Assembly: GCA_001828855.1 (NCBI GenBank)
Contig: MHZT01000027.1
Span: 1 to 64,000, forward strand
Direction of reading: 5' to 3'
DNA from: Rhodobacterales bacterium RIFCSPHIGHO2_02_FULL_62_130
GTDB taxonomy: Bacteria; Pseudomonadota; Alphaproteobacteria; Rhodobacterales; Rhodobacteraceae
DNA length: 64,000 nucleotides
The notes beneath the pieces were generated by a model that was not told the origin of the DNA, searched no databases, and saw only the letters and a program-made list of their open reading frames with translations. A program made the position numbers and the translations under genes. This document shows, one piece after another, positions 1-64,000 of the stretch (the first letter of the stretch is position 1; every line of letters starts with the position of its first letter).

Positions 1-1
1 G

Positions 2-2092
2 TCAGGTTTCCAGAGGCCCTTTGTCGTGGTCCGGATTTACCTCGTCTGCTTGGGCCGCATGAGCTTGCACGGCATGGACCCAGGGCAGAATCTCGTCCGC
101 ACGCATGCTGCGCTTTTGCAGCAGAGTTTCCGCCAGACCCAGCAGGTTGGCCCTATGAGTGGTTAGAATGGCAAGGGCGCGCTCCTCTGCGGCCTCCATC
201 CTCGACCGAACCCCGTTGCGCAGCTGTTCATCGGTCAGCAGTACGGTTTCGGGTGCAGGCATCCAGATCGGGCCGAGATCACCGAGACCCCAGTTGGTTT
301 CGATCATCAGCGCCCTGCGGGTGGCTTGCGACAGGTCGGATGCCAAAGATCCGCCTGCGCCGGCCGAGACTTCACCGAAGATCAGGGCCTCGGCCGCGCG
401 GCCAGCCAGATCATGGCAGATTTCGTTCTCGATCTCCGTCAACACCCCATGGCCGATGACGAGCTGGCTTGCCACTTGGCCACCGTCACGAGAGATGGAC
501 ATGCGCTTTATGGTGCCAAGGCGCAGCGCGGCGGCGACCACCGTATGCCCGGCTTCATGGACAGCATACCGCCAGAGCACCTCGCGGCTTTCGTCTGCGG
601 AAGTCAAATGCAACTGATCGCGCAGCATGGCAAGATCGAGCGGCTGCCTGGTATGGCGCGCCTCCGATCTGGCCGCGCGAATGGCCGCATCGATGCTGGC
701 AAGGCTGTGTCCGACCGCCTGCCGCGCGAGGAGCTCAAGGGCGTCCGCCGGAAAGTCGACTTTGAGATGCTGACGCAAAACCGCAAGAATTGCGGTCGCA
801 TCCGGCATGGGCACCTCAAATTTCAGATCAAATCTACCAGCACGGGTTACGGCGGGGTCGATCCTGTCAACGTGGTTGCAAGCTCCGACCACCACAACTC
901 CGGGCTCGATTGCGATCGCGTTCATCTCCCCCAAAAATGCGTTGATGACCTGCGTCCTGTAGTTCAGGTTATGTCGATCATCGCCGGTGCGCGAGCCCAT
1001 GGCATCGATCTCGTCAATGAACAAAATGGCCGGGGCTTCCCGGAGCGCTATGGCAAAGGTCCGGCGCATCTCGCGCAGCATGTCGCCCAAGTGCCCTGCG
1101 GCCTGCCATTCGGCAAAACTGCCTGTGACACAGGCGATACCCGCTGAATTGCCCATGGCGCGGGCGAGCCACGTCTTTCCGGTGCCAGGAGGACCGTAAA
1201 GTAGAATCGAGTGGCTGAAATCGGACCAGCCGATTTCACCTCGGTGCCAGGCCCCAAAATCCGCGACGACCCTCCGCGCGGCTTGAACAACGGGACTGTC
1301 GCTGAACCCCTCTTCAAGCCTCGGACCATCCGGGTTTGGACCGGTCAGGGCTTCCAGCCTCTTCGCCAGATCAGGTCCGGATCCGAACCGCAGTGCCGCC
1401 GCGGCTTGTGCCGTATCAAGCCGTGCCAGAATTGTCGGTTCAGGCAGGGCGCTGCGGAACGCGCGTACATCCTCGGGTGCGCGGTCCATCGCCTCAAGAA
1501 AGCCGAGAAGGATGTCGGCCGAGATGGGCGCGTATGTGAAGCTGGCGACCCCTGGCTGCTGCAGATGGGCTGGCAGAGCAATGTCGAAAGGCAGCAGGAT
1601 CAGCACCGGCGCCATCGTGTCGAGCGATCTGTCGACTTCTCGTAGGAAGCGTTCCGCGGAGGTTTTGCTGATCGCCCCCTCGGAGACCGACGGGACCAAC
1701 ACCCGCCAGCCTTGCTCATGACACGCCACCTTCAATTCTTCCGTGACTAGAGTGAGGTCGGTGACATCGATCCCGCGCAAAATCGTAACGGCACCACGGA
1801 GGCGCAAAGGCTCAAGGGCTTGCTCCGAGACAAAGGTTGCCGCAAGCCGCAAGATGGTCAGCAAACGGCGCGTCGGAAGGGTCGCAGGAGGTGCTGCCTC
1901 TGTGGGCTCAATCGCGGGCAAAGGGTCGTCATCCAGCTCGGACTCGACCGAATTGCTCGGACCTTGCGCCGGGCTTGGCCAGGACACGACCTTGGGCGTA
2001 CAGCTTTGCCGCAGCCGGGAAACCAGCACCTCGGCAAAGCTTGGAACTTCGGTGAAGGGGGGTGGGTTGTCCGAGGGTTCAGGGAGCGTCAT
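2..2092 (-). CDS. Soluble FtsH-like AAA+ zinc metalloprotease (M41)
   Basis: Predicted ATP-dependent protease of 696 residues. Residues 1-250 are a Pro/Ala-rich and then mixed region with no FtsH-like membrane anchor. The AAA+ module follows: Walker A GPPGTGKT (300-307), Walker B ILFIDEID (356-363), a sensor-1 Asn in GACNHVD (about 406) and an arginine-finger region RAGRFD (417-422). The M41 protease part has the HEAGH zinc site (512-516) and a downstream Asp in SDLSQAT (about 586), the usual third ligand. All catalytic residues look intact. Canonical FtsH has two N-terminal membrane helices, and I see none here, so it probably acts in the cytoplasm. The stop codon is at 2-4, so the gene is complete. 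It lies next to a putative transposon end at 3073 and could be cargo; that link is inferred. Confidence 0.85.
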   Translation of the reverse strand: MTLPEPSDNPPPFTEVPSFAEVLVSRLRQSCTPKVVSWPSPAQGPSNSVESELDDDPLPAIEPTEAAPPATLPTRRLLTILRLAATFVSEQALEPLRLRGAVTILRGIDVTDLTLVTEELKVACHEQGWRVLVPSVSEGAISKTSAERFLREVDRSLDTMAPVLILLPFDIALPAHLQQPGVASFTYAPISADILLGFLEAMDRAPEDVRAFRSALPEPTILARLDTAQAAAALRFGSGPDLAKRLEALTGPNPDGPRLEEGFSDSPVVQAARRVVADFGAWHRGEIGWSDFSHSILLYGPPGTGKTWLARAMGNSAGIACVTGSFAEWQAAGHLGDMLREMRRTFAIALREAPAILFIDEIDAMGSRTGDDRHNLNYRTQVINAFLGEMNAIAIEPGVVVVGACNHVDRIDPAVTRAGRFDLKFEVPMPDATAILAVLRQHLKVDFPADALELLARQAVGHSLASIDAAIRAARSEARHTRQPLDLAMLRDQLHLTSADESREVLWRYAVHEAGHTVVAAALRLGTIKRMSISRDGGQVASQLVIGHGVLTEIENEICHDLAGRAAEALIFGEVSAGAGGSLASDLSQATRRALMIETNWGLGDLGPIWMPAPETVLLTDEQLRNGVRSRMEAAEERALAILTTHRANLLGLAETLLQKRSMRADEILPWVHAVQAHAAQADEVNPDHDKGPLET

Positions 2093-2745
2093 GGGAGTCC
2101 TTTCAGGATTTCAGCAAAAAGGGAAGTCGTCGGGCAGACACAGGAGTGCTGCCCGTTACGGTGGGTCGGTGGTTGGGGGGGGGGCGCTTGCGCCGCGCCT
2201 GTCAGTCAATCGCTTGGGTCAAGCTCCGGTCAGACAGACGGCATGTTTCACGCGGGTTCAGGGTATGATGGGGGGGGCATGGCGGGGATCCTTGTAAGTC
2301 GGGCAAACGGCATCGGCCGGAGAAATCCGGTCGTCCGCATGGGATGTGAGAAAAAGGGTAAGGGGGCGTGTGGCGGGACCGGTGTCAGCCGGTCAGCGGC
2401 ACGGTAGACGCGGCTACCCTGTGCCCCACCGGCTTCAACGAAGGCCGACGGAGAGCCAGCTGGATATCTGGCGCAATACCATGGGTCCACACACGAGATC
2501 GCGCATGGCGGCCGGATATGGAAGCAAAGCCCACATAGCGGTGAGCTTGCGTCGTGTCGTCGCCCATGTTGTTGCGCGGGCTATGTTGTTGGTGGTTGGT
2601 CAAGGTGATGTTCATGTGCGTACCGTCTGCTGGGGCTCAAGTTCGGTCCCGCCGGGGCAATTGACAAGGTCAAATCGACCATGGGCCGCAAATCTCACTC
2701 CACGAAAAAAACATATGAAACAATATGTTAGGATTTTCCCGGAGC
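2093..2745. other. Non-coding stretch upstream of the AAA protease gene
   Basis: No convincing gene was found on either strand. The stretch contains a run of ten G near 2175-2184 and a run of eight G near 2270. It presumably carries the promoter of the minus-strand protease gene, but I cannot point to clear -35/-10 boxes. Confidence 0.4.
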
Positions 2746-3073
2746 TGTTTTGGCGGCCAAGCTCTTGATCCGACTACGACCTGGCTCAGCCTTTCGAGGG
2801 TCATTCCCAGACCAAAACCGGGGCCATTCCCGCCCGGGCTTCAGGCTGATTTCCATCTGATGTGAGCGGCCACAAGGTGCTTTGAGGGTAGTTTGGCGCG
2901 ATCTGAGGCGCGGATGACTGCTGTCGCGCCCGAATCATCGGGGCGATCGAGGGCGGTTTTGAACACCCGGCCGAAGACTGACCGCACGCCTCCATCCATG
3001 GAAAAAAAAGCATCGTGTCGTAGTTTGGACCCAAAGATCCAGGGTTTCCGGGAAAATTCGGTTTGGCGTGACA
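2746..3073 (-). mobile_element. Putative terminus of a Tn7/Tn5053-like element lying to the left
   Basis: Read inward from 3073 on the minus strand the sequence begins TGTCACGCCAAACCG, matching the 5'-TGT...ACA-3' ends of Tn7- and Tn5053-type elements. The plus strand carries four spaced copies of a GTTTGG-type motif, all in one orientation: about 2746-2758 (CTGTTTTGGCGGC), 2888-2900 (GTAGTTTGGCGCG), 3020-3032 (GTAGTTTGGACCC) and 3058-3070 (TCGGTTTGGCGTG). Multiple same-direction transposase sites are typical of such ends. A reading frame of another gene is cut exactly at 3073/3074. The other end and the transposase would lie left of the window. This is inferred from pattern only. Confidence 0.45.
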
Positions 3074-3265
3074 TTCTCGCAGCCGATAACTGACTGGCCT
3101 GCCCTGTTCCAGCGTCAAGGTCGCGCCCGGATCCTTCGCAACTTGGGCTTTCAAGGTCCTCTCGCTGACCCCAAGGATTTGCCGCAGGAGACCTCTGGTT
3201 CGCAGAGACGGGAAGGTTGAAAGCAGCTCAAGAAGGGATGCTGCCGTTCCCGTCTGTGTTTGCAT
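3074..3265 (-). pseudogene. Winged-helix-like gene truncated by the element end
   Basis: A frame starting at 3265 encodes 64 residues with a plausible helix-turn-helix/wing pattern (LLRQILGVSERTLKAQV, then GRPVSYRL). At 3073 the frame runs into the TGTCACG terminus, and the following about 90 residues read like translated non-coding DNA, so the rest of the gene appears to be missing. I do not recognise the family. The next bases outside the terminus, TTCTC (3074-3078), would be one copy of a 5-bp target duplication if this is a Tn7-like insertion. Confidence 0.45.
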
Positions 3266-3835
3266 GATGCAGCGGACTCCAAACCTTGGATGCAACCTCT
3301 GCCAAATTCATCTGTCACGCAAGCCTGAGCATAGAGTGCCGCGCAGGGTCTCATCAGCATTGTCCCGGTCGAACCGGGCGGAAAGCGGACTGACGACGGC
3401 CCGAACGGCTAGTTGCTCTATTGCGGCAGAAGCGACTGATCAATCTTGCCGATGCCTGCTATGTGTCTTTCCACATCCAGCCTCTAGCCTTCAGTCACCG
3501 ACTTAACATTACACCGAAACGGCTGTAGAGGTAGCTCCGGAAAGATAATCAGCTTTGTCGGTTTGGTTTCCACTACAGATCCCCGATGGCCCCCATCGCG
3601 GCGGCTGTCGACGACCGCCGGACAAGCCATGGCCGGCCCATTCGCCCTTCCTGCGGCGAAGGTCGAATCCCAGGCGGCGAACCTCGTTGATCTGGTGTAG
3701 CGGTCTGGTATGCTCGCGCGCCATGGCAGGCTGTGTTGCCAAGAGCCTTTGACCAGATGATAGCCGTTACGTCGAGAAGACCCAGCTTTCCTCACCTGGC
3801 CTTAGAATTGTCCGCCCCAGATTGGCTTACGGCGT
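3266..3835. other. Intergenic region, no gene identified
   Basis: About 570 bases between the truncated helix-turn-helix gene and the ectoine locus. Short open frames exist on both strands (for example minus 3509-3742), but none has a recognisable domain, good start signal or clear coding character. It may be decayed mobile-element DNA. Confidence 0.35.
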
Positions 3836-5245
3836 TCATTGACGATTGATGCAAACGACCCGAGGCTGGGTCATGTCCTCGTAAGCAAATCGCACGCCTT
3901 CGCGGCCGAGGCTGCCGTATTTGAAGCCGCCAAAGGGCATCGCATCAAAGCGGTAGTCCGAGGAATCATTCACCATCACACCCCCGGCCTCGATGCGGCT
4001 GGATGCCTCAAGTGCCACGGCAAGGCTGGAGGTGAAAATACCGGCATGAAGGCTGAACTCGACGGCGTTGGCCAAGGCGATGGCCTGATCGAAACCGTCG
4101 AAGGGTTCCAGCGTCACCACGGGGGCGAAGGCCTCCTCGCACCACAAGGCGGCATCATGCGGCACGGATTCCAGCACCGTCGGGGCGTAAAGCGCACCAT
4201 CGCGTTTATGTCCGGTCAGCAGCCTCGCTCCGGCGTCGATTGCGCGGGCGACAAGTGCTTCAGCACGCTTCGACGCCGCTTCGGTGATCATGGGGCCGAC
4301 GTCGGTCGCCTCGTCTTGCGGGTTGCCGGCGCGCAGGGCGTTGGTATGGGCGACAAATGCCGCGCGAAAAGGTTCATAGATCGGGCGCTCGATCAGGATG
4401 CGCTGGGTGCCGATGCAATTCTGCCCCGCAGCCCAGAATGCGCCCGAAACACAAGCCTCAACCGCTTGATCGAAGGCGGCATCGGCCATCACGATGACGG
4501 GCGCATTGCCGCCAAGATCCATGGCAAGTTTTTTCAGCCCAGCGAGGCGCGAAATGGCTTCTCCTGTATTAAAGCCCCCGGTGAACGAGATCATGCGGAT
4601 AGACCGGGTTGAGACCAGCGCAGCGCCAAGGTCGGGGCCGCCGACGACCGGGGTGACAACTTCGGCGGGAAGCCCTGCCTCGATCAGCACATCCACCAAG
4701 GCCAGCGCCGACATCGGCGCAAGTTCCGAAGGTTTCAGGATCACTGCATTTCCCCCGGCAATGGCCGGGCCAAGTTTGTGCGCCACCAGATTGAGCGGGT
4801 CGTTAAAGGGGGTTATGGCAAGGATGATCCCCAAGGGTTCCCGCGTGAACCAGCCCATCCGGTTTTCCGATCCGGCATAAGCATCAAAGGGGATGACCTC
4901 GCCACCGCCACGCTTAGCCTCTTGGGCTGAAAGTTTCAGCGTGTTGATGCAGCGCGTTACCTCTTTTCGGGCCTGACGGATGGTTTTGCCTGCCTCGGCC
5001 GTGATCTGCTTTGCAAAGTATTCGGACCGGGTCTGAACAAGGGCCGCTGCGGTTTCCAGTATCTGCGCACGCCGGTGCCGCGGCAGGGCACGGGCGAGTG
5101 CCTGTCCATGCCCTGCCCGGGACATGATCTGCGGCACATCAGCGGGTGTTGCCAATTGAACTTCAGCAATGATCGACCCGTCAAAGGGGTTGAAGACCAC
5201 GCAGGGCGCAGCTTCAGTCAATTTTTTGCTCATCAAAGCTGTCAT
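3836..5245 (-). CDS. doeC: NAD(P)-dependent aldehyde dehydrogenase, probable DoeC
   Basis: Aldehyde dehydrogenase superfamily, 469 residues. Visible are TPFNDP (Asn148), the Rossmann-region FTGG motif near 221-224, DLGGNAP (243-249) and the catalytic Cys277 in GQNCIGTQR. Position 243 is Asp, where most family members have the general-base Glu (ELGG), which may mark a subfamily. Next to an ectoine-type transaminase and Lrp regulator, the expected role is oxidation of aspartate-semialdehyde to aspartate, the last step of ectoine degradation. It lies 136 bases downstream of the transaminase on the same strand, so co-transcription is likely. The start could be Met1 or Met5; there is no strong ribosome-binding site. 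The family call is firm, the substrate is inferred from context. Confidence 0.8.
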
Positions 5246-5381
5246 GGTATGAATCCCGTCTTGGGCCAGTCAGCCAACCCACAGTGACAGGGATGGCCCG
5301 ACCGGCGCGATCAGATGGTGTGTCCCGAGACAACCTGATGTCGCGGGACGGAGGCAGATGCAGATGCGGGGCCTGTTCAAA

Positions 5382-6785
5382 TCATGCGATGGCTTTTTCC
5401 CGGGTCAGTTGATCCATCACTTCGCGCACGGCGGCTTCGGCGATGGTGATGATGGCATCAACATCCTCGCGTGTGGTAACAAGTGGTGGGGCAAAGCCAA
5501 GAATATCGCCATGTGGCATGGCACGAGCAATCAAGCCACGCGACCGGGCGGCAGCCGACACTTTGGCGCCAACTTTCAAGGCCGGGTCAAACCGCTCCTT
5601 CTTGTCGCGGTTTGCCACGAATTCAAGCGCCGCCATCAATCCGACGCCGCGCACTTCGCCAACGATGGGCATCTGCGCAAAAACTTGGAGCAAACGCTCT
5701 TGAAAATAGGCGCCGGTCGTGCGGGCATTTCCCGGCAGATCCTCGCGCTCGACGATATCCAGCACCGCGTTTGCACATGCGACCCCGATTGGGTGGCCGG
5801 AATAGGTATAGCCATGGCTGAAGGCTCCAACACGGTCCGCCCCGTCTTCGATCACCTTAGAGACCTTTTCACCGATAATGGCCGCCGAAAGCGGCACATA
5901 GGCCGAGGTCAGGCCCTTGGCGACGGTGATCAGGTCAGGCTCTATGTCGTATTTGTCGCAGCCGAACAGCGCGCCGGTGCGGCCAAAACCTGTAATCACC
6001 TCGTCAGCAATCAACAGCACGTCATACTTGCGCAGCACAGCCTGAATGGCGGCCCAATAGCCTGTGGGCGGCGGGGTGATGCCGCCTGTGCCCAGAACCG
6101 GTTCGGCGATGAAGGCGCCAACGGTGTCCGGTCCTTCGCGCAGGATCATGGCCTCAAGCTCGGTTGCGCGGCGGGCCGAGAACTGCTCTTCGCTCTCGCC
6201 CGGTTCCGAACCCCAATAGTGATGCGGCGCGCCGGTGTGGCGGATCAGGCCCATCGGCAGGTCCATGTGGTCGTGATAAAAGCTCATCCCGGTCATTGAT
6301 CCGGAAACCACCGAACAGCCGTGATAGCCACGATCGCGCGAGATGATCTTTTTCTTGGCCGGCATGCCGCGCAGGTTGTTGTAATACCATACAAGTTTTG
6401 CCTGCGTTTCGTTGGCGTCAGAACCGGACATGCCATAGAAAACCTTGCTCATCTTGCCCGGTGCCATGCGCACAAGGCGGTCGGACAGGATGGCAAGTTG
6501 ATCCGTCGTATGCGCGGCGTAGGAATGGTAATAGGCTAGCTGATGCGCCTGTTTCGAAATGGCGTCGGCCACTTCGTCGCGGCCATAGCCGACGTTGACG
6601 CAATAAAGCCCGGCAAAACCGTCGATATAGCTGTTGCCCTTGGCATCCTGAATGCGAATGCCCTTGCCGCCGGTGATGATGGTAGGATCGCCCGCCTTGC
6701 CGCTGGCATAGTCTTTCGCCTGCGTGAAGGGGTGCAGCACGCTGGCGCGGTCCATCTCGGCGATCTGGGAAAGGCTGTGATCCAT
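5382..6785 (-). CDS. doeD: Class III PLP aminotransferase, probable diaminobutyrate transaminase DoeD
   Basis: 467 residues from the ATG at 6785, chosen because AGGAG lies six bases upstream; a longer frame to 6848 lacks such a signal. Class III (omega) aminotransferase features: GSDANETQ (121-128), YHGCS (154-158), the cofactor-binding DEVITGFGRTG (261-271) and the PLP lysine Lys290 in TVAKGL. In ectoine degradation DoeD converts 2,4-diaminobutyrate to aspartate-semialdehyde, the substrate of the dehydrogenase encoded just downstream. It is divergent from the Lrp-type regulator gene at 6911, and the gap holds a perfect palindrome. The family is certain; the substrate rests on the surrounding Ehu/Eut/Doe genes. 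Confidence 0.85.
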   Translation of the reverse strand: MDHSLSQIAEMDRASVLHPFTQAKDYASGKAGDPTIITGGKGIRIQDAKGNSYIDGFAGLYCVNVGYGRDEVADAISKQAHQLAYYHSYAAHTTDQLAILSDRLVRMAPGKMSKVFYGMSGSDANETQAKLVWYYNNLRGMPAKKKIISRDRGYHGCSVVSGSMTGMSFYHDHMDLPMGLIRHTGAPHHYWGSEPGESEEQFSARRATELEAMILREGPDTVGAFIAEPVLGTGGITPPPTGYWAAIQAVLRKYDVLLIADEVITGFGRTGALFGCDKYDIEPDLITVAKGLTSAYVPLSAAIIGEKVSKVIEDGADRVGAFSHGYTYSGHPIGVACANAVLDIVEREDLPGNARTTGAYFQERLLQVFAQMPIVGEVRGVGLMAALEFVANRDKKERFDPALKVGAKVSAAARSRGLIARAMPHGDILGFAPPLVTTREDVDAIITIAEAAVREVMDQLTREKAIA

Positions 6786-6864
6786 CTGCTGCTCCTGTGG
6801 CATGGGTTGGTAGAAAGAATACCGCCAGCCGCCTGCGGTTTGCGGCATAGTTCTGGCATTCTAC

Positions 6865-6877
6865 GCAGGAATCCTGC
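6865..6877. promoter_or_regulatory. Perfect palindrome, candidate DoeX (Lrp/AsnC) operator
   Basis: GCAGGAATCCTGC is a perfect 13-bp palindrome in the 125-base gap between the divergent doeD and Lrp-family genes. A wider symmetric pair, TTTGC (about 6839-6843) and GCAAA (6876-6880), brackets it. The position fits autoregulation by the Lrp-type protein plus control of doeD; binding is inferred. Confidence 0.45.
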
Positions 6878-6910
6878 AAAGTGCGTGAAAATGGCACAGG
6901 AAAGCTGCAC

Positions 6911-7372
6911 GTGACCCTCGATGCGATCGATCTGCGGATTCTCCGCGCCTTGCAGGAAAACAACCGCCATTCCGGCGAGACGCTGGGCGAGATGGTCGGC
7001 CTGTCGCCGACCGCCTGTCAGCGCCGGATGAAGCGGCTGCGCGCCGACAAGGTGATCGAGGCGGATCTTGCCATCGTCTCGCCCAAGGCGGTGGGGCGCG
7101 AGTTGACGACGTTGGTGCATGTCACGCTGGAGCGCGAGCGGGCCGATATCATCGACCGCTTCAAGGCGGCAATCCGCGCCACGCCGGAAATCATGACGGG
7201 CTATTACGTCACCGGCGACGCCGATTTCGTGCTAGTAGTGACCGCGCATGACATGGAGGATTTCGAGCAATTCACCCGGCGGTTCTTCTATGGCAACCCC
7301 GATATCCGGGGCTTCAAGACCATGGTGGTGATTGACCGGGTGAAGGCGGGCTTTGCCTTGCCGATCGGTTAA
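6911..7372 (+). CDS. doeX: Lrp/AsnC-family transcriptional regulator (DoeX-like)
   Basis: About 153 residues. I choose GTG 6911 because AGGAAAG lies six bases upstream; GTG 6881 is the alternative. The N-terminal helix-turn-helix (LDAIDLRILRALQEN, then SPTACQRRMKRL) is followed by a RAM/AsnC ligand-binding domain with the typical GYYVTGDADFVLVV segment. Ectoine catabolic loci in proteobacteria often carry an AsnC/Lrp regulator (DoeX/AsnC) next to the transaminase and dehydrogenase genes, as here. It is divergent from doeD and its stop overlaps the end of the convergent eutC by a few bases. A role as sensor of an ectoine breakdown product is inferred from that context. Confidence 0.85.
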   Translation: MTLDAIDLRILRALQENNRHSGETLGEMVGLSPTACQRRMKRLRADKVIEADLAIVSPKAVGRELTTLVHVTLERERADIIDRFKAAIRATPEIMTGYYVTGDADFVLVVTAHDMEDFEQFTRRFFYGNPDIRGFKTMVVIDRVKAGFALPIG

Positions 7373-8355
7373 GCCTGCAAGACCGTCCCGGCCTTCGGAA
7401 AGCGGGCACGGACATGGGTGGCGATGGCAGTATCCTGCACCCCGGTGCCGGTCAGGTCGCAGATCGTCACGTCCTGCGTCCGCTGGCGCCCGGGTTTTTG
7501 CCCGATGATAACCTCGCCCAGTTCTGCCGGACGGCCCTTTGTCCAGATCCCTGCGGCAAGGGCCGCCTCCAACTCGCCCGAGACTTCGCATTGGCTGACC
7601 CGGTCGCAGATATAGGCATCAGCGGCGATCAGTGCCTTTGGGTCGATCTCGGATTTGCCACTTTGGTCTGACCCCATGGCAGTGATGTGGAGCCCTGGGT
7701 GCAACCATTCGGCCCGGATCAAGGCTTGGCGGGACGGCGTCGTGGTCACCACAAGCTGACTGCTGCGCACAAGCGTTTCGGCGCTTTCCACGGCCTGTGC
7801 CTCAATCCCCATTAGGCCGGCGAGTTCTTCGGCGCAGGCCCGCGCCTTGTCCATATCCCGGCCATGGACCAAAAGACACTTGAACGGCCGCACCAGATGG
7901 GCGGCCCGCATTTGCAACCGTGCCTGCACCCCTGTGCCTATCACGCCTGCTGTCTCGACGGTTTCGGGGGCCAGATGCCGGGCTGCCACCGCGCCTGCAG
8001 CGGCGGTGCGGATATCGGTCAGATAACCGTTGTCCAGAAACAACGATTGCACCAGTCCGGTTTTGGCCGAGAACAAGATCATCAACCCGTTCAGACTGGG
8101 CAGGCCAAGCTGGGGATTGTTGAAAAAGCCGGGGCTGACCTTGATTGCAAAGCCATCAAAGCCGGGAATATAGGCGGTTTTGACATCCACTTCGCCATGG
8201 GCGGCGGGCAGGCCCATCGACAGGATCGGCGGCATGACCACACCGCCCGTTGCCAGTGCGGCAAAGGCGGCCTCGATCACGTCCACCGTGGTCAGGTCCA
8301 ACGAGACTAGGCGGCGCAGGTTTGCTTCGGTGACGATCTGGATGTCATGCGCCAT
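7369..8355 (-). CDS. eutC: Ectoine utilization protein EutC (ornithine cyclodeaminase/mu-crystallin family)
   Basis: 328 residues of the ornithine cyclodeaminase/mu-crystallin fold: an N-terminal substrate part, then an NAD(P)-binding Rossmann segment (ETAGVIGTGVQARLQ) and a C-terminal TGTGVQDTAIA motif typical of the family. In Sinorhizobium-type ectoine clusters eutB and eutC are assigned to conversion of hydroxyectoine-derived hydroxydiaminobutyrate. It overlaps the end of eutB by 11 bases, so the two are translationally coupled, and it is the last gene of the ehuBCDA-eutBC operon. Its exact reaction is not settled in general; the name rests on family and synteny. Confidence 0.82.
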   Translation of the reverse strand: MAHDIQIVTEANLRRLVSLDLTTVDVIEAAFAALATGGVVMPPILSMGLPAAHGEVDVKTAYIPGFDGFAIKVSPGFFNNPQLGLPSLNGLMILFSAKTGLVQSLFLDNGYLTDIRTAAAGAVAARHLAPETVETAGVIGTGVQARLQMRAAHLVRPFKCLLVHGRDMDKARACAEELAGLMGIEAQAVESAETLVRSSQLVVTTTPSRQALIRAEWLHPGLHITAMGSDQSGKSEIDPKALIAADAYICDRVSQCEVSGELEAALAAGIWTKGRPAELGEVIIGQKPGRQRTQDVTICDLTGTGVQDTAIATHVRARFPKAGTVLQA

Positions 8356-9352
8356 GCTGTCTGCCTTTCAGGAAAATGTCGCCAATGTTCAGGTCACGCC
8401 CCGCAACGATATCGGCAAAGGTCGCCATGTCGGTATTGCGGCCGGTCAGAATGGTTGCGCTGGGTCCGGTTAATGCGACCGCCCCGGTCAACACTGCGGC
8501 CAAGCCGACGACCGCTCCACCTTCGGCCACCATCCGGTCGTGAGTGAACAGCGCCTGCATTGCGTCGCGGATGGCCGCCTCAGAGACCAACACGACCTCG
8601 TCCAGCAGGTCGCGGCAGATGGCAAAGGTATGCCGGTTTTCCAGCCCTATCCCGCCGCCCAGACTGTCAGCGAGTGATGGGTATTCGGTCACCGCCACCG
8701 GATGCCCCGCCGCCAGTGAAGCCTGCATCGCCGCGCCGCGGTCCATGGAAACCCCAATAATGCGCAGATCGGGTTTAATCGTCTTGGCGGCCAGTGCCAC
8801 CCCGGCGGCAAGTCCGCCACCCGACAGTGGCACCAGCAGGGTCGTCAGATCAGGACGGGCCGCCATGATTTCCAGCCCGACAGTGCCTTGCCCGGCGATC
8901 ACTCGCGCATCGTCAAAGGGGGGAATTTCCACAAGTCCCTCGGCCACAACAAGGCGCCGGCTTTCTTCGGCCGCGTCATCTTGTGAGCGGCCAATGATCC
9001 GCACCTCGGCACCAAGGGCGCGAATTCCGGCAACCTTGGCCTCGGGCACCAGAGCCGACATGCAGACCACTGCCCGCATCCGGCGTTTGCGCGCGGCATA
9101 GGCAATGGCGCGGCCATGGTTGCCGGTTGAACAGCAGACGACCCCCGGTGTGCCGGGTGGCAAGGCTGCAAGCGCATTCATTGCACCGCGCAGCTTGAAG
9201 GCGCCCATCGGTTGCGTGGTTTCCAGCTTGAGCAGCATTTCCTGCCCAAGACCGGGGATTTGTGATGGGACCAACGGCGTGCCATCGGCCTGTCCGCGGA
9301 TAGCTGCGGCCGCTGCCAGCACATCGGCAAGCGTCAGTCGGTCAGTCGGCAT
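8345..9352 (-). CDS. eutB: Hydroxyectoine utilization dehydratase EutB (threonine dehydratase family)
   Basis: 335 residues, fold type II PLP enzyme. The PLP lysine is Lys53 in MGAFKLRGA; the Asn-containing STGNHG loop and the glycine-rich PLSGGGLAAG phosphate-binding loop are present. It lacks the C-terminal ACT regulatory domain of biosynthetic IlvA, consistent with a catabolic dehydratase. Placed between ehuA and eutC with 11-base overlaps on both sides, it fits EutB, proposed to dehydrate the hydroxylated intermediate from hydroxyectoine. No eutA (racemase-like) gene is present in the cluster, though in other bacteria eutA often precedes eutB. Confidence 0.83.
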   Translation of the reverse strand: MPTDRLTLADVLAAAAAIRGQADGTPLVPSQIPGLGQEMLLKLETTQPMGAFKLRGAMNALAALPPGTPGVVCCSTGNHGRAIAYAARKRRMRAVVCMSALVPEAKVAGIRALGAEVRIIGRSQDDAAEESRRLVVAEGLVEIPPFDDARVIAGQGTVGLEIMAARPDLTTLLVPLSGGGLAAGVALAAKTIKPDLRIIGVSMDRGAAMQASLAAGHPVAVTEYPSLADSLGGGIGLENRHTFAICRDLLDEVVLVSEAAIRDAMQALFTHDRMVAEGGAVVGLAAVLTGAVALTGPSATILTGRNTDMATFADIVAGRDLNIGDIFLKGRQHGA

Positions 9353-10154
9353 CCTTCACCGCCCGCAGGAATTGCTGCGTCCGCTCTTTCTGCGGATTGG
9401 TAAAGAACTGCTCCGGCGCGGCCTGTTCTTCGATCTTGCCTTTGTAGAAAAAGCAGATGCGATCCGAAATGTCGCGGGCAAAGCCCATCTGATGCGTCAC
9501 CATCAGCATGGTCAGGTCATGTTCTGCCACCAGCTTGCGGATGACTTCGGTCACCTCGCCGATCACTTCGGGGTCAAGCGCCGAGGTCACCTCGTCAAAC
9601 AGCATGATGCGGGGCCGCATGGCCAGCGCGCGGGCAATCGCCACGCGCTGCTGCTGGCCACCTGACAGGCGCGAGGGGTGCTGATCCTTCTTTTCGATCA
9701 TGCCGACCATCGCCAGCAATTCTTCGGCGCGCGCCCGCGCTTCTGCCTTGGATAGGCCCAGCACCTGCACCGGCCCCTCCATGCAGTTTTGCAGCGCTGT
9801 CATGTGCGGGAAAAGGTTGAAATGCTGAAAACACATGCCGATCGAGGCCCGCATGCGGCGCAGATGCGCCTCGTCAGCCGGGACAAGACGGCCACCGCGC
9901 GCCATGTGGGTCAAGGGTTTGCCATCAATATAGATGACGCCGCCGTTGATGGTTTCCAAGGTCATGAGCATGCGCAAGACGGTGGTCTTGCCCGACCCTG
10001 AGGGGCCGATGACCGACACCATCTCGCCGCGCTGGATGTCAAGGTTGAGGTTGTCCAGCACAACCAGCGAGCCATAGCTTTTGGTGACGTTCATGAAACG
10101 CACCATCGGGCAGTCGCCCTTGGGCAGTTCCAGCGGATAGGCAGAAAGATCCAT
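9342..10154 (-). CDS. ehuA: Ectoine/hydroxyectoine ABC importer ATP-binding protein EhuA
   Basis: 270 residues, polar amino acid (PAAT) type ABC ATPase. Walker A GPSGSGKT, Q-loop region CFQHFNLFPH, signature LSGGQQQR, Walker B IMLFDEVTSALD and the H-loop VTHQMGFA are all intact. It energises the membrane pair EhuC/EhuD encoded immediately upstream. Its 3' end overlaps eutB by 11 bases, coupling transport and catabolism in one transcript. Confidence 0.9.
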   Translation of the reverse strand: MDLSAYPLELPKGDCPMVRFMNVTKSYGSLVVLDNLNLDIQRGEMVSVIGPSGSGKTTVLRMLMTLETINGGVIYIDGKPLTHMARGGRLVPADEAHLRRMRASIGMCFQHFNLFPHMTALQNCMEGPVQVLGLSKAEARARAEELLAMVGMIEKKDQHPSRLSGGQQQRVAIARALAMRPRIMLFDEVTSALDPEVIGEVTEVIRKLVAEHDLTMLMVTHQMGFARDISDRICFFYKGKIEEQAAPEQFFTNPQKERTQQFLRAVKDAD

Positions 10155-10157
10155 GGT

Positions 10158-10826
10158 TCAAAGTCCCAGTTTGCGGCGCAGCCGACGTTCACCCAAGCGC
10201 ACAAGCCCAGCCGTGGGCAAGGACAGCGCAAGGAAGATCACGCCAACCAGCGTGTAGGGTTCAAGAAAGCGGTAGGTTTCCGAGCCAATGGAATTGGCCG
10301 CCTGCATCAGTTCGGTCACGCCAATAACCGACAGCATCGGCGTGTCCTTGAAGATGCCGACCAGATAGTTGCCCATCCCCGGAATGGCGTGCGGCAGGGC
10401 CTGCGGCAGAACGATGCGCACATAGCTGTCACGGGTGGTCATGTTCAGGGCACGGCAGGCCTCCCATTGGCCACGCGGCACAGCCTCGATCCCGGCACGA
10501 TAGACCTCGGCCAGATAGGCCGAATAGTGCAGACCGATGGCCGTCATGCCGGCAACCCAAGGCGACAACGTGATGCCGACCTGCGGGCCGACATAGAAGA
10601 TGAAGAATATTTGCACGACCAAGGGTGTCGAGCGGATGAACTCCAGCACCTCGCGCAAGACTGCACGCGGCAGGTGCCATGGGCTGCGAAGGGCCAGCGC
10701 AAAAACCAGACCCAGCACCATGGCGATGGCATAGCCTGCGCCCGCCGCCATCAGGGTGTTAAGGGTTGCCCGCAAAAGGCGCGGCAGGATTTCAAGGGCA
10801 AAATCCCATTTCCAATCAAAGGTCAT
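10158..10826 (-). CDS. ehuD: Ectoine/hydroxyectoine ABC importer permease EhuD
   Basis: 222 residues from the ATG at 10826, whose ATGA overlaps the stop of ehuC. It has about five hydrophobic segments and the HisM-type EAA loop (AVPRGQWEACRALNM, then IVLPQALPHAIPG). PAAT-family inner-membrane permease forming a heterodimer with EhuC. A longer frame upstream runs antisense-like through ehuC and is not used. Confidence 0.88.
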   Translation of the reverse strand: MTFDWKWDFALEILPRLLRATLNTLMAAGAGYAIAMVLGLVFALALRSPWHLPRAVLREVLEFIRSTPLVVQIFFIFYVGPQVGITLSPWVAGMTAIGLHYSAYLAEVYRAGIEAVPRGQWEACRALNMTTRDSYVRIVLPQALPHAIPGMGNYLVGIFKDTPMLSVIGVTELMQAANSIGSETYRFLEPYTLVGVIFLALSLPTAGLVRLGERRLRRKLGL

Positions 10827-11482
10827 GCCCGCCCCAGCCTCCGCGCCATGACCCGTTCCAGCCTGCGCATCGCGGGGGTGATCAGAAACCGGGCCAAAAT
10901 GTAATAGATCAGCAGTGCCGCGCCGAAGGCCTCGGCCGAACGGAAGGTCGCGCCGTTGATCTGTTTGGCGACGAACATCAGGTCGGGCACCGAAATAAGG
11001 GCCACCAAAGCGGTGCCTTTGAGAAGTTCGATCATCAGGTTGCCCCAAGGTGGCAACATCAAGACCAAAGCCTGCGGCAGGATGATCCGCCGCATCCGCT
11101 TGGCCGGAGACATGGAGAGCGCATAGCTGGCCTCCCACTGTCCCTTGGGCACGGCCTGAATGGCGCCGCGCACGATTTCGGCGCCATAGGCACCCACATT
11201 CAAGCCGACCGACAGGAAACCGGCCTCAAACTTGGGCAGGCTTACGCCGAACAAAGGCAAGACAAAAAAGATCCAATACAGTTGAACCAGAAGCGAAGTG
11301 CCGCGAAAGATTTCAATATAGACAGTGGCAAGGCCGCGGACCGGCCAAAAGGCTGACAGACGACCAAGACCCGCAGCAAGGGCTGCGGCACAGGCGACAA
11401 GCGCGGCAAGGACGAATTGGGCGCTGGTGACCAGCGCGCCATCAAACAGCCTTGGGCCATAGGTTTGCAGAAAATCCCACAT
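10823..11482 (-). CDS. ehuC: Ectoine/hydroxyectoine ABC importer permease EhuC
   Basis: 219 residues from the ATG at 11482 (MWDFLQTYGP), preferred over 11527 because the extra N-terminal residues are polar and unlike the family. HisQ/HisM-type permease with several membrane helices and the EAA signature region (AVPKGQWEASYALSM, IILPQAL). It overlaps ehuD by four bases and follows ehuB after a 66-base gap. Confidence 0.88.
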   Translation of the reverse strand: MWDFLQTYGPRLFDGALVTSAQFVLAALVACAAALAAGLGRLSAFWPVRGLATVYIEIFRGTSLLVQLYWIFFVLPLFGVSLPKFEAGFLSVGLNVGAYGAEIVRGAIQAVPKGQWEASYALSMSPAKRMRRIILPQALVLMLPPWGNLMIELLKGTALVALISVPDLMFVAKQINGATFRSAEAFGAALLIYYILARFLITPAMRRLERVMARRLGRA

Positions 11483-11548
11483 TGCCGGTCTGCCCCTTGG
11501 ATTGGCGGAAGAACGAGGGCCGGCCATGCCAGCCCCCGAAGGTGCGGC

Positions 11549-12394
11549 TTAGCGGTTGGCGCAGACCCATTCGGTGGTCTTGTCGCCGGGCAGCATGGCT
11601 TCCGAGTAACCGTATTCAGCGACCGCCGCCATCATCTCGGCCGAGCCGAGATAGTCTTTCTGCGCCGCGTTAAAGCGGTCAAGGAAGTCCTGATCTTCCT
11701 TGCGGAAACCCACGCCGGCCCAGTTGAAGGAGTCCTCCGGCATGGCCGAGGGATCGGCGATCTCAACCGCGCCGCCCGAGCTGTCTGCCAGCTGTTTCAT
11801 TGTCGGATAGGTGCCGGTCCCGGCATCGGCCCGGCCCGCCGTGACCGCAGCAAGGATCTCGGTCGGGCCGGGGACGATCATGATCTGAGCCTCGGTCACA
11901 CCCGCCGCCTTGGCCGCCTCGATATTGGAGTAGCCCGCCCCGGTCGCCAGCGTGGCACCATTATCCTTGACGTTGGTGTAGGTCTGGATGCCCTTGGGGT
12001 TACCCGGCAGAACGATGAAACCATCGCCGATCCTGGCCATCGGCTCTGAAAAGGCGATGTTCTCGCAGCGCGCCTTGAGAATGTTCATCCCGCCGGTGAT
12101 GATATCGAACTGGCCCGCCGTCAGCCCGGGGATAAGCCCGCCCCATTCGGTTTCGACGGCCTCGATCTTGGAATAGCCCATCTTGGCCAAGACACCCATG
12201 ACCTCGGCGTTCACAAAACCCTTAGGGCTGCCATCCTCGCCCGGATAGGCGAAGGGGATTTCGTTGGCAAAACCAATGCGGATGGTTTCGCCCGCTGCGA
12301 TTCGGTCTTCGATCGGCCCTGCCAGAGCAGAAAAGGCCGATGCGCCAAGCAAAAGACTGGCAATCGTTGTCGTCGCCAAGGTGGACGTCTTCAT
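11549..12394 (-). CDS. ehuB: Ectoine/hydroxyectoine-binding periplasmic protein EhuB
   Basis: 281 residues. A Sec signal peptide (residues 1 to about 25, hydrophobic core followed by AFSALAG) precedes a SBP_bac_3 domain beginning TIRIGFANEIPFAY. It delivers ectoines to EhuCD. As the first gene of the operon it starts at the bidirectional promoter region shared with doeA, and the ribosome-binding site AGGAGG is clear. Name from family plus its place next to eutBC and doeA. Confidence 0.88.
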   Translation of the reverse strand: MKTSTLATTTIASLLLGASAFSALAGPIEDRIAAGETIRIGFANEIPFAYPGEDGSPKGFVNAEVMGVLAKMGYSKIEAVETEWGGLIPGLTAGQFDIITGGMNILKARCENIAFSEPMARIGDGFIVLPGNPKGIQTYTNVKDNGATLATGAGYSNIEAAKAAGVTEAQIMIVPGPTEILAAVTAGRADAGTGTYPTMKQLADSSGGAVEIADPSAMPEDSFNWAGVGFRKEDQDFLDRFNAAQKDYLGSAEMMAAVAEYGYSEAMLPGDKTTEWVCANR

Positions 12395-12441
12395 ATCTGA
12401 ACCTCCTGTTTGGCGGTGGGTTGTTCATCTGTTTCTCCGCC

Positions 12442-12455
12442 TGTTGTATACAACA
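12442..12455. promoter_or_regulatory. GntR/FCD-type operator, ehuB side
   Basis: TGTTGTATACAACA is a perfect 14-bp palindrome 48 bases upstream of the ehuB start. Its TTGTATACAA core matches the common operator form of FCD-subfamily GntR regulators, and an FCD-GntR gene closes the divergent operon (15805-16488). Confidence 0.65.
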
Positions 12456-12548
12456 CATGATCTAATCGGGTCATGTCAAGCTATTTTGCCCAAATTTTTC
12501 CCTTCTATCGATTGGTTCTTGCAAAATCTTGCGATGCTGATTTATTGA

Positions 12549-12558
12549 TTGTGCACAA
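12549..12558. promoter_or_regulatory. GntR/FCD-type operator, doeA side
   Basis: TTGTGCACAA, a perfect 10-bp palindrome, lies 22 bases before the doeA start. It shares the TTGT...ACAA half-sites of the site at 12442-12455. The two centres are 105 bp apart, close to ten helical turns, so looping or coordinated repression of both divergent operons is possible (inference). Confidence 0.6.
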
Positions 12559-12579
12559 CATGCCACCCAGGGAGAAATC

Positions 12580-13764
12580 ATGACCCCGCGAAATGCCCCT
12601 TTCAGCCAAGCTGAATATGACCGCCGAATCGCGCGAACCCGTGCCGCCATGGCGAAAGCGGGTCTTGAGGCGATCTTTGTTACGGACCCATCGAATCAGG
12701 CTTGGCTCACGGGCTATGACGGGTGGTCCTTTTACGTTCACCAGGGCGTCATCCTGACGATGGAGGGAGAGCCGCGCTGGTGGGGCCGCCATATGGACAG
12801 CCTTGGGGCGCTGCGCACCTGCTGGATCGCGCCAGACTCAATCCACGGTTATGCCGACAGCTATGTGCAATCGACCGTTCGGCATCCGATGCAGGACCTT
12901 GCCCGCATTCTGCGCGAGATTGGGCTGGAACAGGCCCGCGTCGGCGTCGAGATGGAGAACTACTATTACTCGGCCAAGGCGCATGCGGTGCTGGGTGCGG
13001 AACTGCCCAAGGCAACGCTGGTCGATGCCACAGCGCTGGTGAACTGGCAGCGTCTGGTCAAGTCAGATGAGGAGATCGTCTTTATCCGCAAGGCCGCAGC
13101 CATTTCGGAAAAGATCGTGCGAACGGCTATCGAACTGTCGCGCCCCGGCCTGCGCAAGAATGAGTTGGTGGCAGAGATCACTCGTGCCGGGCTGATCGGT
13201 GTGGGCGAGGATTGGGGCGACTATCCCGCCATCGTGCCGCTGACCCCTTCGGGCATGGACGCGACTGCCGCACACCTCACCTGGAACGGCGCGCCGATGA
13301 AGGCGGGCGAGGCGACATTCTTTGAACTGTCGGGCTGCTATCGGCGCTATCACGCGCCGCTGTGCCGCACAGTCTATCTGGGCCAGCCCCCCGCCGAAAT
13401 GCGCCGCGCCGAAGAGGCGCAGATCGAAGGGATCGAAGCCGGCCTTGCGGCGGCCCGCGCAGGCAACCAGACACGCGACATCGCCAATGCCTTTATGGAT
13501 GTGCTGAAGAAATACGGCATCCATCGTGAGGGCCGCATGGGCTATCCGGTCGGCCTGTCATACCCGCCCGATTGGGGCGAACGCACCGCCTCGATCCGGA
13601 CCGAGGATGAAACGGTGCTGGAGCCTGGCATGGTGTTCCATTTCATGCCCGCTTTGTGGATGGATAGCTGGGGTCTGGAGACCACCGAAACCATTCTGAT
13701 CGGTGAAACTGGCCCGGCGCAGGCGCTGTGCGCGGTGGAACGCAAGCTGTTTGTCAAGGAGTAA
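12580..13764 (+). CDS. doeA: Ectoine hydrolase DoeA/EutD (M24 peptidase family)
   Basis: 394 residues of the creatinase/prolidase (M24) fold. The N-terminal part has the DoeA-like FVTDPSNQAWLTGYDGWSF block; the C-terminal pita-bread domain has conserved His, Asp and Glu positions (for example HLTWNGAP, FFELSGCYRRYHAP, LEPGMVFHFMP). DoeA opens the ectoine ring to N-acetyl-diaminobutyrate and is the first catabolic enzyme. The ribosome-binding site AGGGAG precedes the ATG. It leads a plus-strand operon with a deacetylase, an EamA transporter and a GntR regulator, divergent from the ehu operon. Confidence 0.88.
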   Translation: MTPRNAPFSQAEYDRRIARTRAAMAKAGLEAIFVTDPSNQAWLTGYDGWSFYVHQGVILTMEGEPRWWGRHMDSLGALRTCWIAPDSIHGYADSYVQSTVRHPMQDLARILREIGLEQARVGVEMENYYYSAKAHAVLGAELPKATLVDATALVNWQRLVKSDEEIVFIRKAAAISEKIVRTAIELSRPGLRKNELVAEITRAGLIGVGEDWGDYPAIVPLTPSGMDATAAHLTWNGAPMKAGEATFFELSGCYRRYHAPLCRTVYLGQPPAEMRRAEEAQIEGIEAGLAAARAGNQTRDIANAFMDVLKKYGIHREGRMGYPVGLSYPPDWGERTASIRTEDETVLEPGMVFHFMPALWMDSWGLETTETILIGETGPAQALCAVERKLFVKE

Positions 13765-13767
13765 GCC

Positions 13768-14934
13768 TTGGATCACATGACCCGCACCCGCGAGATACTG
13801 GGGCAGTTGATCGGCTTTCCCACCGTCTCGGCTGACAGCAACATGGCGCTGATCGAGCATCTGGCAGGCCTTTTGGCCGATGCCGGGGCGCGGGTTGAGG
13901 TGTTCCGCGATGAAACCGGCACCAAGGCCAATCTCTTTGCCACCATCGGGCCGGACATTGATGGCGGTATCCTGCTGTCGGGTCATTCCGATGTAGTGCC
14001 GGTGGCAGATCAGGACTGGACGACCGACCCTTGGGCGATGACTGAGCGCGAAGGTCGGCTTTATGGCCGCGGAACCTGTGACATGAAGGGCTTCATCGCA
14101 GCGGCCGTCGCCTTGGCGCCGCATTATGCCCAGAAGGCCACTGCGCGGCCGATCCATTTCGCCTTTACCTATGACGAAGAGATCGGCTGTCTGGGCGCGC
14201 GGGCGCTTGCGCCCTTGTTGCAGGCGCGCGGGGTAAGACCGCGCGTCGCCATCATCGGGGAACCCACGCTGATGCGGGTGATCGAGGGGCATAAGGGGTG
14301 TTACGAATATTCCGCGCATTTCACCGGCCTTGAGGGCCATGGCTCGGCCCCCGAGCGGGGGGTGAATGCGGTGGAATATGCGGTGCGCTATGTCGCGCGG
14401 CTGTTAGAGCTGCGCGAGGTTTTGCGCGCCCGCGCGCCCTCGGGCAGCCGGTTTGATCCGCCGTGGACCACGATCAACACTGGCGCGGTGGTGGGGGGCG
14501 TGGCGCATAATGTCATCGCAGGCAAAGCCCGCGTCGATTGGGAAATGCGCCCGGTCCAGCCCGGCGATGCCGATCTGGTGAAGGCCGAGTTGCACGCATA
14601 TTGCGCCCATCACCTGTTGCCGGCCATGCGCGCGGTTGCGCCCATGGCCGATATCGTGACCGAGGTGATCGGCGAGGTGGATGGCCTTGTTCCGGTGAGT
14701 GAAAACGAGGCGCGAGAGATCGCACTGGCCCTGACCGGGGCCAATGGCGCAAGCCTTGTGCCTTTTGGCACCGAGGCAGGGATCTTTCAGGCTATGGGGA
14801 TGCAGGCGGTGATCTGTGGCCCCGGCTCGATCGAACAGGCGCACAAGCCCGACGAGTTCATCGCGCTGGAGCAACTGGCCGAAGGCGTGCGTTTTCTTGA
14901 ACGGCTGGGTGATCGGCTTCAGGTTGCGCCATGA
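13768..14934 (+). CDS. M20 family deacetylase (ArgE/acetylornithine deacetylase-like), possible DoeB replacement
   Basis: 388 residues. I take the TTG at 13768 as start because AAGGAG ends six bases before it; the first ATG (13777) is too far from that signal. M20 metal and catalytic motifs are present: SGHSDVVP (His73, Asp75), GRGTCDMKG (Asp105), DEEIGC (Glu137/138) and FGTEAGIF near the C terminus. After DoeA the pathway needs a deacetylase for N-acetyl-diaminobutyrate. The classical DoeB/EutE belongs to the succinylglutamate-desuccinylase/aspartoacylase family, which I do not see in this window. Its position three bases after doeA suggests this ArgE-type enzyme does that job (inference). 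Confidence 0.85.
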   Translation: MDHMTRTREILGQLIGFPTVSADSNMALIEHLAGLLADAGARVEVFRDETGTKANLFATIGPDIDGGILLSGHSDVVPVADQDWTTDPWAMTEREGRLYGRGTCDMKGFIAAAVALAPHYAQKATARPIHFAFTYDEEIGCLGARALAPLLQARGVRPRVAIIGEPTLMRVIEGHKGCYEYSAHFTGLEGHGSAPERGVNAVEYAVRYVARLLELREVLRARAPSGSRFDPPWTTINTGAVVGGVAHNVIAGKARVDWEMRPVQPGDADLVKAELHAYCAHHLLPAMRAVAPMADIVTEVIGEVDGLVPVSENEAREIALALTGANGASLVPFGTEAGIFQAMGMQAVICGPGSIEQAHKPDEFIALEQLAEGVRFLERLGDRLQVAP

Positions 14935-15797
14935 CCCTTTTCTGGCGGGCCGCGCCGGTCGTCTTTCTGATCTTGTGGTCGGGGGGATATGGCTTTGCCA
15001 AGCTGGGCCTTGAATTTGCCGAACCGATGACCTTTCTGGCCTTGCGCTATGGGTTGGCGGTGGCCGTTCTGGTGCCCTTGGCGCTGGTGCTGCGCCCGCG
15101 TTGGCCTGTTGGCGCAGGGCATTGGACGGCGGTTGCGGTGACGGGCTTTTTGATTCAGGGCGTCTATTTTGGCCTGGCCTATCTGGCCATGAAGCAAGGC
15201 ATGAACGCGGGGACCACCGCCATCATCATGGCTCTGCAACCCGCAGTTGTGGCCACGGCCGCGCCGCTGATTGGGGGCAAGCGTGGCGGTGGCCTTTTGT
15301 GGTTGGGGTTGGGGATTGGCTTTTGTGGTGTTCTGCTGGCGGTAATGGCCGAGGGTTCGCTGGGGCCTAGCCCGCTGCGGGCGGTTCTGCTGGCGCTTGG
15401 GGCCTTGGGGGGGATCAGCGGGGCCACGCTGTTTGAGAAAGCGCAGGGCTGCAAGACCGATCCGATTGCCGGGGGGCTGGTGCAATATGCCGTGGGGTTC
15501 ACGCTGTTGGCCCCGGTTGCCATGGCCACCGAAAGCCTGACGGTTGATTGGCAGCCCGGGCTGATCGTCGCATTGGTCTGGCTGGTTCTGGGCAATTCGC
15601 TGATTTCGATTTCGCTTTATGTGGCGATGCTGGCACGCGGCAATGCCACACGGATTTCGGCGCTGATGTATCTGGTGCCGCCGCTTGCCATGGTAACGGC
15701 TTGGGCGCTGCTGGGAGAGCCGCTTCGGGTGCTGGCGTTGGCCGGGCTGGCCTTGTCGGCGTTGGGCGTCTATATCGTCATCCGCCAGACCCGATGA
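14931..15797 (+). CDS. EamA/DMT-family membrane transporter
   Basis: 288 residues with about ten hydrophobic segments in two EamA repeats (TFLALRYGLAVAVLV in the first half, RISALMYLVPPLAMV in the second), typical of drug/metabolite exporters. Its ATGA overlaps the stop of the deacetylase gene, so it belongs to the doeA operon. It may move an ectoine-pathway intermediate or amino acid across the inner membrane; the substrate cannot be read from the sequence. Confidence 0.82.
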   Translation: MTLFWRAAPVVFLILWSGGYGFAKLGLEFAEPMTFLALRYGLAVAVLVPLALVLRPRWPVGAGHWTAVAVTGFLIQGVYFGLAYLAMKQGMNAGTTAIIMALQPAVVATAAPLIGGKRGGGLLWLGLGIGFCGVLLAVMAEGSLGPSPLRAVLLALGALGGISGATLFEKAQGCKTDPIAGGLVQYAVGFTLLAPVAMATESLTVDWQPGLIVALVWLVLGNSLISISLYVAMLARGNATRISALMYLVPPLAMVTAWALLGEPLRVLALAGLALSALGVYIVIRQTR

Positions 15798-15804
15798 GGC
15801 CGTC

Positions 15805-16488
15805 ATGAATTTTCCCGCCGAAGCCCTGCCCACGGCCCGCGATCGCTTTGACAGGATGCACACGGTCCTTCGCAATCGCATCTGCCTGCTAGATTATCCC
15901 CCTGGAACACGGCTGTCCGAAGCAGACCTTGCGTCAGAGTTTGGCACCAGCCGCACCCCACTGCGCCGTGTTCTTGTCCGGCTGGAAAGCGAGGGGCTTT
16001 TGCAGTCGGTTCACGGTGTCGGGACCATTGTCACCGATGTCGAGATCGGGGAGCTGGAACAGACTTACCAGCTGCGCACGGAATTGGCAGAACTTTTGGG
16101 CGTTCTTGGCCCGAACCCGCCCGACCCCGCCCTTTGGGATCGGCTGCAACTGCTTTCGGCAGAAGTGCGCGCCTTGGCCGAGAAACCAGACGCCCGGCGC
16201 TTCGGTGAGCTGAATATGGAATTCTTCCATGAGTTTCACGGAATTACCTCCAACCTCCCATTGCGTGAGATCTGCGAGCGGCTGTTCCTGCAAACCGCAC
16301 GTATCTGGCTTAAATCCATGGCGGCTGCGCAAATCGACGTGGCTGCCGAAGTCCGGATTTTTGCCGATGAGATCGACGAAGTCCTGCGCGCCTTAGCCAT
16401 TGGTGATGTCCGCTCGGCTGCGTTGATCCACCGCACCCATATTTCCATGAGCTATACACGAATGCGCATCGCATCACGACACAGTTAG
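15805..16488 (+). CDS. GntR-family regulator with FCD domain
   Basis: 227 residues. The N-terminal winged helix has the GntR pattern (GTRLSEADLASEFGTSRTPLR... VHGVGTIV). The C-terminal all-helical FCD ligand domain includes HEFHG and late His residues (ALIHRTHI) usual for metal or ligand binding. Last gene of the doeA operon, seven bases after the EamA gene. Palindromes of the FCD type lie at 12442 and 12549, so it probably represses both divergent operons and is released by an ectoine metabolite. Many ectoine clusters use the MocR-type regulator EnuR instead. Confidence 0.85.
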   Translation: MNFPAEALPTARDRFDRMHTVLRNRICLLDYPPGTRLSEADLASEFGTSRTPLRRVLVRLESEGLLQSVHGVGTIVTDVEIGELEQTYQLRTELAELLGVLGPNPPDPALWDRLQLLSAEVRALAEKPDARRFGELNMEFFHEFHGITSNLPLREICERLFLQTARIWLKSMAAAQIDVAAEVRIFADEIDEVLRALAIGDVRSAALIHRTHISMSYTRMRIASRHS

Positions 16489-16810
16489 TGGGTTAGAATC
16501 TGATCGTGCCGTGGCACGATAGCTGAAGTGTCAGGAGTCTCTGAAACCGATGGGGGCTGGAAAAAGCGTTGGCACGCCACTGAAAACGTCCTAGGCCTGC
16601 CCGCAGCACCTTCGAAGAACGGAAATTGCACCAGAAAACGAAAGAACTTAGGCGCGTCGATGCGGACGAACGCGGTCCAGAGGGATGTCCTTCCAATCGT
16701 TAGGCCGATATCCTTTTTTTAAGCAGCCTGTTGAGGGTGGCTTTGGGGCGGATGACGAAGAAGCATCTCGCCGGGCCGACCGGCGCATCGTACGCCGATC
16801 GGCAGGGTTG
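16489..16810. other. Non-coding junction between ectoine locus and accessory island
   Basis: About 320 bases without a convincing gene. It starts with an 8-2-8 perfect palindrome (ATCGTGCC-GT-GGCACGAT, 16503-16520) just after the gntR stop. The two-base loop is too small for a normal terminator, so it may be a protein site or mobile-element end. Short frames here lack recognisable domains. Confidence 0.4.
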
Positions 16811-17443
16811 TTACAGATCGATTCCTTCAGACAAGGACAGCGCGTCGTCCAGGTCGACTCCAAGATAGCGAACAGTGCTGTCCATCTTGGTATGCCCAAG
16901 CAAAAGTTGAACAGCGCGCAGGTTGCCTGTCTTCTTGTAAATCTGGGCAACCTTGGTGCGCCGCATCGAATGGGTGCCATACGCGCTCGGTTCAAGACCG
17001 ATCGAGAGAACCCAGTCGCGCATGATCCGCGCATATTGGCGGGTGGACAGATGCGGGCTGGCATGGACTCGGCTGGGCCAAAGATATTCGCAACCGATCA
17101 TTTCGGGATCCTTGATCCAACGCTCCACCGAAAGTCGCGTGGTTTCGGTGATCTCGAAGCGTACAGGCTTGCGAGTCTTGCTTTGCGTCACCGAGGCGCG
17201 TTCTTTGACGCGGCCTGCGGCGTAAACATCGTTCACCTTCAGGCAGACCAGATCGCAACCCCTGAGCTTGCAATCGATGGCCATGTTGAACAGCGCAAGG
17301 TCGCGCTTATTGTCGGCCATTTCGAGCCGGACACGGATGGACCAAACATGTTTGGGCAACAGCGGGCGCTTCTGGCCGACAATGCGGCCCTTGTTCCAAG
17401 GCGCGCGTGTGGGACGAAGGGCGGGAAGTGTTTCGATAGGCAT
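16811..17443 (-). CDS. Short tyrosine recombinase/phage-type integrase
   Basis: 210 residues from the ATG at 17443, chosen for the AGGAG eight bases upstream. The catalytic set of a tyrosine recombinase is visible: Arg in DCKLRGCDL, HSMRR (His-x-x-Arg), LLGHTKMD and the nucleophile Tyr in TVRYLG. It lacks the N-terminal core-binding domain of long phage integrases. A decayed copy lies at 47080-47436, so this family has been mobile in the genome. It sits next to a truncated gene (17643-18575), consistent with a rearrangement boundary. No att site could be identified. Confidence 0.85.
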   Translation of the reverse strand: MPIETLPALRPTRAPWNKGRIVGQKRPLLPKHVWSIRVRLEMADNKRDLALFNMAIDCKLRGCDLVCLKVNDVYAAGRVKERASVTQSKTRKPVRFEITETTRLSVERWIKDPEMIGCEYLWPSRVHASPHLSTRQYARIMRDWVLSIGLEPSAYGTHSMRRTKVAQIYKKTGNLRAVQLLLGHTKMDSTVRYLGVDLDDALSLSEGIDL

Positions 17444-17642
17444 GGCTTGTCTCCTGCCCGCCAAACCCGCCACGTCCTCGGCTTTGCCGACATGGCATTG
17501 TAGCATCGACCGCAGTTCGAGTGCCGATAAATCGTAGCGGGCGGAAAGCCGTCGTTCATAGAAGTTATGCGCAGCACACCCAACTGACCGATTGGCGCCC
17601 CTCAGGGGTGCTACATTTCGCTTCAGTCGTCCCGGAATAAAT

Positions 17643-18575
17643 TCAAAGCGAGACTTCTTGGGGCCCTGCAAGGCCATAGACCTCATCGAGGTCATACCGC
17701 GATGCGCGAAAGGATTTTCCGTCTTCGGCGGCGCGGGCGCGCTGAATGATGACAAGCGCCTCATCCAGCCGCCCCGCGTCGATCAGGCGGCGCGCGACGT
17801 CCGGGGCGATGGTGCCATAGGTCAACTGCTCGGCAGAATATCGCGCCATAAAAGCATCCACATCGCCCTGAAGATCGGCGATGTCGGCAAGGATGATCGA
17901 GGCGGTGCTTTGCCTTTGACGGCGGGCGAGATCCATGGGTGAGGTCGACAGCCCGAACTGGCGAAACTGCGCAATCTCCTGCGGCGTCGGGGCCGCTGCT
18001 GCCCATGCTTCAGTGATCTGCTTCAGATGCGTAAGCCCCTCCACCCCCAGCGCCTCGGCCATGGCCGGAATGATCCCGTCAAATTCGCCATAGCCCGCCT
18101 CTGCCACGGCCTCGACGATGCGCTCTGCCAGAAGGTTGGGCTTGATGGTCAGCCTTGGGGAAATTGTGGCGAGAAGCTCCACCGCGCTGCGCAGCACATC
18201 ACCTACCGCGCCGTTGCTGTCATCGGTCCGGGCATGGATTGACGGAGCCAGCTGCAGGAAAGACCACAGCAGATCAAAGGCTTCATCCGCGTCAAGCGGG
18301 GCGATGCCGGTTTCGATCATGGCGACCAGACCGGTCAGGTCTTTGATAAAAGCCTTCTGTTTGCGCCAATCGACGTAGCTCGTGGACCGGCGCAGCAAGG
18401 CGAAACGCTTTCGCAGATCGGCGGCAATCTCCTTCGGCCCCTGCGCGGCGCTGAGTTCCATCCGCGCCCGCCGTTGAAGCGCCGCACTGCCCTGAACAAG
18501 GTCCATGACCAGGGCGGCAAGCCGGTCAGCCCCGAGTTTTTCCAGATTTTCCGCGTTCAGGGTCTTCTTCGCCAT
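17643..18575 (-). pseudogene. DUF6880-type protein, C-terminally truncated
   Basis: 310 residues from the ATG at 18575 (MAKKTLNAENLEKLG). The sequence resembles DUF6880-family proteins: helical, with RARMELSAAQGP, YVDWRKQKAF and ADLQGDVDAFMARY segments. As I recall, family members are clearly longer and continue with an Ala/Glu-rich helical region. Here the frame stops shortly after DLDEVYGLAG, next to the recombinase gene, so the 3' end appears lost. Function unknown. It may still be expressed; it lies downstream of hipA on the same strand. Confidence 0.6.
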
Positions 18576-18736
18576 GGTACTTCTGATCTCGATACGGTGG
18601 GCTGAACCCTGCTTGACCAACCTGGGCGAGGCAAGCAGGGGCCAGTCGCACTGCTTTGCTTCACAGGTGCGACTGCCAGATGCATTTGTGGCCGAAGATA
18701 CGACGTTTCCCGTTTTTTCTGGCCAGAGCGATAATT

Positions 18737-20032
18737 CTATAAAGGAGCGTCCAGCACCGGCAGTTCAGCCGGCGCCCCCTCGAAGACGTAAGAATTCAGG
18801 AAGGCCCGGCCAGCCAGAAGGTTCTGCAGATCGATGGAAATTCCCGCCTCCGTTGCCACGCGCCGGAAATTCGCACGGATCGACTGGATCTGACCTTTTG
18901 CAATCGAAACCGCCTCGTCCGTGCGCAAACCGAACTGCCCGGCTCCCGCAATCGCTGTTGCGATCAGCGCCCGACGGTCATCACCATTCACAACCATCGC
19001 CTGGTTCGCCTCGCGCCCCAATCTGGGGCGGGGATCAATGTCATAGGCCGGGGTCAGCCGTACCGCCGCGCCATCCCAGAAACAGGCATGGTTGCGGGCG
19101 TGATCGTCGGTGTTTCCCACCAGAATGTTGAACAGCATCCGCGACCAAAGCTCGCGCTGATCGCCCTTGGGATCGGCGGCGCGATGGCGCAGCGCTTCGG
19201 CCACGGCAGGATAGCTGGCATAGCGCGCGGCGTTTTCCTCGAGGCCCTGCAGAGTAAGTGACGAGACCATGGCTTTGCGCAGGAAACCATTGCCGTTCCA
19301 GACGCGGTCGAACCGCTCCACCAGAAGAATATCCTTGCCCTCGGCTTTGGTCAGTTCCACATGCGCCACATCGAGGCCAGCGAGTTTCGCCAGCCGCATG
19401 GCAAGAAACTCGCCCTGCACCACGTTATGGGTGTCCCGCGATGCGGAGAATTTGGCGATCAGCTTGCGATGCCCGTCGATGACCTGCGCCTTGGGCCGCG
19501 CCCCACCGATCGAGGTGCCATGCCGCAACGCCTCTTCTAGGTCGGGCGAGAGCGGAACACCCTGTTCGACGGCATCCGCGGCATGCAGCAGGTCCTGCAG
19601 GCGCGAGTCCTTTTGCATCCGCGGCACATAGTCCGTCGCAGAGGTCTGAAAATCCAAGGCACCGATGCGGTCTGACCCGGAAAGCAGGAGATAGTTCAAC
19701 TCGTCCAGGTCGCCGGTATCGACATCCCGACCGCGCCGCTGAAACTGACGGTTCAGCACAACCCGGCGCCCCCATTGATCGGGGGCGGCATCGCGCAGGG
19801 CGCCTGCGATGACATGCGGTGCCTCTGGCACGATCACGCTGTCCACCAAGGGCAACTCCGGAAGCCAAACCGGTTTGGCGTTCGGTCTGGCCAGATAGCT
19901 TTTGCCGTAAGTGAAGCGGTTGATGCCATCGACCAGATCGATCCGGCCGCAGACAACCGGTTCGACCGCCTCAGGGAGCCAGATCCAGGTGAAGGCAGAC
20001 AGCGCGGGCTTGAGGAGGTCGGATGGCTGCAT
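18737..20032 (-). CDS. hipA: HipA-family serine/threonine kinase toxin
   Basis: 431 residues. HipA kinase features in order: an N-terminal subdomain with LLSGSDRIGALDF, a flexible P-loop GTSIGGARPKA (172-182), the ATP-contacting Lys194 in IAKFS, LLVERFDR (236-243), the catalytic loop NILVGNTDDHARNH (about 302-315) and the metal-binding YDIDP (330-334). All expected residues look intact. HipA kinases phosphorylate aminoacyl-tRNA synthetases or related targets and are neutralised by HipB. It lies 28 bases after the HTH antitoxin gene, the normal hipBA order. Confidence 0.9.
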   Translation of the reverse strand: MQPSDLLKPALSAFTWIWLPEAVEPVVCGRIDLVDGINRFTYGKSYLARPNAKPVWLPELPLVDSVIVPEAPHVIAGALRDAAPDQWGRRVVLNRQFQRRGRDVDTGDLDELNYLLLSGSDRIGALDFQTSATDYVPRMQKDSRLQDLLHAADAVEQGVPLSPDLEEALRHGTSIGGARPKAQVIDGHRKLIAKFSASRDTHNVVQGEFLAMRLAKLAGLDVAHVELTKAEGKDILLVERFDRVWNGNGFLRKAMVSSLTLQGLEENAARYASYPAVAEALRHRAADPKGDQRELWSRMLFNILVGNTDDHARNHACFWDGAAVRLTPAYDIDPRPRLGREANQAMVVNGDDRRALIATAIAGAGQFGLRTDEAVSIAKGQIQSIRANFRRVATEAGISIDLQNLLAGRAFLNSYVFEGAPAELPVLDAPL

Positions 20033-20059
20033 GGCGGTTCCGGTTCAGAATGGGAAAAA

Positions 20060-20395
20060 TCAGAAATCGTTGTCGGGTTTGGCGTGGCTGGCCTGGAAGG
20101 CCCGCCGTGGCAACAGTGTGTTCAGCTGCTGCTTCTGATCCAAGAGCGCGCCGAGCTGGCCCGCCGGGACATCAAACAACGGGATGCCAAGAACGACCGC
20201 GGCCTCGAAGGCCGCCCCGATGGAAGTGCCCGGTTCGCCCGCCTCCATCCGCTGCACTACCCCGCGCGAGACGCCGATACGCTCGCCGAGTTCGGCCGCG
20301 GTCATGCCCCGCTGCATCCGCGCAGCCCGGATCATTGCTGCGAAAATCCCAAGGGCATCGCGGGTAGGGGCCGATATCGTCTGGACTTTCTTCAT
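20060..20395 (-). CDS. hipB: HipB-like XRE-family antitoxin
   Basis: About 111 residues from the ATG at 20395; a six-residue longer start at 20413 is possible. XRE helix-turn-helix: MIRAARMQRGMTAAELGERI, then GVSRGVVQRMEAG. It is encoded directly before hipA. The C-terminal tail is longer than in E. coli HipB. It should bind HipA and the inverted repeat upstream (20486-20528) to repress its own operon. Confidence 0.85.
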   Translation of the reverse strand: MKKVQTISAPTRDALGIFAAMIRAARMQRGMTAAELGERIGVSRGVVQRMEAGEPGTSIGAAFEAAVVLGIPLFDVPAGQLGALLDQKQQLNTLLPRRAFQASHAKPDNDF

Positions 20396-20485
20396 GATGT
20401 GGATCCATGGCATGAACCCGTGCGGAGGGGTCTTGCCTTTGTAGGTGCAGGATTGCAGCTGCTCAACAAGAATTCCCTGTCATGG

Positions 20486-20528
20486 CTTATTTATAGGTCT
20501 CATATTTTAATTATGATCCATAAATAGA
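20486..20528. promoter_or_regulatory. AT-rich inverted repeat upstream of hipBA
   Basis: CTTATTTATAGG (20486-20497) is mirrored by CCATAAATAGA (20518-20528) in a notably AT-rich stretch about 90 bases before hipB. The position and symmetry fit a HipB operator; binding is inferred. Confidence 0.5.
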
Positions 20529-20656
20529 CCGAAAGTGTCGAGCGGGACGACCGGATCTGGCATCGCATACCCAAGTCTGGGTGTTCGCCACCGTCGGCCG
20601 GCCTTGAGCCAGACCCCTCAGACCAACACCATTTCCGCGTAATACGCGAAAAAAGA

Positions 20657-20685
20657 TTTGACGACTCGGGTTTGCCCACTTATCC
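20657..20685 (+). promoter_or_regulatory. Candidate promoter of the unknown gene at 20714
   Basis: TTGACG (20657-20662) is followed after 17 bases by TATCCG. The -35 box is good and the -10 box weak. A GGAG ribosome-binding site precedes the ATG at 20714. Confidence 0.3.
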
Positions 20686-20713
20686 GTATTTTGCACGATA
20701 AACGGAGATTGCT

Positions 20714-21370
20714 ATGGCGACGCGTGGTGAGATGGTGAGCATGCTGGCAGACATTTTCGGCTTGCCCGTCACGGCGGTGGATGTCGCGGACCGTGCGTTG
20801 TCTGAGGCCGGCCTTCGGACCAAGTCGAGCCGCGGCAGGTCCGCAACGCAAATGTCGGGTGATGACGTGGTCAGCGTTGCAATTGCCTTGGCTGGGAACT
20901 GGGGGGTTAAGGCCGCAGCATCGATGGTCGCACAACTGGTCGCACTGATCTTGTCTGACGGGCGCATGGAGCCAATTGCGGATAACGATGATGACAACAG
21001 GGACAAGGAACCGGCAGTCGCAGTCATCAAGAACCTGAGCAAAAAAGAGATCCTGTCTGCTCCGCTTTTGGTCCCGTACCCGCGGAATATCTTGCAGATG
21101 AAAGAGAGCTTTGGCGCGTCCTTCGCAGAAATCCTGCAAGTGTTAAATTCCGAAAACGCCAGCAAATTTCGGGCGACAACAGTCACCATGATCCCCGACT
21201 TCCCCGGCGCATCCATCGAGTTCGCTTATCGTAGCCATTGGTTCACTATCCGCTTCGGCAACGGCATCGATGACGTGCTCAGTGACAATCTGGACCACTG
21301 CGAGGGTTACACGAAGATCGTCCTGCGGCACCGCCGGCTGGTTCGGCTGGCCGAAATTCTCAAAGCTTGA
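20714..21370 (+). CDS. Unknown protein with possible N-terminal DNA-binding region
   Basis: 218 residues, not recognised. The first about 65 residues (EMVSMLADIFGLPVTAVD, then SSRGRSATQMSGDD) look like a small helical, possibly DNA-binding domain of the type seen in phage-related alphaproteobacterial proteins. The C-terminal half is mixed alpha/beta (RATTVTMIPDFPGASIEFAY). It has its own GGAG ribosome-binding site and runs toward the tns operon, ending 565 bases before tnsA. It could be cargo of that element or an independent island gene. Confidence 0.55.
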   Translation: MATRGEMVSMLADIFGLPVTAVDVADRALSEAGLRTKSSRGRSATQMSGDDVVSVAIALAGNWGVKAAASMVAQLVALILSDGRMEPIADNDDDNRDKEPAVAVIKNLSKKEILSAPLLVPYPRNILQMKESFGASFAEILQVLNSENASKFRATTVTMIPDFPGASIEFAYRSHWFTIRFGNGIDDVLSDNLDHCEGYTKIVLRHRRLVRLAEILKA

Positions 21371-21390
21371 CCAACTTGGGCAACCGAATC

Positions 21391-21592
21391 GCCTCAAAAA
21401 AGAGAGCTCTTCGGCGAACAAAGCGGATCATGCCAAAACAATCCCCCAACTTATCCACCGCAAATTCGATCTTGACTCAAGAAAGTGGCCCAATCTCCAT
21501 GAATCACAAAAAGTGTGAAAAAGTTCGGGAAATCGACGAAATCGGGGGCGTTCAGCCTGATTTGGCTCGTCGGGCGGCCACTTTCTTGAGTC
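21391..21592. repeat. Candidate transposase-binding repeats and 17-bp inverted repeat upstream of tnsA
   Basis: GACTCAAGAAAGTGGCC at 21474-21490 is repeated perfectly in inverse orientation at 21576-21592, 85 bases apart. A degenerate forward copy, GCCTCAAAAAAGAGAG, is at 21391-21406. A small hairpin TCACA-AAAAG-TGTGA lies between the arms (21504-21518). The shared CTCAA(G/A)AAAG core and the place before tnsA suggest TnsB-type sites of one transposon end. A structured RNA is the alternative. Confidence 0.45.
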
Positions 21593-21896
21593 TGGGAATT
21601 TCTTTTCAGGTCCCGAATCAGCGGACTCGACAGCCTCGTGGCATTCCCGCAAAGGGCGGCAACCGAATAGCCCGCTCGGCTCTCTGCGGTGGCAAACTGA
21701 AAACCTTGCCTCGCTGATGAGCCGATCGGGAACCGCCTGCAAGGAAACACTGACCATGCCGATCCCGACCTGAACCGCCGCAAATAATCCCGGCAAGATC
21801 ACCGACCCAATGAACCGAGACAGCCTCCAGACCGAAGTCACCAGCTCCCACCGCCAGCACTGACACGGACCGAGGCCTTCCTCACCGAAACAACGC
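21593..21896. other. Non-coding leader before tnsA
   Basis: About 300 bases with no supported gene on either strand. It probably carries the tnsA promoter; no clear -35/-10 pair was recognised. Confidence 0.35.
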
Positions 21897-21923
21897 AAAA
21901 AAACCCTGGGGCCCGTCCCAGGG
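21897..21923 (-). terminator. Intrinsic terminator on the minus strand before tnsA
   Basis: The stem CCCTGGG (21904-21910) pairs with CCCAGGG (21917-21923), loop GCCCGT. On the minus strand the hairpin is followed by seven T (seven A at 21897-21903 on the plus strand), a textbook rho-independent terminator. No minus-strand gene ends here, so it may stop readthrough or an antisense transcript. The hairpin also sits just before the tnsA ribosome-binding site. Confidence 0.55.
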
Positions 21924-21935
21924 CATGGAGACATC

Positions 21936-22772
21936 ATGTCTGAACGCAAGGACAAGAACAGGCGAACCTCGAAGGCAAGGGGGCATCGGCGCCCGATGCC
22001 GATCATCACGCCGGAAACCTGGGGCCGCGACCATATGGCCGATTTCCGCGCGATGGCAGAGGAACCGAAAACTCCCGAGGAAGCGAAAGCGCTTGCCATT
22101 CCGCCGATCCACGGCGTCCGGCCCTTCGCCGGCCATCGTAATCCTTTGACCCGTAGCAACACTGCACGCCGCGTGTCTTTCACCGCAGCCACGCCCGCAA
22201 CCGAAGGGGTGCCTGAACTGTACCACTTCGAAAGCGAGGCTGAGTCCGCGGTGGCTCTCGAAGCGCTGATCAATCCCTCTCTGCACAGGCTCGAGGTTCA
22301 ACTGCCGCCGGTCATGTATATGTGCCGTCGTGCCAAGAAGGTGCTTCCGCATCATTTCGATCTGCGCCTCACCTTCCGTGATGGACATCGTCGCGCCGTT
22401 TTCGTGCGCAACGGCTGGAGCCTTTCGCAGCGCAAAACCCAAGATGAAATCGAAGACATCTTCATGGCGATCCCGCCCGATTTCGCAGATGATGCTGTCG
22501 TCGTGAACGCTGACGACTATACCCGTGCTTACCGCGACAACCTGCGCCGGATCTGGTACCTGACCCGCAAGTCTGACGCAGAAGCCGATGCCCATGTCGA
22601 GGCAGTTGCCAAGCATGGCAATTTCTGGCTGCTGCGCGACTTGATCTCCCAATGTGATCTGGCCCCGGCGCGCGCCTGGCAAAGTGCCATGCGGTTGATC
22701 GGGCGAGGAGTTCTTCTCGCGAATTGGCACGCTGTGATCAATGTTCACTCCCGGGTGAGGTTGAACGGATGA
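21936..22772 (+). CDS. tnsA: TnsA-like endonuclease subunit of a Tn7-like transposase
   Basis: 278 residues, first gene of a tnsA-tnsB-tnsC operon. The middle part (about 95-160) resembles the TnsA endonuclease core: an acidic FESEAES (98-104), then LPHHFDLRLTFRDG with Asp142. The third motif, usually E/Q-x-K, reads VFVRNG (155-160): Phe in place of Glu/Gln and Arg in place of Lys. The C-terminal part (from about 215) looks like the TnsA winged-helix domain. In Tn7 this subunit cuts the 5' ends so that the element moves cut-and-paste. The altered motif may mean reduced or different activity. Assignment rests on position and weak motif similarity. Confidence 0.6.
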   Translation: MSERKDKNRRTSKARGHRRPMPIITPETWGRDHMADFRAMAEEPKTPEEAKALAIPPIHGVRPFAGHRNPLTRSNTARRVSFTAATPATEGVPELYHFESEAESAVALEALINPSLHRLEVQLPPVMYMCRRAKKVLPHHFDLRLTFRDGHRRAVFVRNGWSLSQRKTQDEIEDIFMAIPPDFADDAVVVNADDYTRAYRDNLRRIWYLTRKSDAEADAHVEAVAKHGNFWLLRDLISQCDLAPARAWQSAMRLIGRGVLLANWHAVINVHSRVRLNG

Positions 22773-24952
22773 ACGCCAAACCTTTGTACAAGATCCCGAC
22801 GGGTTCCAAACTCGTCATCGAGGGGCGCTCCTGGTTGGTAACTGGCAAGGAGCCGGATGGATATTCGGTGGAGGGCAACGAGGATGGTGAATGCCTCGTG
22901 CTGCCCTTTGTTCGGGTCGACGAAGCGATCCGCGAAGGTCGTTGCGATGTCACCAGGCCGATCGATGATGAAAAGCGCAAAGCGCTGCTGGCGCAAACCG
23001 GTGGTTTCGAGTTTTTCGAGCAACTGCCTGAAAAGCAGAAGGAACTGGTTCGTTTTCGCCTGCCGGCGGTACTCGCTGTTCTGCAACTTGAGGCGGAAGG
23101 GCGTAAGCTCACACATCGGAACATGAGCAAGGACCTGGTCACCGGGGCGCAAGGTCCGGTCCTGCGAGACCTGAAGAAGCGGGCGGCAGAGATCAGCCAA
23201 GGTGTTGATCTCCCCGGCAAGCAGCGGGGTGGCAAGGTGGTCGCTACCTTCACCTGGCCGCAGGGCCGGAGCCTGCGCCGCTATGCTGACCTGTTCGTCA
23301 AGTTTGACCGGAATCCTGTGGTTTTGGCAGACAAGGATCATTGCAAGCGCCCTTGTCCGGTGGACAAGGGGTGGCTCTGCGACACGCAGGAACAGTTCAT
23401 CTCCTACGTCATTAACTGCTGGCTCGATACGAAGAAACCGAAAATTGCCCCACTTGTGAGGCTCGCACAGACCCAGTTTCACGTTCCGCCAAGCGCGATT
23501 GCACAGAACTTCCGCTTTCCCTCAATCGTGACCATCAGGACGCGGATCAAGGGCCTGCCCGAGAACGTGAAAGTGGTTGGTCGCAAGGGTGAACGCCAAG
23601 CTGCCAACCTCAAAGGTGCCGGCTCGACCGACGTTCGCGCATTGATGTACGGCGAGCGGGCTGAGAAGGACCAAAACTATCTGTCGATCTTCACCGATGG
23701 CAAGGGCCTGCTGCGGGTTCGGGAGCTGGACCCCAAGACGACACCGCCTGATCTTGAAGAAAACGAGGTCGTTCGGCTTTGGCTGTTTTACATGCTGGAT
23801 GTTGCCACGCGCCTGCCTCTCGCATGGATCCTTTCTCCCACCGCGGATGCAGATCACAGCCACGCGCTGCTTCGCATGGCAACACGTGACAAAACCAAAG
23901 AAAAAGTTCGGTATGGCTGCAAACGGGACCCTGCGCCGCCAGCTGGCCTTCTGCTGACTTCCGCAGACAACGGAAGCGCTACCCGCAATGGCTCCGTCTA
24001 TGCCAGCCAACTTGGCAGCAATGTCATGGTCCAAACGAGCCGCACGTACCATGCAACGGACAAACCTTATGTCGAGAGCGGCTTCGGTCCTCTGCAATGG
24101 CAGGTATTGAACTTCTATCCTGGCTATACCGGAAGCCGCCCCGGCGAACTGGAAGGTTATGACCCGAAGTGGTCCGCGGAGGTAACCCATGATGAGATCT
24201 ACGGGGTCATCACGCGCTATTTGATCGATGAACACCCGTTCCGGGAGCATCAAGGCACCGGCATGTTCCGCGCCACTCCCTGGCAAAAATTCGAAGAGAT
24301 CCAGAAGTACTATGGTGGCATCGAGCCCCCGGATCCCATGACCCGTTGCATGCATCTGGGCGTCAAGCGCGAGGCCAGCACCACCTCCGAAGGGGTTAAG
24401 GTCTTTAACCTGCCGTTCAACTCCACCGAATTGCAGCGATTTGCAGCCGGGCAGTCCAAGAAAGTTACTGTCCACCTCGACCCTGACTTCCCTCAAGAAG
24501 TTTATATCACGGCGGAGGGTATGGCAGACGTAATGAAGGCCAAGCTCACGATGACGGTGTTCAATGACCTCAATCTTGAGGAGATTCTCGACCTCATTGA
24601 AGCGGTGGTCAAATTCAACCCAAAGCTGCGCGAATTGCACAGCCACCACTTTAAAGAAGCCCTCGGACGGCGAGCCCGAGAGTCCGGCTTCTTCCCGGAC
24701 TCTCGGGCTCCGTCCTCGTACGACAAGATTACGCAAATGCAAAAGAAGGCCGACGGATTGAGCCACGTCGAGCTCTGTCCCGATGCGCGCCGCGGCCCGA
24801 CAGCCTTCCCCGGCACCGTCATGGACAGGTCGGGAAGCGCTCCCGTTTATCGCGTCGGCGCCTCGGAGGCACCCCCTAAATTGGCGGAGAAATCCAGCGT
24901 CGCCAAGGCCAAGACTATTTCGTTCACCCCTCTCAAGGACAGCAAGCTGTGA
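22769..24952 (+). CDS. tnsB: TnsB/TniA-like DDE transposase
   Basis: 727 residues from the ATG at 22769, which overlaps the tnsA stop (ATGA). The order is an N-terminal DNA-binding region, an integrase (rve) core and a C-terminal Mu-transposase-like beta region. DDE candidates: Asp310 in SIFTDGKG or a nearby Asp, Asp400 in TSADNGSAT and Glu436 in DKPYVESG; FYMLDVATRLPLAW is a typical core strand. This is the strand-transfer subunit that recognises the element ends. The 727-residue length is in the TnsB/TniA range. The core motifs look intact. Confidence 0.88.
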   Translation: MNAKPLYKIPTGSKLVIEGRSWLVTGKEPDGYSVEGNEDGECLVLPFVRVDEAIREGRCDVTRPIDDEKRKALLAQTGGFEFFEQLPEKQKELVRFRLPAVLAVLQLEAEGRKLTHRNMSKDLVTGAQGPVLRDLKKRAAEISQGVDLPGKQRGGKVVATFTWPQGRSLRRYADLFVKFDRNPVVLADKDHCKRPCPVDKGWLCDTQEQFISYVINCWLDTKKPKIAPLVRLAQTQFHVPPSAIAQNFRFPSIVTIRTRIKGLPENVKVVGRKGERQAANLKGAGSTDVRALMYGERAEKDQNYLSIFTDGKGLLRVRELDPKTTPPDLEENEVVRLWLFYMLDVATRLPLAWILSPTADADHSHALLRMATRDKTKEKVRYGCKRDPAPPAGLLLTSADNGSATRNGSVYASQLGSNVMVQTSRTYHATDKPYVESGFGPLQWQVLNFYPGYTGSRPGELEGYDPKWSAEVTHDEIYGVITRYLIDEHPFREHQGTGMFRATPWQKFEEIQKYYGGIEPPDPMTRCMHLGVKREASTTSEGVKVFNLPFNSTELQRFAAGQSKKVTVHLDPDFPQEVYITAEGMADVMKAKLTMTVFNDLNLEEILDLIEAVVKFNPKLRELHSHHFKEALGRRARESGFFPDSRAPSSYDKITQMQKKADGLSHVELCPDARRGPTAFPGTVMDRSGSAPVYRVGASEAPPKLAEKSSVAKAKTISFTPLKDSKL

Positions 24953-25938
24953 ACCCGTTCATCATTCCCGAAGTCGTCAATCTGAGCACGGACTTTTCCA
25001 AGCGGCACTATCCTCTGAACCGTAGCAAGAGCTTGGAGGGCTCGTTTGCTTTTCTCTTCAGCCAACACCTTGGCGGCTTGCGCAGCGGAGGGCGCTTTGA
25101 AACCGAAAGCCTGATGGTCACTGGCCCCAGCGGCAGCGGCAAGACCAAGGAAATCAGTGATATGATCAAGCGTTTCAACCAGAGCGAGGCCAAACTCCCC
25201 GACGGAAAACCTGCCCTGTTCATCGAGTGCATTTTGGATGCGAAAGGTAGCTGGAAGGATCTGGGTAAGACCATCCTCCGGGCTATGGGCTATCCAATTT
25301 CCCAAAGCTCGCGCGCAACCCGCACGGAAATCTGGGCGCGCGTTGCATATCAGGCCCAGGAACGGGGCATCGTTGGCATCCACTTTGATGAAGCCCAGCA
25401 CATTCTGCGCGGCAAGTCGGAAACCGAACGCCTGGCAACTTTGGATGCGTTCAAAACTCTTATGAAACTGCCCGATTGGCCGCTGATGTTGATTTTGTCC
25501 GGTGTTCCGGAACTGAGCGACTACGTGAAGGAGGAACCGCAGTTGTTCCGGCTCATGACCTGCGTCAGTTTCAGCGATATCGACCTGTTCATGCGTGACG
25601 ACAACGAGTTGCCGCCGGACTATACCGTGATCCACGAAATTGTTGGCAGCTATGCACTGACTGCGGGGCTTTCTGTTGAGACCACCATTCAGACCCAAGG
25701 CTTCTATCATTGCCTTGCCACTGCTGCCGCGTTTCGCTGGGGACTTCTGATTGACTTGGCTTTCGGGGCAGCAACCCATGCCAAGCTGACCGGGAAGGGT
25801 TTCGTCTCGGCGGAGGATTTCGTCGAAGCTTGGGTTGGAAAAACCGGCATGAACCGAGCGGTGACTCCTTTCACCCATGTGGGCTATCAGACGATGTTCC
25901 GGCCGGAAAAACCGTTCCAAGCTGCAATTCCTGGATGA
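24949..25938 (+). CDS. tnsC: TnsC/TniB-like AAA+ regulator of transposition
   Basis: 329 residues with a GTG start inside the tnsB stop (GTGA overlap). AAA+ motifs: Walker A GPSGSGKT (59-66), Walker B IVGIHFDEAQHI (141-152) and sensor-like LILSGVPEL (181-189). TnsC/TniB proteins polymerise on target DNA and link the transposase to a targeting subunit (TnsD/TniQ). No TniQ-like gene follows; the operon ends at a strong terminator 35 bases downstream. Confidence 0.85.
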   Translation: MNPFIIPEVVNLSTDFSKRHYPLNRSKSLEGSFAFLFSQHLGGLRSGGRFETESLMVTGPSGSGKTKEISDMIKRFNQSEAKLPDGKPALFIECILDAKGSWKDLGKTILRAMGYPISQSSRATRTEIWARVAYQAQERGIVGIHFDEAQHILRGKSETERLATLDAFKTLMKLPDWPLMLILSGVPELSDYVKEEPQLFRLMTCVSFSDIDLFMRDDNELPPDYTVIHEIVGSYALTAGLSVETTIQTQGFYHCLATAAAFRWGLLIDLAFGAATHAKLTGKGFVSAEDFVEAWVGKTGMNRAVTPFTHVGYQTMFRPEKPFQAAIPG

Positions 25939-25973
25939 GGCCGATCTGAACTCAATATTCTGCTTCAGTAATG

Positions 25974-25999
25974 AACCCGCACCTCAGTGCGGGTTTTTT
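25974..25999 (+). terminator. Rho-independent terminator of the tns operon
   Basis: Nine-base-pair stem AACCCGCAC / GTGCGGGTT with loop CTCA, followed by a T run to 25999. It lies 35 bases after the tnsC stop. Confidence 0.85.
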
Positions 26000-26068
26000 C
26001 TTGCGTTGAAGTTTGCGCCCCAGTAGTTGGTCGGCAAATGATGTGCAGACAACCTCCTGAGCAGGCAT

Positions 26069-26196
26069 TTGCTTTCTTGCGCAGGATATTGCTTTCGCGC
26101 AAAGGGCGACACCAGATAAGCAACTGATAAGTAACGGTTTATTATCGCATCGAATCAGTCTGGGATGCTCTTGCGCACTCTCATGCTTTTTTTGCC
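26069..26196. repeat. Candidate transposase-binding repeats downstream of tnsC
   Basis: Four related motifs lie in one orientation: TTGCTTTCTTGCGCAGG (26069-26085), TTGCTTTCGCGCAAAGG (26089-26105), TGCTCTTGCGCA (26166-26177) and TGCTTTTTTTGCC (26184-26196). Their reverse complements carry the GCAAGAAAG-like core also seen before tnsA (CTCAAGAAAG), so both flanks point inward. This fits the second end of the same element, but the exact termini and target duplication could not be fixed. Confidence 0.4.
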
Positions 26197-26292
26197 TCGG
26201 AGATCTGTCTGGACAGGCAAATTTTGTCCAAACGGGGCAAGGCTGTCCATTGAACCGGTGATTTTTATCCACTCTTGAAAAATCAATGACTT

Positions 26293-26320
26293 ACGCCGCC
26301 CGGTTTCGGGCGGCGTTTTC
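26293..26320 (+). terminator. Second rho-independent-like hairpin
   Basis: A perfect ten-base-pair stem ACGCCGCCCG / CGGGCGGCGT with loop GTTT, followed by TTTC. No gene ends nearby on this strand, so it may insulate nptA (26670) from the element or end an unannotated transcript. The stretch 26321-26669 shows no gene. Confidence 0.6.
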
Positions 26321-26669
26321 ATGGAAGGGATATGGTCTTCCGGTTCGGGGGCCTGACTGCCCCCGCCGCGAGCGTAGGCAAAGGGCCTGACCGCGCATCT
26401 TGATATCCGCGGCATATGGGGTGCGGTGGCAATTTCTTACCTTTGCCGGTCCAATCTCATGGCAGCTGTGCGCTTCAAAACCTGACCACTTCATCCGTTC
26501 GTCCAAAGTGGACCGCTACAAATGTTCAAAGCGGCCATATTGATCATGCCAGTTATTTGCAAATCTGACTCCGGTCGACGCAGTGACGGAGCGGACTTGG
26601 CATGTACGAAATTCTTGACCAAATAGCTGAAGCCCGCTGCATTGGCGGTCCTTCGGGCCGGTTCAGCGC

Positions 26670-28337
26670 ATGAGCGGGACAGCAATGCTGTTGCATCTGG
26701 CTGGGGCGGTGGCGCTTTTGCTTTATGCGACCCGCATGGTGCGAACCGGCGTCGAGCGGGCTGGCGGGCCGATGTTGCGGCGGCATTTGCAGCAGTTGCT
26801 GTCCAATCCTGTGGCGGCTGCGGGGATCGGTGCCGTCCTTGCCTTGGCGTTTCAAAGCGCGACTGCGGTTAACCTTTTGCTATCCTCGCTGGCTGGCAGT
26901 GGTCTGGTTCCGGGTGTTTCTGCCTTGGTGGGCGCGCTGGGGGCCGATTTCGGGTCTGCCGTCGTCGTGCGCCTGCTGACGCTGGATCTGTCCTTGGTGA
27001 TGCCGATGGCGATGATCGGCGGGACGGTCATCTTCTTGTCGACCGAGCAACGCGCATGGCGTCAGGCCGGACGCATCCTGATCGGCGCAGGTCTGATCCT
27101 TATGGCGCTGCACCTGATCGGGCAGGCCTCCGAGCCGCTGCGCGACAGCCATTTCCTGCCGCTGGTGATCGGGTATCTGACGGATGATCCCGTAACAGCG
27201 TTTCTTGTCGCGGCGATTTGCGCGTGGCTGTTCCATTCCTCGGTCGCCTTCATCCTGCTGGTTGTGGCGCTGGCGACCCGTGGATTGATCCCTGCCGAGC
27301 TTGGATTGGTGCTGATGCTGGGCGGCAATCTTGGCGGGGCGCTGATTGCCGTGGTGCTGTCGCGCGGCGCTGTGCCTGAGACGCGGGCGGTGCCGGTTGC
27401 CAATCTTGTGCTGCGTGGCGGGGCTGCGGTTCTGACACTCTTGGCGCTGCGGGCCAATCCGGTGCCGATGGATTGGCTGGGGGCAACCGCTGCGGCGCAA
27501 ATCCTGAACGGTCATATCGTGTTCAATTTTGCCGTCGTGATGCTTGCTCTGCCGCTGGCGCGACGCGCGCATGATCTTGTCCTGTCGCTTCTGTCGAAGC
27601 CATCGCAACTGTCGGCCGATCTGACACCCGCCACCACGCTGGATGACAGCGTCCTTGGTGAGCCGTCACAGGCGCTGGCGAATGTCACCCGTGAGGTCGT
27701 TGGCATTTGCGGTGACCTTGAAACCATGCTGGAAACCGTGATCCAGCTTTACGAGGTGCCTGACGCCGCGCGGATCGAAGCCGTCGCCAGACTGGATGAC
27801 CGGATCGACCTGTCGCATAGCCGGATCAAGCTGTATCTCGCGCGGCTGGCGAACAGCGGTATGGACGCAGGTGCAACGCAGCGGATGCAGGAATTGCTGG
27901 CGGCTTGCATTGCGCTGGAACAGGCGGGCGATGTCGCCAGCAGCAATCTGTTGGCACATGTGAAGCGCAAGCATGACCGTGGCCTGTCGTTCAGCCCCGA
28001 AGGCTGGCTGGAACTGGTCGATCTGCACGGCCTTTTGCTGACCGATGCGCGTCTGGCCTTCAACATCATCGTGTCACGCGACCAGAACACCGCGCTGGCG
28101 CTGGTGCGGGCCAAAGAACGCTTCCGCGAGGCCGAACGCCGCGCCACAGCGCTGCATTTCGGGCGGTTGCGGGATCGTGGCATCCGCAGCATCGAGACGA
28201 GTTCGCTTCATCTCGACACCATCCGCGACCTCAAGCAGATCAACTCGCTTCTGGCGACGCTGGCCTACCCCGTTCTTGAAGAAAAGGGGCTGTTGGCCAG
28301 TTCCCGCCTGCGGTTGCCGGAGGCAGGCATCGCCTGA
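26670..28337 (+). CDS. Na/Pi cotransporter family protein (NptA/PhoU fusion)
   Basis: 555 residues. The N-terminal half (to about 310) has many membrane helices with the two inverted Na/Pi repeats (FQSATAVNLLLSSLAGSG and FHSSVAFILLVVALATRG, the QSSS-like signatures). The C-terminal half (about 330-545) is a soluble PhoU-like helical bundle. Members import phosphate with sodium or regulate phosphate traffic. It is followed after 45 bases by a Pot-type ABC operon on the same strand, so a shared transcript is possible. Confidence 0.85.
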   Translation: MSGTAMLLHLAGAVALLLYATRMVRTGVERAGGPMLRRHLQQLLSNPVAAAGIGAVLALAFQSATAVNLLLSSLAGSGLVPGVSALVGALGADFGSAVVVRLLTLDLSLVMPMAMIGGTVIFLSTEQRAWRQAGRILIGAGLILMALHLIGQASEPLRDSHFLPLVIGYLTDDPVTAFLVAAICAWLFHSSVAFILLVVALATRGLIPAELGLVLMLGGNLGGALIAVVLSRGAVPETRAVPVANLVLRGGAAVLTLLALRANPVPMDWLGATAAAQILNGHIVFNFAVVMLALPLARRAHDLVLSLLSKPSQLSADLTPATTLDDSVLGEPSQALANVTREVVGICGDLETMLETVIQLYEVPDAARIEAVARLDDRIDLSHSRIKLYLARLANSGMDAGATQRMQELLAACIALEQAGDVASSNLLAHVKRKHDRGLSFSPEGWLELVDLHGLLLTDARLAFNIIVSRDQNTALALVRAKERFREAERRATALHFGRLRDRGIRSIETSSLHLDTIRDLKQINSLLATLAYPVLEEKGLLASSRLRLPEAGIA

Positions 28338-28382
28338 CCCTTTCACCACGCGAACCACCACTCCAACAAAAGGATACCGACC

Positions 28383-29498
28383 ATGACGACCCTTTCCCGC
28401 CGCAGCCTTCTTGCCACAGGCGCCGCAACACTGGCTGCGCCGCTGTTTGCGCGCCGTTCGCTTGCCTCTTCGGGGGTGGTGAATGTGTTCGCCTGGGGCG
28501 ACTACTTTCAGCCCAACATCGTCGAGGCTTTCGAGGCGGCGACAGGTATCAAGATCAATGTCTCGACCTACGGATCGAACGAGGAAGCCGCCAGCAAGCT
28601 GCGCGCGGCGGGCGGGCAGGGGTTCGATCTGATCTTCCCGTCGGTCGACACCCGCCCGAATTATGACGAAGGCGATCTGCTGGCCGAGATCGACGAAACC
28701 AAGCTGGATGTGGCGCGCATCGAACCGTCTTTGTGGCGGTCTTCGCTGGAACTGGGTGCGGCGCGGCGCGGCAAGCGCTATCTGGTGCCGTTTACCTGGG
28801 GAACCGAGGGCATCACCTATGACAGCAGCGCGCTGAATGTGGCACCGGGCGAATTGTCTTACGCGCATCTGTGGGCCGACGGATTGGAGGGCAAGGTAGC
28901 CCTGCGGCAGAAATCGGTTCTGGTCAGCCTTGCGATCTATCTGGATGCGACGGGCGAATTGCCGTCGAACCGCGCGCTGGATCTTTACAAATCCGAGGAA
29001 GATACCCGCCGCATTTTCGATGGTTGCGTGGCCTTTGCCGCCAAGCACAAGAAGAACATCGGTTCCTATTGGAACAACGCCACCGAGGCGACCACCGCCT
29101 TTACCGATGCCGGCTGCACCATCGGCCAGACATGGGACACCACCGGCATCAAGCTGAACAGCGATGTCGATGCAAAATGGCGCTATGCCGCGCCGAAAGA
29201 GGGCGCGCTGGCGTGGATGGACACCGCCGCTGTGCCGTCGGGGGCCGAGAATATCGATCAGGCCTATGCGCTGCTGAACTTCCTTCTTAGCCCCGAGGTC
29301 GGCGGTCTGTTCTCGAACAACACCGGCTATAATTCGGCCGCCTTGGGCAGCGCGGCACACATGTCCGAGGCAGGTCGGGCAGCGTTCGAGTTCGCCTATC
29401 CCGGCGATGCCATCGCCAACCTGTGGTGGTGGCCGATGTTCACGCCGTGGTTCAGCCAGGTCCGCGAGGAATATGTCGAGAAGCTGACCAACGCCTGA
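28383..29498 (+). CDS. Pot-type ABC importer substrate-binding protein, Tat-exported
   Basis: 371 residues. The N terminus has a twin-arginine signal (SRRSLLATGAATLAAP). The mature part is a PotD/SBP_bac_8 fold (NVFAWGDYFQPNIVEAFEAATGIKI). It is the binding protein for the ATPase and two permeases encoded next. Downstream sugar-isomerase-like and monophosphatase-like genes suggest the ligand may not be a simple polyamine. The ribosome-binding site AAGGA is seven bases before the ATG. Confidence 0.82.
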   Translation: MTTLSRRSLLATGAATLAAPLFARRSLASSGVVNVFAWGDYFQPNIVEAFEAATGIKINVSTYGSNEEAASKLRAAGGQGFDLIFPSVDTRPNYDEGDLLAEIDETKLDVARIEPSLWRSSLELGAARRGKRYLVPFTWGTEGITYDSSALNVAPGELSYAHLWADGLEGKVALRQKSVLVSLAIYLDATGELPSNRALDLYKSEEDTRRIFDGCVAFAAKHKKNIGSYWNNATEATTAFTDAGCTIGQTWDTTGIKLNSDVDAKWRYAAPKEGALAWMDTAAVPSGAENIDQAYALLNFLLSPEVGGLFSNNTGYNSAALGSAAHMSEAGRAAFEFAYPGDAIANLWWWPMFTPWFSQVREEYVEKLTNA

Positions 29499-29577
29499 CC
29501 CAAGGCGCATGGGCGGCGCGGGGGCCAAGCACCACCCCGCGCCGCCGCACAACACCAATCAAGGAATGGACCCCGAG

Positions 29578-30675
29578 ATGACAGGTCAAACCACGGGCAA
29601 GGCAATCGAATTTGATCGGGCATCGGTCCGGTTCGGCCAGTTTCAGGCTGTGCAGCCGACCGACTTGCGGATCGAGCCGGGCGAGTTCTTCTCGATCCTC
29701 GGCCCATCGGGCTGCGGCAAGACCACGCTGCTGCGTCTGTTGTCGGGCTTTCTGGACCCGACCGAAGGCGATGTCAGGATTGGCGGGGCCTCGATGGTGG
29801 GGATTGATCCGTCGGTGCGCCCGACGGCCTTGATCTTTCAGAACCTTGCGCTGTTCCCGCTGATGCCGATCTGGGAAAACGTGGCCTTCGGGCTGGAAAT
29901 GCGCGGTTGGTCGCGTGCAAAGCGGCGGGATCGGGCTTATGAACTTCTGGCCATGGTGGCACTGAGCGATCATGCCGAAAAGCTGCCAGCGCAGCTATCG
30001 GGCGGTCAGAAACAGCGCGTCGCCATTGCGCGGGCGCTGGCTGTGGAACCGTCGGTGCTGTTGCTGGACGAGCCCCTGTCGGCGCTGGACCTGAAGCTGC
30101 GCCAGCATATGCGGGCCGAGTTGAAGCAGATACAGGCCCGCACCGGCATCACCTTTGTCTATATCACCCATGATCAGGGTGAGGCCTTGACGATGAGCGA
30201 TCGGGTGGCGGTGATGAACCGTGGCCGCATCATGCAGATCGGCTCGCCCGACGAGATATATGACCGGCCCGACAACGCTTTTGTTGCCACCTTTGTCGGC
30301 GAGACGAATGCGCTGGACGGCAAGGTTGCCTCCTGCGCCGATGGTATGGCGCTGGTGGAAACGCCATTGGGCGGGTTCCGTGCCGCAAATCCCAAGGGGC
30401 TACGGGCCGGAACCGAGGCGATCCTGTTCCTGCGCCCCGAGAAACTGCGCCTGCTTGCGGCGGGCGAGACCGAAGATAACCAGATTGCGGCAAGGGTTGT
30501 GCGCCGCGACATGGAAGGTGCGTGGTCGACCCTTGTGGTGGAAACAGGCGGGCGCGAACTGAAACTGCATTTGCCGCATGACGGGCGTGAGACGCTTGCT
30601 TCTGGCGAGGTGGCGTTGGGTTTCAAGGCCGCCGAAGCGGTGATCCTGCCGAAAGGGGAAATGTCGGATGACTAG
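29578..30675 (+). CDS. Pot-type ABC importer ATP-binding protein
   Basis: 365 residues from the ATG at 29578; an in-frame ATG at 29566 and a longer frame are less likely. ABC motifs: Walker A GPSGCGKT, signature LSGGQKQR, Walker B LLLDEPLSALD, H-loop ITHDQGEA. A C-terminal TOBE domain (about 280-360) follows, as in PotA/FbpC. It overlaps the permease gene by eight bases. Confidence 0.88.
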   Translation: MTGQTTGKAIEFDRASVRFGQFQAVQPTDLRIEPGEFFSILGPSGCGKTTLLRLLSGFLDPTEGDVRIGGASMVGIDPSVRPTALIFQNLALFPLMPIWENVAFGLEMRGWSRAKRRDRAYELLAMVALSDHAEKLPAQLSGGQKQRVAIARALAVEPSVLLLDEPLSALDLKLRQHMRAELKQIQARTGITFVYITHDQGEALTMSDRVAVMNRGRIMQIGSPDEIYDRPDNAFVATFVGETNALDGKVASCADGMALVETPLGGFRAANPKGLRAGTEAILFLRPEKLRLLAAGETEDNQIAARVVRRDMEGAWSTLVVETGGRELKLHLPHDGRETLASGEVALGFKAAEAVILPKGEMSDD

Positions 30676-31717
30676 GCTTTTCCGCGCCTTTGGCACGCCG
30701 CTTTCGGCCCTGATCCTGCTGTTTTCAGGCATCTGGATCTTTGGCCTGATCGCCGCGCCGCAACTGATCATGATCGAGCAATCGCTGTGGCGGATGGAGC
30801 GGCCCACCGGCGCCGCCGAAATTTCGGTGCAGATCGACGGGCTTTACAATCAGCTTGACGTTCTGGCGCTGGACCGCGCCACCGTCGAGGCCGAAACGGA
30901 TGCTGCGAAACGCGCCGCAGATCTGGCCGCGATTGACGCAAAGGAAGCTGGCCTGAAGGTGGACATCGCGGCGCTTGAGGAAACCGAAAGCACGCCGGTC
31001 AAGGTTTATACGCTGGCGAATTTCGGCCAGATGGGAACCGCGCATCTGGCGATCTTTGCCAAGACCATCGCGGCATCGCTTGCGGTTTCGGCCATTGCTC
31101 TGGTGGTCTGCTATCCGATTGCCTATGCCGTGGCCAAGTTGGAAACCCCGCGCACGGCATCGGTGATCATGCTGGGGCTGGTGATCCCCTATGCAATCAA
31201 CGAGCTTTTGCGGATATTTGCGTGGCAGATGATCCTGAACCAGAATGGGCCGGTCAACCTGCTGCTGGGGTTATTCGGGTTCGATCCCGTTCCCTTTCTG
31301 GAAAGCGGCACCGGCGTCTTTGTCGCCATGGTCTATGCCTATATCCTGTTCATGGTATTCCCGCTGTATAATGTGCTGGAAACGCTGGACAGCAATCAGG
31401 TGGAAGCCGCGCGCGACCTTGGGGCCTCGACCTGGAATATCCATCGTCGCGTGGTGATCCCGCATGCAAGGCCCGGCATTGCCGTGGGGTGCATCATGAC
31501 TTTCATGCTTTCGGCCGGCTCTTATGCGGTGCCCTATATCATGACGCGCGGCACGGCGTCGCCGTGGTTCACCCAGTTGATCTACAACCGCTTTTTCGAG
31601 GCGACCAACTGGAATGTCGGTGCTGCCTATGCGCTGAGCCTGCTTGTCGTTTGCACGCTTTTCATCTTCGGGATGATGCGTATTCTGAAAGTCAACTTGA
31701 AGGACATCGCCAAATGA
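30668..31717 (+). CDS. Pot-type ABC importer permease 1 with periplasmic coiled-coil insertion
   Basis: 349 residues. After a first membrane helix (about 15-37) comes an unusual polar stretch of about 70 residues rich in Ala, Asp and Glu (DRATVEAETDAAKRAADLAA), predicted coiled coil. The usual PotB-like core with the EAA loop (EAARDLGASTWNIHRRVVIP) follows. The insertion is not part of standard PotB. It overlaps neighbouring genes on both sides, so it is translationally coupled. Confidence 0.85.
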   Translation: MTRLFRAFGTPLSALILLFSGIWIFGLIAAPQLIMIEQSLWRMERPTGAAEISVQIDGLYNQLDVLALDRATVEAETDAAKRAADLAAIDAKEAGLKVDIAALEETESTPVKVYTLANFGQMGTAHLAIFAKTIAASLAVSAIALVVCYPIAYAVAKLETPRTASVIMLGLVIPYAINELLRIFAWQMILNQNGPVNLLLGLFGFDPVPFLESGTGVFVAMVYAYILFMVFPLYNVLETLDSNQVEAARDLGASTWNIHRRVVIPHARPGIAVGCIMTFMLSAGSYAVPYIMTRGTASPWFTQLIYNRFFEATNWNVGAAYALSLLVVCTLFIFGMMRILKVNLKDIAK

Positions 31718-32520
31718 CCAGAACCGGCACGGGCAGCACCTTTGTCTTGCGTCTCTATATGGGCCTGTTTTTCGCCTATATGTTCCTGCCCTTGGGCGTC
31801 ATGGTGGCGGCGGGCGTCAACGATTACTCGCCGCCGTCGATCACGGTCTGGCAAGGGTTCACCCTGCGCTGGTTCACGGAGTTCTGGACCGATGCGCGGA
31901 TGTGGTCGGGGTTGGTGAATTCATTGATCATTGCAGTGGCTGTCATGGCGCTGGCCCTGCCGATGGGGCTTTCCGGCGCCCTGTTGCTGTCGCAGCTTGG
32001 GCGGCGTTCGGCGGGGATTGTCTACACTGTCATGGTCTCGCCGCTGCTGACACCGGGGCTGATCATCGGCATCTCGACGGTGATCCTGTGGCGCAATTTC
32101 GGCACCACGGCGGGGCTGTTCACCGCCATTCTGGCACAGTCTGCCTTCATCGCCTCATACGCGATGCTGATGTTCATGGCGCGCCTGCAACGTCAGGATC
32201 ACACGCTGGAAGAGGCCGCGCTTGATCTGGGCGCGACGCGGGCGCGGGCGTTCCGGCGCATCACGCTGCCTTTCCTGAAACCGACGATTGTGACCGCCGC
32301 TGTGATCGCATTCCTGCAAAGCTTCGAGAACTACAACACCACGATCTTCTCGATCGGTGGCAACCATACGCTTGTGACCGAAATCGGCGCGCGGATGCGC
32401 TTTGGCATCAGCCCGATGATCAACGCCATCGGTATCCTGTTCATTCTGGTTACAGTGATCTGCGCTGTCCTGTGGTCGCTTTTGCGCCAGCGCGAACGGC
32501 GGCGGGAGGCTGCGGCATGA
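31714..32520 (+). CDS. Pot-type ABC importer permease 2
   Basis: 268 residues from the ATG at 31714, which overlaps the previous stop (ATGA). PotC-like with about six membrane helices and the EAA loop EAALDLGATRARAFRRITLP. It forms the membrane channel with permease 1. A longer upstream frame is a shadow of permease 1. Confidence 0.87.
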   Translation: MTRTGTGSTFVLRLYMGLFFAYMFLPLGVMVAAGVNDYSPPSITVWQGFTLRWFTEFWTDARMWSGLVNSLIIAVAVMALALPMGLSGALLLSQLGRRSAGIVYTVMVSPLLTPGLIIGISTVILWRNFGTTAGLFTAILAQSAFIASYAMLMFMARLQRQDHTLEEAALDLGATRARAFRRITLPFLKPTIVTAAVIAFLQSFENYNTTIFSIGGNHTLVTEIGARMRFGISPMINAIGILFILVTVICAVLWSLLRQRERRREAAA

Positions 32521-33548
32521 ATCCATCACCATCCTTTGACAAAGGGGACTGGCGGCACCGGATAGCGGCGCTTGTCCCTGACGAGGCCATCCGGCTTGCC
32601 CGAAGGGCGCGCACCGCCCCGCTTTTTGCCCATGCCTATGCGTTTCATCTGAACTTCCGCTTTGGCGGCATGGTTCCGGCTGATCTTCTGGCCCATGCCG
32701 CCGCCCACGGGCTGACCGGTGTGCAGATTCATGTCGAGGATGGCGAAGCGGCCAGCCTGTCGGCAATGTCCGGCCCCGACCTGCGGGATTTCGGGGCCAA
32801 AGCGCGCCACCTTGGGCTGGCGGTGCATGTCGAGACATCCTCGACTGAAGCCCCCGATCTGGCGCGGACGGTGGCCATTGCCCATGCGGTAGGGGCCGCC
32901 GCGATGCGCTGCTATCCGCGTTATGAAGGCCGCGTGTCGAGCGTGATCGCCCGCGCCATCGCGGATCTGCGCGGTCTGGCGGCACTAGATCCCGACCAAC
33001 GGCTGCGCTTTACGCTGGAACAGCACGAGGATCTGACCTCGGCCGAATTGATCCACATCCTCAGGGCCGTGGACAATCCGCGCCTTGGTCTGCTGTTCGA
33101 CTTCGGCAATATGGTGAATGCGGGCGAGATGCCGCTGGCCGCTTTGCGGCAGCAAGCGCCGTGGCTGCGCGAGGCCCATGTCAAGGATTGCCTTGTTCTG
33201 CCAGACCGGGGCGGCTGGGCGCATCAGGCCTGCCGCAGCGGCGAAGGCCATCTGCCGATGCAGGCGCTTCTGGTCGAATTGTTGCTTCTGGGCATCGAAG
33301 AACCGCAGATCGCGGCCTTCGGGCTTGAGGAGGAGGAGGATTACTTCGCGCCCGCCCTGCGCTTCCCCGACGACGGCCCCGATCCCCATATCCCCGCCCG
33401 CAGCGCAAGTTTCACCGATCCCGGCACCGGCGACCTTGCCGCCCGCCTGTTGCACGAGCGCGACGCCGCCCTGCGCCAGTTGCAGGTCGTGCGCGCCATG
33501 CTGGACGAGATCGCAACCACCGCCGAAACCATCAGGACAATGCCATGA
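32517..33548 (+). CDS. TIM-barrel sugar isomerase/endonuclease IV-fold protein
   Basis: 343 residues, start ATGA overlapping the permease stop. Xylose-isomerase-like TIM barrel: AYAFHLNFRFGG, FTLEQHEDL with a Glu, LLFDFGNMVNAG and REAHVKDCL match the metal-ligand strands of this superfamily. Its tight coupling to the ABC genes suggests it acts on the imported compound. The C-terminal part (from about 270) is a low-similarity extension. The reaction is unknown. Confidence 0.75.
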   Translation: MNPSPSFDKGDWRHRIAALVPDEAIRLARRARTAPLFAHAYAFHLNFRFGGMVPADLLAHAAAHGLTGVQIHVEDGEAASLSAMSGPDLRDFGAKARHLGLAVHVETSSTEAPDLARTVAIAHAVGAAAMRCYPRYEGRVSSVIARAIADLRGLAALDPDQRLRFTLEQHEDLTSAELIHILRAVDNPRLGLLFDFGNMVNAGEMPLAALRQQAPWLREAHVKDCLVLPDRGGWAHQACRSGEGHLPMQALLVELLLLGIEEPQIAAFGLEEEEDYFAPALRFPDDGPDPHIPARSASFTDPGTGDLAARLLHERDAALRQLQVVRAMLDEIATTAETIRTMP

Positions 33549-34342
33549 CCGCACGCCACACCCCTTCTTGCCCGCCCGAGATGACCGCGCTGGCAAACGC
33601 CATGGCTGACGATGTGCGTCCGGTGATCCGCCGCCATTTCCGCACGCGGCTTGCGGTGGATGCCAAAGACGATGCCAGCCCCGTCACTATTGCCGACCGC
33701 GAGGCAGAACAGGTGATGCGCGCGGCGATCATGGCCCGCTTTCCGGCCCACGGTATCCGCGGCGAGGAATTCGGCCAGTATCAGGCCGATGCCGATTGGG
33801 TCTGGGTGCTGGACCCGATCGACGGCACCAAATCCTTCGTGTCTGGCTCGCTTGCCTTCGGCACGCAGATCGCGCTTTTGCACCGTGGTCAACCGGTGCT
33901 GGGCCTGATCGACCAGCCGATCACCGACGAACGCTGGCTTGGCCAAGCGGCTGCGCCGACGCTGTTCAACGGGCAGCCTGTCCAGACGAGCAAGATCGCC
34001 CTGCTGGCCGAGGCTGTTGTCTATACATCCGCCCCCGACCATTTCGACGCGGCGCAGCGGCTGCGGTATGACCGGCTTGCCCGACAGGCCCGGTTCAGCC
34101 GCGCATCGCATGATTGTTATGCGGCGGGGCTTTTGGCGCTTGGCACCGTGGATCTGCTGCTGGAAGGCAATGTCCATGACTATGATATCCTGCCGCAGAT
34201 GCCGATCATCCTTGGCGCGGGCGGCATTGTGACGGATTGGCAAGGCCGCCCCTTGGCCGATGCCCCGCGCTTTGACACCGTGCTGATGGCGGCAAATGCG
34301 GACTTGCATGCGGCGGCGCTGGAAGCCTTGCGCGACGGTTGA
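33545..34342 (+). CDS. Inositol monophosphatase family phosphatase (HisN-like)
   Basis: 265 residues. Lithium-sensitive phosphatase motifs: GEEFG (metal-binding Glu), WVLDPIDGTKSF (the Asp-Pro-Ile-Asp-Gly-Thr signature) and NVHDYDILPQMPIILGAGG (third Asp). It resembles histidinol-phosphatase/IMPase enzymes. ATG overlaps the previous stop, so it belongs to the ABC/TIM-barrel operon. It probably dephosphorylates a pathway intermediate rather than serving histidine synthesis (inference). Confidence 0.85.
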   Translation: MTARHTPSCPPEMTALANAMADDVRPVIRRHFRTRLAVDAKDDASPVTIADREAEQVMRAAIMARFPAHGIRGEEFGQYQADADWVWVLDPIDGTKSFVSGSLAFGTQIALLHRGQPVLGLIDQPITDERWLGQAAAPTLFNGQPVQTSKIALLAEAVVYTSAPDHFDAAQRLRYDRLARQARFSRASHDCYAAGLLALGTVDLLLEGNVHDYDILPQMPIILGAGGIVTDWQGRPLADAPRFDTVLMAANADLHAAALEALRDG

Positions 34343-34393
34343 GCCTGCGCGGTCAAGCGCTACAAAGGGCGGAACACGCTGGAGGAAGAGCCT

Positions 34394-35881
34394 ATGGCCA
34401 AACGAAAGTCCGGCGCCCTGCTGACACGGATCGCAATCGACCGCGACAGCCGCACGCCGCTGTTCTGCCAGATCGAGGACCAGTTGCGCGGCATGATTTT
34501 GGCCGGTTCCCTTTCGGGCGGCACGCGGTTGCCCGCCAGTCGGGCGCTTGCCACCGATCTTGGGGTGTCGCGACAGACCGTGGTGCAGGTGCTTGAAAGC
34601 CTTGCAGCCGAGGGGTTTCTGGAAATGCGTCGCGGCTCTGGCACATTTGTCGCGGCAACGATTCCGCAGCATGTGCCGCAACGGTTCCCAAGCCAGCCAG
34701 ACAGCGGTCTGCCCAGCATCGCCGCGCCAAGGGTTTCCGGGCTTGGCTCGCGGTTCGGCGCCGCCGAGGTTGACTACATTCCGCGCGAGAACCGGCCTTT
34801 TCTGCCGAACTCGCCCGCCTATGACCAGTTTCCCTTTGCGCTCTGGCAGAAATATGTGAACCGGCAAACCCGTCAGGCCTATCGCGGCAATATGGGCTAT
34901 GGCGATCCGGCGGGCTATGCCCCGTTGCGTCAGGCGATTGCCGATTACCTTGCGCTGCATCGCAGCGATGCCTGCGACCCCGAGCAGATCGTCATCACTC
35001 CGGGCGGGCATGCCGCCTTTATGGTTGCGGCGCTTTTGCTGACCGATCCGGGCGATGGGCTGCTGTTCGAAGACCCCGGACCTTTGATCGCCCGCAACCT
35101 GTTTCAGTCGCTTGGCCGGAGGCTGGTCCATGTTCCTGTCGATGACGAGGGCATGGATTTCGAGCCAACTGTGGCGCGCGGCACGGGCGCGCGACTGGCC
35201 TTCGTCATGCCCTCGCGCCAGCATCCGCTGGGCCGCACCATGTCGCTGGCGCGGCGGTTGCGGTTGCTGGATTGGGCGAACGCCAAGGATGCCTGGATAC
35301 TTGAGGACGATTACGACAGCGAGTTCCGCTATACCGGTCGCCCTTTGCCCTCGATCCGAAGCATCGACCGCACGGGTCGGGTGATCTATGTCGGCACCTT
35401 CAGCAAGGCGCTGTTTCCGGCCTTGCGGCTGGGCTATCTGGTCTTGCCGCCCGCGCTGGTGGGGATGTTCCGCAATGCCATTGCCCTGATGGTGCGCTCT
35501 GTGCCGGAGGCGACGCAGATGGCGCTTGCCAACTTCATCGCCGATGGCCACTTCGCCAGCCACCTGCGCCGGATGCGCGAGCTTTATGCCGGACGGCGGC
35601 AGGATTTCCTGCGTGTGGCCAATGCGACAGGGGCAGGGCTTTACGAGGTCGATATGCCCGACAGCGGCATGAACGCGATTGCTTGGCTGCGGGCGGGGCA
35701 GGATGATCGCGCCTTGGCACGGCAGGCGGTTCAGGCGGGCGTGCATGCCTATCCGCTGGGCGAATATGGCGCGGGACCGTTGCCGCGCCCCGGCCTGTTG
35801 CTCGGGTTCACCGGCGTGGTGCCACACCAGCTTGGGCCGGGCCTTGGGGCGCTGGCAAAAGTCCTGGCGCGCGCGGATTAG
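34394..35881 (+). CDS. MocR/PdxR-type GntR-aminotransferase fusion regulator
   Basis: 495 residues. GntR winged helix at about 20-88 (LPASRALATDLGVSRQTVVQ), a linker, then a class I aminotransferase-like domain with the PLP lysine Lys338 in GTFSKALFP and ILEDDYDSEFR. MocR proteins sense PLP-bound amino compounds. It follows the phosphatase gene by 51 bases on the same strand and may control this ABC operon. It is also the type that regulates ectoine catabolism (EnuR) elsewhere, but it lies far from the ectoine locus. Confidence 0.88.
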   Translation: MAKRKSGALLTRIAIDRDSRTPLFCQIEDQLRGMILAGSLSGGTRLPASRALATDLGVSRQTVVQVLESLAAEGFLEMRRGSGTFVAATIPQHVPQRFPSQPDSGLPSIAAPRVSGLGSRFGAAEVDYIPRENRPFLPNSPAYDQFPFALWQKYVNRQTRQAYRGNMGYGDPAGYAPLRQAIADYLALHRSDACDPEQIVITPGGHAAFMVAALLLTDPGDGLLFEDPGPLIARNLFQSLGRRLVHVPVDDEGMDFEPTVARGTGARLAFVMPSRQHPLGRTMSLARRLRLLDWANAKDAWILEDDYDSEFRYTGRPLPSIRSIDRTGRVIYVGTFSKALFPALRLGYLVLPPALVGMFRNAIALMVRSVPEATQMALANFIADGHFASHLRRMRELYAGRRQDFLRVANATGAGLYEVDMPDSGMNAIAWLRAGQDDRALARQAVQAGVHAYPLGEYGAGPLPRPGLLLGFTGVVPHQLGPGLGALAKVLARAD

Positions 35882-35900
35882 GGCGCGCGCCAGTCGCGTT

Positions 35901-37586
35901 CTAGCTGTGGACCTGCCGCACGGGCTTGCCGCTGCGTTGGGTCTGCCCGACGCCGGGGGCTATGCCGACCGGCGCATTCGAGGGTGGCAGCATCGGGCGA
36001 CCGCGCACCATGTCGGCGCCGCGTTCGGCCAGCATGATCGTGGGCGCATTCAGGTTGGCGTTCGGCTCGCTCGGGAAAACCGAGCTGTCGATGACCCGCA
36101 GCCCTTCCAACCCGTGAACCTTCAACTGGCTGTCCACCACCGCCATCTCGTCCTCGCCCATCCGGCAGGAGCCGCAGGGGTGATAGGTGCTTTCCATCGT
36201 CTCGCGCACCCATGCGTCGATCTCGTCGTCTTTTTGCACATCGGCACCGGGGGCGATTTCCTCGCCACGGAAGGGGTCGAAGGCAGGCTGGGCAACGATC
36301 TCGCGCGTCAGACGCAGGCAGCGGCGGAAGCCTTCGCGGTCTTCCTCGCGGTTAAGATAGTTGAACAGGATGTCGGGCTGTTCATAGGGATCGGCAGAGC
36401 GCAGGCGCACATGACCACGGCTTTTCGGCTTGTTCGGACCGGTCAGCACCATAAAGCCGTGACCGTCCAGCGGTTTCTTGCCGTCATAGCGCATGGCCGC
36501 AGGCAGGAAATGGAACTGGATGTCGGGTGAGGCCAGCGTGGCATCCGACCGGATGAAGCCGCCGCTTTCGAAATGGTTCGACACCGAAAGCCCGCGTTTG
36601 AACAGCACCCATTCGACACCGATCAGAAAGCGGCTGAAAAGCCCCATTTTGCCGTTCAGGGTGATGGGCTGCTTGCAGGCATATTGGATATAGACCTCGG
36701 AATGGTCCTGCAGGTTCTCGCCCACGCCGGGCAGATCGTGCAGCACCGGCACGCCAGCCGCCTGCAACACCGCTGCAGGACCGATGCCCGAGCGTTGCAA
36801 CAGATGCGGTGCGGCAATCGGCCCCGCCGAAATCAGCACTTCACGCGCGGCGCGGGCGGTGTGGGTCTGGCCCTGATGGTCGTATTCGACGCCGGTGGCG
36901 CGTTTGCCGTCCAGCAGGATGCGGCGGGTCATGGCATGGGTGATGACGGTCAGGTTGGGCCGCGACATCGCCGGTTTCAGATAGGCATTGGCGGTTGACC
37001 AGCGCACGCCATCCTTTACCGTCATGTGCATCGGGCCAAAGCCCTCTTGCATGTGGCCGTTGGGATCATCGGTGGTGATATAGCCCGCCTCGTGGCCTGC
37101 ATCGACAAAGGCGCGGTACAGCGGGTTCTTCATCTCGTTTCCGGCATTGGTCGCCAGCGGTCCCTGCGCGCCGCGATAGGCATCGCTGCCGCCCTTCCAG
37201 CTTTCGGCGCGCTGGAAATAGGGCAGGCAGTTGGCATAGCCCCAGCCCCGTGCGCCCAAGCTTTCCCATTCGTCGAAATCCTGTGCATGGCCGCGCATAT
37301 AGACCAGACCGTTGATCGAGGACGAGCCGCCCAGCACCTTGCCGCGCGGGCAATGCACCTGCCGCCCGTCCAGCCCCGGTTCGGGCTGGGTCATGTATTT
37401 CCAGTTGTATTTGGTGCCGTTCATCGGGATCGACAGCGCGGTCGGCATCTGGATGAAGATGGACTTGTCGCTGCCGCCATACTCCAGAACCAGCACGCGG
37501 GTTGCCGGATCTTCACTCAGCCGGTTTGCCAGCACGCAGCCAGCCGAACCCGCGCCGATGATGATGTAGTCGAAATCCGAAGACAT
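35901..37586 (-). CDS. GMC-family oxidoreductase (choline dehydrogenase-like)
   Basis: 561 residues, FAD-dependent alcohol dehydrogenase of the glucose-methanol-choline family. FAD-binding [17 protein letters not shown] at the N terminus, the GMC signature [14 protein letters not shown] (about 85-99) and the catalytic His in [10 protein letters not shown] near 470 are present. The substrate is unknown; BetA-like choline oxidation is only one option. It is the last gene of the minus-strand cluster 35.9-42.7 kb, about 95 bases after the NCS1 permease. Confidence 0.87.
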
Positions 37587-37682
37587 GGTGGAACCTCCCT
37601 GAGGGCGGGCGCTGCGCCGGGTTTGTTTGGGAAAGGGGGGCGGGGATCATCGGACCCCCGCCGAGTTGAGCGGCCCGAAGGG

Positions 37683-39119
37683 TCAGCCGCGCGGATAGTT
37701 GCCCCAGCCTTCGCCCTTGGCGAAGATGCGGGTCAGGACATAGTGGACAAGCCCGGCCGCAAAGCAGGACGGCAACGAGGCGGTGAGGTATTTGAACGCA
37801 GGCATGCTTTCCAGCGTTTGCGGGTTGAACACCGCGACATAGACGACAAAGCCCACGATCAGCGCCACGATGCCGATGGGGTTGAACCCGCCCGCAAAGC
37901 GGTAGGGCGAGGTTGCCGGATCACCGTGGAGGCCCTTCAGGTCCAGCTTCTGACGCCGCAGAAAGAAGTAATCCGCGATGCCGATACCCGCCAGCGCCGA
38001 ATTCAGCGCCGAGGTCCAGACGAGGAAGATGAAGAAGCCGTCATACATTGTCGGGTAAAACACTACGAGGATCAGCGGCACCACGCAGAACCCGAACAGC
38101 AGCACTTCCCAGCGGATGTTGCGGATTGCGCTGGTGCCGATCTGGCGCAGACCTACGACCGAGGTGTAAAGGATGTTCGCCATCGAGGTGACATTGGCGA
38201 AGGCCACAAAGCCAAGCGCGATCACGCCAACCGCGACGCCGCCCACCTGTGCCATCCAGATCGTCGGATCGCTGTTGCCAAGTGCGACCGACCCCAGAAG
38301 CCCCACGATCTCGCCCAAGGTGGCGGCCCCGAAGATGCCGATGATATTGGGCCAGAAGGCGGTGCGTTCATTGCGCGTCAGGCGGCCAAGGTTGCCGATA
38401 TAGGGCCACCATGAAAATCCGGCGGCAAGGTTGACCTCGACCGCGATGATGAAGTTCAGGGTGTTGTCCTCGAAGGGCGGCGCCAGAGCCTTCATCCCCA
38501 TCAACGCGCCAAAGGAATGGTTGCTGAGGATCAGATACATCATCCAGCCCATCAGCAAGACCAGCGCGGGCGAGATGATCATGTTGAAAAACTTGATCGA
38601 GGTTGGCCCCTTGGCGACGATGAACCAGGTCAGCAGGATAGCGCCGATGGCCGCAACCGTAACCTTGGGACCAAGCGGCGCGGCCTCGCCCCCTGACACC
38701 AGCGCGGTCAGCCCGTCGATAGAGCGGCCGAACATCATACCCAGCACCGCAAGCCAACCCATGGTCAGGAACACCACGGCAAGGAAATAGACCAGACGGC
38801 TGCCGTTCGGGCCAAACTGGCTGCGAAGTGCGGTGAACTGTTCAACCCCGTATTTGCCTGCGGGAATACAGGTGGGCAGGGCGGTCAGGATGACCCCGAT
38901 GATATTGCCGATCACGATGGCCGCGATGCCTTCGCGCGGGCCGACGAAAAGGCCGACCGCACCCCCGATCAGGAAGGCCCAAGTGGCGATGGCAAGGGCC
39001 GAATTGGCATAGGTGAATTCCCAGAACCCCCAAAGCCGTTCGGCGGGCAACAGCGGCAGGTCGCCGCGTTCTGCGGCATCTCTGTAGCCGCGCGGGTCTT
39101 GCGTGTCAGTCTTTGCCAT
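37683..39119 (-). CDS. NCS1-family purine-cytosine/hydantoin-type permease
   Basis: 478 residues from the ATG at 39119. About twelve membrane segments; the N-terminal LWGFWEFTYANSALAIATW and LPTCIPAGKYGVEQFTALRS regions fit nucleobase-cation symporter-1 (CodB-like) carriers, importers of cytosine, hydantoins, allantoin and related N compounds. It starts two bases after the stop of a 56-codon membrane gene. Confidence 0.82.
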   Translation of the reverse strand: MAKTDTQDPRGYRDAAERGDLPLLPAERLWGFWEFTYANSALAIATWAFLIGGAVGLFVGPREGIAAIVIGNIIGVILTALPTCIPAGKYGVEQFTALRSQFGPNGSRLVYFLAVVFLTMGWLAVLGMMFGRSIDGLTALVSGGEAAPLGPKVTVAAIGAILLTWFIVAKGPTSIKFFNMIISPALVLLMGWMMYLILSNHSFGALMGMKALAPPFEDNTLNFIIAVEVNLAAGFSWWPYIGNLGRLTRNERTAFWPNIIGIFGAATLGEIVGLLGSVALGNSDPTIWMAQVGGVAVGVIALGFVAFANVTSMANILYTSVVGLRQIGTSAIRNIRWEVLLFGFCVVPLILVVFYPTMYDGFFIFLVWTSALNSALAGIGIADYFFLRRQKLDLKGLHGDPATSPYRFAGGFNPIGIVALIVGFVVYVAVFNPQTLESMPAFKYLTASLPSCFAAGLVHYVLTRIFAKGEGWGNYPRG

Positions 39120-39120
39120 C

Positions 39121-39291
39121 TCAGACCCCCCAAGCCCAGAAACCGGCCACCAGCACAACCGTCAGCGCCAGAAGCCCCCAGTAATCACCGGCGCGCATCT
39201 GTCCGCGCCAGTCGTCCTTTGACTCGATCTCGTCATAGACCGCGATGCGCCGCTGCAATTCGTGGCGCCAGCCGTTGTCCCTCTCGCTCAT
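39121..39291 (-). CDS. Small single-span membrane protein encoded before the NCS1 permease
   Basis: A 56-residue frame starting MSERDNGWRHELQRRI, preceded by a strong GGGAGG ribosome-binding site. The N-terminal 35 residues are charged; the C-terminal about 20 (GLLALTVVLVAGFWAWG) form one membrane helix. Its stop lies one base before the permease start, so the two are almost certainly co-translated. It may be an accessory subunit of the carrier. No family recognised. Confidence 0.65.
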   Translation of the reverse strand: MSERDNGWRHELQRRIAVYDEIESKDDWRGQMRAGDYWGLLALTVVLVAGFWAWGV

Positions 39292-39336
39292 TCCAGTCCT
39301 CCCTTTTTTGATGGTGCCGGTTGTTCCGACCTTTCG

Positions 39337-40227
39337 TTATTCGACCCGCACAGGTGCGGTGTAATAGGGCAGCCGGTCGATGCGGGGCGTCCAGCCGCCT
39401 GTGGCGACCAGATGCTGCACATGGGCTGCGATTTCCTCCATCGGCGCGAACCAGACATCGCCGCGCGCGACTGCGATTTCCAGAAACCGGTGCCAGTGAT
39501 GCCAGCGCGCCAGCCGCCCAGTGGCAAAGGGATGCACGACCGGCACCCAAAGCCCGCCATGGGCATAGGCCGCCTCGAATTCCTGCACGAAAGGCAAAAG
39601 CCCCTGCTCCGGCGCGCGGATCGGCATCATGTAGTCAAGGTCCATCGACTGCACATATTGCGGCCAGTCATCCAGACCCCAGTGCGAGGGCAGTTCCACC
39701 AACCGGCCCTTGGCGCTTTCCAGCAGGTAGGGCTGGTCGTCGCCCATCAGCGAGGCATCATAGGCAAAACCGCGCATCGCCAGCAGATCGGCGGAACGGT
39801 GCGAGAAGTTGTAAAGCGGCGCACGCCAGCCGCGCGGGCGCTGGCCAGTGGCGCGGACGATCACTTCGATGCCCCGATCCAGCCAGTGCGCCTCTTCGTC
39901 GTCTGACAACTCACGCGGATGTTCGTGCAAAAAGCCGTGGTGGGCGATTTCATGCCCGCCCTTCAGGATGGCTTCCACCGCCTGCGGATATTGCTCGATG
40001 CACCATGCCGGAATGAAGAAGGTCTGCTTTATGCCCAACTGGCGATAGCTTTCCACGATGCGCGGAATCGCCACCTGTGGCCCGTATTGCAGCATGGAAA
40101 TCGCCGAAACACGGCTGTGACCATCCGTCGGGTGGGCGATGTGGACCAGACTGTCGGCGTCCATGTCAAAGGTGACACAGGCCGCGCATTTCGCGCCATT
40201 GGGCCACGGGATCGGATTGCGGATCAT
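39337..40227 (-). CDS. Polysaccharide-deacetylase-fold hydrolase (PuuE-like)
   Basis: 296 residues from the ATG at 40227, which overlaps the upstream SDR stop. NodB-fold motifs: VTFDMDAD (metal Asp), HEIAHHGFLHEH (metal His pair) and RGWRAPLYNFS. Cytoplasmic members such as PuuE allantoinase act on small C-N substrates rather than polysaccharides. With an NCS1 permease and a ureohydrolase in the same operon, a C-N bond hydrolase role is likely (inference). Confidence 0.8.
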   Translation of the reverse strand: MIRNPIPWPNGAKCAACVTFDMDADSLVHIAHPTDGHSRVSAISMLQYGPQVAIPRIVESYRQLGIKQTFFIPAWCIEQYPQAVEAILKGGHEIAHHGFLHEHPRELSDDEEAHWLDRGIEVIVRATGQRPRGWRAPLYNFSHRSADLLAMRGFAYDASLMGDDQPYLLESAKGRLVELPSHWGLDDWPQYVQSMDLDYMMPIRAPEQGLLPFVQEFEAAYAHGGLWVPVVHPFATGRLARWHHWHRFLEIAVARGDVWFAPMEEIAAHVQHLVATGGWTPRIDRLPYYTAPVRVE

Positions 40228-40958
40228 GGCATGATGCTCCCGCCATTGGGGCCAATGCCTTGGCCGGTGAAATAGCGCCCGCCATCGCCGGCAAGGAACA
40301 GGGCCAGCGCGGCCATCTCGTCGGCTTGGCCAAAGCGGGCCAGCGGGATCGCCAGTTCGCGGGCGCGCCATTCCGCGCTCATGTTCGCGGCTCCCAGCAT
40401 TTCGGTGTCGATCGGGCCGGGGCAGATGGCGTTGACCAGAATGCGCGGCGCAAATTCCTTTGCCCAACTGCGGACAAGGCCAAGGACGCCATGTTTCGAG
40501 GCGGCATAGGGCGAAAACGTCTCGCGCCCGTAATAGGCCATATCCGAGGCGATCAGGATGGCCCGCGCGGGGTTATCGGCGCTGCCGGTCATCCGGCCAA
40601 TCGCCATCTGGCCGATCAGGAAACTGCCGCGCAGGTTGACGGCGATCACGCGGTCGAAATCGGCAATGGGCGTTTGCAGCAGCGGCGCTTCGTGAATGAT
40701 TCCGGCGCAATGCACCAGAACATCCAAGCCGCCGAAGGCACTGTCGATAGACTGGCCAAGGGCGGCAACCGACTGTTCGTCAGAGACATCGCAGGTCAGG
40801 CTTGCAACCTCGGCCGCGCCTGCCGCCTGTGCAGCCGCCGCCGTGTCTTGCGGCAGGTGTATATCGGCAAGGGCAACGCGTGCGCCTTGGCGGGCGAAGG
40901 CGAGGGCGCAGGCCGCGCCGATGCCGCGATAGGCACCTGTGACCAGAACGCGGCTCAT
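40224..40958 (-). CDS. Short-chain dehydrogenase/reductase
   Basis: 244 residues from the ATG at 40958 (MSRVLVTGAYRGIG). Rossmann TGxxxGxG, the Asp of the adenine pocket (TCDVSDEQS), and the YxxxK catalytic pair in SPYAASKHG. Probably an alcohol or keto-intermediate dehydrogenase of this operon. Overlaps of four bases on both sides. Confidence 0.85.
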   Translation of the reverse strand: MSRVLVTGAYRGIGAACALAFARQGARVALADIHLPQDTAAAAQAAGAAEVASLTCDVSDEQSVAALGQSIDSAFGGLDVLVHCAGIIHEAPLLQTPIADFDRVIAVNLRGSFLIGQMAIGRMTGSADNPARAILIASDMAYYGRETFSPYAASKHGVLGLVRSWAKEFAPRILVNAICPGPIDTEMLGAANMSAEWRARELAIPLARFGQADEMAALALFLAGDGGRYFTGQGIGPNGGSIMP

Positions 40959-41731
40959 GCCATCACCTCGCCGCGGTCCAGCATCAAGGCCTGTCCCGTC
41001 ATGTCGCGCGCCCCGTCCGAGGCCAGCCACAGATAGGGCGCGGCCAGATCGTCAGGTTCCAGCAAGCCCGGCAAGACCTGCGCGGCCACGATCTCGGCCA
41101 GCAGATCATCCTCGCTGCGGCCCGTGCGCTGCGACATGTTTGCCAGCGACAGCATCGCCGCCTCGGTCCGCACCCAGCCGGGGCAGACGGCGTTGACGCG
41201 GATGCCGCGCGGGCCAAGTTCCTTGGCCATCACCCGCATGAAGCCAAGGTTTGCGTGTTTCGAGGTGACATAGGCCGAAAACTCTGGCACCGCGACACGG
41301 CTCCAGATCGAGGCGGTGATCAGGATGCGGCCTCCGGCGGCCATTTTCGGCACGGCATGGCGGGTGACGTAGAAGGTGCCGTTGGTGTTGATGTCGGTGA
41401 TGCGGCGGAAGGTTTCTTCGACGCCTTCCTCCAGCAACGGCGTGATCCGCTCCAGCCCCGCATTGTTCACCAGCACATCGATGCGGTCCATGCCCGCCAG
41501 TGCCGCCTTGACCGCCGCGCTGTTGGTGATGTCACATTCCAGCGCGGCACAGGGACGTCCGGTTTCCGCGGCAATCGCGGAGGCTGCGGCATGGATGCCT
41601 GCGCCCGAGGATAGGATCGTCACATCAGCCCCGGCCACGGCGAACGCCTTGGCGACAGCAAAGCCGATGCCACGGCTGGCCCCCGTGACCAGAACGCTTT
41701 CGCCGTCAAAACTGTAGCGAACTGCCCCCAT
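40955..41731 (-). CDS. Short-chain dehydrogenase/reductase
   Basis: 258 residues. NAD(P)-binding TGASRGIG, LVNNAG, the Ser-Tyr-Lys active-site region ASIWSRVAVPEFSAYVTSKH and the GWVRTEA loop. Second SDR of the cluster, three bases after the ureohydrolase gene. It is distinct in sequence from its neighbour, so the two probably act on different steps. Confidence 0.85.
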   Translation of the reverse strand: MGAVRYSFDGESVLVTGASRGIGFAVAKAFAVAGADVTILSSGAGIHAAASAIAAETGRPCAALECDITNSAAVKAALAGMDRIDVLVNNAGLERITPLLEEGVEETFRRITDINTNGTFYVTRHAVPKMAAGGRILITASIWSRVAVPEFSAYVTSKHANLGFMRVMAKELGPRGIRVNAVCPGWVRTEAAMLSLANMSQRTGRSEDDLLAEIVAAQVLPGLLEPDDLAAPYLWLASDGARDMTGQALMLDRGEVMA

Positions 41732-41734
41732 GGA

Positions 41735-42706
41735 TCAGACGCCCCTTGCGTGCATGATCCGCCCGATCAGGTTCATCAACACCTGTGCGGCCAAGATCGT
41801 TGTCGTGCTGGTGTGGTCGTAATCCGGTGCCACCTCGACCAGATCGACGCCGACGACCGTGCCGCGCTGGCACAGGCCCGCCAGCAGTTCCAGCACCTCG
41901 TAATAGATGAAACCGCCATGCGAGGGCGTTCCGGTGCCGGGCGCGATCGAGGGATCAAATCCGTCGATGTCGATGGTGATGTAATAGCGCGCACCTGCCG
42001 GAACCCGCGCCAGCACAGCCTCGACTCCCAAGGCGCGGATCTGGCGCACCGACAAAATGTCGGACCCCATCTTGCGCGCATCCTCATAGCCATCGCGGGC
42101 GGTGGACGACACGTTGCGGATGCCAAGCTGCGTCAGACCCGAGACATAGGGCCTTTCGGCGGCACGGCGCATCGGGCTGCCGTGGCCATTCCGCACGCCA
42201 TGACGCACATCGACGAAATCCAGATGGGCGTCGATCTGCACGATATGGATTGGTCCATTGGCCGCGCAATCTTCGTCAAAGGCGGCGATGCAAGGGATAT
42301 TGACCGAATGATCGCCCCCGATCACCACCGGCAAGGCCCCGGCCTTCAGGATCTTGCGAACGCCATATTCGATGTTGGCGTGGCTTCTGTCGGTATCGGT
42401 GTGAATGATGTCGGCATCACCCAGATCGACGATCCGCACCTTGTCGGCGGGCAGATAGGTCACGTCATCTTCGTGGTCATAGGCTCCGCCATGACCGAAG
42501 GAAAACAGCGTCGATGCCTCGCGCACGCCGCGCGGTCCAAAGCGCGCGCCAGAGCGCCATTGCGTGCCGAAATCGAACGGCGCGCCCAAAACCGCAACAT
42601 CGGCGTCAATCGCATCCCAGTCCGGTTGATAGGGGGACTTCCCGAAGGTGCAGATACCCACAAATGGCAGATTGAGCCGCCCAGTGTCATATGAATTGGC
42701 TGACAT
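41735..42706 (-). CDS. Ureohydrolase (agmatinase/arginase family)
   Basis: 323 residues from the ATG at 42706, preceded by AAGGGA. The binuclear Mn motifs are complete: IGGDHSV, QIDAHLDF and TIDIDGFDPSIAPGTGTP. The enzyme should hydrolyse a guanidino compound to urea plus an amine, for example agmatine or guanidinobutyrate; the exact substrate is open. It is the first gene of the minus-strand operon and divergent from a LysR regulator. Confidence 0.87.
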   Translation of the reverse strand: MSANSYDTGRLNLPFVGICTFGKSPYQPDWDAIDADVAVLGAPFDFGTQWRSGARFGPRGVREASTLFSFGHGGAYDHEDDVTYLPADKVRIVDLGDADIIHTDTDRSHANIEYGVRKILKAGALPVVIGGDHSVNIPCIAAFDEDCAANGPIHIVQIDAHLDFVDVRHGVRNGHGSPMRRAAERPYVSGLTQLGIRNVSSTARDGYEDARKMGSDILSVRQIRALGVEAVLARVPAGARYYITIDIDGFDPSIAPGTGTPSHGGFIYYEVLELLAGLCQRGTVVGVDLVEVAPDYDHTSTTTILAAQVLMNLIGRIMHARGV

Positions 42707-42802
42707 ACGAAAGTCCCTTGCTGTGCATCCGGCTAGGGAAACATCGGAGGTCATTTCGAAAAATATCTATGTTTTCATGTTTAGTTGTGATTTTCTAAAT
42801 GT

Positions 42803-43738
42803 ATGAAGCAAAACACCAAACGATCTGCGGACAGTGTTCCCTTAAGCGATGTCGATCTGCGCTTGTTGCGGATATTTGCTACCATTGTGAATTGCAACGG
42901 CTTTTCCGCCGCACAAATCAGTCTGGGGATGAGTCAGGCGACGATCTCGACCCATATGCGCCACCTTGAGGAACGCTTGCGCGTGCGTCTGTGCGAACGC
43001 GGGCGCGGCGGATTTTTTCTGACGGATGAAGGGCAAAAGGTTTACAACGCCTGTCTAGATCTGTTCGGCTCGCTTGACCGATTCCAGACGGCGATGGGCG
43101 ATGTGGTGGGCGAACTTGGCGGGGTGCTGTCCTTTGGCACTGTGGATGCCATGGTTACCAACCCCGCACTGAACCTTGACCTTGCGATTGCGGCCTTTCA
43201 TCGGCGCGCGCCACGGGTGACGCTTGAGTTTGACGTGGCTACCCCGCAAATCCTGTCACAGGGGTTGCTCAGTGGCACCTATCAGGTGGTGTTGATGCCG
43301 GCACCGGCGCGTCCGGTCAACACCACAGCGCAGGTCTTGTTCCACGAGACGCAAAAGCTTTACTGCGGCCGGAGCCATCCGCTTTTTGGCGTTGCGGATA
43401 CCGATCTGACGCCCGACCTGCTGGCGCGCCAGTCTTTCGCGGGGCGCACCTATATGCCGCGCCTGCCAATCTGTGGCGTCGATTTCGACTGGCAAGCGGC
43501 CTCGCCCCATATGGAGGGAACCCTGATCCTGCTTTTGTCCGGCGCGTTCATCGGGTTTTTGCCCGAGCATTATGCCGCGACCGAGGTTCAATCCGGCCGC
43601 CTTCGCGTGCTTGCGGCAGATCGGTTCACCTTCGAAGATCCGTTCCAGATCGTTTACGCAAGGCAATCCCCCCCTCGCGCCGCTGTCGCACTTGCACAAG
43701 CCATCATTGCGAATTGTGCGACTGCCCAGAACCGATGA
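42803..43738 (+). CDS. LysR-family transcriptional regulator
   Basis: 311 residues. N-terminal helix-turn-helix (LRLLRIFATIVNCNGFSAAQISLGMSQATISTHM) and a C-terminal periplasmic-binding-like effector domain. It is divergent from the ureohydrolase operon with a gap of 96 bases that is AT-rich near its own start, the usual arrangement for a LysR activator of the neighbouring pathway. Confidence 0.88.
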   Translation: MKQNTKRSADSVPLSDVDLRLLRIFATIVNCNGFSAAQISLGMSQATISTHMRHLEERLRVRLCERGRGGFFLTDEGQKVYNACLDLFGSLDRFQTAMGDVVGELGGVLSFGTVDAMVTNPALNLDLAIAAFHRRAPRVTLEFDVATPQILSQGLLSGTYQVVLMPAPARPVNTTAQVLFHETQKLYCGRSHPLFGVADTDLTPDLLARQSFAGRTYMPRLPICGVDFDWQAASPHMEGTLILLLSGAFIGFLPEHYAATEVQSGRLRVLAADRFTFEDPFQIVYARQSPPRAAVALAQAIIANCATAQNR

Positions 43739-44107
43739 TCGGAAGGAACGGCACTCGTATTGGAGCGCTGGGGCTGGCCCGTGGCGTTGTGGAGAATAAC
43801 GACCGTAGTGTTTCAGACCTGAACCGGGCGGCTTGCACAGGATCGGGTAAGTCGTGCATTTTGCAGGCGGGACAAGTGCCGGTATTTCATCAGGCATGGC
43901 CTGCAACCTTCTGGTCAAGCGACCGTCTAGGCTGGCTTGGCGGTGCCGGAAGGGTCGCAAAGGCCTTGAAAATGTGCCTCTTTGCGGGGGCGGGCATGAT
44001 GCGGTGGTTGCGATTTCCGCCTCAATGATGATAACTGTCAGCAATATATCCAAGACCAAGCGGGTGGTCACCACCCCTTGATTGGCGCGGCGACAAAAGG
44101 ACAGACC
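43739..44107. other. Intergenic region upstream of tetR
   Basis: About 370 bases without a supported gene. The tetR-proximal end holds an operator-like sequence (44027-44042). Short frames here lack recognisable features. Confidence 0.35.
44027..44042. promoter_or_regulatory. Candidate TetR operator before tetR
   Basis: GATGATAACTGTCAGC matches the two 16-mers found upstream of the broken SDR gene (46918-46933 and 46944-46959): the GATGAT half-site is the same, and the other half-site (GTCAGC versus ATCATC/GTCATC) has one or two changes. Placed 66 bases before the tetR start, it suggests autoregulation. Confidence 0.45.
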
Positions 44108-44671
44108 ATGCGGATCACCAAAGAAAAACGTCAGGAAAATCACGACCGGATCGTCGCCATCGCCTCCGAGATGTTTCGTGAACGCGGGTTTGACGGCGTA
44201 GGTGTTGCGGACCTGATGGAGCGGGCAGGGCTGACGCATGGCGGGTTTTACAACCACTTTGCCTCGAAAGAGGCGCTGATCGCCGAGGCGTCGGCGAAGG
44301 GGTTTGTCGAGACCTCTGATCGCTATGCCGGTTACGCTGTGGGTGAGATGATTGATGCCTATGTTTCGCGCGCGCATCGGGATGCGCGGGGAAAGGGCTG
44401 TCCGGCGGCCGCGCTGAGTGGCGAGGCGGCACGGTTGCCCGAAGGCACCAGAGCGGTTTTCGGCGACGGGATCGAGGGTCTTGTCGCAGCACTGCAGGCC
44501 AACCTTGCACAGAACAACACCAATGCCCGCGCGCAGGCCATCAGCCTTTTGGCGCAGGCTGTTGGGGCGGTGGTCTTGTCGCGGGCCTGCCCGGATGCCT
44601 CGGCGCTTGCAGATGAGATCCTTGATACCTGTCGGGCCGATTGTCACGCCACTCTTGCGGAACGTCGGTGA
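44108..44671 (+). CDS. TetR-family transcriptional regulator
   Basis: 187 residues. N-terminal helix-turn-helix (FDGVGVADLMERAGLTHGGFYNHFASKEALI) and a helical C-terminal ligand domain with HRDARGKGCPAAAL as in the NemR/AcrR-type group that often controls oxidoreductases. Operator-like sites lie before it and before the SDR gene at 46852, and the quinone-oxidoreductase-like gene next door could be another target. Confidence 0.85.
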   Translation: MRITKEKRQENHDRIVAIASEMFRERGFDGVGVADLMERAGLTHGGFYNHFASKEALIAEASAKGFVETSDRYAGYAVGEMIDAYVSRAHRDARGKGCPAAALSGEAARLPEGTRAVFGDGIEGLVAALQANLAQNNTNARAQAISLLAQAVGAVVLSRACPDASALADEILDTCRADCHATLAERR

Positions 44672-44673
44672 AA

Positions 44674-44693
44674 GGGCCGCAGCAAAGCGGCCC
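44674..44693 (+). terminator. Hairpin after tetR
   Basis: GGGCCGC / GCGGCCC stem with loop AGCAAA just after the tetR stop; only a short T stretch follows, so terminator strength is doubtful. It lies between convergent genes. Confidence 0.45.
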
Positions 44694-44735
44694 GACTTTC
44701 CTCGCTGACGTCAGGCGGTCAGATCGGCGCGGGGC

Positions 44736-45746
44736 TTAACCCGCCACGGTGATCGCGACCTTGCCCTTGGCGCGTCCGGCCTCGACATAGGCCAAGGCCT
44801 CGGCTGTCTGGGCAAAGGGGAAGACCTTGTCCACCACCGGACGGATCACGCCCGTGTCGATCAACTTGGCAATCTGGGCCAGTTGCGCGCCGTCGGCGTG
44901 CATGAACAGGAAGGAATAGCCGACACCCCGCGCCTTGGCCTTTTTCAACACCCCACGTCTGAGCATCCGCATCACAAAGCGCAGGAACAGGTTCAGCCGC
45001 AGGGATTTGGCGAATGGCACATCCGGCGGGCCGGAGATCGAGATCAGCTTGCCGCCCGGTTTCAGCACATTCAGCGACTTTTCCAGCGTCTTGGCGTCCT
45101 GACTGTTCAACACCAGATCATAGCCGGACAACATCTTTTCAAAGTCCTGCGTCCGGTAGTCGATCACCACATCGGCGCCAAGGCTTTTGACCAGATCAAC
45201 ATTCGCCGCGCTGGTCGTCGTGGCCACCGTTGCCCCCAGATGTTTCGCAAGCTGGATGGCAATGGTGCCAACTCCGCCGGACCCGGCCTGAATGAACACT
45301 TTCTGGCCCGGCTGCACCTTGCCCAGGTCGACCAGCGCCTGCCACGCCGTCAGCCCCACCAACGGGATCGAGGCAGCTTCTTCCATCGTCAGGCTTGCAG
45401 GTTTCAGGGCCACATCGGCCTGATCCACGGCAATGAACTCGGCAAAGGTGCCGGTGCGGTGATCGCGCGGGCGGGCATAAACCTTATCCCCCGCCTTGAA
45501 TTGCCGCACATTCTGGCCGACGCGCAGCACGGTTCCGGCAAGGTCATGGCCCAAGATGAAGGGCGGGCGGTAGGGCAGGAACAGTTTGAATGCGCCATCC
45601 CTGATCTTGCTGTCCAGAAGGTTGATCGCGCTGGCGTGAATACGGATCAGAACATCGTTTGCCCCGATCTGGGGGTCGGGCATGTCGGCCAGACGCAACG
45701 CGCCCTTCTTCTTGTATTTATCGACGACAAAGGCTTTCACGGGCAT
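44736..45746 (-). CDS. Medium-chain NADP-dependent oxidoreductase (quinone reductase-like)
   Basis: 336 residues of the zinc-free MDR/quinone oxidoreductase group. N-terminal GroES-like domain (PFILGHDLAGTVLRVG), then the cofactor motif IQAGSGGVGTIAIQLAKHLGA and a C-terminal EAGRAKGKVAITV tail. No structural zinc cysteines are seen. It probably reduces quinones or enones. It is convergent with tetR and follows an alpha/beta-hydrolase remnant. Confidence 0.85.
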   Translation of the reverse strand: MPVKAFVVDKYKKKGALRLADMPDPQIGANDVLIRIHASAINLLDSKIRDGAFKLFLPYRPPFILGHDLAGTVLRVGQNVRQFKAGDKVYARPRDHRTGTFAEFIAVDQADVALKPASLTMEEAASIPLVGLTAWQALVDLGKVQPGQKVFIQAGSGGVGTIAIQLAKHLGATVATTTSAANVDLVKSLGADVVIDYRTQDFEKMLSGYDLVLNSQDAKTLEKSLNVLKPGGKLISISGPPDVPFAKSLRLNLFLRFVMRMLRRGVLKKAKARGVGYSFLFMHADGAQLAQIAKLIDTGVIRPVVDKVFPFAQTAEALAYVEAGRAKGKVAITVAG

Positions 45747-45767
45747 TCTCCAGTGTGAAATATCAGA

Positions 45768-45980
45768 TCAGGCGGCAAGCAAAGCCAGCACATTCGGCAC
45801 GAAGGCGGCGTGGGGCTGGCAGAGGCCGCTGTGGCCGGTGTCAGGACAGATCACCGGCAGCGCGCCGCCACGCAGTCCTAGCCCGAGATTGGCAGAGCGG
45901 GGGTCGTCCATGAAGACGAAGCGATCAAGGCTATCGGTATAGCGGGTCGTCAGTGTCGCTGATCTACATGCGTCTGTCAT
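45768..45980 (-). pseudogene. C-terminal fragment of an alpha/beta hydrolase
   Basis: About 60 residues (RFVFMDDPRSANLGLGLRGG, then DTGHSGLCQPHAAF) match the C-terminal end of alpha/beta-hydrolase-type proteins with the late His in DTGH. The nucleophile part is absent and upstream sequence is unrelated, so this is a remnant. It lies in the decayed segment with the SDR and recombinase pseudogenes. Confidence 0.55.
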
Positions 45981-46027
45981 GATGGTTCTGCAGTGCGGGG
46001 TTGGGTCTTGAACAGCAGCCCGCGATC

Positions 46028-46852
46028 TCAGGCAATGTTGAATTGCTTGCGAAGGGTGCGGTCGAACAGCGCCCTTGGCAGGAAGCGGCGGGCAAAAGAT
46101 GTTTGCCGCGCGGCCTTGCCGGAGGGATAACGCAACCGGGGAGCCTTGTCCTGCGCTGCCGCGAGGATGGTGGCCGCGACATCTTCCGCCGTGTCACCGG
46201 CAGCCATAGCCACGTCAAAGGCCGCACGATAGCGGGCCAGCGTCTGGCCATAGGCCGCAACCGGCCGGTCCCCCTGCGGCGAGTTGGCCTCGATCGAGGT
46301 CTTTGTAGCCCAAGGCTCGATCACGGCGACGCGAATACCAAAGGGGCCCACCTAGTGGTCCAGCGACTCGGAATAGCCTTCGATGGCGTGCTTGCTGGCG
46401 GAATAATAGGCACCGTAAGGGCCGGGGATCAGCCCCAAGACCGAACCGATGTTCAGGATGCGGCCATGGCCCTGCGCCCGCATGATCGGCAGAACCGCAT
46501 TGGTCACCCGCACAACACCCAGAAAGTTGGTGTCAAACAGTGACCGCACCTGTTCAACCGAGCTTTCCTCGGCAGCCCCGGACAGGGCGAATCCGGCATT
46601 GTTGATCAGCAGATCGATATGGCCCAACTCGGCATGGGCCAGCGCCACGGCCTCGGCCACAGACGCATCATCGGTCACATCGCAAGCGATCATGCGGATA
46701 CCAGCCCGCACTTCGCGCGGTGCCGCCTTGCGGCTGGTGCCGATAACCAGGTAGCCCGCGCCTGCAAGCGCCAAAGCCGCCGCCTTGCCGATCCCGCTGG
46801 AAGCGCCGGTCACAAACGCGGTTTTCTGGCCATTCTGTGCAAGCGTCACCAT
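46028..46852 (-). pseudogene. Short-chain dehydrogenase interrupted by one amber codon
   Basis: The frame from 46852 encodes a normal SDR (TGASSGIG, LINNAGFA, YYSASKHAIEGYSESLDH), then a TAG at 46352-46354. Without any shift the frame continues GPFGIRVAVIEPWATKTSIE for about 107 residues to 46028. Relatives usually have Glu at this point (LDHE), so one G-to-T change (GAG to TAG) explains the break. The catalytic YxxxK lies before the stop, but the substrate-binding C-terminal part is lost unless the stop is read through. Two operator-like palindromes lie upstream. Confidence 0.75.
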
Positions 46853-46917
46853 ATCGCTGTCCTCTTCCTCTACAGGCCGCTGTTGCCATCAGGTTCAAAA
46901 GCAGCGGGTCAAGTTTT

Positions 46918-46959
46918 GATGATTATTATCATCGTTATGCTTAGATGATGGTTGTCATC
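46918..46959. promoter_or_regulatory. Two tandem TetR-like operators before the broken SDR gene
   Basis: GATGATTATTATCATC (46918-46933) and GATGATGGTTGTCATC (46944-46959) share the half-sites GATGA and TCATC and lie 26 bp centre to centre, 65 bases before the SDR start. A third, similar site lies before tetR (44027-44042), so the nearby TetR protein is the best candidate binder. Confidence 0.55.
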
Positions 46960-47079
46960 ATTGATGTCAAGTGCGATCGTGTTGACCAAAGGCGGGTGCT
47001 ATCGCTCAGATGCCAAGCAATGCAGCACGGGCAGGGCAGCAAAAGGGTGGTGACGGCACTATGCCATCTGCATCCACCT

Positions 47080-47436
47080 ATGCCTGCCGAAACCCTGCCA
47101 ATCGTCGCCCTGCGTCGTCCGGCTGGAACAAGGGCCGGATCGTCGGCCAGCTGCGCCCTTTGGCTCTCACGCATGTCTGGTCCATCAGGCTGCGGCTTGA
47201 AATGGCTGATGACACGCGTGACCTGACCTGCTCATGCCGCCATCGATCGCAAGTTGCGCGGCTGCGACCGTGTCTGCCTGAAGGTCCAAGATGTATTTGC
47301 CGCTGGTTGCGTCAGGGAGCGGGTATTGGTGACGCAGAGCAAGACCGGAAAACCCGTCCGGTTCGCAATCACAGTGACGACAAGGCTGTCGCTGGAAAGA
47401 TGGGACGCGAACCCCGAGAGGATCAGCATCCTGTAA
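47080..47436 (+). pseudogene. Frameshifted, truncated copy of the short tyrosine recombinase
   Basis: Translated in three frames in turn, the stretch matches the recombinase at 16811-17443: MPAETLP, then WNKGRIVGQLRPLALTHVWSI, then LRGCDRVCLKVQDVFAAG and TKTGKPVRF-like blocks. There are at least two frameshifts, and the similarity ends before the HxxR and Tyr regions. It is a dead, older copy. Confidence 0.8.
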
Positions 47437-47457
47437 CAAGCGATCTTATGCCCCGTT

Positions 47458-48324
47458 TTAATACAACCCTAACCCGCGCATGATGGGTGGCCAGTCCTTG
47501 ATCCGCTTGCGGGCTTTTTCGGGCGCGCGTCCTGCGACTTCGTGGATGATTACGTTCATCAGGGTGGTCATCGGGCCGGTGCTTTCAAGGAAGGCGTCAA
47601 CCTTGGTGGCAACATGGAAGACGAAGGGCGACTCGGCGCTGGCCCATGTGTTCAATTCATCGGTGACGATGACCACCTGCATGCCCAGACCGCGCGCGGT
47701 TTGCACGATGGGCAGGGCTTCGCGGGCATAAGGCGCCATGTCGATCAGAACCAGACAGCGGCTTTCGTCGGCGCGGCGGAAGGAGGGTATCCATTCCACC
47801 AGCCCGCCGTCATGCGGCGACATAAACCGCACCGAACCGCGCACGATGGACAGGCGGCGGGTGAAATCTTCGGCAATGCCGCGGATGGTCTGAAAGCCTG
47901 TCACAAACACCTCATCCGCTGCGGCGATGGCGTCGATTGCAGCGGGCCATGCGGGCTTTTCCACCTCATGCGCCAAGGCCAGCACCGCATCGGCATCGCG
48001 CTTTAGGATCGCGCCGATCTCGCTGTCCAGAAGGCGGAAATAGCGGTCGGCGGGCGAGACATGGGCATGGACCAATGCGGCTTGCAGGTCTTCCTTCAGA
48101 CCTTGCAGCCCTTTGTAGCCCGCGCGTTTCAGGAATCGGCTGACGGTGATCTCGCTGACACCGGTTTTGCTGGCGATGGAGGAACCCGTTTCCAGCCCCA
48201 GGGTTGCCTCGTTCAGCACCAGCCATTGCGCGATGATCGCCTCTGATTTGGTCAAGCCGCCGGAAATGCTGCACAATCTTGCGGCAAGTGGGGATTCTTC
48301 GGGTGTGTTTGGTTGATCATTCAT
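47458..48324 (-). CDS. RpiR/MurR-family regulator with SIS domain
   Basis: 288 residues. N-terminal HTH_6 (SKTGVSEITVSRFLKRAGYKG) and a C-terminal SIS sugar-phosphate-binding-fold domain (EVFVTGFQTIRGIAEDF). Divergent from a Pot-type ABC operon that it probably controls. An ATGACAG...CTGTCAT pair brackets the gap near 48322-48369. Confidence 0.86.
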   Translation of the reverse strand: MNDQPNTPEESPLAARLCSISGGLTKSEAIIAQWLVLNEATLGLETGSSIASKTGVSEITVSRFLKRAGYKGLQGLKEDLQAALVHAHVSPADRYFRLLDSEIGAILKRDADAVLALAHEVEKPAWPAAIDAIAAADEVFVTGFQTIRGIAEDFTRRLSIVRGSVRFMSPHDGGLVEWIPSFRRADESRCLVLIDMAPYAREALPIVQTARGLGMQVVIVTDELNTWASAESPFVFHVATKVDAFLESTGPMTTLMNVIIHEVAGRAPEKARKRIKDWPPIMRGLGLY

Positions 48325-48449
48325 GACAGCATTTACAGCAATACATTAAAATGGTAGCGTTCTGTCATAAACATAACACGCCTGAGTCGTCGCCGCCAAG
48401 CCTTTTCACCCCTTCGGCCCGAACCTCTGGCACCAACCGGGAGACGATC

Positions 48450-49469
48450 ATGAAGGCACTTGGATTTGCATCCGTCATCGCGCTGATGGCCGGAATGGCA
48501 CAGGCTGAAGGCACGCTGGCGCTGTATAACTGGGGCGATTACATCAACCCCGATGTGCTGGCGAAATTCACCGAGGAAACCGGCATTGCGGTGACGCTGG
48601 ACACCTATTCGTCGAACGAGGAGATGCTGGCCAAAATTCAGGCCGGCGCCACGGGCTATGACATTGTTTTCCCGTCGGTTCACATGAATGACATCATGTT
48701 GAAGCTGGGCTTGCTGGAAAAGACCGACATCAACCAAAGCCCCGATTTCAAGAACATCGACCCTGCGTTCCTGCGCGCCAAGGAAGACCCGGCTTCGGAA
48801 TATTGCCTGCCCTATGCGTGGGGCACGGTGGGGATTTTCTACAATGAAACCGTAACCGGACCCATCACCGGCTGGGCGGATTTCTTTGCCATTCCCGAAA
48901 AGACCGGCGGCAAGATCACCTTGCTGGACGACATGCGCGAAGTGATTGCCATCGGCCACATCATGAACGGCACCAAGGTCAACAGCGCCGATCCGGCCGA
49001 AGTTCAGGCCGCGACGGATTATGTGCTGGCCCATAAGGGTGCCGTGTCGGCCTTTACCTATGAGGTGCCGCCGATGCTGGCGTCGGGCGACATTGCGGCG
49101 GGGCATTTCTTTGTCGGCGGCAATGTGTTCTTCACCGAAACGCCCAACATCAAATACGTGATCCCCGCCGAAGGGGGGACGATGTATCAGGAAAACATCT
49201 GCGTTCTGGCCTCGGCTCCCAACAAGGACAACGCCAAGAAGTTCCTGGAGTTCTACCTGCGCCCCGAGATTGCCGCGTTGAACGTGGCACAGCAGTATAA
49301 CGGCACCCCGAACACCCCTGCGAATGCGTTGACGCCCGATGCGATCAAGTCGAACCCGAACATCAATGTGGCATCCGACACCATGGCGCGGCTGCAGATC
49401 TTCGAAGACATCGGGGCGGCGTTGAAGCTTTACGACCGGGCCTGGAACACCATTCGCACGGCGCAATAA
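48450..49469 (+). CDS. Pot-type ABC importer substrate-binding protein (second system)
   Basis: 339 residues from the ATG at 48450 (MKALGFASVIALMAGMAQA), preceded by GGGAG. Sec signal peptide of about 19 residues, then a PotD-like fold (TLALYNWGDYINPDVLAKF). It is the first gene of a five-gene operon with no spacing to the ATPase gene. Polyamine or related amine is the default ligand, but the co-encoded P1 peptidase points to an amino-acyl compound. Confidence 0.83.
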   Translation: MKALGFASVIALMAGMAQAEGTLALYNWGDYINPDVLAKFTEETGIAVTLDTYSSNEEMLAKIQAGATGYDIVFPSVHMNDIMLKLGLLEKTDINQSPDFKNIDPAFLRAKEDPASEYCLPYAWGTVGIFYNETVTGPITGWADFFAIPEKTGGKITLLDDMREVIAIGHIMNGTKVNSADPAEVQAATDYVLAHKGAVSAFTYEVPPMLASGDIAAGHFFVGGNVFFTETPNIKYVIPAEGGTMYQENICVLASAPNKDNAKKFLEFYLRPEIAALNVAQQYNGTPNTPANALTPDAIKSNPNINVASDTMARLQIFEDIGAALKLYDRAWNTIRTAQ

Positions 49470-50537
49470 ATGACCCACTTGCTGGAAATCCGCAACGCGC
49501 GGCGAACCTTCATCACCCCCGAGGGTGGCCATCTGGCCGCCCTTGACGGGATCAATCTGGATGTGGGTGCCAATGAGTTTGTTACCCTTCTGGGGCCTTC
49601 GGGCTGTGGCAAGACCACGCTTTTGCGGGCGATTTCAGGGTTTGAAACCCTTGATTCCGGCACGATGACATTGGGCGGCGCGGACCTGACCGCGCTGCCA
49701 CCCTTTCGCCGTCCGGTGAATACGGTGTTTCAAAGCTATGCCCTGTTCGGCCACATGACCGTGGCGCGCAATGTGGGCTATGCGCTGGAAGTGGCGGGGG
49801 TTGGCAAGGCGTCGCGTGAGGCGCAGGTGGCCGAGGCTTTGGAGAAGGTCGGCCTTGCCGGAATGGGTGCGCGCAGACCGTCGCAACTGTCGGGCGGGCA
49901 GCGTCAGCGCGTGGCGCTGGCACGGTCGATCATCGCCAAGCCGCGATTGTTGTTGCTGGATGAGCCGCTGTCCGCACTGGACCGCAACCTGCGCCAGCAG
50001 ATGCAGCTTGAGCTGAAAACCCTGCAACACGCATTAGGCATCGCCTTTATCTTCGTGACCCACGATCAGGAAGAGGCGCTGACCATGTCTGACCGCATCG
50101 TGGTGATGCGATCCGGCCATATCGAGCAAATCGGCACCCCGCGCGAGATTTACCGTCACCCGAAGAACCGCTTTGTGGCTGAGTTCATTGGCGAGACCAA
50201 CCTTTTTCCCGTCACTATCGACCGTGTGGACGGCGAAACCGCCCTTGCCCGCACCGCCGAGGGGGTGGAGATGCACCTGCCAAGCGCGGGGCGCAAGCCG
50301 GGGGAACAGGTGACCGCCATTCTGCGCCCCGCCGATTTCAACCTTGGCCCGACGGGCATCCCCGGCACCGTCACACGCGCGGTTTATCTGGGGTCCGACC
50401 TATACCTGTTCGTCCAGCCACAAGCCGGAGGCCCGGAAATCCGCGTCATTTCCCGCGACGGGGCGGGCTTTGACGAAGGCGCCGCCGTGCATCTGGCACA
50501 TGATCCGGCCCGCGTTCATGTGCTGGAGGCGGCGTGA
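49470..50537 (+). CDS. Pot-type ABC importer ATP-binding protein (second system)
   Basis: 355 residues, starting directly after the binding-protein stop. Walker A GPSGCGKT, signature LSGGQRQR, LLLDEPLSALD, H-loop VTHDQEEA and a C-terminal TOBE domain. PotA-like. Confidence 0.9.
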   Translation: MTHLLEIRNARRTFITPEGGHLAALDGINLDVGANEFVTLLGPSGCGKTTLLRAISGFETLDSGTMTLGGADLTALPPFRRPVNTVFQSYALFGHMTVARNVGYALEVAGVGKASREAQVAEALEKVGLAGMGARRPSQLSGGQRQRVALARSIIAKPRLLLLDEPLSALDRNLRQQMQLELKTLQHALGIAFIFVTHDQEEALTMSDRIVVMRSGHIEQIGTPREIYRHPKNRFVAEFIGETNLFPVTIDRVDGETALARTAEGVEMHLPSAGRKPGEQVTAILRPADFNLGPTGIPGTVTRAVYLGSDLYLFVQPQAGGPEIRVISRDGAGFDEGAAVHLAHDPARVHVLEAA

Positions 50538-51421
50538 TGGCGATGCGGCGGCAATCGGTGGTATTGGGGATGTTGCTGACCCCCGTCACGCTGTTTCTGG
50601 GGGTGTTCTTCCTGCTGCCCCTGTGCATCATCGCGGTATTCTCGTTCCTGTCACCCGGCCTTTACGGTGGCGTGGAGTGGAGCTTTTACCACTGGAACTA
50701 TGGTCGCATCTTTGGCTGGGCCGACGGGATCATCGAGATCTATGAACCGATCTATTTGCAGATCCTGTTCCGCTCGCTGTCCTTCGCCGCCCTGACCGTC
50801 GGGCTGACCCTGATCCTGTGCTATCCGGTGGCGTTCTGGGTCAGCCGCCTGTCGGAACGCTGGCGGCTGGTGTTCATGTTCCTGATCACCCTGCCGTTCT
50901 TCTCCAGCCTGATCGTGCGGCTTTATGCGTGGCTGCTGATCCTGAAACCGTCGGGGCTGCTGAACACCGTTCTTCTGTCGATCGGGGCAATCTCGGAACC
51001 ATTGGAAATTCTTTACACCCCCACAGCGGTGGTCTTGGGCATGGTCTATGTCATGGTGCCATTCATGTTCCTGCCGCTCTATTCCGCCGTCGATAACCTT
51101 GACCGCGCGCAGATCGAGGCGTCTTTGGACCTTGGCGCCAACCGCCTCCAGACCTTCCTGAAAGTGGTGCTGCCGCAAACCCTGCCCGGCATCATGGGCG
51201 GGGCGGTGATTGTGTTCATCCCCTCGGTGGGCAACTTCGTTGTGCCGGATGTGCTGGGCGGGGCCAAAGGCCTGATGATCGGCAATCTGGTAGAGCAGCA
51301 ATTCCTGTCGTCGCGCAACTGGCCCTTCGGCTCGGCGCTTTCGATGATCATCATGGCGGTGGTGCTGACGGTTCTTCTGATCTCGGCCAGCCGCGCCAGA
51401 AAGGCGGGCGGCCATGCGTAA
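50534..51421 (+). CDS. Pot-type ABC importer permease PotB-like (second system)
   Basis: About 295 residues; GTG 50534 or ATG 50537 are both possible starts within the ATPase stop overlap. Six membrane helices and the EAA loop EASLDLGANRLQTFLKVVLP. It lacks the coiled-coil insertion of the first system's permease. Confidence 0.88.
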   Translation: MMAMRRQSVVLGMLLTPVTLFLGVFFLLPLCIIAVFSFLSPGLYGGVEWSFYHWNYGRIFGWADGIIEIYEPIYLQILFRSLSFAALTVGLTLILCYPVAFWVSRLSERWRLVFMFLITLPFFSSLIVRLYAWLLILKPSGLLNTVLLSIGAISEPLEILYTPTAVVLGMVYVMVPFMFLPLYSAVDNLDRAQIEASLDLGANRLQTFLKVVLPQTLPGIMGGAVIVFIPSVGNFVVPDVLGGAKGLMIGNLVEQQFLSSRNWPFGSALSMIIMAVVLTVLLISASRARKAGGHA

Positions 51422-52250
51422 CCCAATTGGCTGGGCCGCGTTGACGGCCTTTTCGCTGGCGTTCTTCGCCTTCATCTATGCGCCCCTGTTCGTGATCATC
51501 GGCTATTCGTTCAACTCGAACCCGATCAACATGATGATCTGGGAGAGCTTTACCTTTGACTGGTATACCGGCCTGCTGGGCCTGTCTGATCGCAGCACGG
51601 ATGTCTCCAACCGCGCGGCTTATGTCGAAAGCACCGATCTGATGCTGGCCGCGCTGCGGACATCGCTGACGGTGGCGATGTTCACCACCACTATTTCCAC
51701 CGTGATCGGCACCGCCACCGCGATTGCGCTGGCACGTTACAGGTTCCGGGGGCGCGGATTTTACAACGGCTTCATGATGCTGCCGATGATGATGCCCGAC
51801 ATCGTGCTGGGCATCGGGCTTTTGATCTTCTTTGTTACCATCGGCATGAACCTGTCGATCCTGACCATCATCATCGGCCATTGCACCTTCCTGACCTCTT
51901 ATGTCTTCATCATCGTGCAGGCCCGCATGGCCGGACTTGACCCTGCCCTGGAGGAAGCCTCGGCTGATCTGGGCGCATCGGAACTGACCACGCTTCGCAA
52001 GGTGCTGTTACCGCAACTGGCCCCCGGCATCATCGGCGGGGCGCTTCTGGCTTTTGTCATCTCGATGGATGATCTGGTCATCACCTATTTCGTCTCTGGC
52101 ACCGGCGATACCACCTTGCCTGTTTTCATCTTTGGCATGATCCGCCGCGGCGTGAAGCCAGAGATCAACGCCATCGCCACGCTGATCATTCTGGCCTCGG
52201 TGGTGATCGCCGCCCTTGGCCTGTGGCTTCGCAGCAGAAAGACCGACTAA
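51414..52250 (+). CDS. Pot-type ABC importer permease PotC-like (second system)
   Basis: 278 residues, overlapping the previous gene by eight bases. EAA loop EEASADLGASELTTLRKVLL, six membrane helices and a moderate insertion after helix 1 (SDRSTDVSNRAAYVESTD). Confidence 0.88.
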   Translation: MRNPIGWAALTAFSLAFFAFIYAPLFVIIGYSFNSNPINMMIWESFTFDWYTGLLGLSDRSTDVSNRAAYVESTDLMLAALRTSLTVAMFTTTISTVIGTATAIALARYRFRGRGFYNGFMMLPMMMPDIVLGIGLLIFFVTIGMNLSILTIIIGHCTFLTSYVFIIVQARMAGLDPALEEASADLGASELTTLRKVLLPQLAPGIIGGALLAFVISMDDLVITYFVSGTGDTTLPVFIFGMIRRGVKPEINAIATLIILASVVIAALGLWLRSRKTD

Positions 52251-53312
52251 ATGACCAAACCGCGCGCCCGTGACCTTGGCCTGCCTTTCCCCGGCACGAC
52301 CGGTCCCCTGAATGCCATTACCGATGTCCCCGGCGTGGCCGTGGGGTTCTGCACCCTGACCGATCCCGCCAAGAAGATGCGGACCGGTGTTACCGCCATT
52401 CTGCCCCGCCCCTCGACCGAGCCGCAGCCGGTCTGGGCCGGACAATATGCGCTGAACGGCAATGGCGAGATGACCGGCACCCATTGGATCAACGATGCGG
52501 GCTATTTTCTGGGGCCGATCCTGATCACCAATACCCATGGCGTTGGCGCGGCGCATCTGGGGGCCACGCGCTGGATGATTGACCACTACGCCGAGTATTT
52601 CAGCAAGCATCATGCCTGGGCCATGCCCGTGGTGGCCGAAACCTATGACGGGGTATTGAACGATATCACCGCCCTGCACGTTCAGCCCGAACATGCCATT
52701 GCAGCCCTTGCGGCCCGCAGTACGGGCGCGGTGGCCGAAGGGTCCACCGGAGGCGGCAACGGGATGATCGCTTACGAGTTCAAAGGCGGCACCGGCACCT
52801 CGTCGCGCCAGATTGAGTTGGGAGGGCAAGGCTACACCGTTGCCGCCCTAGTTCAGGCCAATCACGGCATCCGGCCCTGGCTGACCATCCTGGGCAAACC
52901 CGTGGGGCAACTGATCCCGGAAGATGCGTTTTATCCGGGCGAGATGGGGTCGATCATCGTCATCGTCGCCACTGATGCGCCCTTGTCCGGCCTTGCCCTG
53001 CGGCAACTGGCCAAGCGCGCGGCCATCGGCATCGGGCGCGGCGGCACTCCGGGGGGGAACAATTCGGGCGATATCTTTCTGGCCTTCTCGACCGCAAACG
53101 AAGGCCCAATGCCGCAATTCGCCCCGGCTGTGGTGACCAAACAGGAACTGAATATTGAGCTTCTGGACAACCTCTACCTCGCGGCCGTGCAGTCCATCGA
53201 AGAGGCTGTGGTGAATGCCATGGTGGCAGGCGAAGATGTGGCCACCGTCAAACCCGAAGGCCTGACCTGCCGCGCTTTGGATCATGCCCGGCTAAAGGCG
53301 ATCTTCGGGTAG
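52251..53312 (+). CDS. P1-family (S58) aminopeptidase, DmpA/BapA-like
   Basis: 353 residues, starting at the base after the permease stop. Family S58 (L-aminopeptidase/D-esterase, beta-aminopeptidase) proteins activate by self-cleavage before a Ser; the expected site is PGGNNSGDIF, with Asn271-Ser272. Other blocks: GVAVGFCTL, NTHGVGAAHLG, EGSTGGGNGM. No signal peptide, so it acts in the cytoplasm on what the ABC system imports, perhaps a beta-amino-acyl or D-amino-acid peptide or amide (inference). Confidence 0.86.
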   Translation: MTKPRARDLGLPFPGTTGPLNAITDVPGVAVGFCTLTDPAKKMRTGVTAILPRPSTEPQPVWAGQYALNGNGEMTGTHWINDAGYFLGPILITNTHGVGAAHLGATRWMIDHYAEYFSKHHAWAMPVVAETYDGVLNDITALHVQPEHAIAALAARSTGAVAEGSTGGGNGMIAYEFKGGTGTSSRQIELGGQGYTVAALVQANHGIRPWLTILGKPVGQLIPEDAFYPGEMGSIIVIVATDAPLSGLALRQLAKRAAIGIGRGGTPGGNNSGDIFLAFSTANEGPMPQFAPAVVTKQELNIELLDNLYLAAVQSIEEAVVNAMVAGEDVATVKPEGLTCRALDHARLKAIFG

Positions 53313-53392
53313 GATGAAAGCGAGGAATACGATGCGGCAACGGTCGTGTCTGGCCTGACCCATGCAAGCCGCCAGACTTCAGCCTTGCAGCC

Positions 53393-55051
53393 CTAGCGGT
53401 AATCCCGCTCTGGCTTGCCGGTAATTTTAGCGCGCAGGTCGGGGGCGAGTTCCTCCGGCCCAACCGCGCCGATGATAACGCCGACGCGGCGAGATTTGCC
53501 GCGCATGCCTTTGATCTCAGCCTTTGAGATCGTGGTGCGCTGCGCGGGCCGTCGCGCCCAATCGTTCAGGAGGCCCATGAGACGGGCGATTTCGTCGGCA
53601 TGTGCAGGCGATGCGCCAAGGTCAATGAATTCATCGGGGTCGGTCTGGGTGTCAAACAGCATCGATCGAAAACCGCCTTCAGCGTGGATCAGTTTCCAGC
53701 GCCCATCGAAGACCATGAAAAGCCGGGCGTCTTCGGGCTGGACATCCAGATAGCCGGGTCCGGCAAGCGCCATGGCGGAATAATCGTATTCAGAAAACAC
53801 CGCCTGCCGCCAAGACGGGTTTTTGCCATGGAGGAAGGGCGTCAAATCATGGCCCTCAAGGATATGATCGGCCGGCGTGGCCCCCATGGCCGCAACAAAG
53901 GTGGGGGCAAGGTCGATGGCTTCGACCAAAGCATCAGATGTGGTGCCGCGCGTGGCATCAGCCTCGGCGCGCGGGTCATAGATGATAAGCGGGATACGCA
54001 CCGAAGGATCGTGGAAAAGATCTTTCTCGCCCATCCAGTGATCACCCAGATAATCGCCATGATCCGAGGTCAGGACAATCATCGTTTCATTCATGCGTCC
54101 GGTTTCCTCAAGGAAATCCATGATCTTGCCGAATTCAGCGTCGCATTGTGCAATCAGACCCATATAGGCGGGGATGACCGCGTCACGCACCGCATCCTTT
54201 GAGAACGCCTGTCCCGCCTGATTGTTCATGAAGACCTTGTAGACCGGATGCGGGTTCTCGCGTTCACATGCATCGCGCAAGGGCGGGACCACATCGGCGG
54301 GGCCGTAAAGGTTGTGCCACGGGGCGGGGACTATGTAGGGCCAGTGTGGCTTGATATAGGAAAGGTGGCAAAGCCATGGGGCTTTACGGGGCAAGGCCAT
54401 GAACTCCAGCGCCTGCCGCGTCAACCACGGGGTTTCGCTGTCTTCTTCCCGGATATTGGCAGGCTGGACGGCGTTCTGCAAAAGCCAGCCAGAGGCGATG
54501 TCTCCTTGCCCGTCCACCCCGGAATTGGCGTGGGCATGCCACGGGTTATGACCGGGATAGCCCTGCTTTTTCAGCCATTCGTTATAGGGCGAACGCTTTT
54601 CATCATAGAACCCTTCCGGCCCTTCTGCGTTCAGCCCATCTTCGCGCACCCAGACGTCAAAGCCGCAATCGGCCACCCGCGCGCCGATCACCGAGTCCGG
54701 CGCAAGGCCCAGACGGGCCATGCCTTCGGCATCCACACTCATATGCGTTTTGCCAATGAGCCAGCTTTCGACGCCCGCCTTGCGAAGATGATCACCCAAC
54801 GTCACCTCGCCCACTTTCAGCGGAAAGTTGTTCCACGCCGCACCATGGGAATGCACATAACGCCCTGTGTAAAAGCTCATCCGGCTGGCACCGCAAATTG
54901 GCGATTGCACATAGGCACGGCTGAAGCGCACGCCGCGCGCCGCCAGCCGGTCAAAATTTGGCGTCCGCATCGTCGGATGTCCGGCGCAGGACAGATAGTC
55001 ATGCCGAAGCTGGTCATACATGACGAATAGGATGTTCTTGATCTGGCTCAT
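53393..55051 (-). CDS. Cytoplasmic sulfatase/phosphonate monoester hydrolase-type enzyme
   Basis: 552 residues, alkaline phosphatase/sulfatase superfamily. The formylglycine signature is PICGASR with Cys53. Metal and active-site residues include Asp13 in MYDQLRHD, LTSDHGDYLGDHW and KTHMS. There is no signal peptide. It is the last gene of the TRAP operon, five bases after dctM, so the sulfate or phosphonate ester is probably imported and then hydrolysed inside. Relatives include arylsulfatases, choline-sulfatase and phosphonate monoester hydrolases; the substrate is open. Confidence 0.83.
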   Translation of the reverse strand: MSQIKNILFVMYDQLRHDYLSCAGHPTMRTPNFDRLAARGVRFSRAYVQSPICGASRMSFYTGRYVHSHGAAWNNFPLKVGEVTLGDHLRKAGVESWLIGKTHMSVDAEGMARLGLAPDSVIGARVADCGFDVWVREDGLNAEGPEGFYDEKRSPYNEWLKKQGYPGHNPWHAHANSGVDGQGDIASGWLLQNAVQPANIREEDSETPWLTRQALEFMALPRKAPWLCHLSYIKPHWPYIVPAPWHNLYGPADVVPPLRDACERENPHPVYKVFMNNQAGQAFSKDAVRDAVIPAYMGLIAQCDAEFGKIMDFLEETGRMNETMIVLTSDHGDYLGDHWMGEKDLFHDPSVRIPLIIYDPRAEADATRGTTSDALVEAIDLAPTFVAAMGATPADHILEGHDLTPFLHGKNPSWRQAVFSEYDYSAMALAGPGYLDVQPEDARLFMVFDGRWKLIHAEGGFRSMLFDTQTDPDEFIDLGASPAHADEIARLMGLLNDWARRPAQRTTISKAEIKGMRGKSRRVGVIIGAVGPEELAPDLRAKITGKPERDYR

Positions 55052-55056
55052 CGTGG

Positions 55057-56415
55057 TCAGCGTCCCATCAGGCCCGGCAGGAAAGTGGCGATTTGCGGGA
55101 AAATCAGGATCAGGGCAAGACCAAGCATCATCGCAACCACAAAGGGCCAGACCCCCTTGAACGCGGTGCCAAGGCTGATGTCGCCAATGGTCGCTTTGAC
55201 CACAAAGACATTCAGGCCAACAGGCGGAGTGATCAGCCCCATCTCTACAGTGATGACCGCGACGATGCCGAACCAGATCATGTCAACGCCAAGCGGTTTC
55301 AGGATGGCGGCAAAAATCGGGATCGTCAGGATCAGCATCGACAGGCTGTCAAAGATGCAGCCCATGATGAGGTAAAGGATGCAAATTGCGATTACGATGC
55401 CCATCGGCGAGATTTGCAGGCCAAGAAGCCAGTCGGAAATCGAGCCGGTGAAGCCCGCAAGGTTGACGAAATTGGCAAAAATCACAGCGCCGAAAGAGAT
55501 CACAAAGATCATGCCGGTGGTCACGCCCGTCTCGATCAGGCTTTCGCGCAGCGCGACCCAAGACAGCTTGCCACGCGCGAAGGCGAAGGCTCCGGCGGCG
55601 GTGACGCCGATACCGGCGGCCTCGGTCGGGGTGAAAAGCCCGCCATAGATGCCGCCGATGATGATGACAAAGATCAAGGCCACACCCCAAACCCGCAGCA
55701 AAAGCCGGAAGCGCTCGGGCCATGGGGTGCGTGCGCCGGGAGGGCCTTGCTCGGGGTGGCGCCAGGTGGTCCAGGCGATTGCGCCGGAAAACAGTGCGAT
55801 CAGAAGGATGCCGGGCAGGATACCCGCGATAAACAGCTTGGCAATGTCCGTCTCGGCCAGAATGCCATAGATCACCATCGGCACCGAGGGCGGGATCATG
55901 ATGCCCAGCGTGCCACCCGCCGCGATGGCCCCGGACGACAGCCCATCGTCATAGCCGTATCGCCGCATCGAGGGCATGGCGACGCGGCTGATCGTGGCTG
56001 CCGTCGCCAAGGACGAGCCGCAAACCGCGCCAAAACCACCGCAGGCCACCACTGTTCCCATCGCCAAGCCACCGCGGAAATGGCCGACAAAGGCATTGGC
56101 GGCGTCATATAGCTCATGCGCCAGATTGCTGCGGTTGATAAGCGCGCCCATCAGGATGAACAGCGGAATGACAGTAAAGCTGTAAAGCGTCACTTGGTCA
56201 TACATCTGCTGGCCGGTCATCACCAAGGCGCCGTTGATTGCGCGCATGTGGAATTCAAGCCCCGCATCGCCCCAGGAAATCAGCGCCTGCCCAACCATAT
56301 CGGCCCGCACATAGGCAAATCCAACTAGGCCGACGAACATCAGCGCAAAGCCCAAAGGGACACCTGCGAATATCAGGATCAGCATGGCGGCAAAGCCGAT
56401 CATCGAGATAATCAT
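55057..56415 (-). CDS. dctM: TRAP transporter large membrane subunit DctM
   Basis: 452 residues with about twelve membrane helices; typical TRAP-M blocks PLFILMGALI, GAVCGSSLATAATISRVAMP and IMIPPSVPMVIYG. Its ATGA overlaps the dctQ stop. It forms the channel with DctQ. Confidence 0.92.
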   Translation of the reverse strand: MIISMIGFAAMLILIFAGVPLGFALMFVGLVGFAYVRADMVGQALISWGDAGLEFHMRAINGALVMTGQQMYDQVTLYSFTVIPLFILMGALINRSNLAHELYDAANAFVGHFRGGLAMGTVVACGGFGAVCGSSLATAATISRVAMPSMRRYGYDDGLSSGAIAAGGTLGIMIPPSVPMVIYGILAETDIAKLFIAGILPGILLIALFSGAIAWTTWRHPEQGPPGARTPWPERFRLLLRVWGVALIFVIIIGGIYGGLFTPTEAAGIGVTAAGAFAFARGKLSWVALRESLIETGVTTGMIFVISFGAVIFANFVNLAGFTGSISDWLLGLQISPMGIVIAICILYLIMGCIFDSLSMLILTIPIFAAILKPLGVDMIWFGIVAVITVEMGLITPPVGLNVFVVKATIGDISLGTAFKGVWPFVVAMMLGLALILIFPQIATFLPGLMGR

Positions 56416-56918
56416 TCCAAAGACCCCTTTGCCGCATGGGCGTCGCGATCAAGCCCGGCCAGCGCCCGCATCAAAAGCCCAAAGGTGACAAGGCACGACA
56501 ACCAGCCCAGAACCGCCATGACAGAGGCAACCGGCCAAAGCGGAATCTGCAAAGATCCGGTCGAGGCCATGGAGGATTTGACGATCCCTGCCTGCACCGT
56601 CATGCGCCATCCGATGAATCCAAGCCCGAGGACCGAGATCAGTAAGATAACAATGCGGTGCCAGCGCCGGGCATTGCCTGTCAGGCGGTCGGTCAAAAGA
56701 CCGATGGCCAAATGGTTCTCTGCGCGGCTGGCAAGGGGCAGGGCAGAGAACACGGTCATACCCATGAGAATCTCGGAAATCTCATAGCCACCTGACAGGG
56801 GCGCGTTGAAGAAATAGCGCCCCGCCACATCGATCACCGTCAAGGCGACCATGGCCAGAAGGCAGAGGCTGATGACAGCCTCCAGCCCCTTTTCAATGCC
56901 CGTCCACAGCCGCGCCAT
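56412..56918 (-). CDS. dctQ: TRAP transporter small membrane subunit DctQ
   Basis: 168 residues, four membrane helices, with the family motif YFFNAPLSGGYEISEILM. It lies between dctP and dctM, as is standard for three-gene TRAP operons. Confidence 0.9.
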   Translation of the reverse strand: MARLWTGIEKGLEAVISLCLLAMVALTVIDVAGRYFFNAPLSGGYEISEILMGMTVFSALPLASRAENHLAIGLLTDRLTGNARRWHRIVILLISVLGLGFIGWRMTVQAGIVKSSMASTGSLQIPLWPVASVMAVLGWLSCLVTFGLLMRALAGLDRDAHAAKGSLE

Positions 56919-56921
56919 TTC

Positions 56922-57947
56922 TCAGTTGCCCGCCGCAACCTTGGCCTGCTCGGCGATGTAGAAATCGAGCGCGGCTTTGCCGTCGATCCCAAGCGGTTCG
57001 ACCGATGCAATCCACGCGTCTTTCACCGGAGCAAAAGCGGCGGTCAATTCGGCGACAAAAGCCTCGGAGGCAGGCGCGATGGTGACGCCAGCGGCAAGCG
57101 TCCGCTCGCGCGCGGCGGTCTCTTTGTCATCGCTGCCGGCTGTCCGGCGGGCCAGCGCCTCGCCCGATACGGCGCGAATCTTTTCCTGATCCTCGGGGCT
57201 GATCGTCGCCCAGACATCCGAGCGGAGATAGACTGCAAAGGCAGGGGCAAAGATATGACCCGGCACATCGGTCGCGGCTTTGGCGTAATCGATCACGCCA
57301 AAGACTTCGAGCGATTCAAAGTTGATACAGCAAAAGCTGTCAACCACTCCGCCCGAAATCACTTCATGCATACGGACGGCAGGGCCGGGCGAGACAACGG
57401 CGCCGGCTGCGGAAAGGGCATCGGCCGGCACGCCGGGCGGCGACCACATCTTTAGCCCCGCAAGCGCCGCAAGACTGTCGATCGGCTTGGCCGCATCCAT
57501 GGAAATCAGGCTATTGGCGGGGGTGCTGACCAGCCCCAGAAGCTCGACATCCTTCAGCGCGTTCTTGCCCTTGAAGAACTGATCATAGGTTCGCCAAAGC
57601 GCAACAGAGGTTTCCACATCGCCGAAATAGGTCATCGGCAAAAGCGGCATTTGCAGTTCGGGATTGGTTTCGCGCACGAAGCCAACCATCGAAAACGCCC
57701 CATCCATCACGCCCTGCTGCACCGAATTGAGCAGTTCCGGCGGCGGCGCGAGCGACGAGTCGGGGACGGTGAACTTCACCCGCCCCTCGGTCGCCGTTTC
57801 GATCTCGGTGATCCAAGGCTTCATTACATCGGTCCAAAGCGCATCATTCGGCGCAAGGAAGTTGTTGAAAACGATTGTGGTTTCAGAAACCGCCGGTGCC
57901 GCCCCAGCCAGAAGGGCCGCAATAGCCCCTGCCATTATGATACGCAT
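56922..57947 (-). CDS. dctP: TRAP transporter substrate-binding protein DctP
   Basis: 341 residues. Sec signal peptide (residues 1 to about 21, ending APAVSE), then a DctP fold. The Arg expected to bind a carboxylate or other anion lies in the central part (GPAVRMHEVISGGVVD region). First gene of the TRAP-sulfatase operon, divergent from marR. Confidence 0.9.
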   Translation of the reverse strand: MRIIMAGAIAALLAGAAPAVSETTIVFNNFLAPNDALWTDVMKPWITEIETATEGRVKFTVPDSSLAPPPELLNSVQQGVMDGAFSMVGFVRETNPELQMPLLPMTYFGDVETSVALWRTYDQFFKGKNALKDVELLGLVSTPANSLISMDAAKPIDSLAALAGLKMWSPPGVPADALSAAGAVVSPGPAVRMHEVISGGVVDSFCCINFESLEVFGVIDYAKAATDVPGHIFAPAFAVYLRSDVWATISPEDQEKIRAVSGEALARRTAGSDDKETAARERTLAAGVTIAPASEAFVAELTAAFAPVKDAWIASVEPLGIDGKAALDFYIAEQAKVAAGN

Positions 57948-57994
57948 GTCCTTCTCCCTTTTGATGCGGTTTGCCCGCTTGATCTTCTATTGAA

Positions 57995-58019
57995 TAACAG
58001 GTTATGTATTAACACGTTA
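57995..58019. promoter_or_regulatory. Two MarR-like operators between dctP and marR
   Basis: TAACAGGTTA (57995-58004) and TAACACGTTA (58010-58019) are both TAAC-NN-GTTA palindromes, 15 bp apart, in the 98-base divergent gap. The second ends 26 bases before the marR start. They probably bind the MarR protein to control both directions. Confidence 0.6.
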
Positions 58020-58045
58020 TGGAGTCAAGTCTGCCGAGGTCCTGA

Positions 58046-58522
58046 ATGCCCCCTTTTTCTACGATGCGCGGATTTGAAAGCTCGCTGCCGATCGCACTGT
58101 TGCGCGCCCGGCAAGCGACGGCGCATAAGTTCAAGCCGCACACGGATGCAGCGGGCCTGACACAGCCACAGTGGCGGGTGATACGGGCCTTGGCGGCTGG
58201 CGAGGCCTTGGATGTCGCAACGCTGGCCGCGCGGTGCGTATTGATGCAGCCCTCGGTTTCACGGCTGCTCAAGGGGTTGCAAGACCGCAGCATAATTGAA
58301 ACCGTCGCTGGGACAGATGCGAGGCGGCGCCTGTTGCGCCTGACCGATGAGGGCCAGCGGCTTTTTGACCGGATCGCGGTGATTTCCGAGGCCGTCTATC
58401 GGGACATCGAGGCGGTCTATGGCCGCGAAGACTTGGCGCGGCTGGTCGAGATGCTGGTGCGGCTGCGCGAAGTGGCCGAAAGCCTGCCTGACCTGCCGCA
58501 CGAAATGCCGGAATTGTCGTGA
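58046..58522 (+). CDS. MarR-family transcriptional regulator
   Basis: 158 residues with the MarR winged helix (LTQPQWRVIRALAAGEALDV, then CVLMQPSVSRLLKGLQDRSII). Related to HpaR-type regulators of aromatic or ester catabolism. Divergent from the TRAP-sulfatase operon. Confidence 0.88.
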   Translation: MPPFSTMRGFESSLPIALLRARQATAHKFKPHTDAAGLTQPQWRVIRALAAGEALDVATLAARCVLMQPSVSRLLKGLQDRSIIETVAGTDARRRLLRLTDEGQRLFDRIAVISEAVYRDIEAVYGREDLARLVEMLVRLREVAESLPDLPHEMPELS

Positions 58523-58706
58523 TGGTGCCTGATTTTTACCGGTGTGCGCATCGTTCGTGACCTTCGCTGCACGGGCGCATTTATGGCAGGCCACGGATCA
58601 CGGGTGGTTGGATGCGAAAGCCTTTGCAATCCAAGCCCAAATGCGCGCGGCATCCGGGACGTGGTATCGTTCTGCTTTCGTGTATGCGTAAAAAGACGGT
58701 TGCGGC

Positions 58707-59279
58707 TTAACCGATAGATTTCACAAGTAAAATCCATTCGCTAGCCTCAACCTGCCAGTCCCCTTTGGCAACCGCACGGCGGGCAACTTCGTGATAGCCT
58801 TTTGCGGTATAAAGGCGGAGTGCATCAGGATGGGTGTCCGCTGTAATCAGGCTGATCGACCCGCAGCCTGCGCGATGCGCGACATCTTCGGCATAGGCCA
58901 GAAGGGCGTTGCCCAAGCCCTTGCCGCGAAACCGGTCATAGGTTGCAAGCACGTTCAGATACCACGATCCCGGTGCCAGCGCTTCGAGTTCCAGCAAAGG
59001 AACGAAGATCGCGGGGGTGTCGGGGGCTATCGGGGCTGGTTCAGCCTCGGCCTGATAGCCCAGAAGGCAGGCGGCCACCTCGCCGTCACATTCGGCCAGC
59101 CAAGCATTCCGATACGAAAAGTTCCCGCTTTCGCGCGCGGCGCGTTCCTGACCATAGGCCCAAGGGTCACCCTCGGGACCGACAGATTTTTGCCAGAAAT
59201 GCAGCGGAAGATCATCCGCTGCCATATTGATGAATCGCACCAAATGCGCGGCGTCCGACGCTTTTGCTTCCCGGATCAA
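58707..59279 (-). CDS. GNAT-family N-acetyltransferase
   Basis: About 190 residues from a TTG at 59279, preceded by AAGGGA; a longer frame to 59345 has an atypical N terminus. GNAT features: IREAKASDAAHLVRFIN at the start, YLNVLATYDRFRGKGLGNALL (acetyl-CoA loop) and LRLYTAKGYHEV near the end. Acceptor unknown. Monocistronic. Confidence 0.82.
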   Translation of the reverse strand: MIREAKASDAAHLVRFINMAADDLPLHFWQKSVGPEGDPWAYGQERAARESGNFSYRNAWLAECDGEVAACLLGYQAEAEPAPIAPDTPAIFVPLLELEALAPGSWYLNVLATYDRFRGKGLGNALLAYAEDVAHRAGCGSISLITADTHPDALRLYTAKGYHEVARRAVAKGDWQVEASEWILLVKSIG

Positions 59280-59548
59280 CGTGCTTTCCCTTCTTCGCTT
59301 TGGCCTCAATCCCGCAGATGCGGGCGTGGATCGCGGCGGCCTCACACAGCTTTTCCAGCCACCAGATGCCGCGAACCTTCCTTCAAAAGATCAGGAACTT
59401 GCGCGGCATGCAATGTCTTCTCCCTGCCTTGGGCCATCGGGTCTTGCGGTTCGGAGTGCGATGCGCGCGGTTTTGTTGGGCCTTGTCAGTCGGGCTGTTG
59501 CGTCCTACGACGAAAGGGTGACCAAAGCGCAATCTTGGAAGGACTGAC

Positions 59549-59902
59549 ATGAGCGATATGGTTTTCCGCTTTCCCGCACCGGGACCAGAGCCGATGCTGA
59601 CCGATCTGGAAGGCTGGACCAAGGTCGAGGGCAACCCGACCATGAAGACATGGGTGCAGCATACGTCGATCGACGGAAGTGTGATCAGTGGCACATGGGA
59701 AGCCACGACCGGCACATGGCACGCGATCTACAAGTTTTACGAATTCGTGCATTTGATCGAAGGCCAGATCACCATCACACCGGATGACGGCACCCCCGTG
59801 ACCCTGCACCCCGGCGATGCTTTTGTGGTCGATGCGGGCTTCAAGGGCAAATGGACCATCGAAAAGCCCGTCAAAAAGCACTTCTGTATCAAGCTGAAGT
59901 AG
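59549..59902 (+). CDS. Small cupin-domain protein (cupin_3 type)
   Basis: 117 residues forming one cupin barrel: FYEFVHLIEGQITITPDDG and TLHPGDAFVVDAGFKGKWTI. The usual metal His set is incomplete, as is common in cupin_3 proteins. Convergent with the sensor kinase gene. Function unknown. Confidence 0.82.
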   Translation: MSDMVFRFPAPGPEPMLTDLEGWTKVEGNPTMKTWVQHTSIDGSVISGTWEATTGTWHAIYKFYEFVHLIEGQITITPDDGTPVTLHPGDAFVVDAGFKGKWTIEKPVKKHFCIKLK

Positions 59903-59908
59903 ACAGCA

Positions 59909-59934
59909 GGCCGCGCGCCCCAAGGCCCGCGGCC
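59909..59934. terminator. GC-rich hairpin between convergent genes
   Basis: GGCCGCG pairs with CGCGGCC around a short loop, between the cupin stop and the kinase stop. No good T run on either strand, so it is only a possible transcription stop. Confidence 0.3.
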
Positions 59935-59971
59935 AAAAACCGGCGACGCGGGGGCGGGCCAAGCGGACGGA

Positions 59972-62047
59972 TCAATTGCCGCTTGGCACCGATAGGGTAA
60001 AGCACGAGCCTTTGCCGGGGGTGCGGTCAAAGCTGACGTCGGCACCAACCAGATTTGCCAGCCGTTTGCAGATTGTCAGCCCGATGCCGGTGCCACTGAT
60101 CGCGCTGTTTTCCTGACCCAGACGCTCGAACGGGGTAAAGACCTTGGCTTGCATATCGGCAGATATGCCGATGCCGGTGTCGGTGATCAATATCTTCAGG
60201 TGGGCGGGGTCTGTGCTGTCAAAGCTGATCCTGACCGACCCGCCGTCATGGTTGTATTTTACCGCATTGGACAAAAGTTGCGTCAGGATGCGGCGGATCA
60301 CATCGGCGTCGGTTTTGACCGTTTGCAGCGGTGTTGCAGGCTCTTGCACGGTGATGGTGATATTGCGCTCGGTGGCGGCGTCCATCACCAGACTGCGTGC
60401 CTGATAGGCCAGCGACAGCACGGCGACAGGTTTCAGCAAGAGCTGTATCTCGTCTTTCTCGATCCGGCTCAACTCGATCACGCCTTCGACCAGTTCCAGC
60501 AATTGCGCGCCGGATGCAGAGATCGTTTTCAACTGATGCACCTTGTCGGCGGTCAGGGTCTGACCTTCGGCCATTTGCAGCAGTTCCGACAGGCCCAGAA
60601 TGGCGTTGAGCGGGGTGCGAAGTTCGTGGCTCATGGCAGACAGGAAGTTGGTCTTTGCCCGGCTGGCCGCTTGCAACTTGTTGCCCATCCGCACCAGATG
60701 ATCGCCGACGGTCTGAAGTTCGGCCACCTCATAGGTGTGTTCGGGGGCGATGCTTGCGCCATCGCTGATCTGCACCATCAGGGCTTCGATTTCCGCCAAG
60801 GGCTGTGCGACGCGCCGGCTCATACTGACCGAGCGGCGCCACAGAAACATGAAATACCCCAGATAGAACAGCAACAGGATTGCCACCATCATCTTGCTGA
60901 CAAAGGCCAGTTCTGCACGCAGCGTCGCGGATTCGGCCAGAATGCTGTCTTCACTGGTCAGCACGATCAACTTCCAGTCCGGCCCTGCGATGGTGGACCA
61001 TGCCGCGATCATCGGGCGGCCCATATTCATGCTGCGATGTCCGCTTGGCAGCAATTGGATCATCTGTGACACGGCGGCCAGATCGGGGCGCAGGAATACG
61101 TTGAACTCCTCCGGCTTGAAGGTGTCTTGCAGGATGGCTTTGGAATAGCTGTGTTCGATCAATTCGTTGACGCGCCAATCTTTTTCGCCCTTGGGTGGCA
61201 GCGCCAGAATTGTGCCGTCACTGCTGACCAGCATGGCATAGCTGTCGGCGCTGAACTGGATGTTAAGCACCTGTTCGACAATATCGCCGACCGTGACGTC
61301 GATGCCCACAACAGCCTCAAGCCGGTTCGGACCATAGACCGGCGCAATCGCCGAAACCATCCAACCGCCCCCCGCCGGATCGACATAAGGCGCGGTCCAG
61401 ACCACTTTGCGATCGGGGTTATGGGCCTGATCCGCCTCGTAATAAAAGTTGTAGCTGGGGATATCCATCTTGGGCGGATAGATCTCCAGCACGTCAAAAT
61501 AAGGGTAGATGCGATTGTAGGAATCGTAGGTGTTCAGATAAAGCTGGGCAATGATCGGATCGGTATGCTTGATGGAGCGCATGATCGGATCAAGCCCCAC
61601 CGTCCGCCAGACCTTTTGTTGTTCTTTCGGGCCAATGGGCAGCACACCGCTGTAGAAGACAGCCGCGCCGCCATTGTCACGGGTGGTATAGAAGGCACCG
61701 CTGGCATCATAGGCATAGCGCGCCTTTTCCGCAGCGGTGGCATGCGATGGCGTCGCAAGGGCAAGTCCGGTCTGGTCTGCGAAAATCCGGGTCAGACCTG
61801 CGATATTCTCGAACCGCCGCGCGATGATATTCGCTTCGCGCACAGCAGTTTCGTGCAGGCCGGCGGTCGAGAGCCGGGTGATGACATCGGCACTGCGATC
61901 ATAGACCACCTGTCCCGTTGCCCAGTAGATCGCCACAAAGCTGAGTTCGATCAGCAACAAAGGCACCAAGGCCGCGCGGATGTAAGACCGCCACAGCCAT
62001 TTTGCCAAAGGCAACGGACCCTTAACGCTTTGCGCGGTTTCTGGCAC
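59972..62047 (-). CDS. Membrane sensor histidine kinase with dCache-type periplasmic domain
   Basis: 691 residues. Membrane helix 1 at about 24-45, a large periplasmic double-Cache-like sensor (about 50-375), membrane helix 2 at about 386-404, a linker, HisKA with phospho-acceptor His474 in AMSHELRTPLNAILG, and HATPase with N-box LLSNAVKYN (Asn594), DTGIGI (623-628) and GTGIGL (652-657). No receiver domain and no response-regulator gene nearby, so the partner is encoded elsewhere. Cache domains often bind small organic ligands. Confidence 0.88.
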   Translation of the reverse strand: MPETAQSVKGPLPLAKWLWRSYIRAALVPLLLIELSFVAIYWATGQVVYDRSADVITRLSTAGLHETAVREANIIARRFENIAGLTRIFADQTGLALATPSHATAAEKARYAYDASGAFYTTRDNGGAAVFYSGVLPIGPKEQQKVWRTVGLDPIMRSIKHTDPIIAQLYLNTYDSYNRIYPYFDVLEIYPPKMDIPSYNFYYEADQAHNPDRKVVWTAPYVDPAGGGWMVSAIAPVYGPNRLEAVVGIDVTVGDIVEQVLNIQFSADSYAMLVSSDGTILALPPKGEKDWRVNELIEHSYSKAILQDTFKPEEFNVFLRPDLAAVSQMIQLLPSGHRSMNMGRPMIAAWSTIAGPDWKLIVLTSEDSILAESATLRAELAFVSKMMVAILLLFYLGYFMFLWRRSVSMSRRVAQPLAEIEALMVQISDGASIAPEHTYEVAELQTVGDHLVRMGNKLQAASRAKTNFLSAMSHELRTPLNAILGLSELLQMAEGQTLTADKVHQLKTISASGAQLLELVEGVIELSRIEKDEIQLLLKPVAVLSLAYQARSLVMDAATERNITITVQEPATPLQTVKTDADVIRRILTQLLSNAVKYNHDGGSVRISFDSTDPAHLKILITDTGIGISADMQAKVFTPFERLGQENSAISGTGIGLTICKRLANLVGADVSFDRTPGKGSCFTLSVPSGN

Positions 62048-62267
62048 CCAGACACTCCTTCACCGCCGGAGATTGCTTTGGCCGACGGCCATCTTCAAGC
62101 ACGCAATGCCGGTTTCGGCAATTTGCAAAAAAGACGCAGCGTCGGACAGTGGCCGAAGGCCGCCGCCGCTGGAGATCACCCTTGAGCCATCTTTGGCCCG
62201 CGCTCTTGACGCCAAGCGGCATTTGCATGAGCAGTAGGCTTGGCCTGTCGCTTTGGTGGATGGTTTG

Positions 62268-63233
62268 ATGAGCGAAAAGATCGTGTTCACGGTTGTGAAA
62301 GACGAGGCTCCCTTTCTGTTGGAGTGGATCGCTTTCTACCGCATGATCGGCTTCGATACTGTGGTCATCTACTCGAACAACTCTACAGACAGAACCGACG
62401 AACTTTGTGCGGCAATGGCCGCCGAAGGCCTGATCGAGCACCACATCCATCAGCCGGAGGGGCGATCGCCTCAGGGGCATGCAGCCTGGCTTTTCCGACG
62501 CTCGGGGCGGGCAAAGCCGGGGGATTGGGTTTTGTTTTGCGACCCCGATGAATTCCTGAACGTGAAGTTCGGCGGGCATCGCGTGGATGATCTGATCGCG
62601 CATATGCCGGACAAACAGGGGATTCTTCTGACATGGCGGATGTTCGGGGACGCGGGCAGGCAATGCTTCACCGGCCGCAGCATCGATCCGGCGTATTGTT
62701 GGGCGGCGGCGGAAGAAAATCCGAACAACCGCGTGGTAAAGACCCTGTTCCGCTATGGTCCTGAAGTCGAGTTCATGGGGGTTCATGGCCCAAGGATGAC
62801 CGCCGGATACTGGACTGAAGGCAGGCCGTTTGTCTCGGCCCGTCTGACAGACATCGACCCTGCGTTGCCAGCCTATGCCAAATGGCGCGAAACCGGACAA
62901 ATTGTCACCTGTGACAGCCAAGACAGCAGCTATCGGCATGTGCAGTTGAACCATTACTTCACCCGCTCGGCAGCCTGCTTTGCCATGAAACAAAGGCGCG
63001 GCATCGGGGGGAGGGCGCCTGACCGGGCGGATTACGACCACACGCGCTATGCGAGGGCGCATTATGACGCCTCAAATTTCAATCAGGTGCAGGACAAATC
63101 TATCCTTGTGTTGGGGGGCGAACTCGACAATATCATTCGAGAGTTTATGTCCGTTCAAAAGATAGAAAGCATCCAGGGCGATATCCGAAGGGATTTTCTG
63201 CTTTATGAGGCAGAGTTTGTCGCGCGGAGCTAA
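62268..63233 (+). CDS. Glycosyltransferase family 2/GT92-type protein
   Basis: 321 residues from the ATG at 62268. The N-terminal VVKDEAPFLLEWIAFYRMIGF and VVIYSNNSTDRT blocks, and FCDPDEFLNV (the DxD-like metal site), match the GT2-like family with the KDE motif often found near polysaccharide genes. The acceptor is unknown. Followed by a cut gene in the same direction. Confidence 0.8.
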   Translation: MSEKIVFTVVKDEAPFLLEWIAFYRMIGFDTVVIYSNNSTDRTDELCAAMAAEGLIEHHIHQPEGRSPQGHAAWLFRRSGRAKPGDWVLFCDPDEFLNVKFGGHRVDDLIAHMPDKQGILLTWRMFGDAGRQCFTGRSIDPAYCWAAAEENPNNRVVKTLFRYGPEVEFMGVHGPRMTAGYWTEGRPFVSARLTDIDPALPAYAKWRETGQIVTCDSQDSSYRHVQLNHYFTRSAACFAMKQRRGIGGRAPDRADYDHTRYARAHYDASNFNQVQDKSILVLGGELDNIIREFMSVQKIESIQGDIRRDFLLYEAEFVARS

Positions 63234-63274
63234 CCTTTTGAATTGCATTGTTAATATGTATAGCGTCGCCCTGT

Positions 63275-64000
63275 TTGAGCGGATCATCCAAGTCGAAACC
63301 TAAGTTGGGCGCGTTCGTGTTCAAGTCCTTGTTGCGTAACATCCTGCCGAAAGCATTCCGTGGTTTTCTTGAAGCCAAGAATGTGCAGCGGCCTCCTTTG
63401 CTTGAGATTGCGGCCCATCTGGACGCGCGCGATTTCAGCGCCGCCGAACATGGCCTGCGAGATCTGCCTTCCGATGTGCGAACAGCGGCAGAGCGCCGGC
63501 TGATCCTGACCTTCTGGCTTCGGGTCTGGAACCACAGATTTGCGGGCGCGCCTGAAAGGACCGATGCAATCGGGGCGTGGTTCCGTGTGCTTGAAAGGGC
63601 GCTGGCAAGCGGTGATGTCTGGCCTGCGTTCAAGATGGCGGATGATGCCGAGGCCGTACTTGGGGCTGCCGAAGTCGCCCAGACTCTTGCGGTTGCAATC
63701 TGGGACCATTTGCCCGGTTCGAATTTCGGTCTGCAGTATCAGGCGATTTCGCGCTGTTTTGCGGGCGGTGATCCTGCGATTCTGGACGCCATTTTTTCGC
63801 ACCTGCTGAAATCAGACGCGGAATTTGTGCCGGATTTCTGGCAATATCAAAGCCTTGCGCGCAGATGGTCCGAAGCAGGGGGCGCGCCAGTCGAAGTTCG
63901 GGCGCAAAGCCTGTTGCACAATACGGGCCGTGCGGATTTGAACCGGCTTTTCGATATATATCTGTTGATTTTGCGCCAGTCTGACATCGGTCAGGCATTT
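63275..64000 (+). CDS. Unknown protein, cut by the right window edge
   Basis: An open frame with good alphaproteobacterial codon use runs to base 64000 without a stop (up to 242 codons seen). The start is uncertain: TTG 63275 or GTG 63317 are candidates. The visible part is helical with Trp/Leu-rich segments (LLEIAAHLDARDFSAAEHGL, FWLRVWNHRF), not recognised; it may belong with the preceding glycosyltransferase. Confidence 0.6.
   Translation, partial: MSGSSKSKPKLGAFVFKSLLRNILPKAFRGFLEAKNVQRPPLLEIAAHLDARDFSAAEHGLRDLPSDVRTAAERRLILTFWLRVWNHRFAGAPERTDAIGAWFRVLERALASGDVWPAFKMADDAEAVLGAAEVAQTLAVAIWDHLPGSNFGLQYQAISRCFAGGDPAILDAIFSHLLKSDAEFVPDFWQYQSLARRWSEAGGAPVEVRAQSLLHNTGRADLNRLFDIYLLILRQSDIGQAF

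Follow-up and report, generated by a model that had tools for sequence, protein, structure and literature searches.

The tnsA, tnsB and tnsC genes described here very probably belong to a Tn7-like transposon that has been truncated on its left and of which the right half survives, at positions 17675-26197 (8,523 bp) of the window, that is, of the whole 64,000-nucleotide stretch of contig C27 from Rhodobacterales bacterium RIFCSPHIGHO2_02_FULL_62_130 that was analysed. The parts that would remain of the element are its right end, tnsABC, an accessory gene for a protein of 218 residues, hipBA as cargo and a fragment of a DUF6880 gene. In the intact form the far side would carry a divergently oriented tniQ/tnsD gene, as it does in relatives; in the completely delimited one, from the genome termed G225, this gene is situated at the left end next to a tRNA gene, and a 5-bp duplication bounds the element. 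The original prediction had suggested that the same genes could form a minimal unit some 5 kb long. This reading has to be given up, as the remnant extends over 17675-26197 at the least and lacks its left part, and the delimited relative measures 38.7 kb.

The transposition genes and the right end

The three genes follow each other on the forward strand, with tnsA at 21936-22772, tnsB running from 22769 (or 22724) to 24952 and tnsC at 24949-25938. If the ATG at 22769 is the start of tnsB, which is the start used by most of the aligned relatives, the tnsA/tnsB and tnsB/tnsC junctions are each an overlap of 4 bases. All three frames are open in the list of open reading frames. The only Pfam match above the cut-off among their products is the AAA/TniB domain of TnsC (PF13401, PF05621), with the Mu-type C-terminus of TnsB matched below it. 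Profiles built from the aligned relatives, when compared with a structure database, match TnsB to PseTnsAB (E 1.1e-22) and TnsC to VchTnsC (E 2.5e-6), the latter also to the TnsC of Tn7. TnsB is a DDE transposase whose triad, assigned by motif as D359, D415 and E451 (counted from the start at 22724), is invariant in 11/11 aligned sequences, and TnsC is an AAA+ ATPase with Walker A and B motifs in which K65, D147 and E148 are invariant in 12/12. With TnsA, neither the Pfam search nor the sequence-profile search gave a significant match. Its AlphaFold2 model (mean pLDDT 81.8) returns just four Foldseek matches at E <= 0.001, all of which are Tn7 TnsA or chains of the Tn7 transpososome, the best being Tn7 TnsA with E 6.2e-9, at TM-scores that are low (0.36-0.48 by query length). 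By its modelled fold the first reading frame encodes a TnsA-type endonuclease. The reading frames, the profile matches and the TnsA fold therefore agree on the three overlapping TnsA-, TnsB- and TnsC-like genes that had been predicted, and the proposed comparison with known families, made by profile for TnsB and TnsC and by Foldseek for TnsA, confirms them as Tn7-like transposition genes.

Downstream of tnsC, a hairpin with a run of T at 25974-25999 on the forward strand resembles an intrinsic terminator; it is read from the sequence, begins 35 bases past the gene as originally described, and has similar counterparts, recognised by eye, 3' of tnsC in relatives. Beyond it lie three 21-base copies of a repeat, family D2, on the same strand, which represent putative TnsB-type sites at 26055-26075, 26075-26095 (also found by pattern match) and 26169-26189. 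The third of these, together with the right terminus, makes up 26169-26197, so that the last base of the element becomes 26197 instead of the 26196 given earlier. The CTTTCTTGCG string on this side is the junction where two TnsB-type sites abut. The spacing is that of the relatives, in which the three sites stand about +110, +130 and +226 from tnsC. In a scan with a 15-base pattern allowing up to 3 mismatches, at least two outward sites were found in 39/49 related loci, as opposed to 12/49 for inward ones and an expectation of 0.7 from shuffling, although the pattern was built partly on loci later scanned and the 39 include some off-position matches; one of the 50 loci (L150) was dropped for having too little sequence past tnsC. 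The outermost site of the window and the 8 bases that follow it match a left end beside tniQ on contig C33 of the same genome, in an alignment of 38 bases with a score of 25.5 against 13 for the best of 20 shuffles. As judged from these sequence comparisons, the right end with its three TnsB-type sites is real.

The five bases past the terminus, CGGAG at 26198-26202, are a putative target-site duplication, present as the right copy only. In the comparison with empty sites that had been proposed, no empty site was found: the right flank gave only short matches in the own genome and 60 others, and the plasmid collection yielded no empty site either.

The broken left side and the copy on contig C33

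To the left of tnsA the window carries the gene for the 218-residue protein (20714-21370, forward strand; 60% identical in the C33 copy) and then, on the reverse strand, three genes with homologues on C33. These are a HipB-like helix-turn-helix gene (20060-20413; PF01381; 87% identical) and a HipA-like gene (18737-20032; PF07804, E 1.6e-47; 84% identical), which are regarded as cargo, and the 5' part of a DUF6880 gene (17675-18620), which corresponds to residues 2-303 of a 481-residue homologue and forms the left limit of the remnant. At the DNA level the two copies are 75-81% identical over 17675-18575 and 18770-24977. The CAAGAAAG-type repeats at 21474-21592, which lie upstream of tnsA as a perfect inverted pair of 17 bp (21474-21490 and 21576-21592), had been put forward as the left end of the element; because the similarity to C33 passes straight through them, they are internal. 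Of the inward-pointing flanking repeats first proposed as element ends, the right-hand set thus stands, with the three-site spacing of the relatives, and the left-hand set does not.

The similarity to C33 (locus L037) and that to a further contig, C13 (L039), both begin exactly at 17675, inside the DUF6880 gene. The gene is longer elsewhere, with 481 residues on C33 and 478 aligned residues in the C13 reading frame, and within the own genome the missing part is found on these two contigs only. We therefore regard this point as the break in the window element. A left end elsewhere in the window was sought and rejected. With a 19-base pattern and up to 2 mismatches there is no match to the left, and with the 15-base pattern at the same tolerance there are seven single matches left of tnsA, the best of them (one mismatch) at 9962 and 17968, none of which has a second site nearby or a terminal TTTCTCTG-like sequence. 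No left end was recognised in the window as an inverted partner of the right end, such as is present on C33 and in G225. As neither an empty site of its own nor a left end was found, the original left limit of the element can only be inferred.

A tyrosine recombinase (integrase) gene at 16811-17764 adjoins the break. It was considered as a part of the conserved unit and discarded, its relatives being situated elsewhere, near other elements, and its relative on C33 lying elsewhere on that contig. These relatives, which are 68-82% identical, occur on C33 and, in the genomes G177, G192 and G214, up to about 11 kb from tniQ.

The C33 copy is itself incomplete. Its TnsB is 74% identical to that of the window, and the similarity of its tnsC ends 29 bases into the gene, where there may be an IS21-like end; the remainder of this tnsC was searched for and not found. 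What C33 does hold is two convergent tniQ genes (PF06527; reading frames of 614 and 721 residues), whose left ends face each other with 5 bases between them. The window right-end site differs from both of these left-end sites by one base in 19, and CGGAG, the pentamer past the window right end, is also the one that precedes one of the C33 left ends in the orientation of that element, a coincidence expected by chance at an estimated rate of roughly 2 in 1024. The right end of the window and this left end may once have been in one insertion, or the match may be due to chance. Beside tniQ on C33 (L038:9238-10984) there is also a gene for a Cap15 effector (PF18153, E 1e-31), and the adjoining gene, which has no Pfam match, may by eye be its nucleotidyltransferase; the pair is likely to be a CBASS defence cargo.

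TniQ/TnsD in this genome and in related elements

Where, then, does the TniQ/TnsD protein of such elements lie? There are six PF06527 matches in the own genome, two on C33 and one each on C34, C38, C46 and C49, so that the proposed search for a TniQ elsewhere in the genome was productive. On C27 there is none, which extends the earlier statement that no TniQ is seen near tnsABC to the whole contig, and because of this the window copy is filed only as a truncated derivative. Of 244 genomes, 43 have a relative of TnsB, counting the genome of the window itself. Among the 18 genomes searched, those with the best TnsB matches of the 42 other matching genomes, 16 have a TniQ, the two without being G094 and G204. 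In a set of 30 genomes reached through named loci, the hosts of 31 of the 50 related loci with 34 places where tnsC occurs, 28 have one, G322 and G324 being those without. The two sets share several genomes, and G305 has the same coordinates as G225.

The arrangement of the genes is characteristic. At 22 of the 34 tnsC places the contig carries, no more than 50 kb upstream of tnsC, a TniQ/TnsD gene in divergent orientation, and the tniQ-tnsC pairs within 50 kb number 24 divergent versus 0 on the same strand, counts that do not represent independent events, given the kinship among the places and the overlap of the genome sets. The nearest upstream tniQ is 3.8-44.7 kb from tnsC, with tniQ directly beside tnsA in some related loci and behind cargo in others. 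Twelve of the 34 places have no upstream TniQ, and 11 of these are on contigs that stop short of 50 kb upstream. The exception is G315:C1, which has at least 50 kb of contig upstream and no TniQ; this one may also be a truncated copy, since at its locus, L157, tnsA is not seen and tnsB is only partial. A search of the G051 contig over its first 32 kb gave no TniQ.

The most informative relative is that of Tritonibacter scottomollicae (G225, locus L145), which is a complete element of 38,733 bp with two TniQ genes. The original prediction had named a tniQ gene within a larger tnsABC-bearing element as evidence against its own reading, and relatives do contain such a gene. The right end and the tniQ-side left end of the G225 element share a terminal repeat that is identical at 28/28 bases, both ends are flanked by a GAACA duplication, and the left end adjoins a tRNA-Arg(CCT) gene. 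The joined flanks align without the insert in 2 of the other 17 members of the genus (76% and 82% identity), and a part of this empty-site flank resembles an older left end, so that more than one insertion may have occurred there. The element resembles the window copy in its proteins (TnsC 57% and TnsB 52% identical) and in its three-site right end, and differs from it in having both ends intact, its full 38,733 bp and the two TniQ genes.

The tniQ-side ends also adjoin tRNA genes elsewhere, with tRNA-Arg(CCT) in G158 and tRNA-Arg(TCT) in G145. A repeat shared between the right end and the tniQ side at a score of at least 14 was found in 3/9 pairings (window/C33, G145 and G225b), and none was detected within 1.5 kb beyond tniQ in the other six (G214, G177, G159, G192, G016 and the first tniQ of G225). 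The left end of G159 is present in L130, where the 5-mers at the two ends differ and the right end abuts another left end, and in G145 the duplication AGATT is obtained only when the ends are moved inward by one base. Some of the elements appear to be arranged in tandem arrays, in that in G302:C34, G303:C21 and G328:C3 tniQ lies 2-3 kb beyond the tnsC of another element or a right end directly joins the next left end; L055:12190-12250 belongs with these.

The region upstream of tnsA holds recurring accessory genes. Searches of Pfam, NCBIfam and PADLOC gave no match for the 218-residue protein. It has relatives in 6 others of the 244 genomes and in 6 plasmid records, and with 9 of the 12 places that hold a relative examined, it is encoded upstream of tnsA in both copies of the own genome and at 6 of these 9 other loci. 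The conserved part of the family is N-terminal and comprises about 83 residues (L203, L204, L205, L206, L209 and L211). All 6 loci have tnsA-B-C-tniQ operons, and because tniQ occurs alongside it there, the protein is regarded as an accessory and not as a stand-in for TniQ. In 11 of the 50 related loci a stand-alone Zn-ribbon protein of about 190 residues is encoded about 0.5 kb upstream of tnsA on the same strand (for instance at L047:6737-7324, L048:7108-7677 and L052:7536-8105), where it occupies the position of the 218-residue protein. The three that were scanned are of the IS1595 type (PF12760), and a role as an accessory or targeting factor is possible.

Function, alternative readings and meaning

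By analogy with Tn7, TniQ/TnsD would pick the target, TnsC would bridge it to the TnsAB transposase, and TnsAB would cut and join at the TnsB-bound ends. The rearrangement at 17675 would have removed the left end and, presumably with it, the tniQ gene of the window copy, and with both lost the element would be unable to transpose as a unit by its own means. TnsABC from the window could nevertheless serve elements whose ends match, for instance the tniQ-side left ends of C33, and mobilisation in trans is possible on account of the near-identical end sites and the CGGAG match.

That the tnsABC of C27 and the tniQ genes and left ends of C33 are jointly mobile in trans, with neither copy complete, is an unlikely reading, even if the two are complementary, C33 having two tniQ genes with left ends and a cut tnsC and C27 having a tnsC and no tniQ, and even if they have the close end sites and the pentamer in common; C27 and C33 are separate contigs of a 53-contig assembly, and common descent alone also predicts shared ends. 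A more elaborate version, in which a two-contig and perhaps two-replicon system combines the window TnsABC with the TniQ and left ends of C33 in trans and is helped by the 218-residue protein, which recurs upstream of tnsA in more than one Tn7-like group, seems improbable. Very little speaks for an element that does without TniQ and lets TnsC or the 218-residue protein select its targets. The lack of a TniQ on C27 and the recurrence of that protein upstream of tnsA would fit it, but tniQ is also in the operon at all six of the other loci concerned, the relatives of the window tnsABC mostly carry tniQ further left, and the truncation of the window element is visible.

The genes might also have decayed and be inactive, which is doubtful but has something in its favour, namely the missing left end and the state of TnsA. 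Residues 156-158 of TnsA read FVR, at what we take, from an alignment by eye, to be the place of the QxK motif of Tn7 TnsA, with residue 158 at the position of the catalytic lysine. In the alignment of 13 sequences this residue is Arg in 12 and Lys in one, and because Arg is common to these 12 it does not indicate decay of the window copy; altered second-strand cleavage is possible. Against decay stand the three open frames and the catalytic residues of TnsB and TnsC, which are conserved. Among the options originally offered, a truncated relic is thus the one supported, a distant TniQ borrowed from C33 is possible, and targeting by TnsC alone has no positive support.

As a truncated Tn7-like element, the window copy can be set beside known systems. 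It has TnsA, TnsB, TnsC and multiple right-end TnsB-type sites in common with Tn7-like elements that use TniQ/TnsD (Faure et al. 2023, PMC10293859; Benler et al. 2021, PMC8649781), and differs from them in having neither left end nor tniQ. Its relatives resemble them further in the TniQ/TnsD gene and, where ends are resolved, in the short target duplication and the insertion next to a tRNA gene, tRNA genes being mentioned as safe insertion sites by Benler et al. With the far side of the element taken into account, the data are in line with Faure et al. (PMC10293859) at most places. The divergent orientation of tniQ and tnsABC, often with cargo between them, sets the group of the window apart from other Tn7-like elements; searches of the literature did not find this Rhodobacterales arrangement, which proves no absence. 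The Type I-F3 CAST systems (Tn6677, PseCAST) provide the best structure-database sequence matches for TnsB and TnsC of the window; a difference lies in the two tniQ reading frames beside matching ends on C33, which have 614 and 721 residues.

With this finding, one seeming exception to the dependence of Tn7-like elements on TniQ/TnsD disappears, and a route by which such exceptions can arise becomes visible. A search confined to the vicinity of tnsC overlooks the target selector, because in this group tniQ is 4-45 kb away, beyond the cargo. The end motif, the tRNA-Arg attachment site and the right-end spacing are aids for delimiting such elements, and the accessory genes that recur upstream of tnsA are leads.
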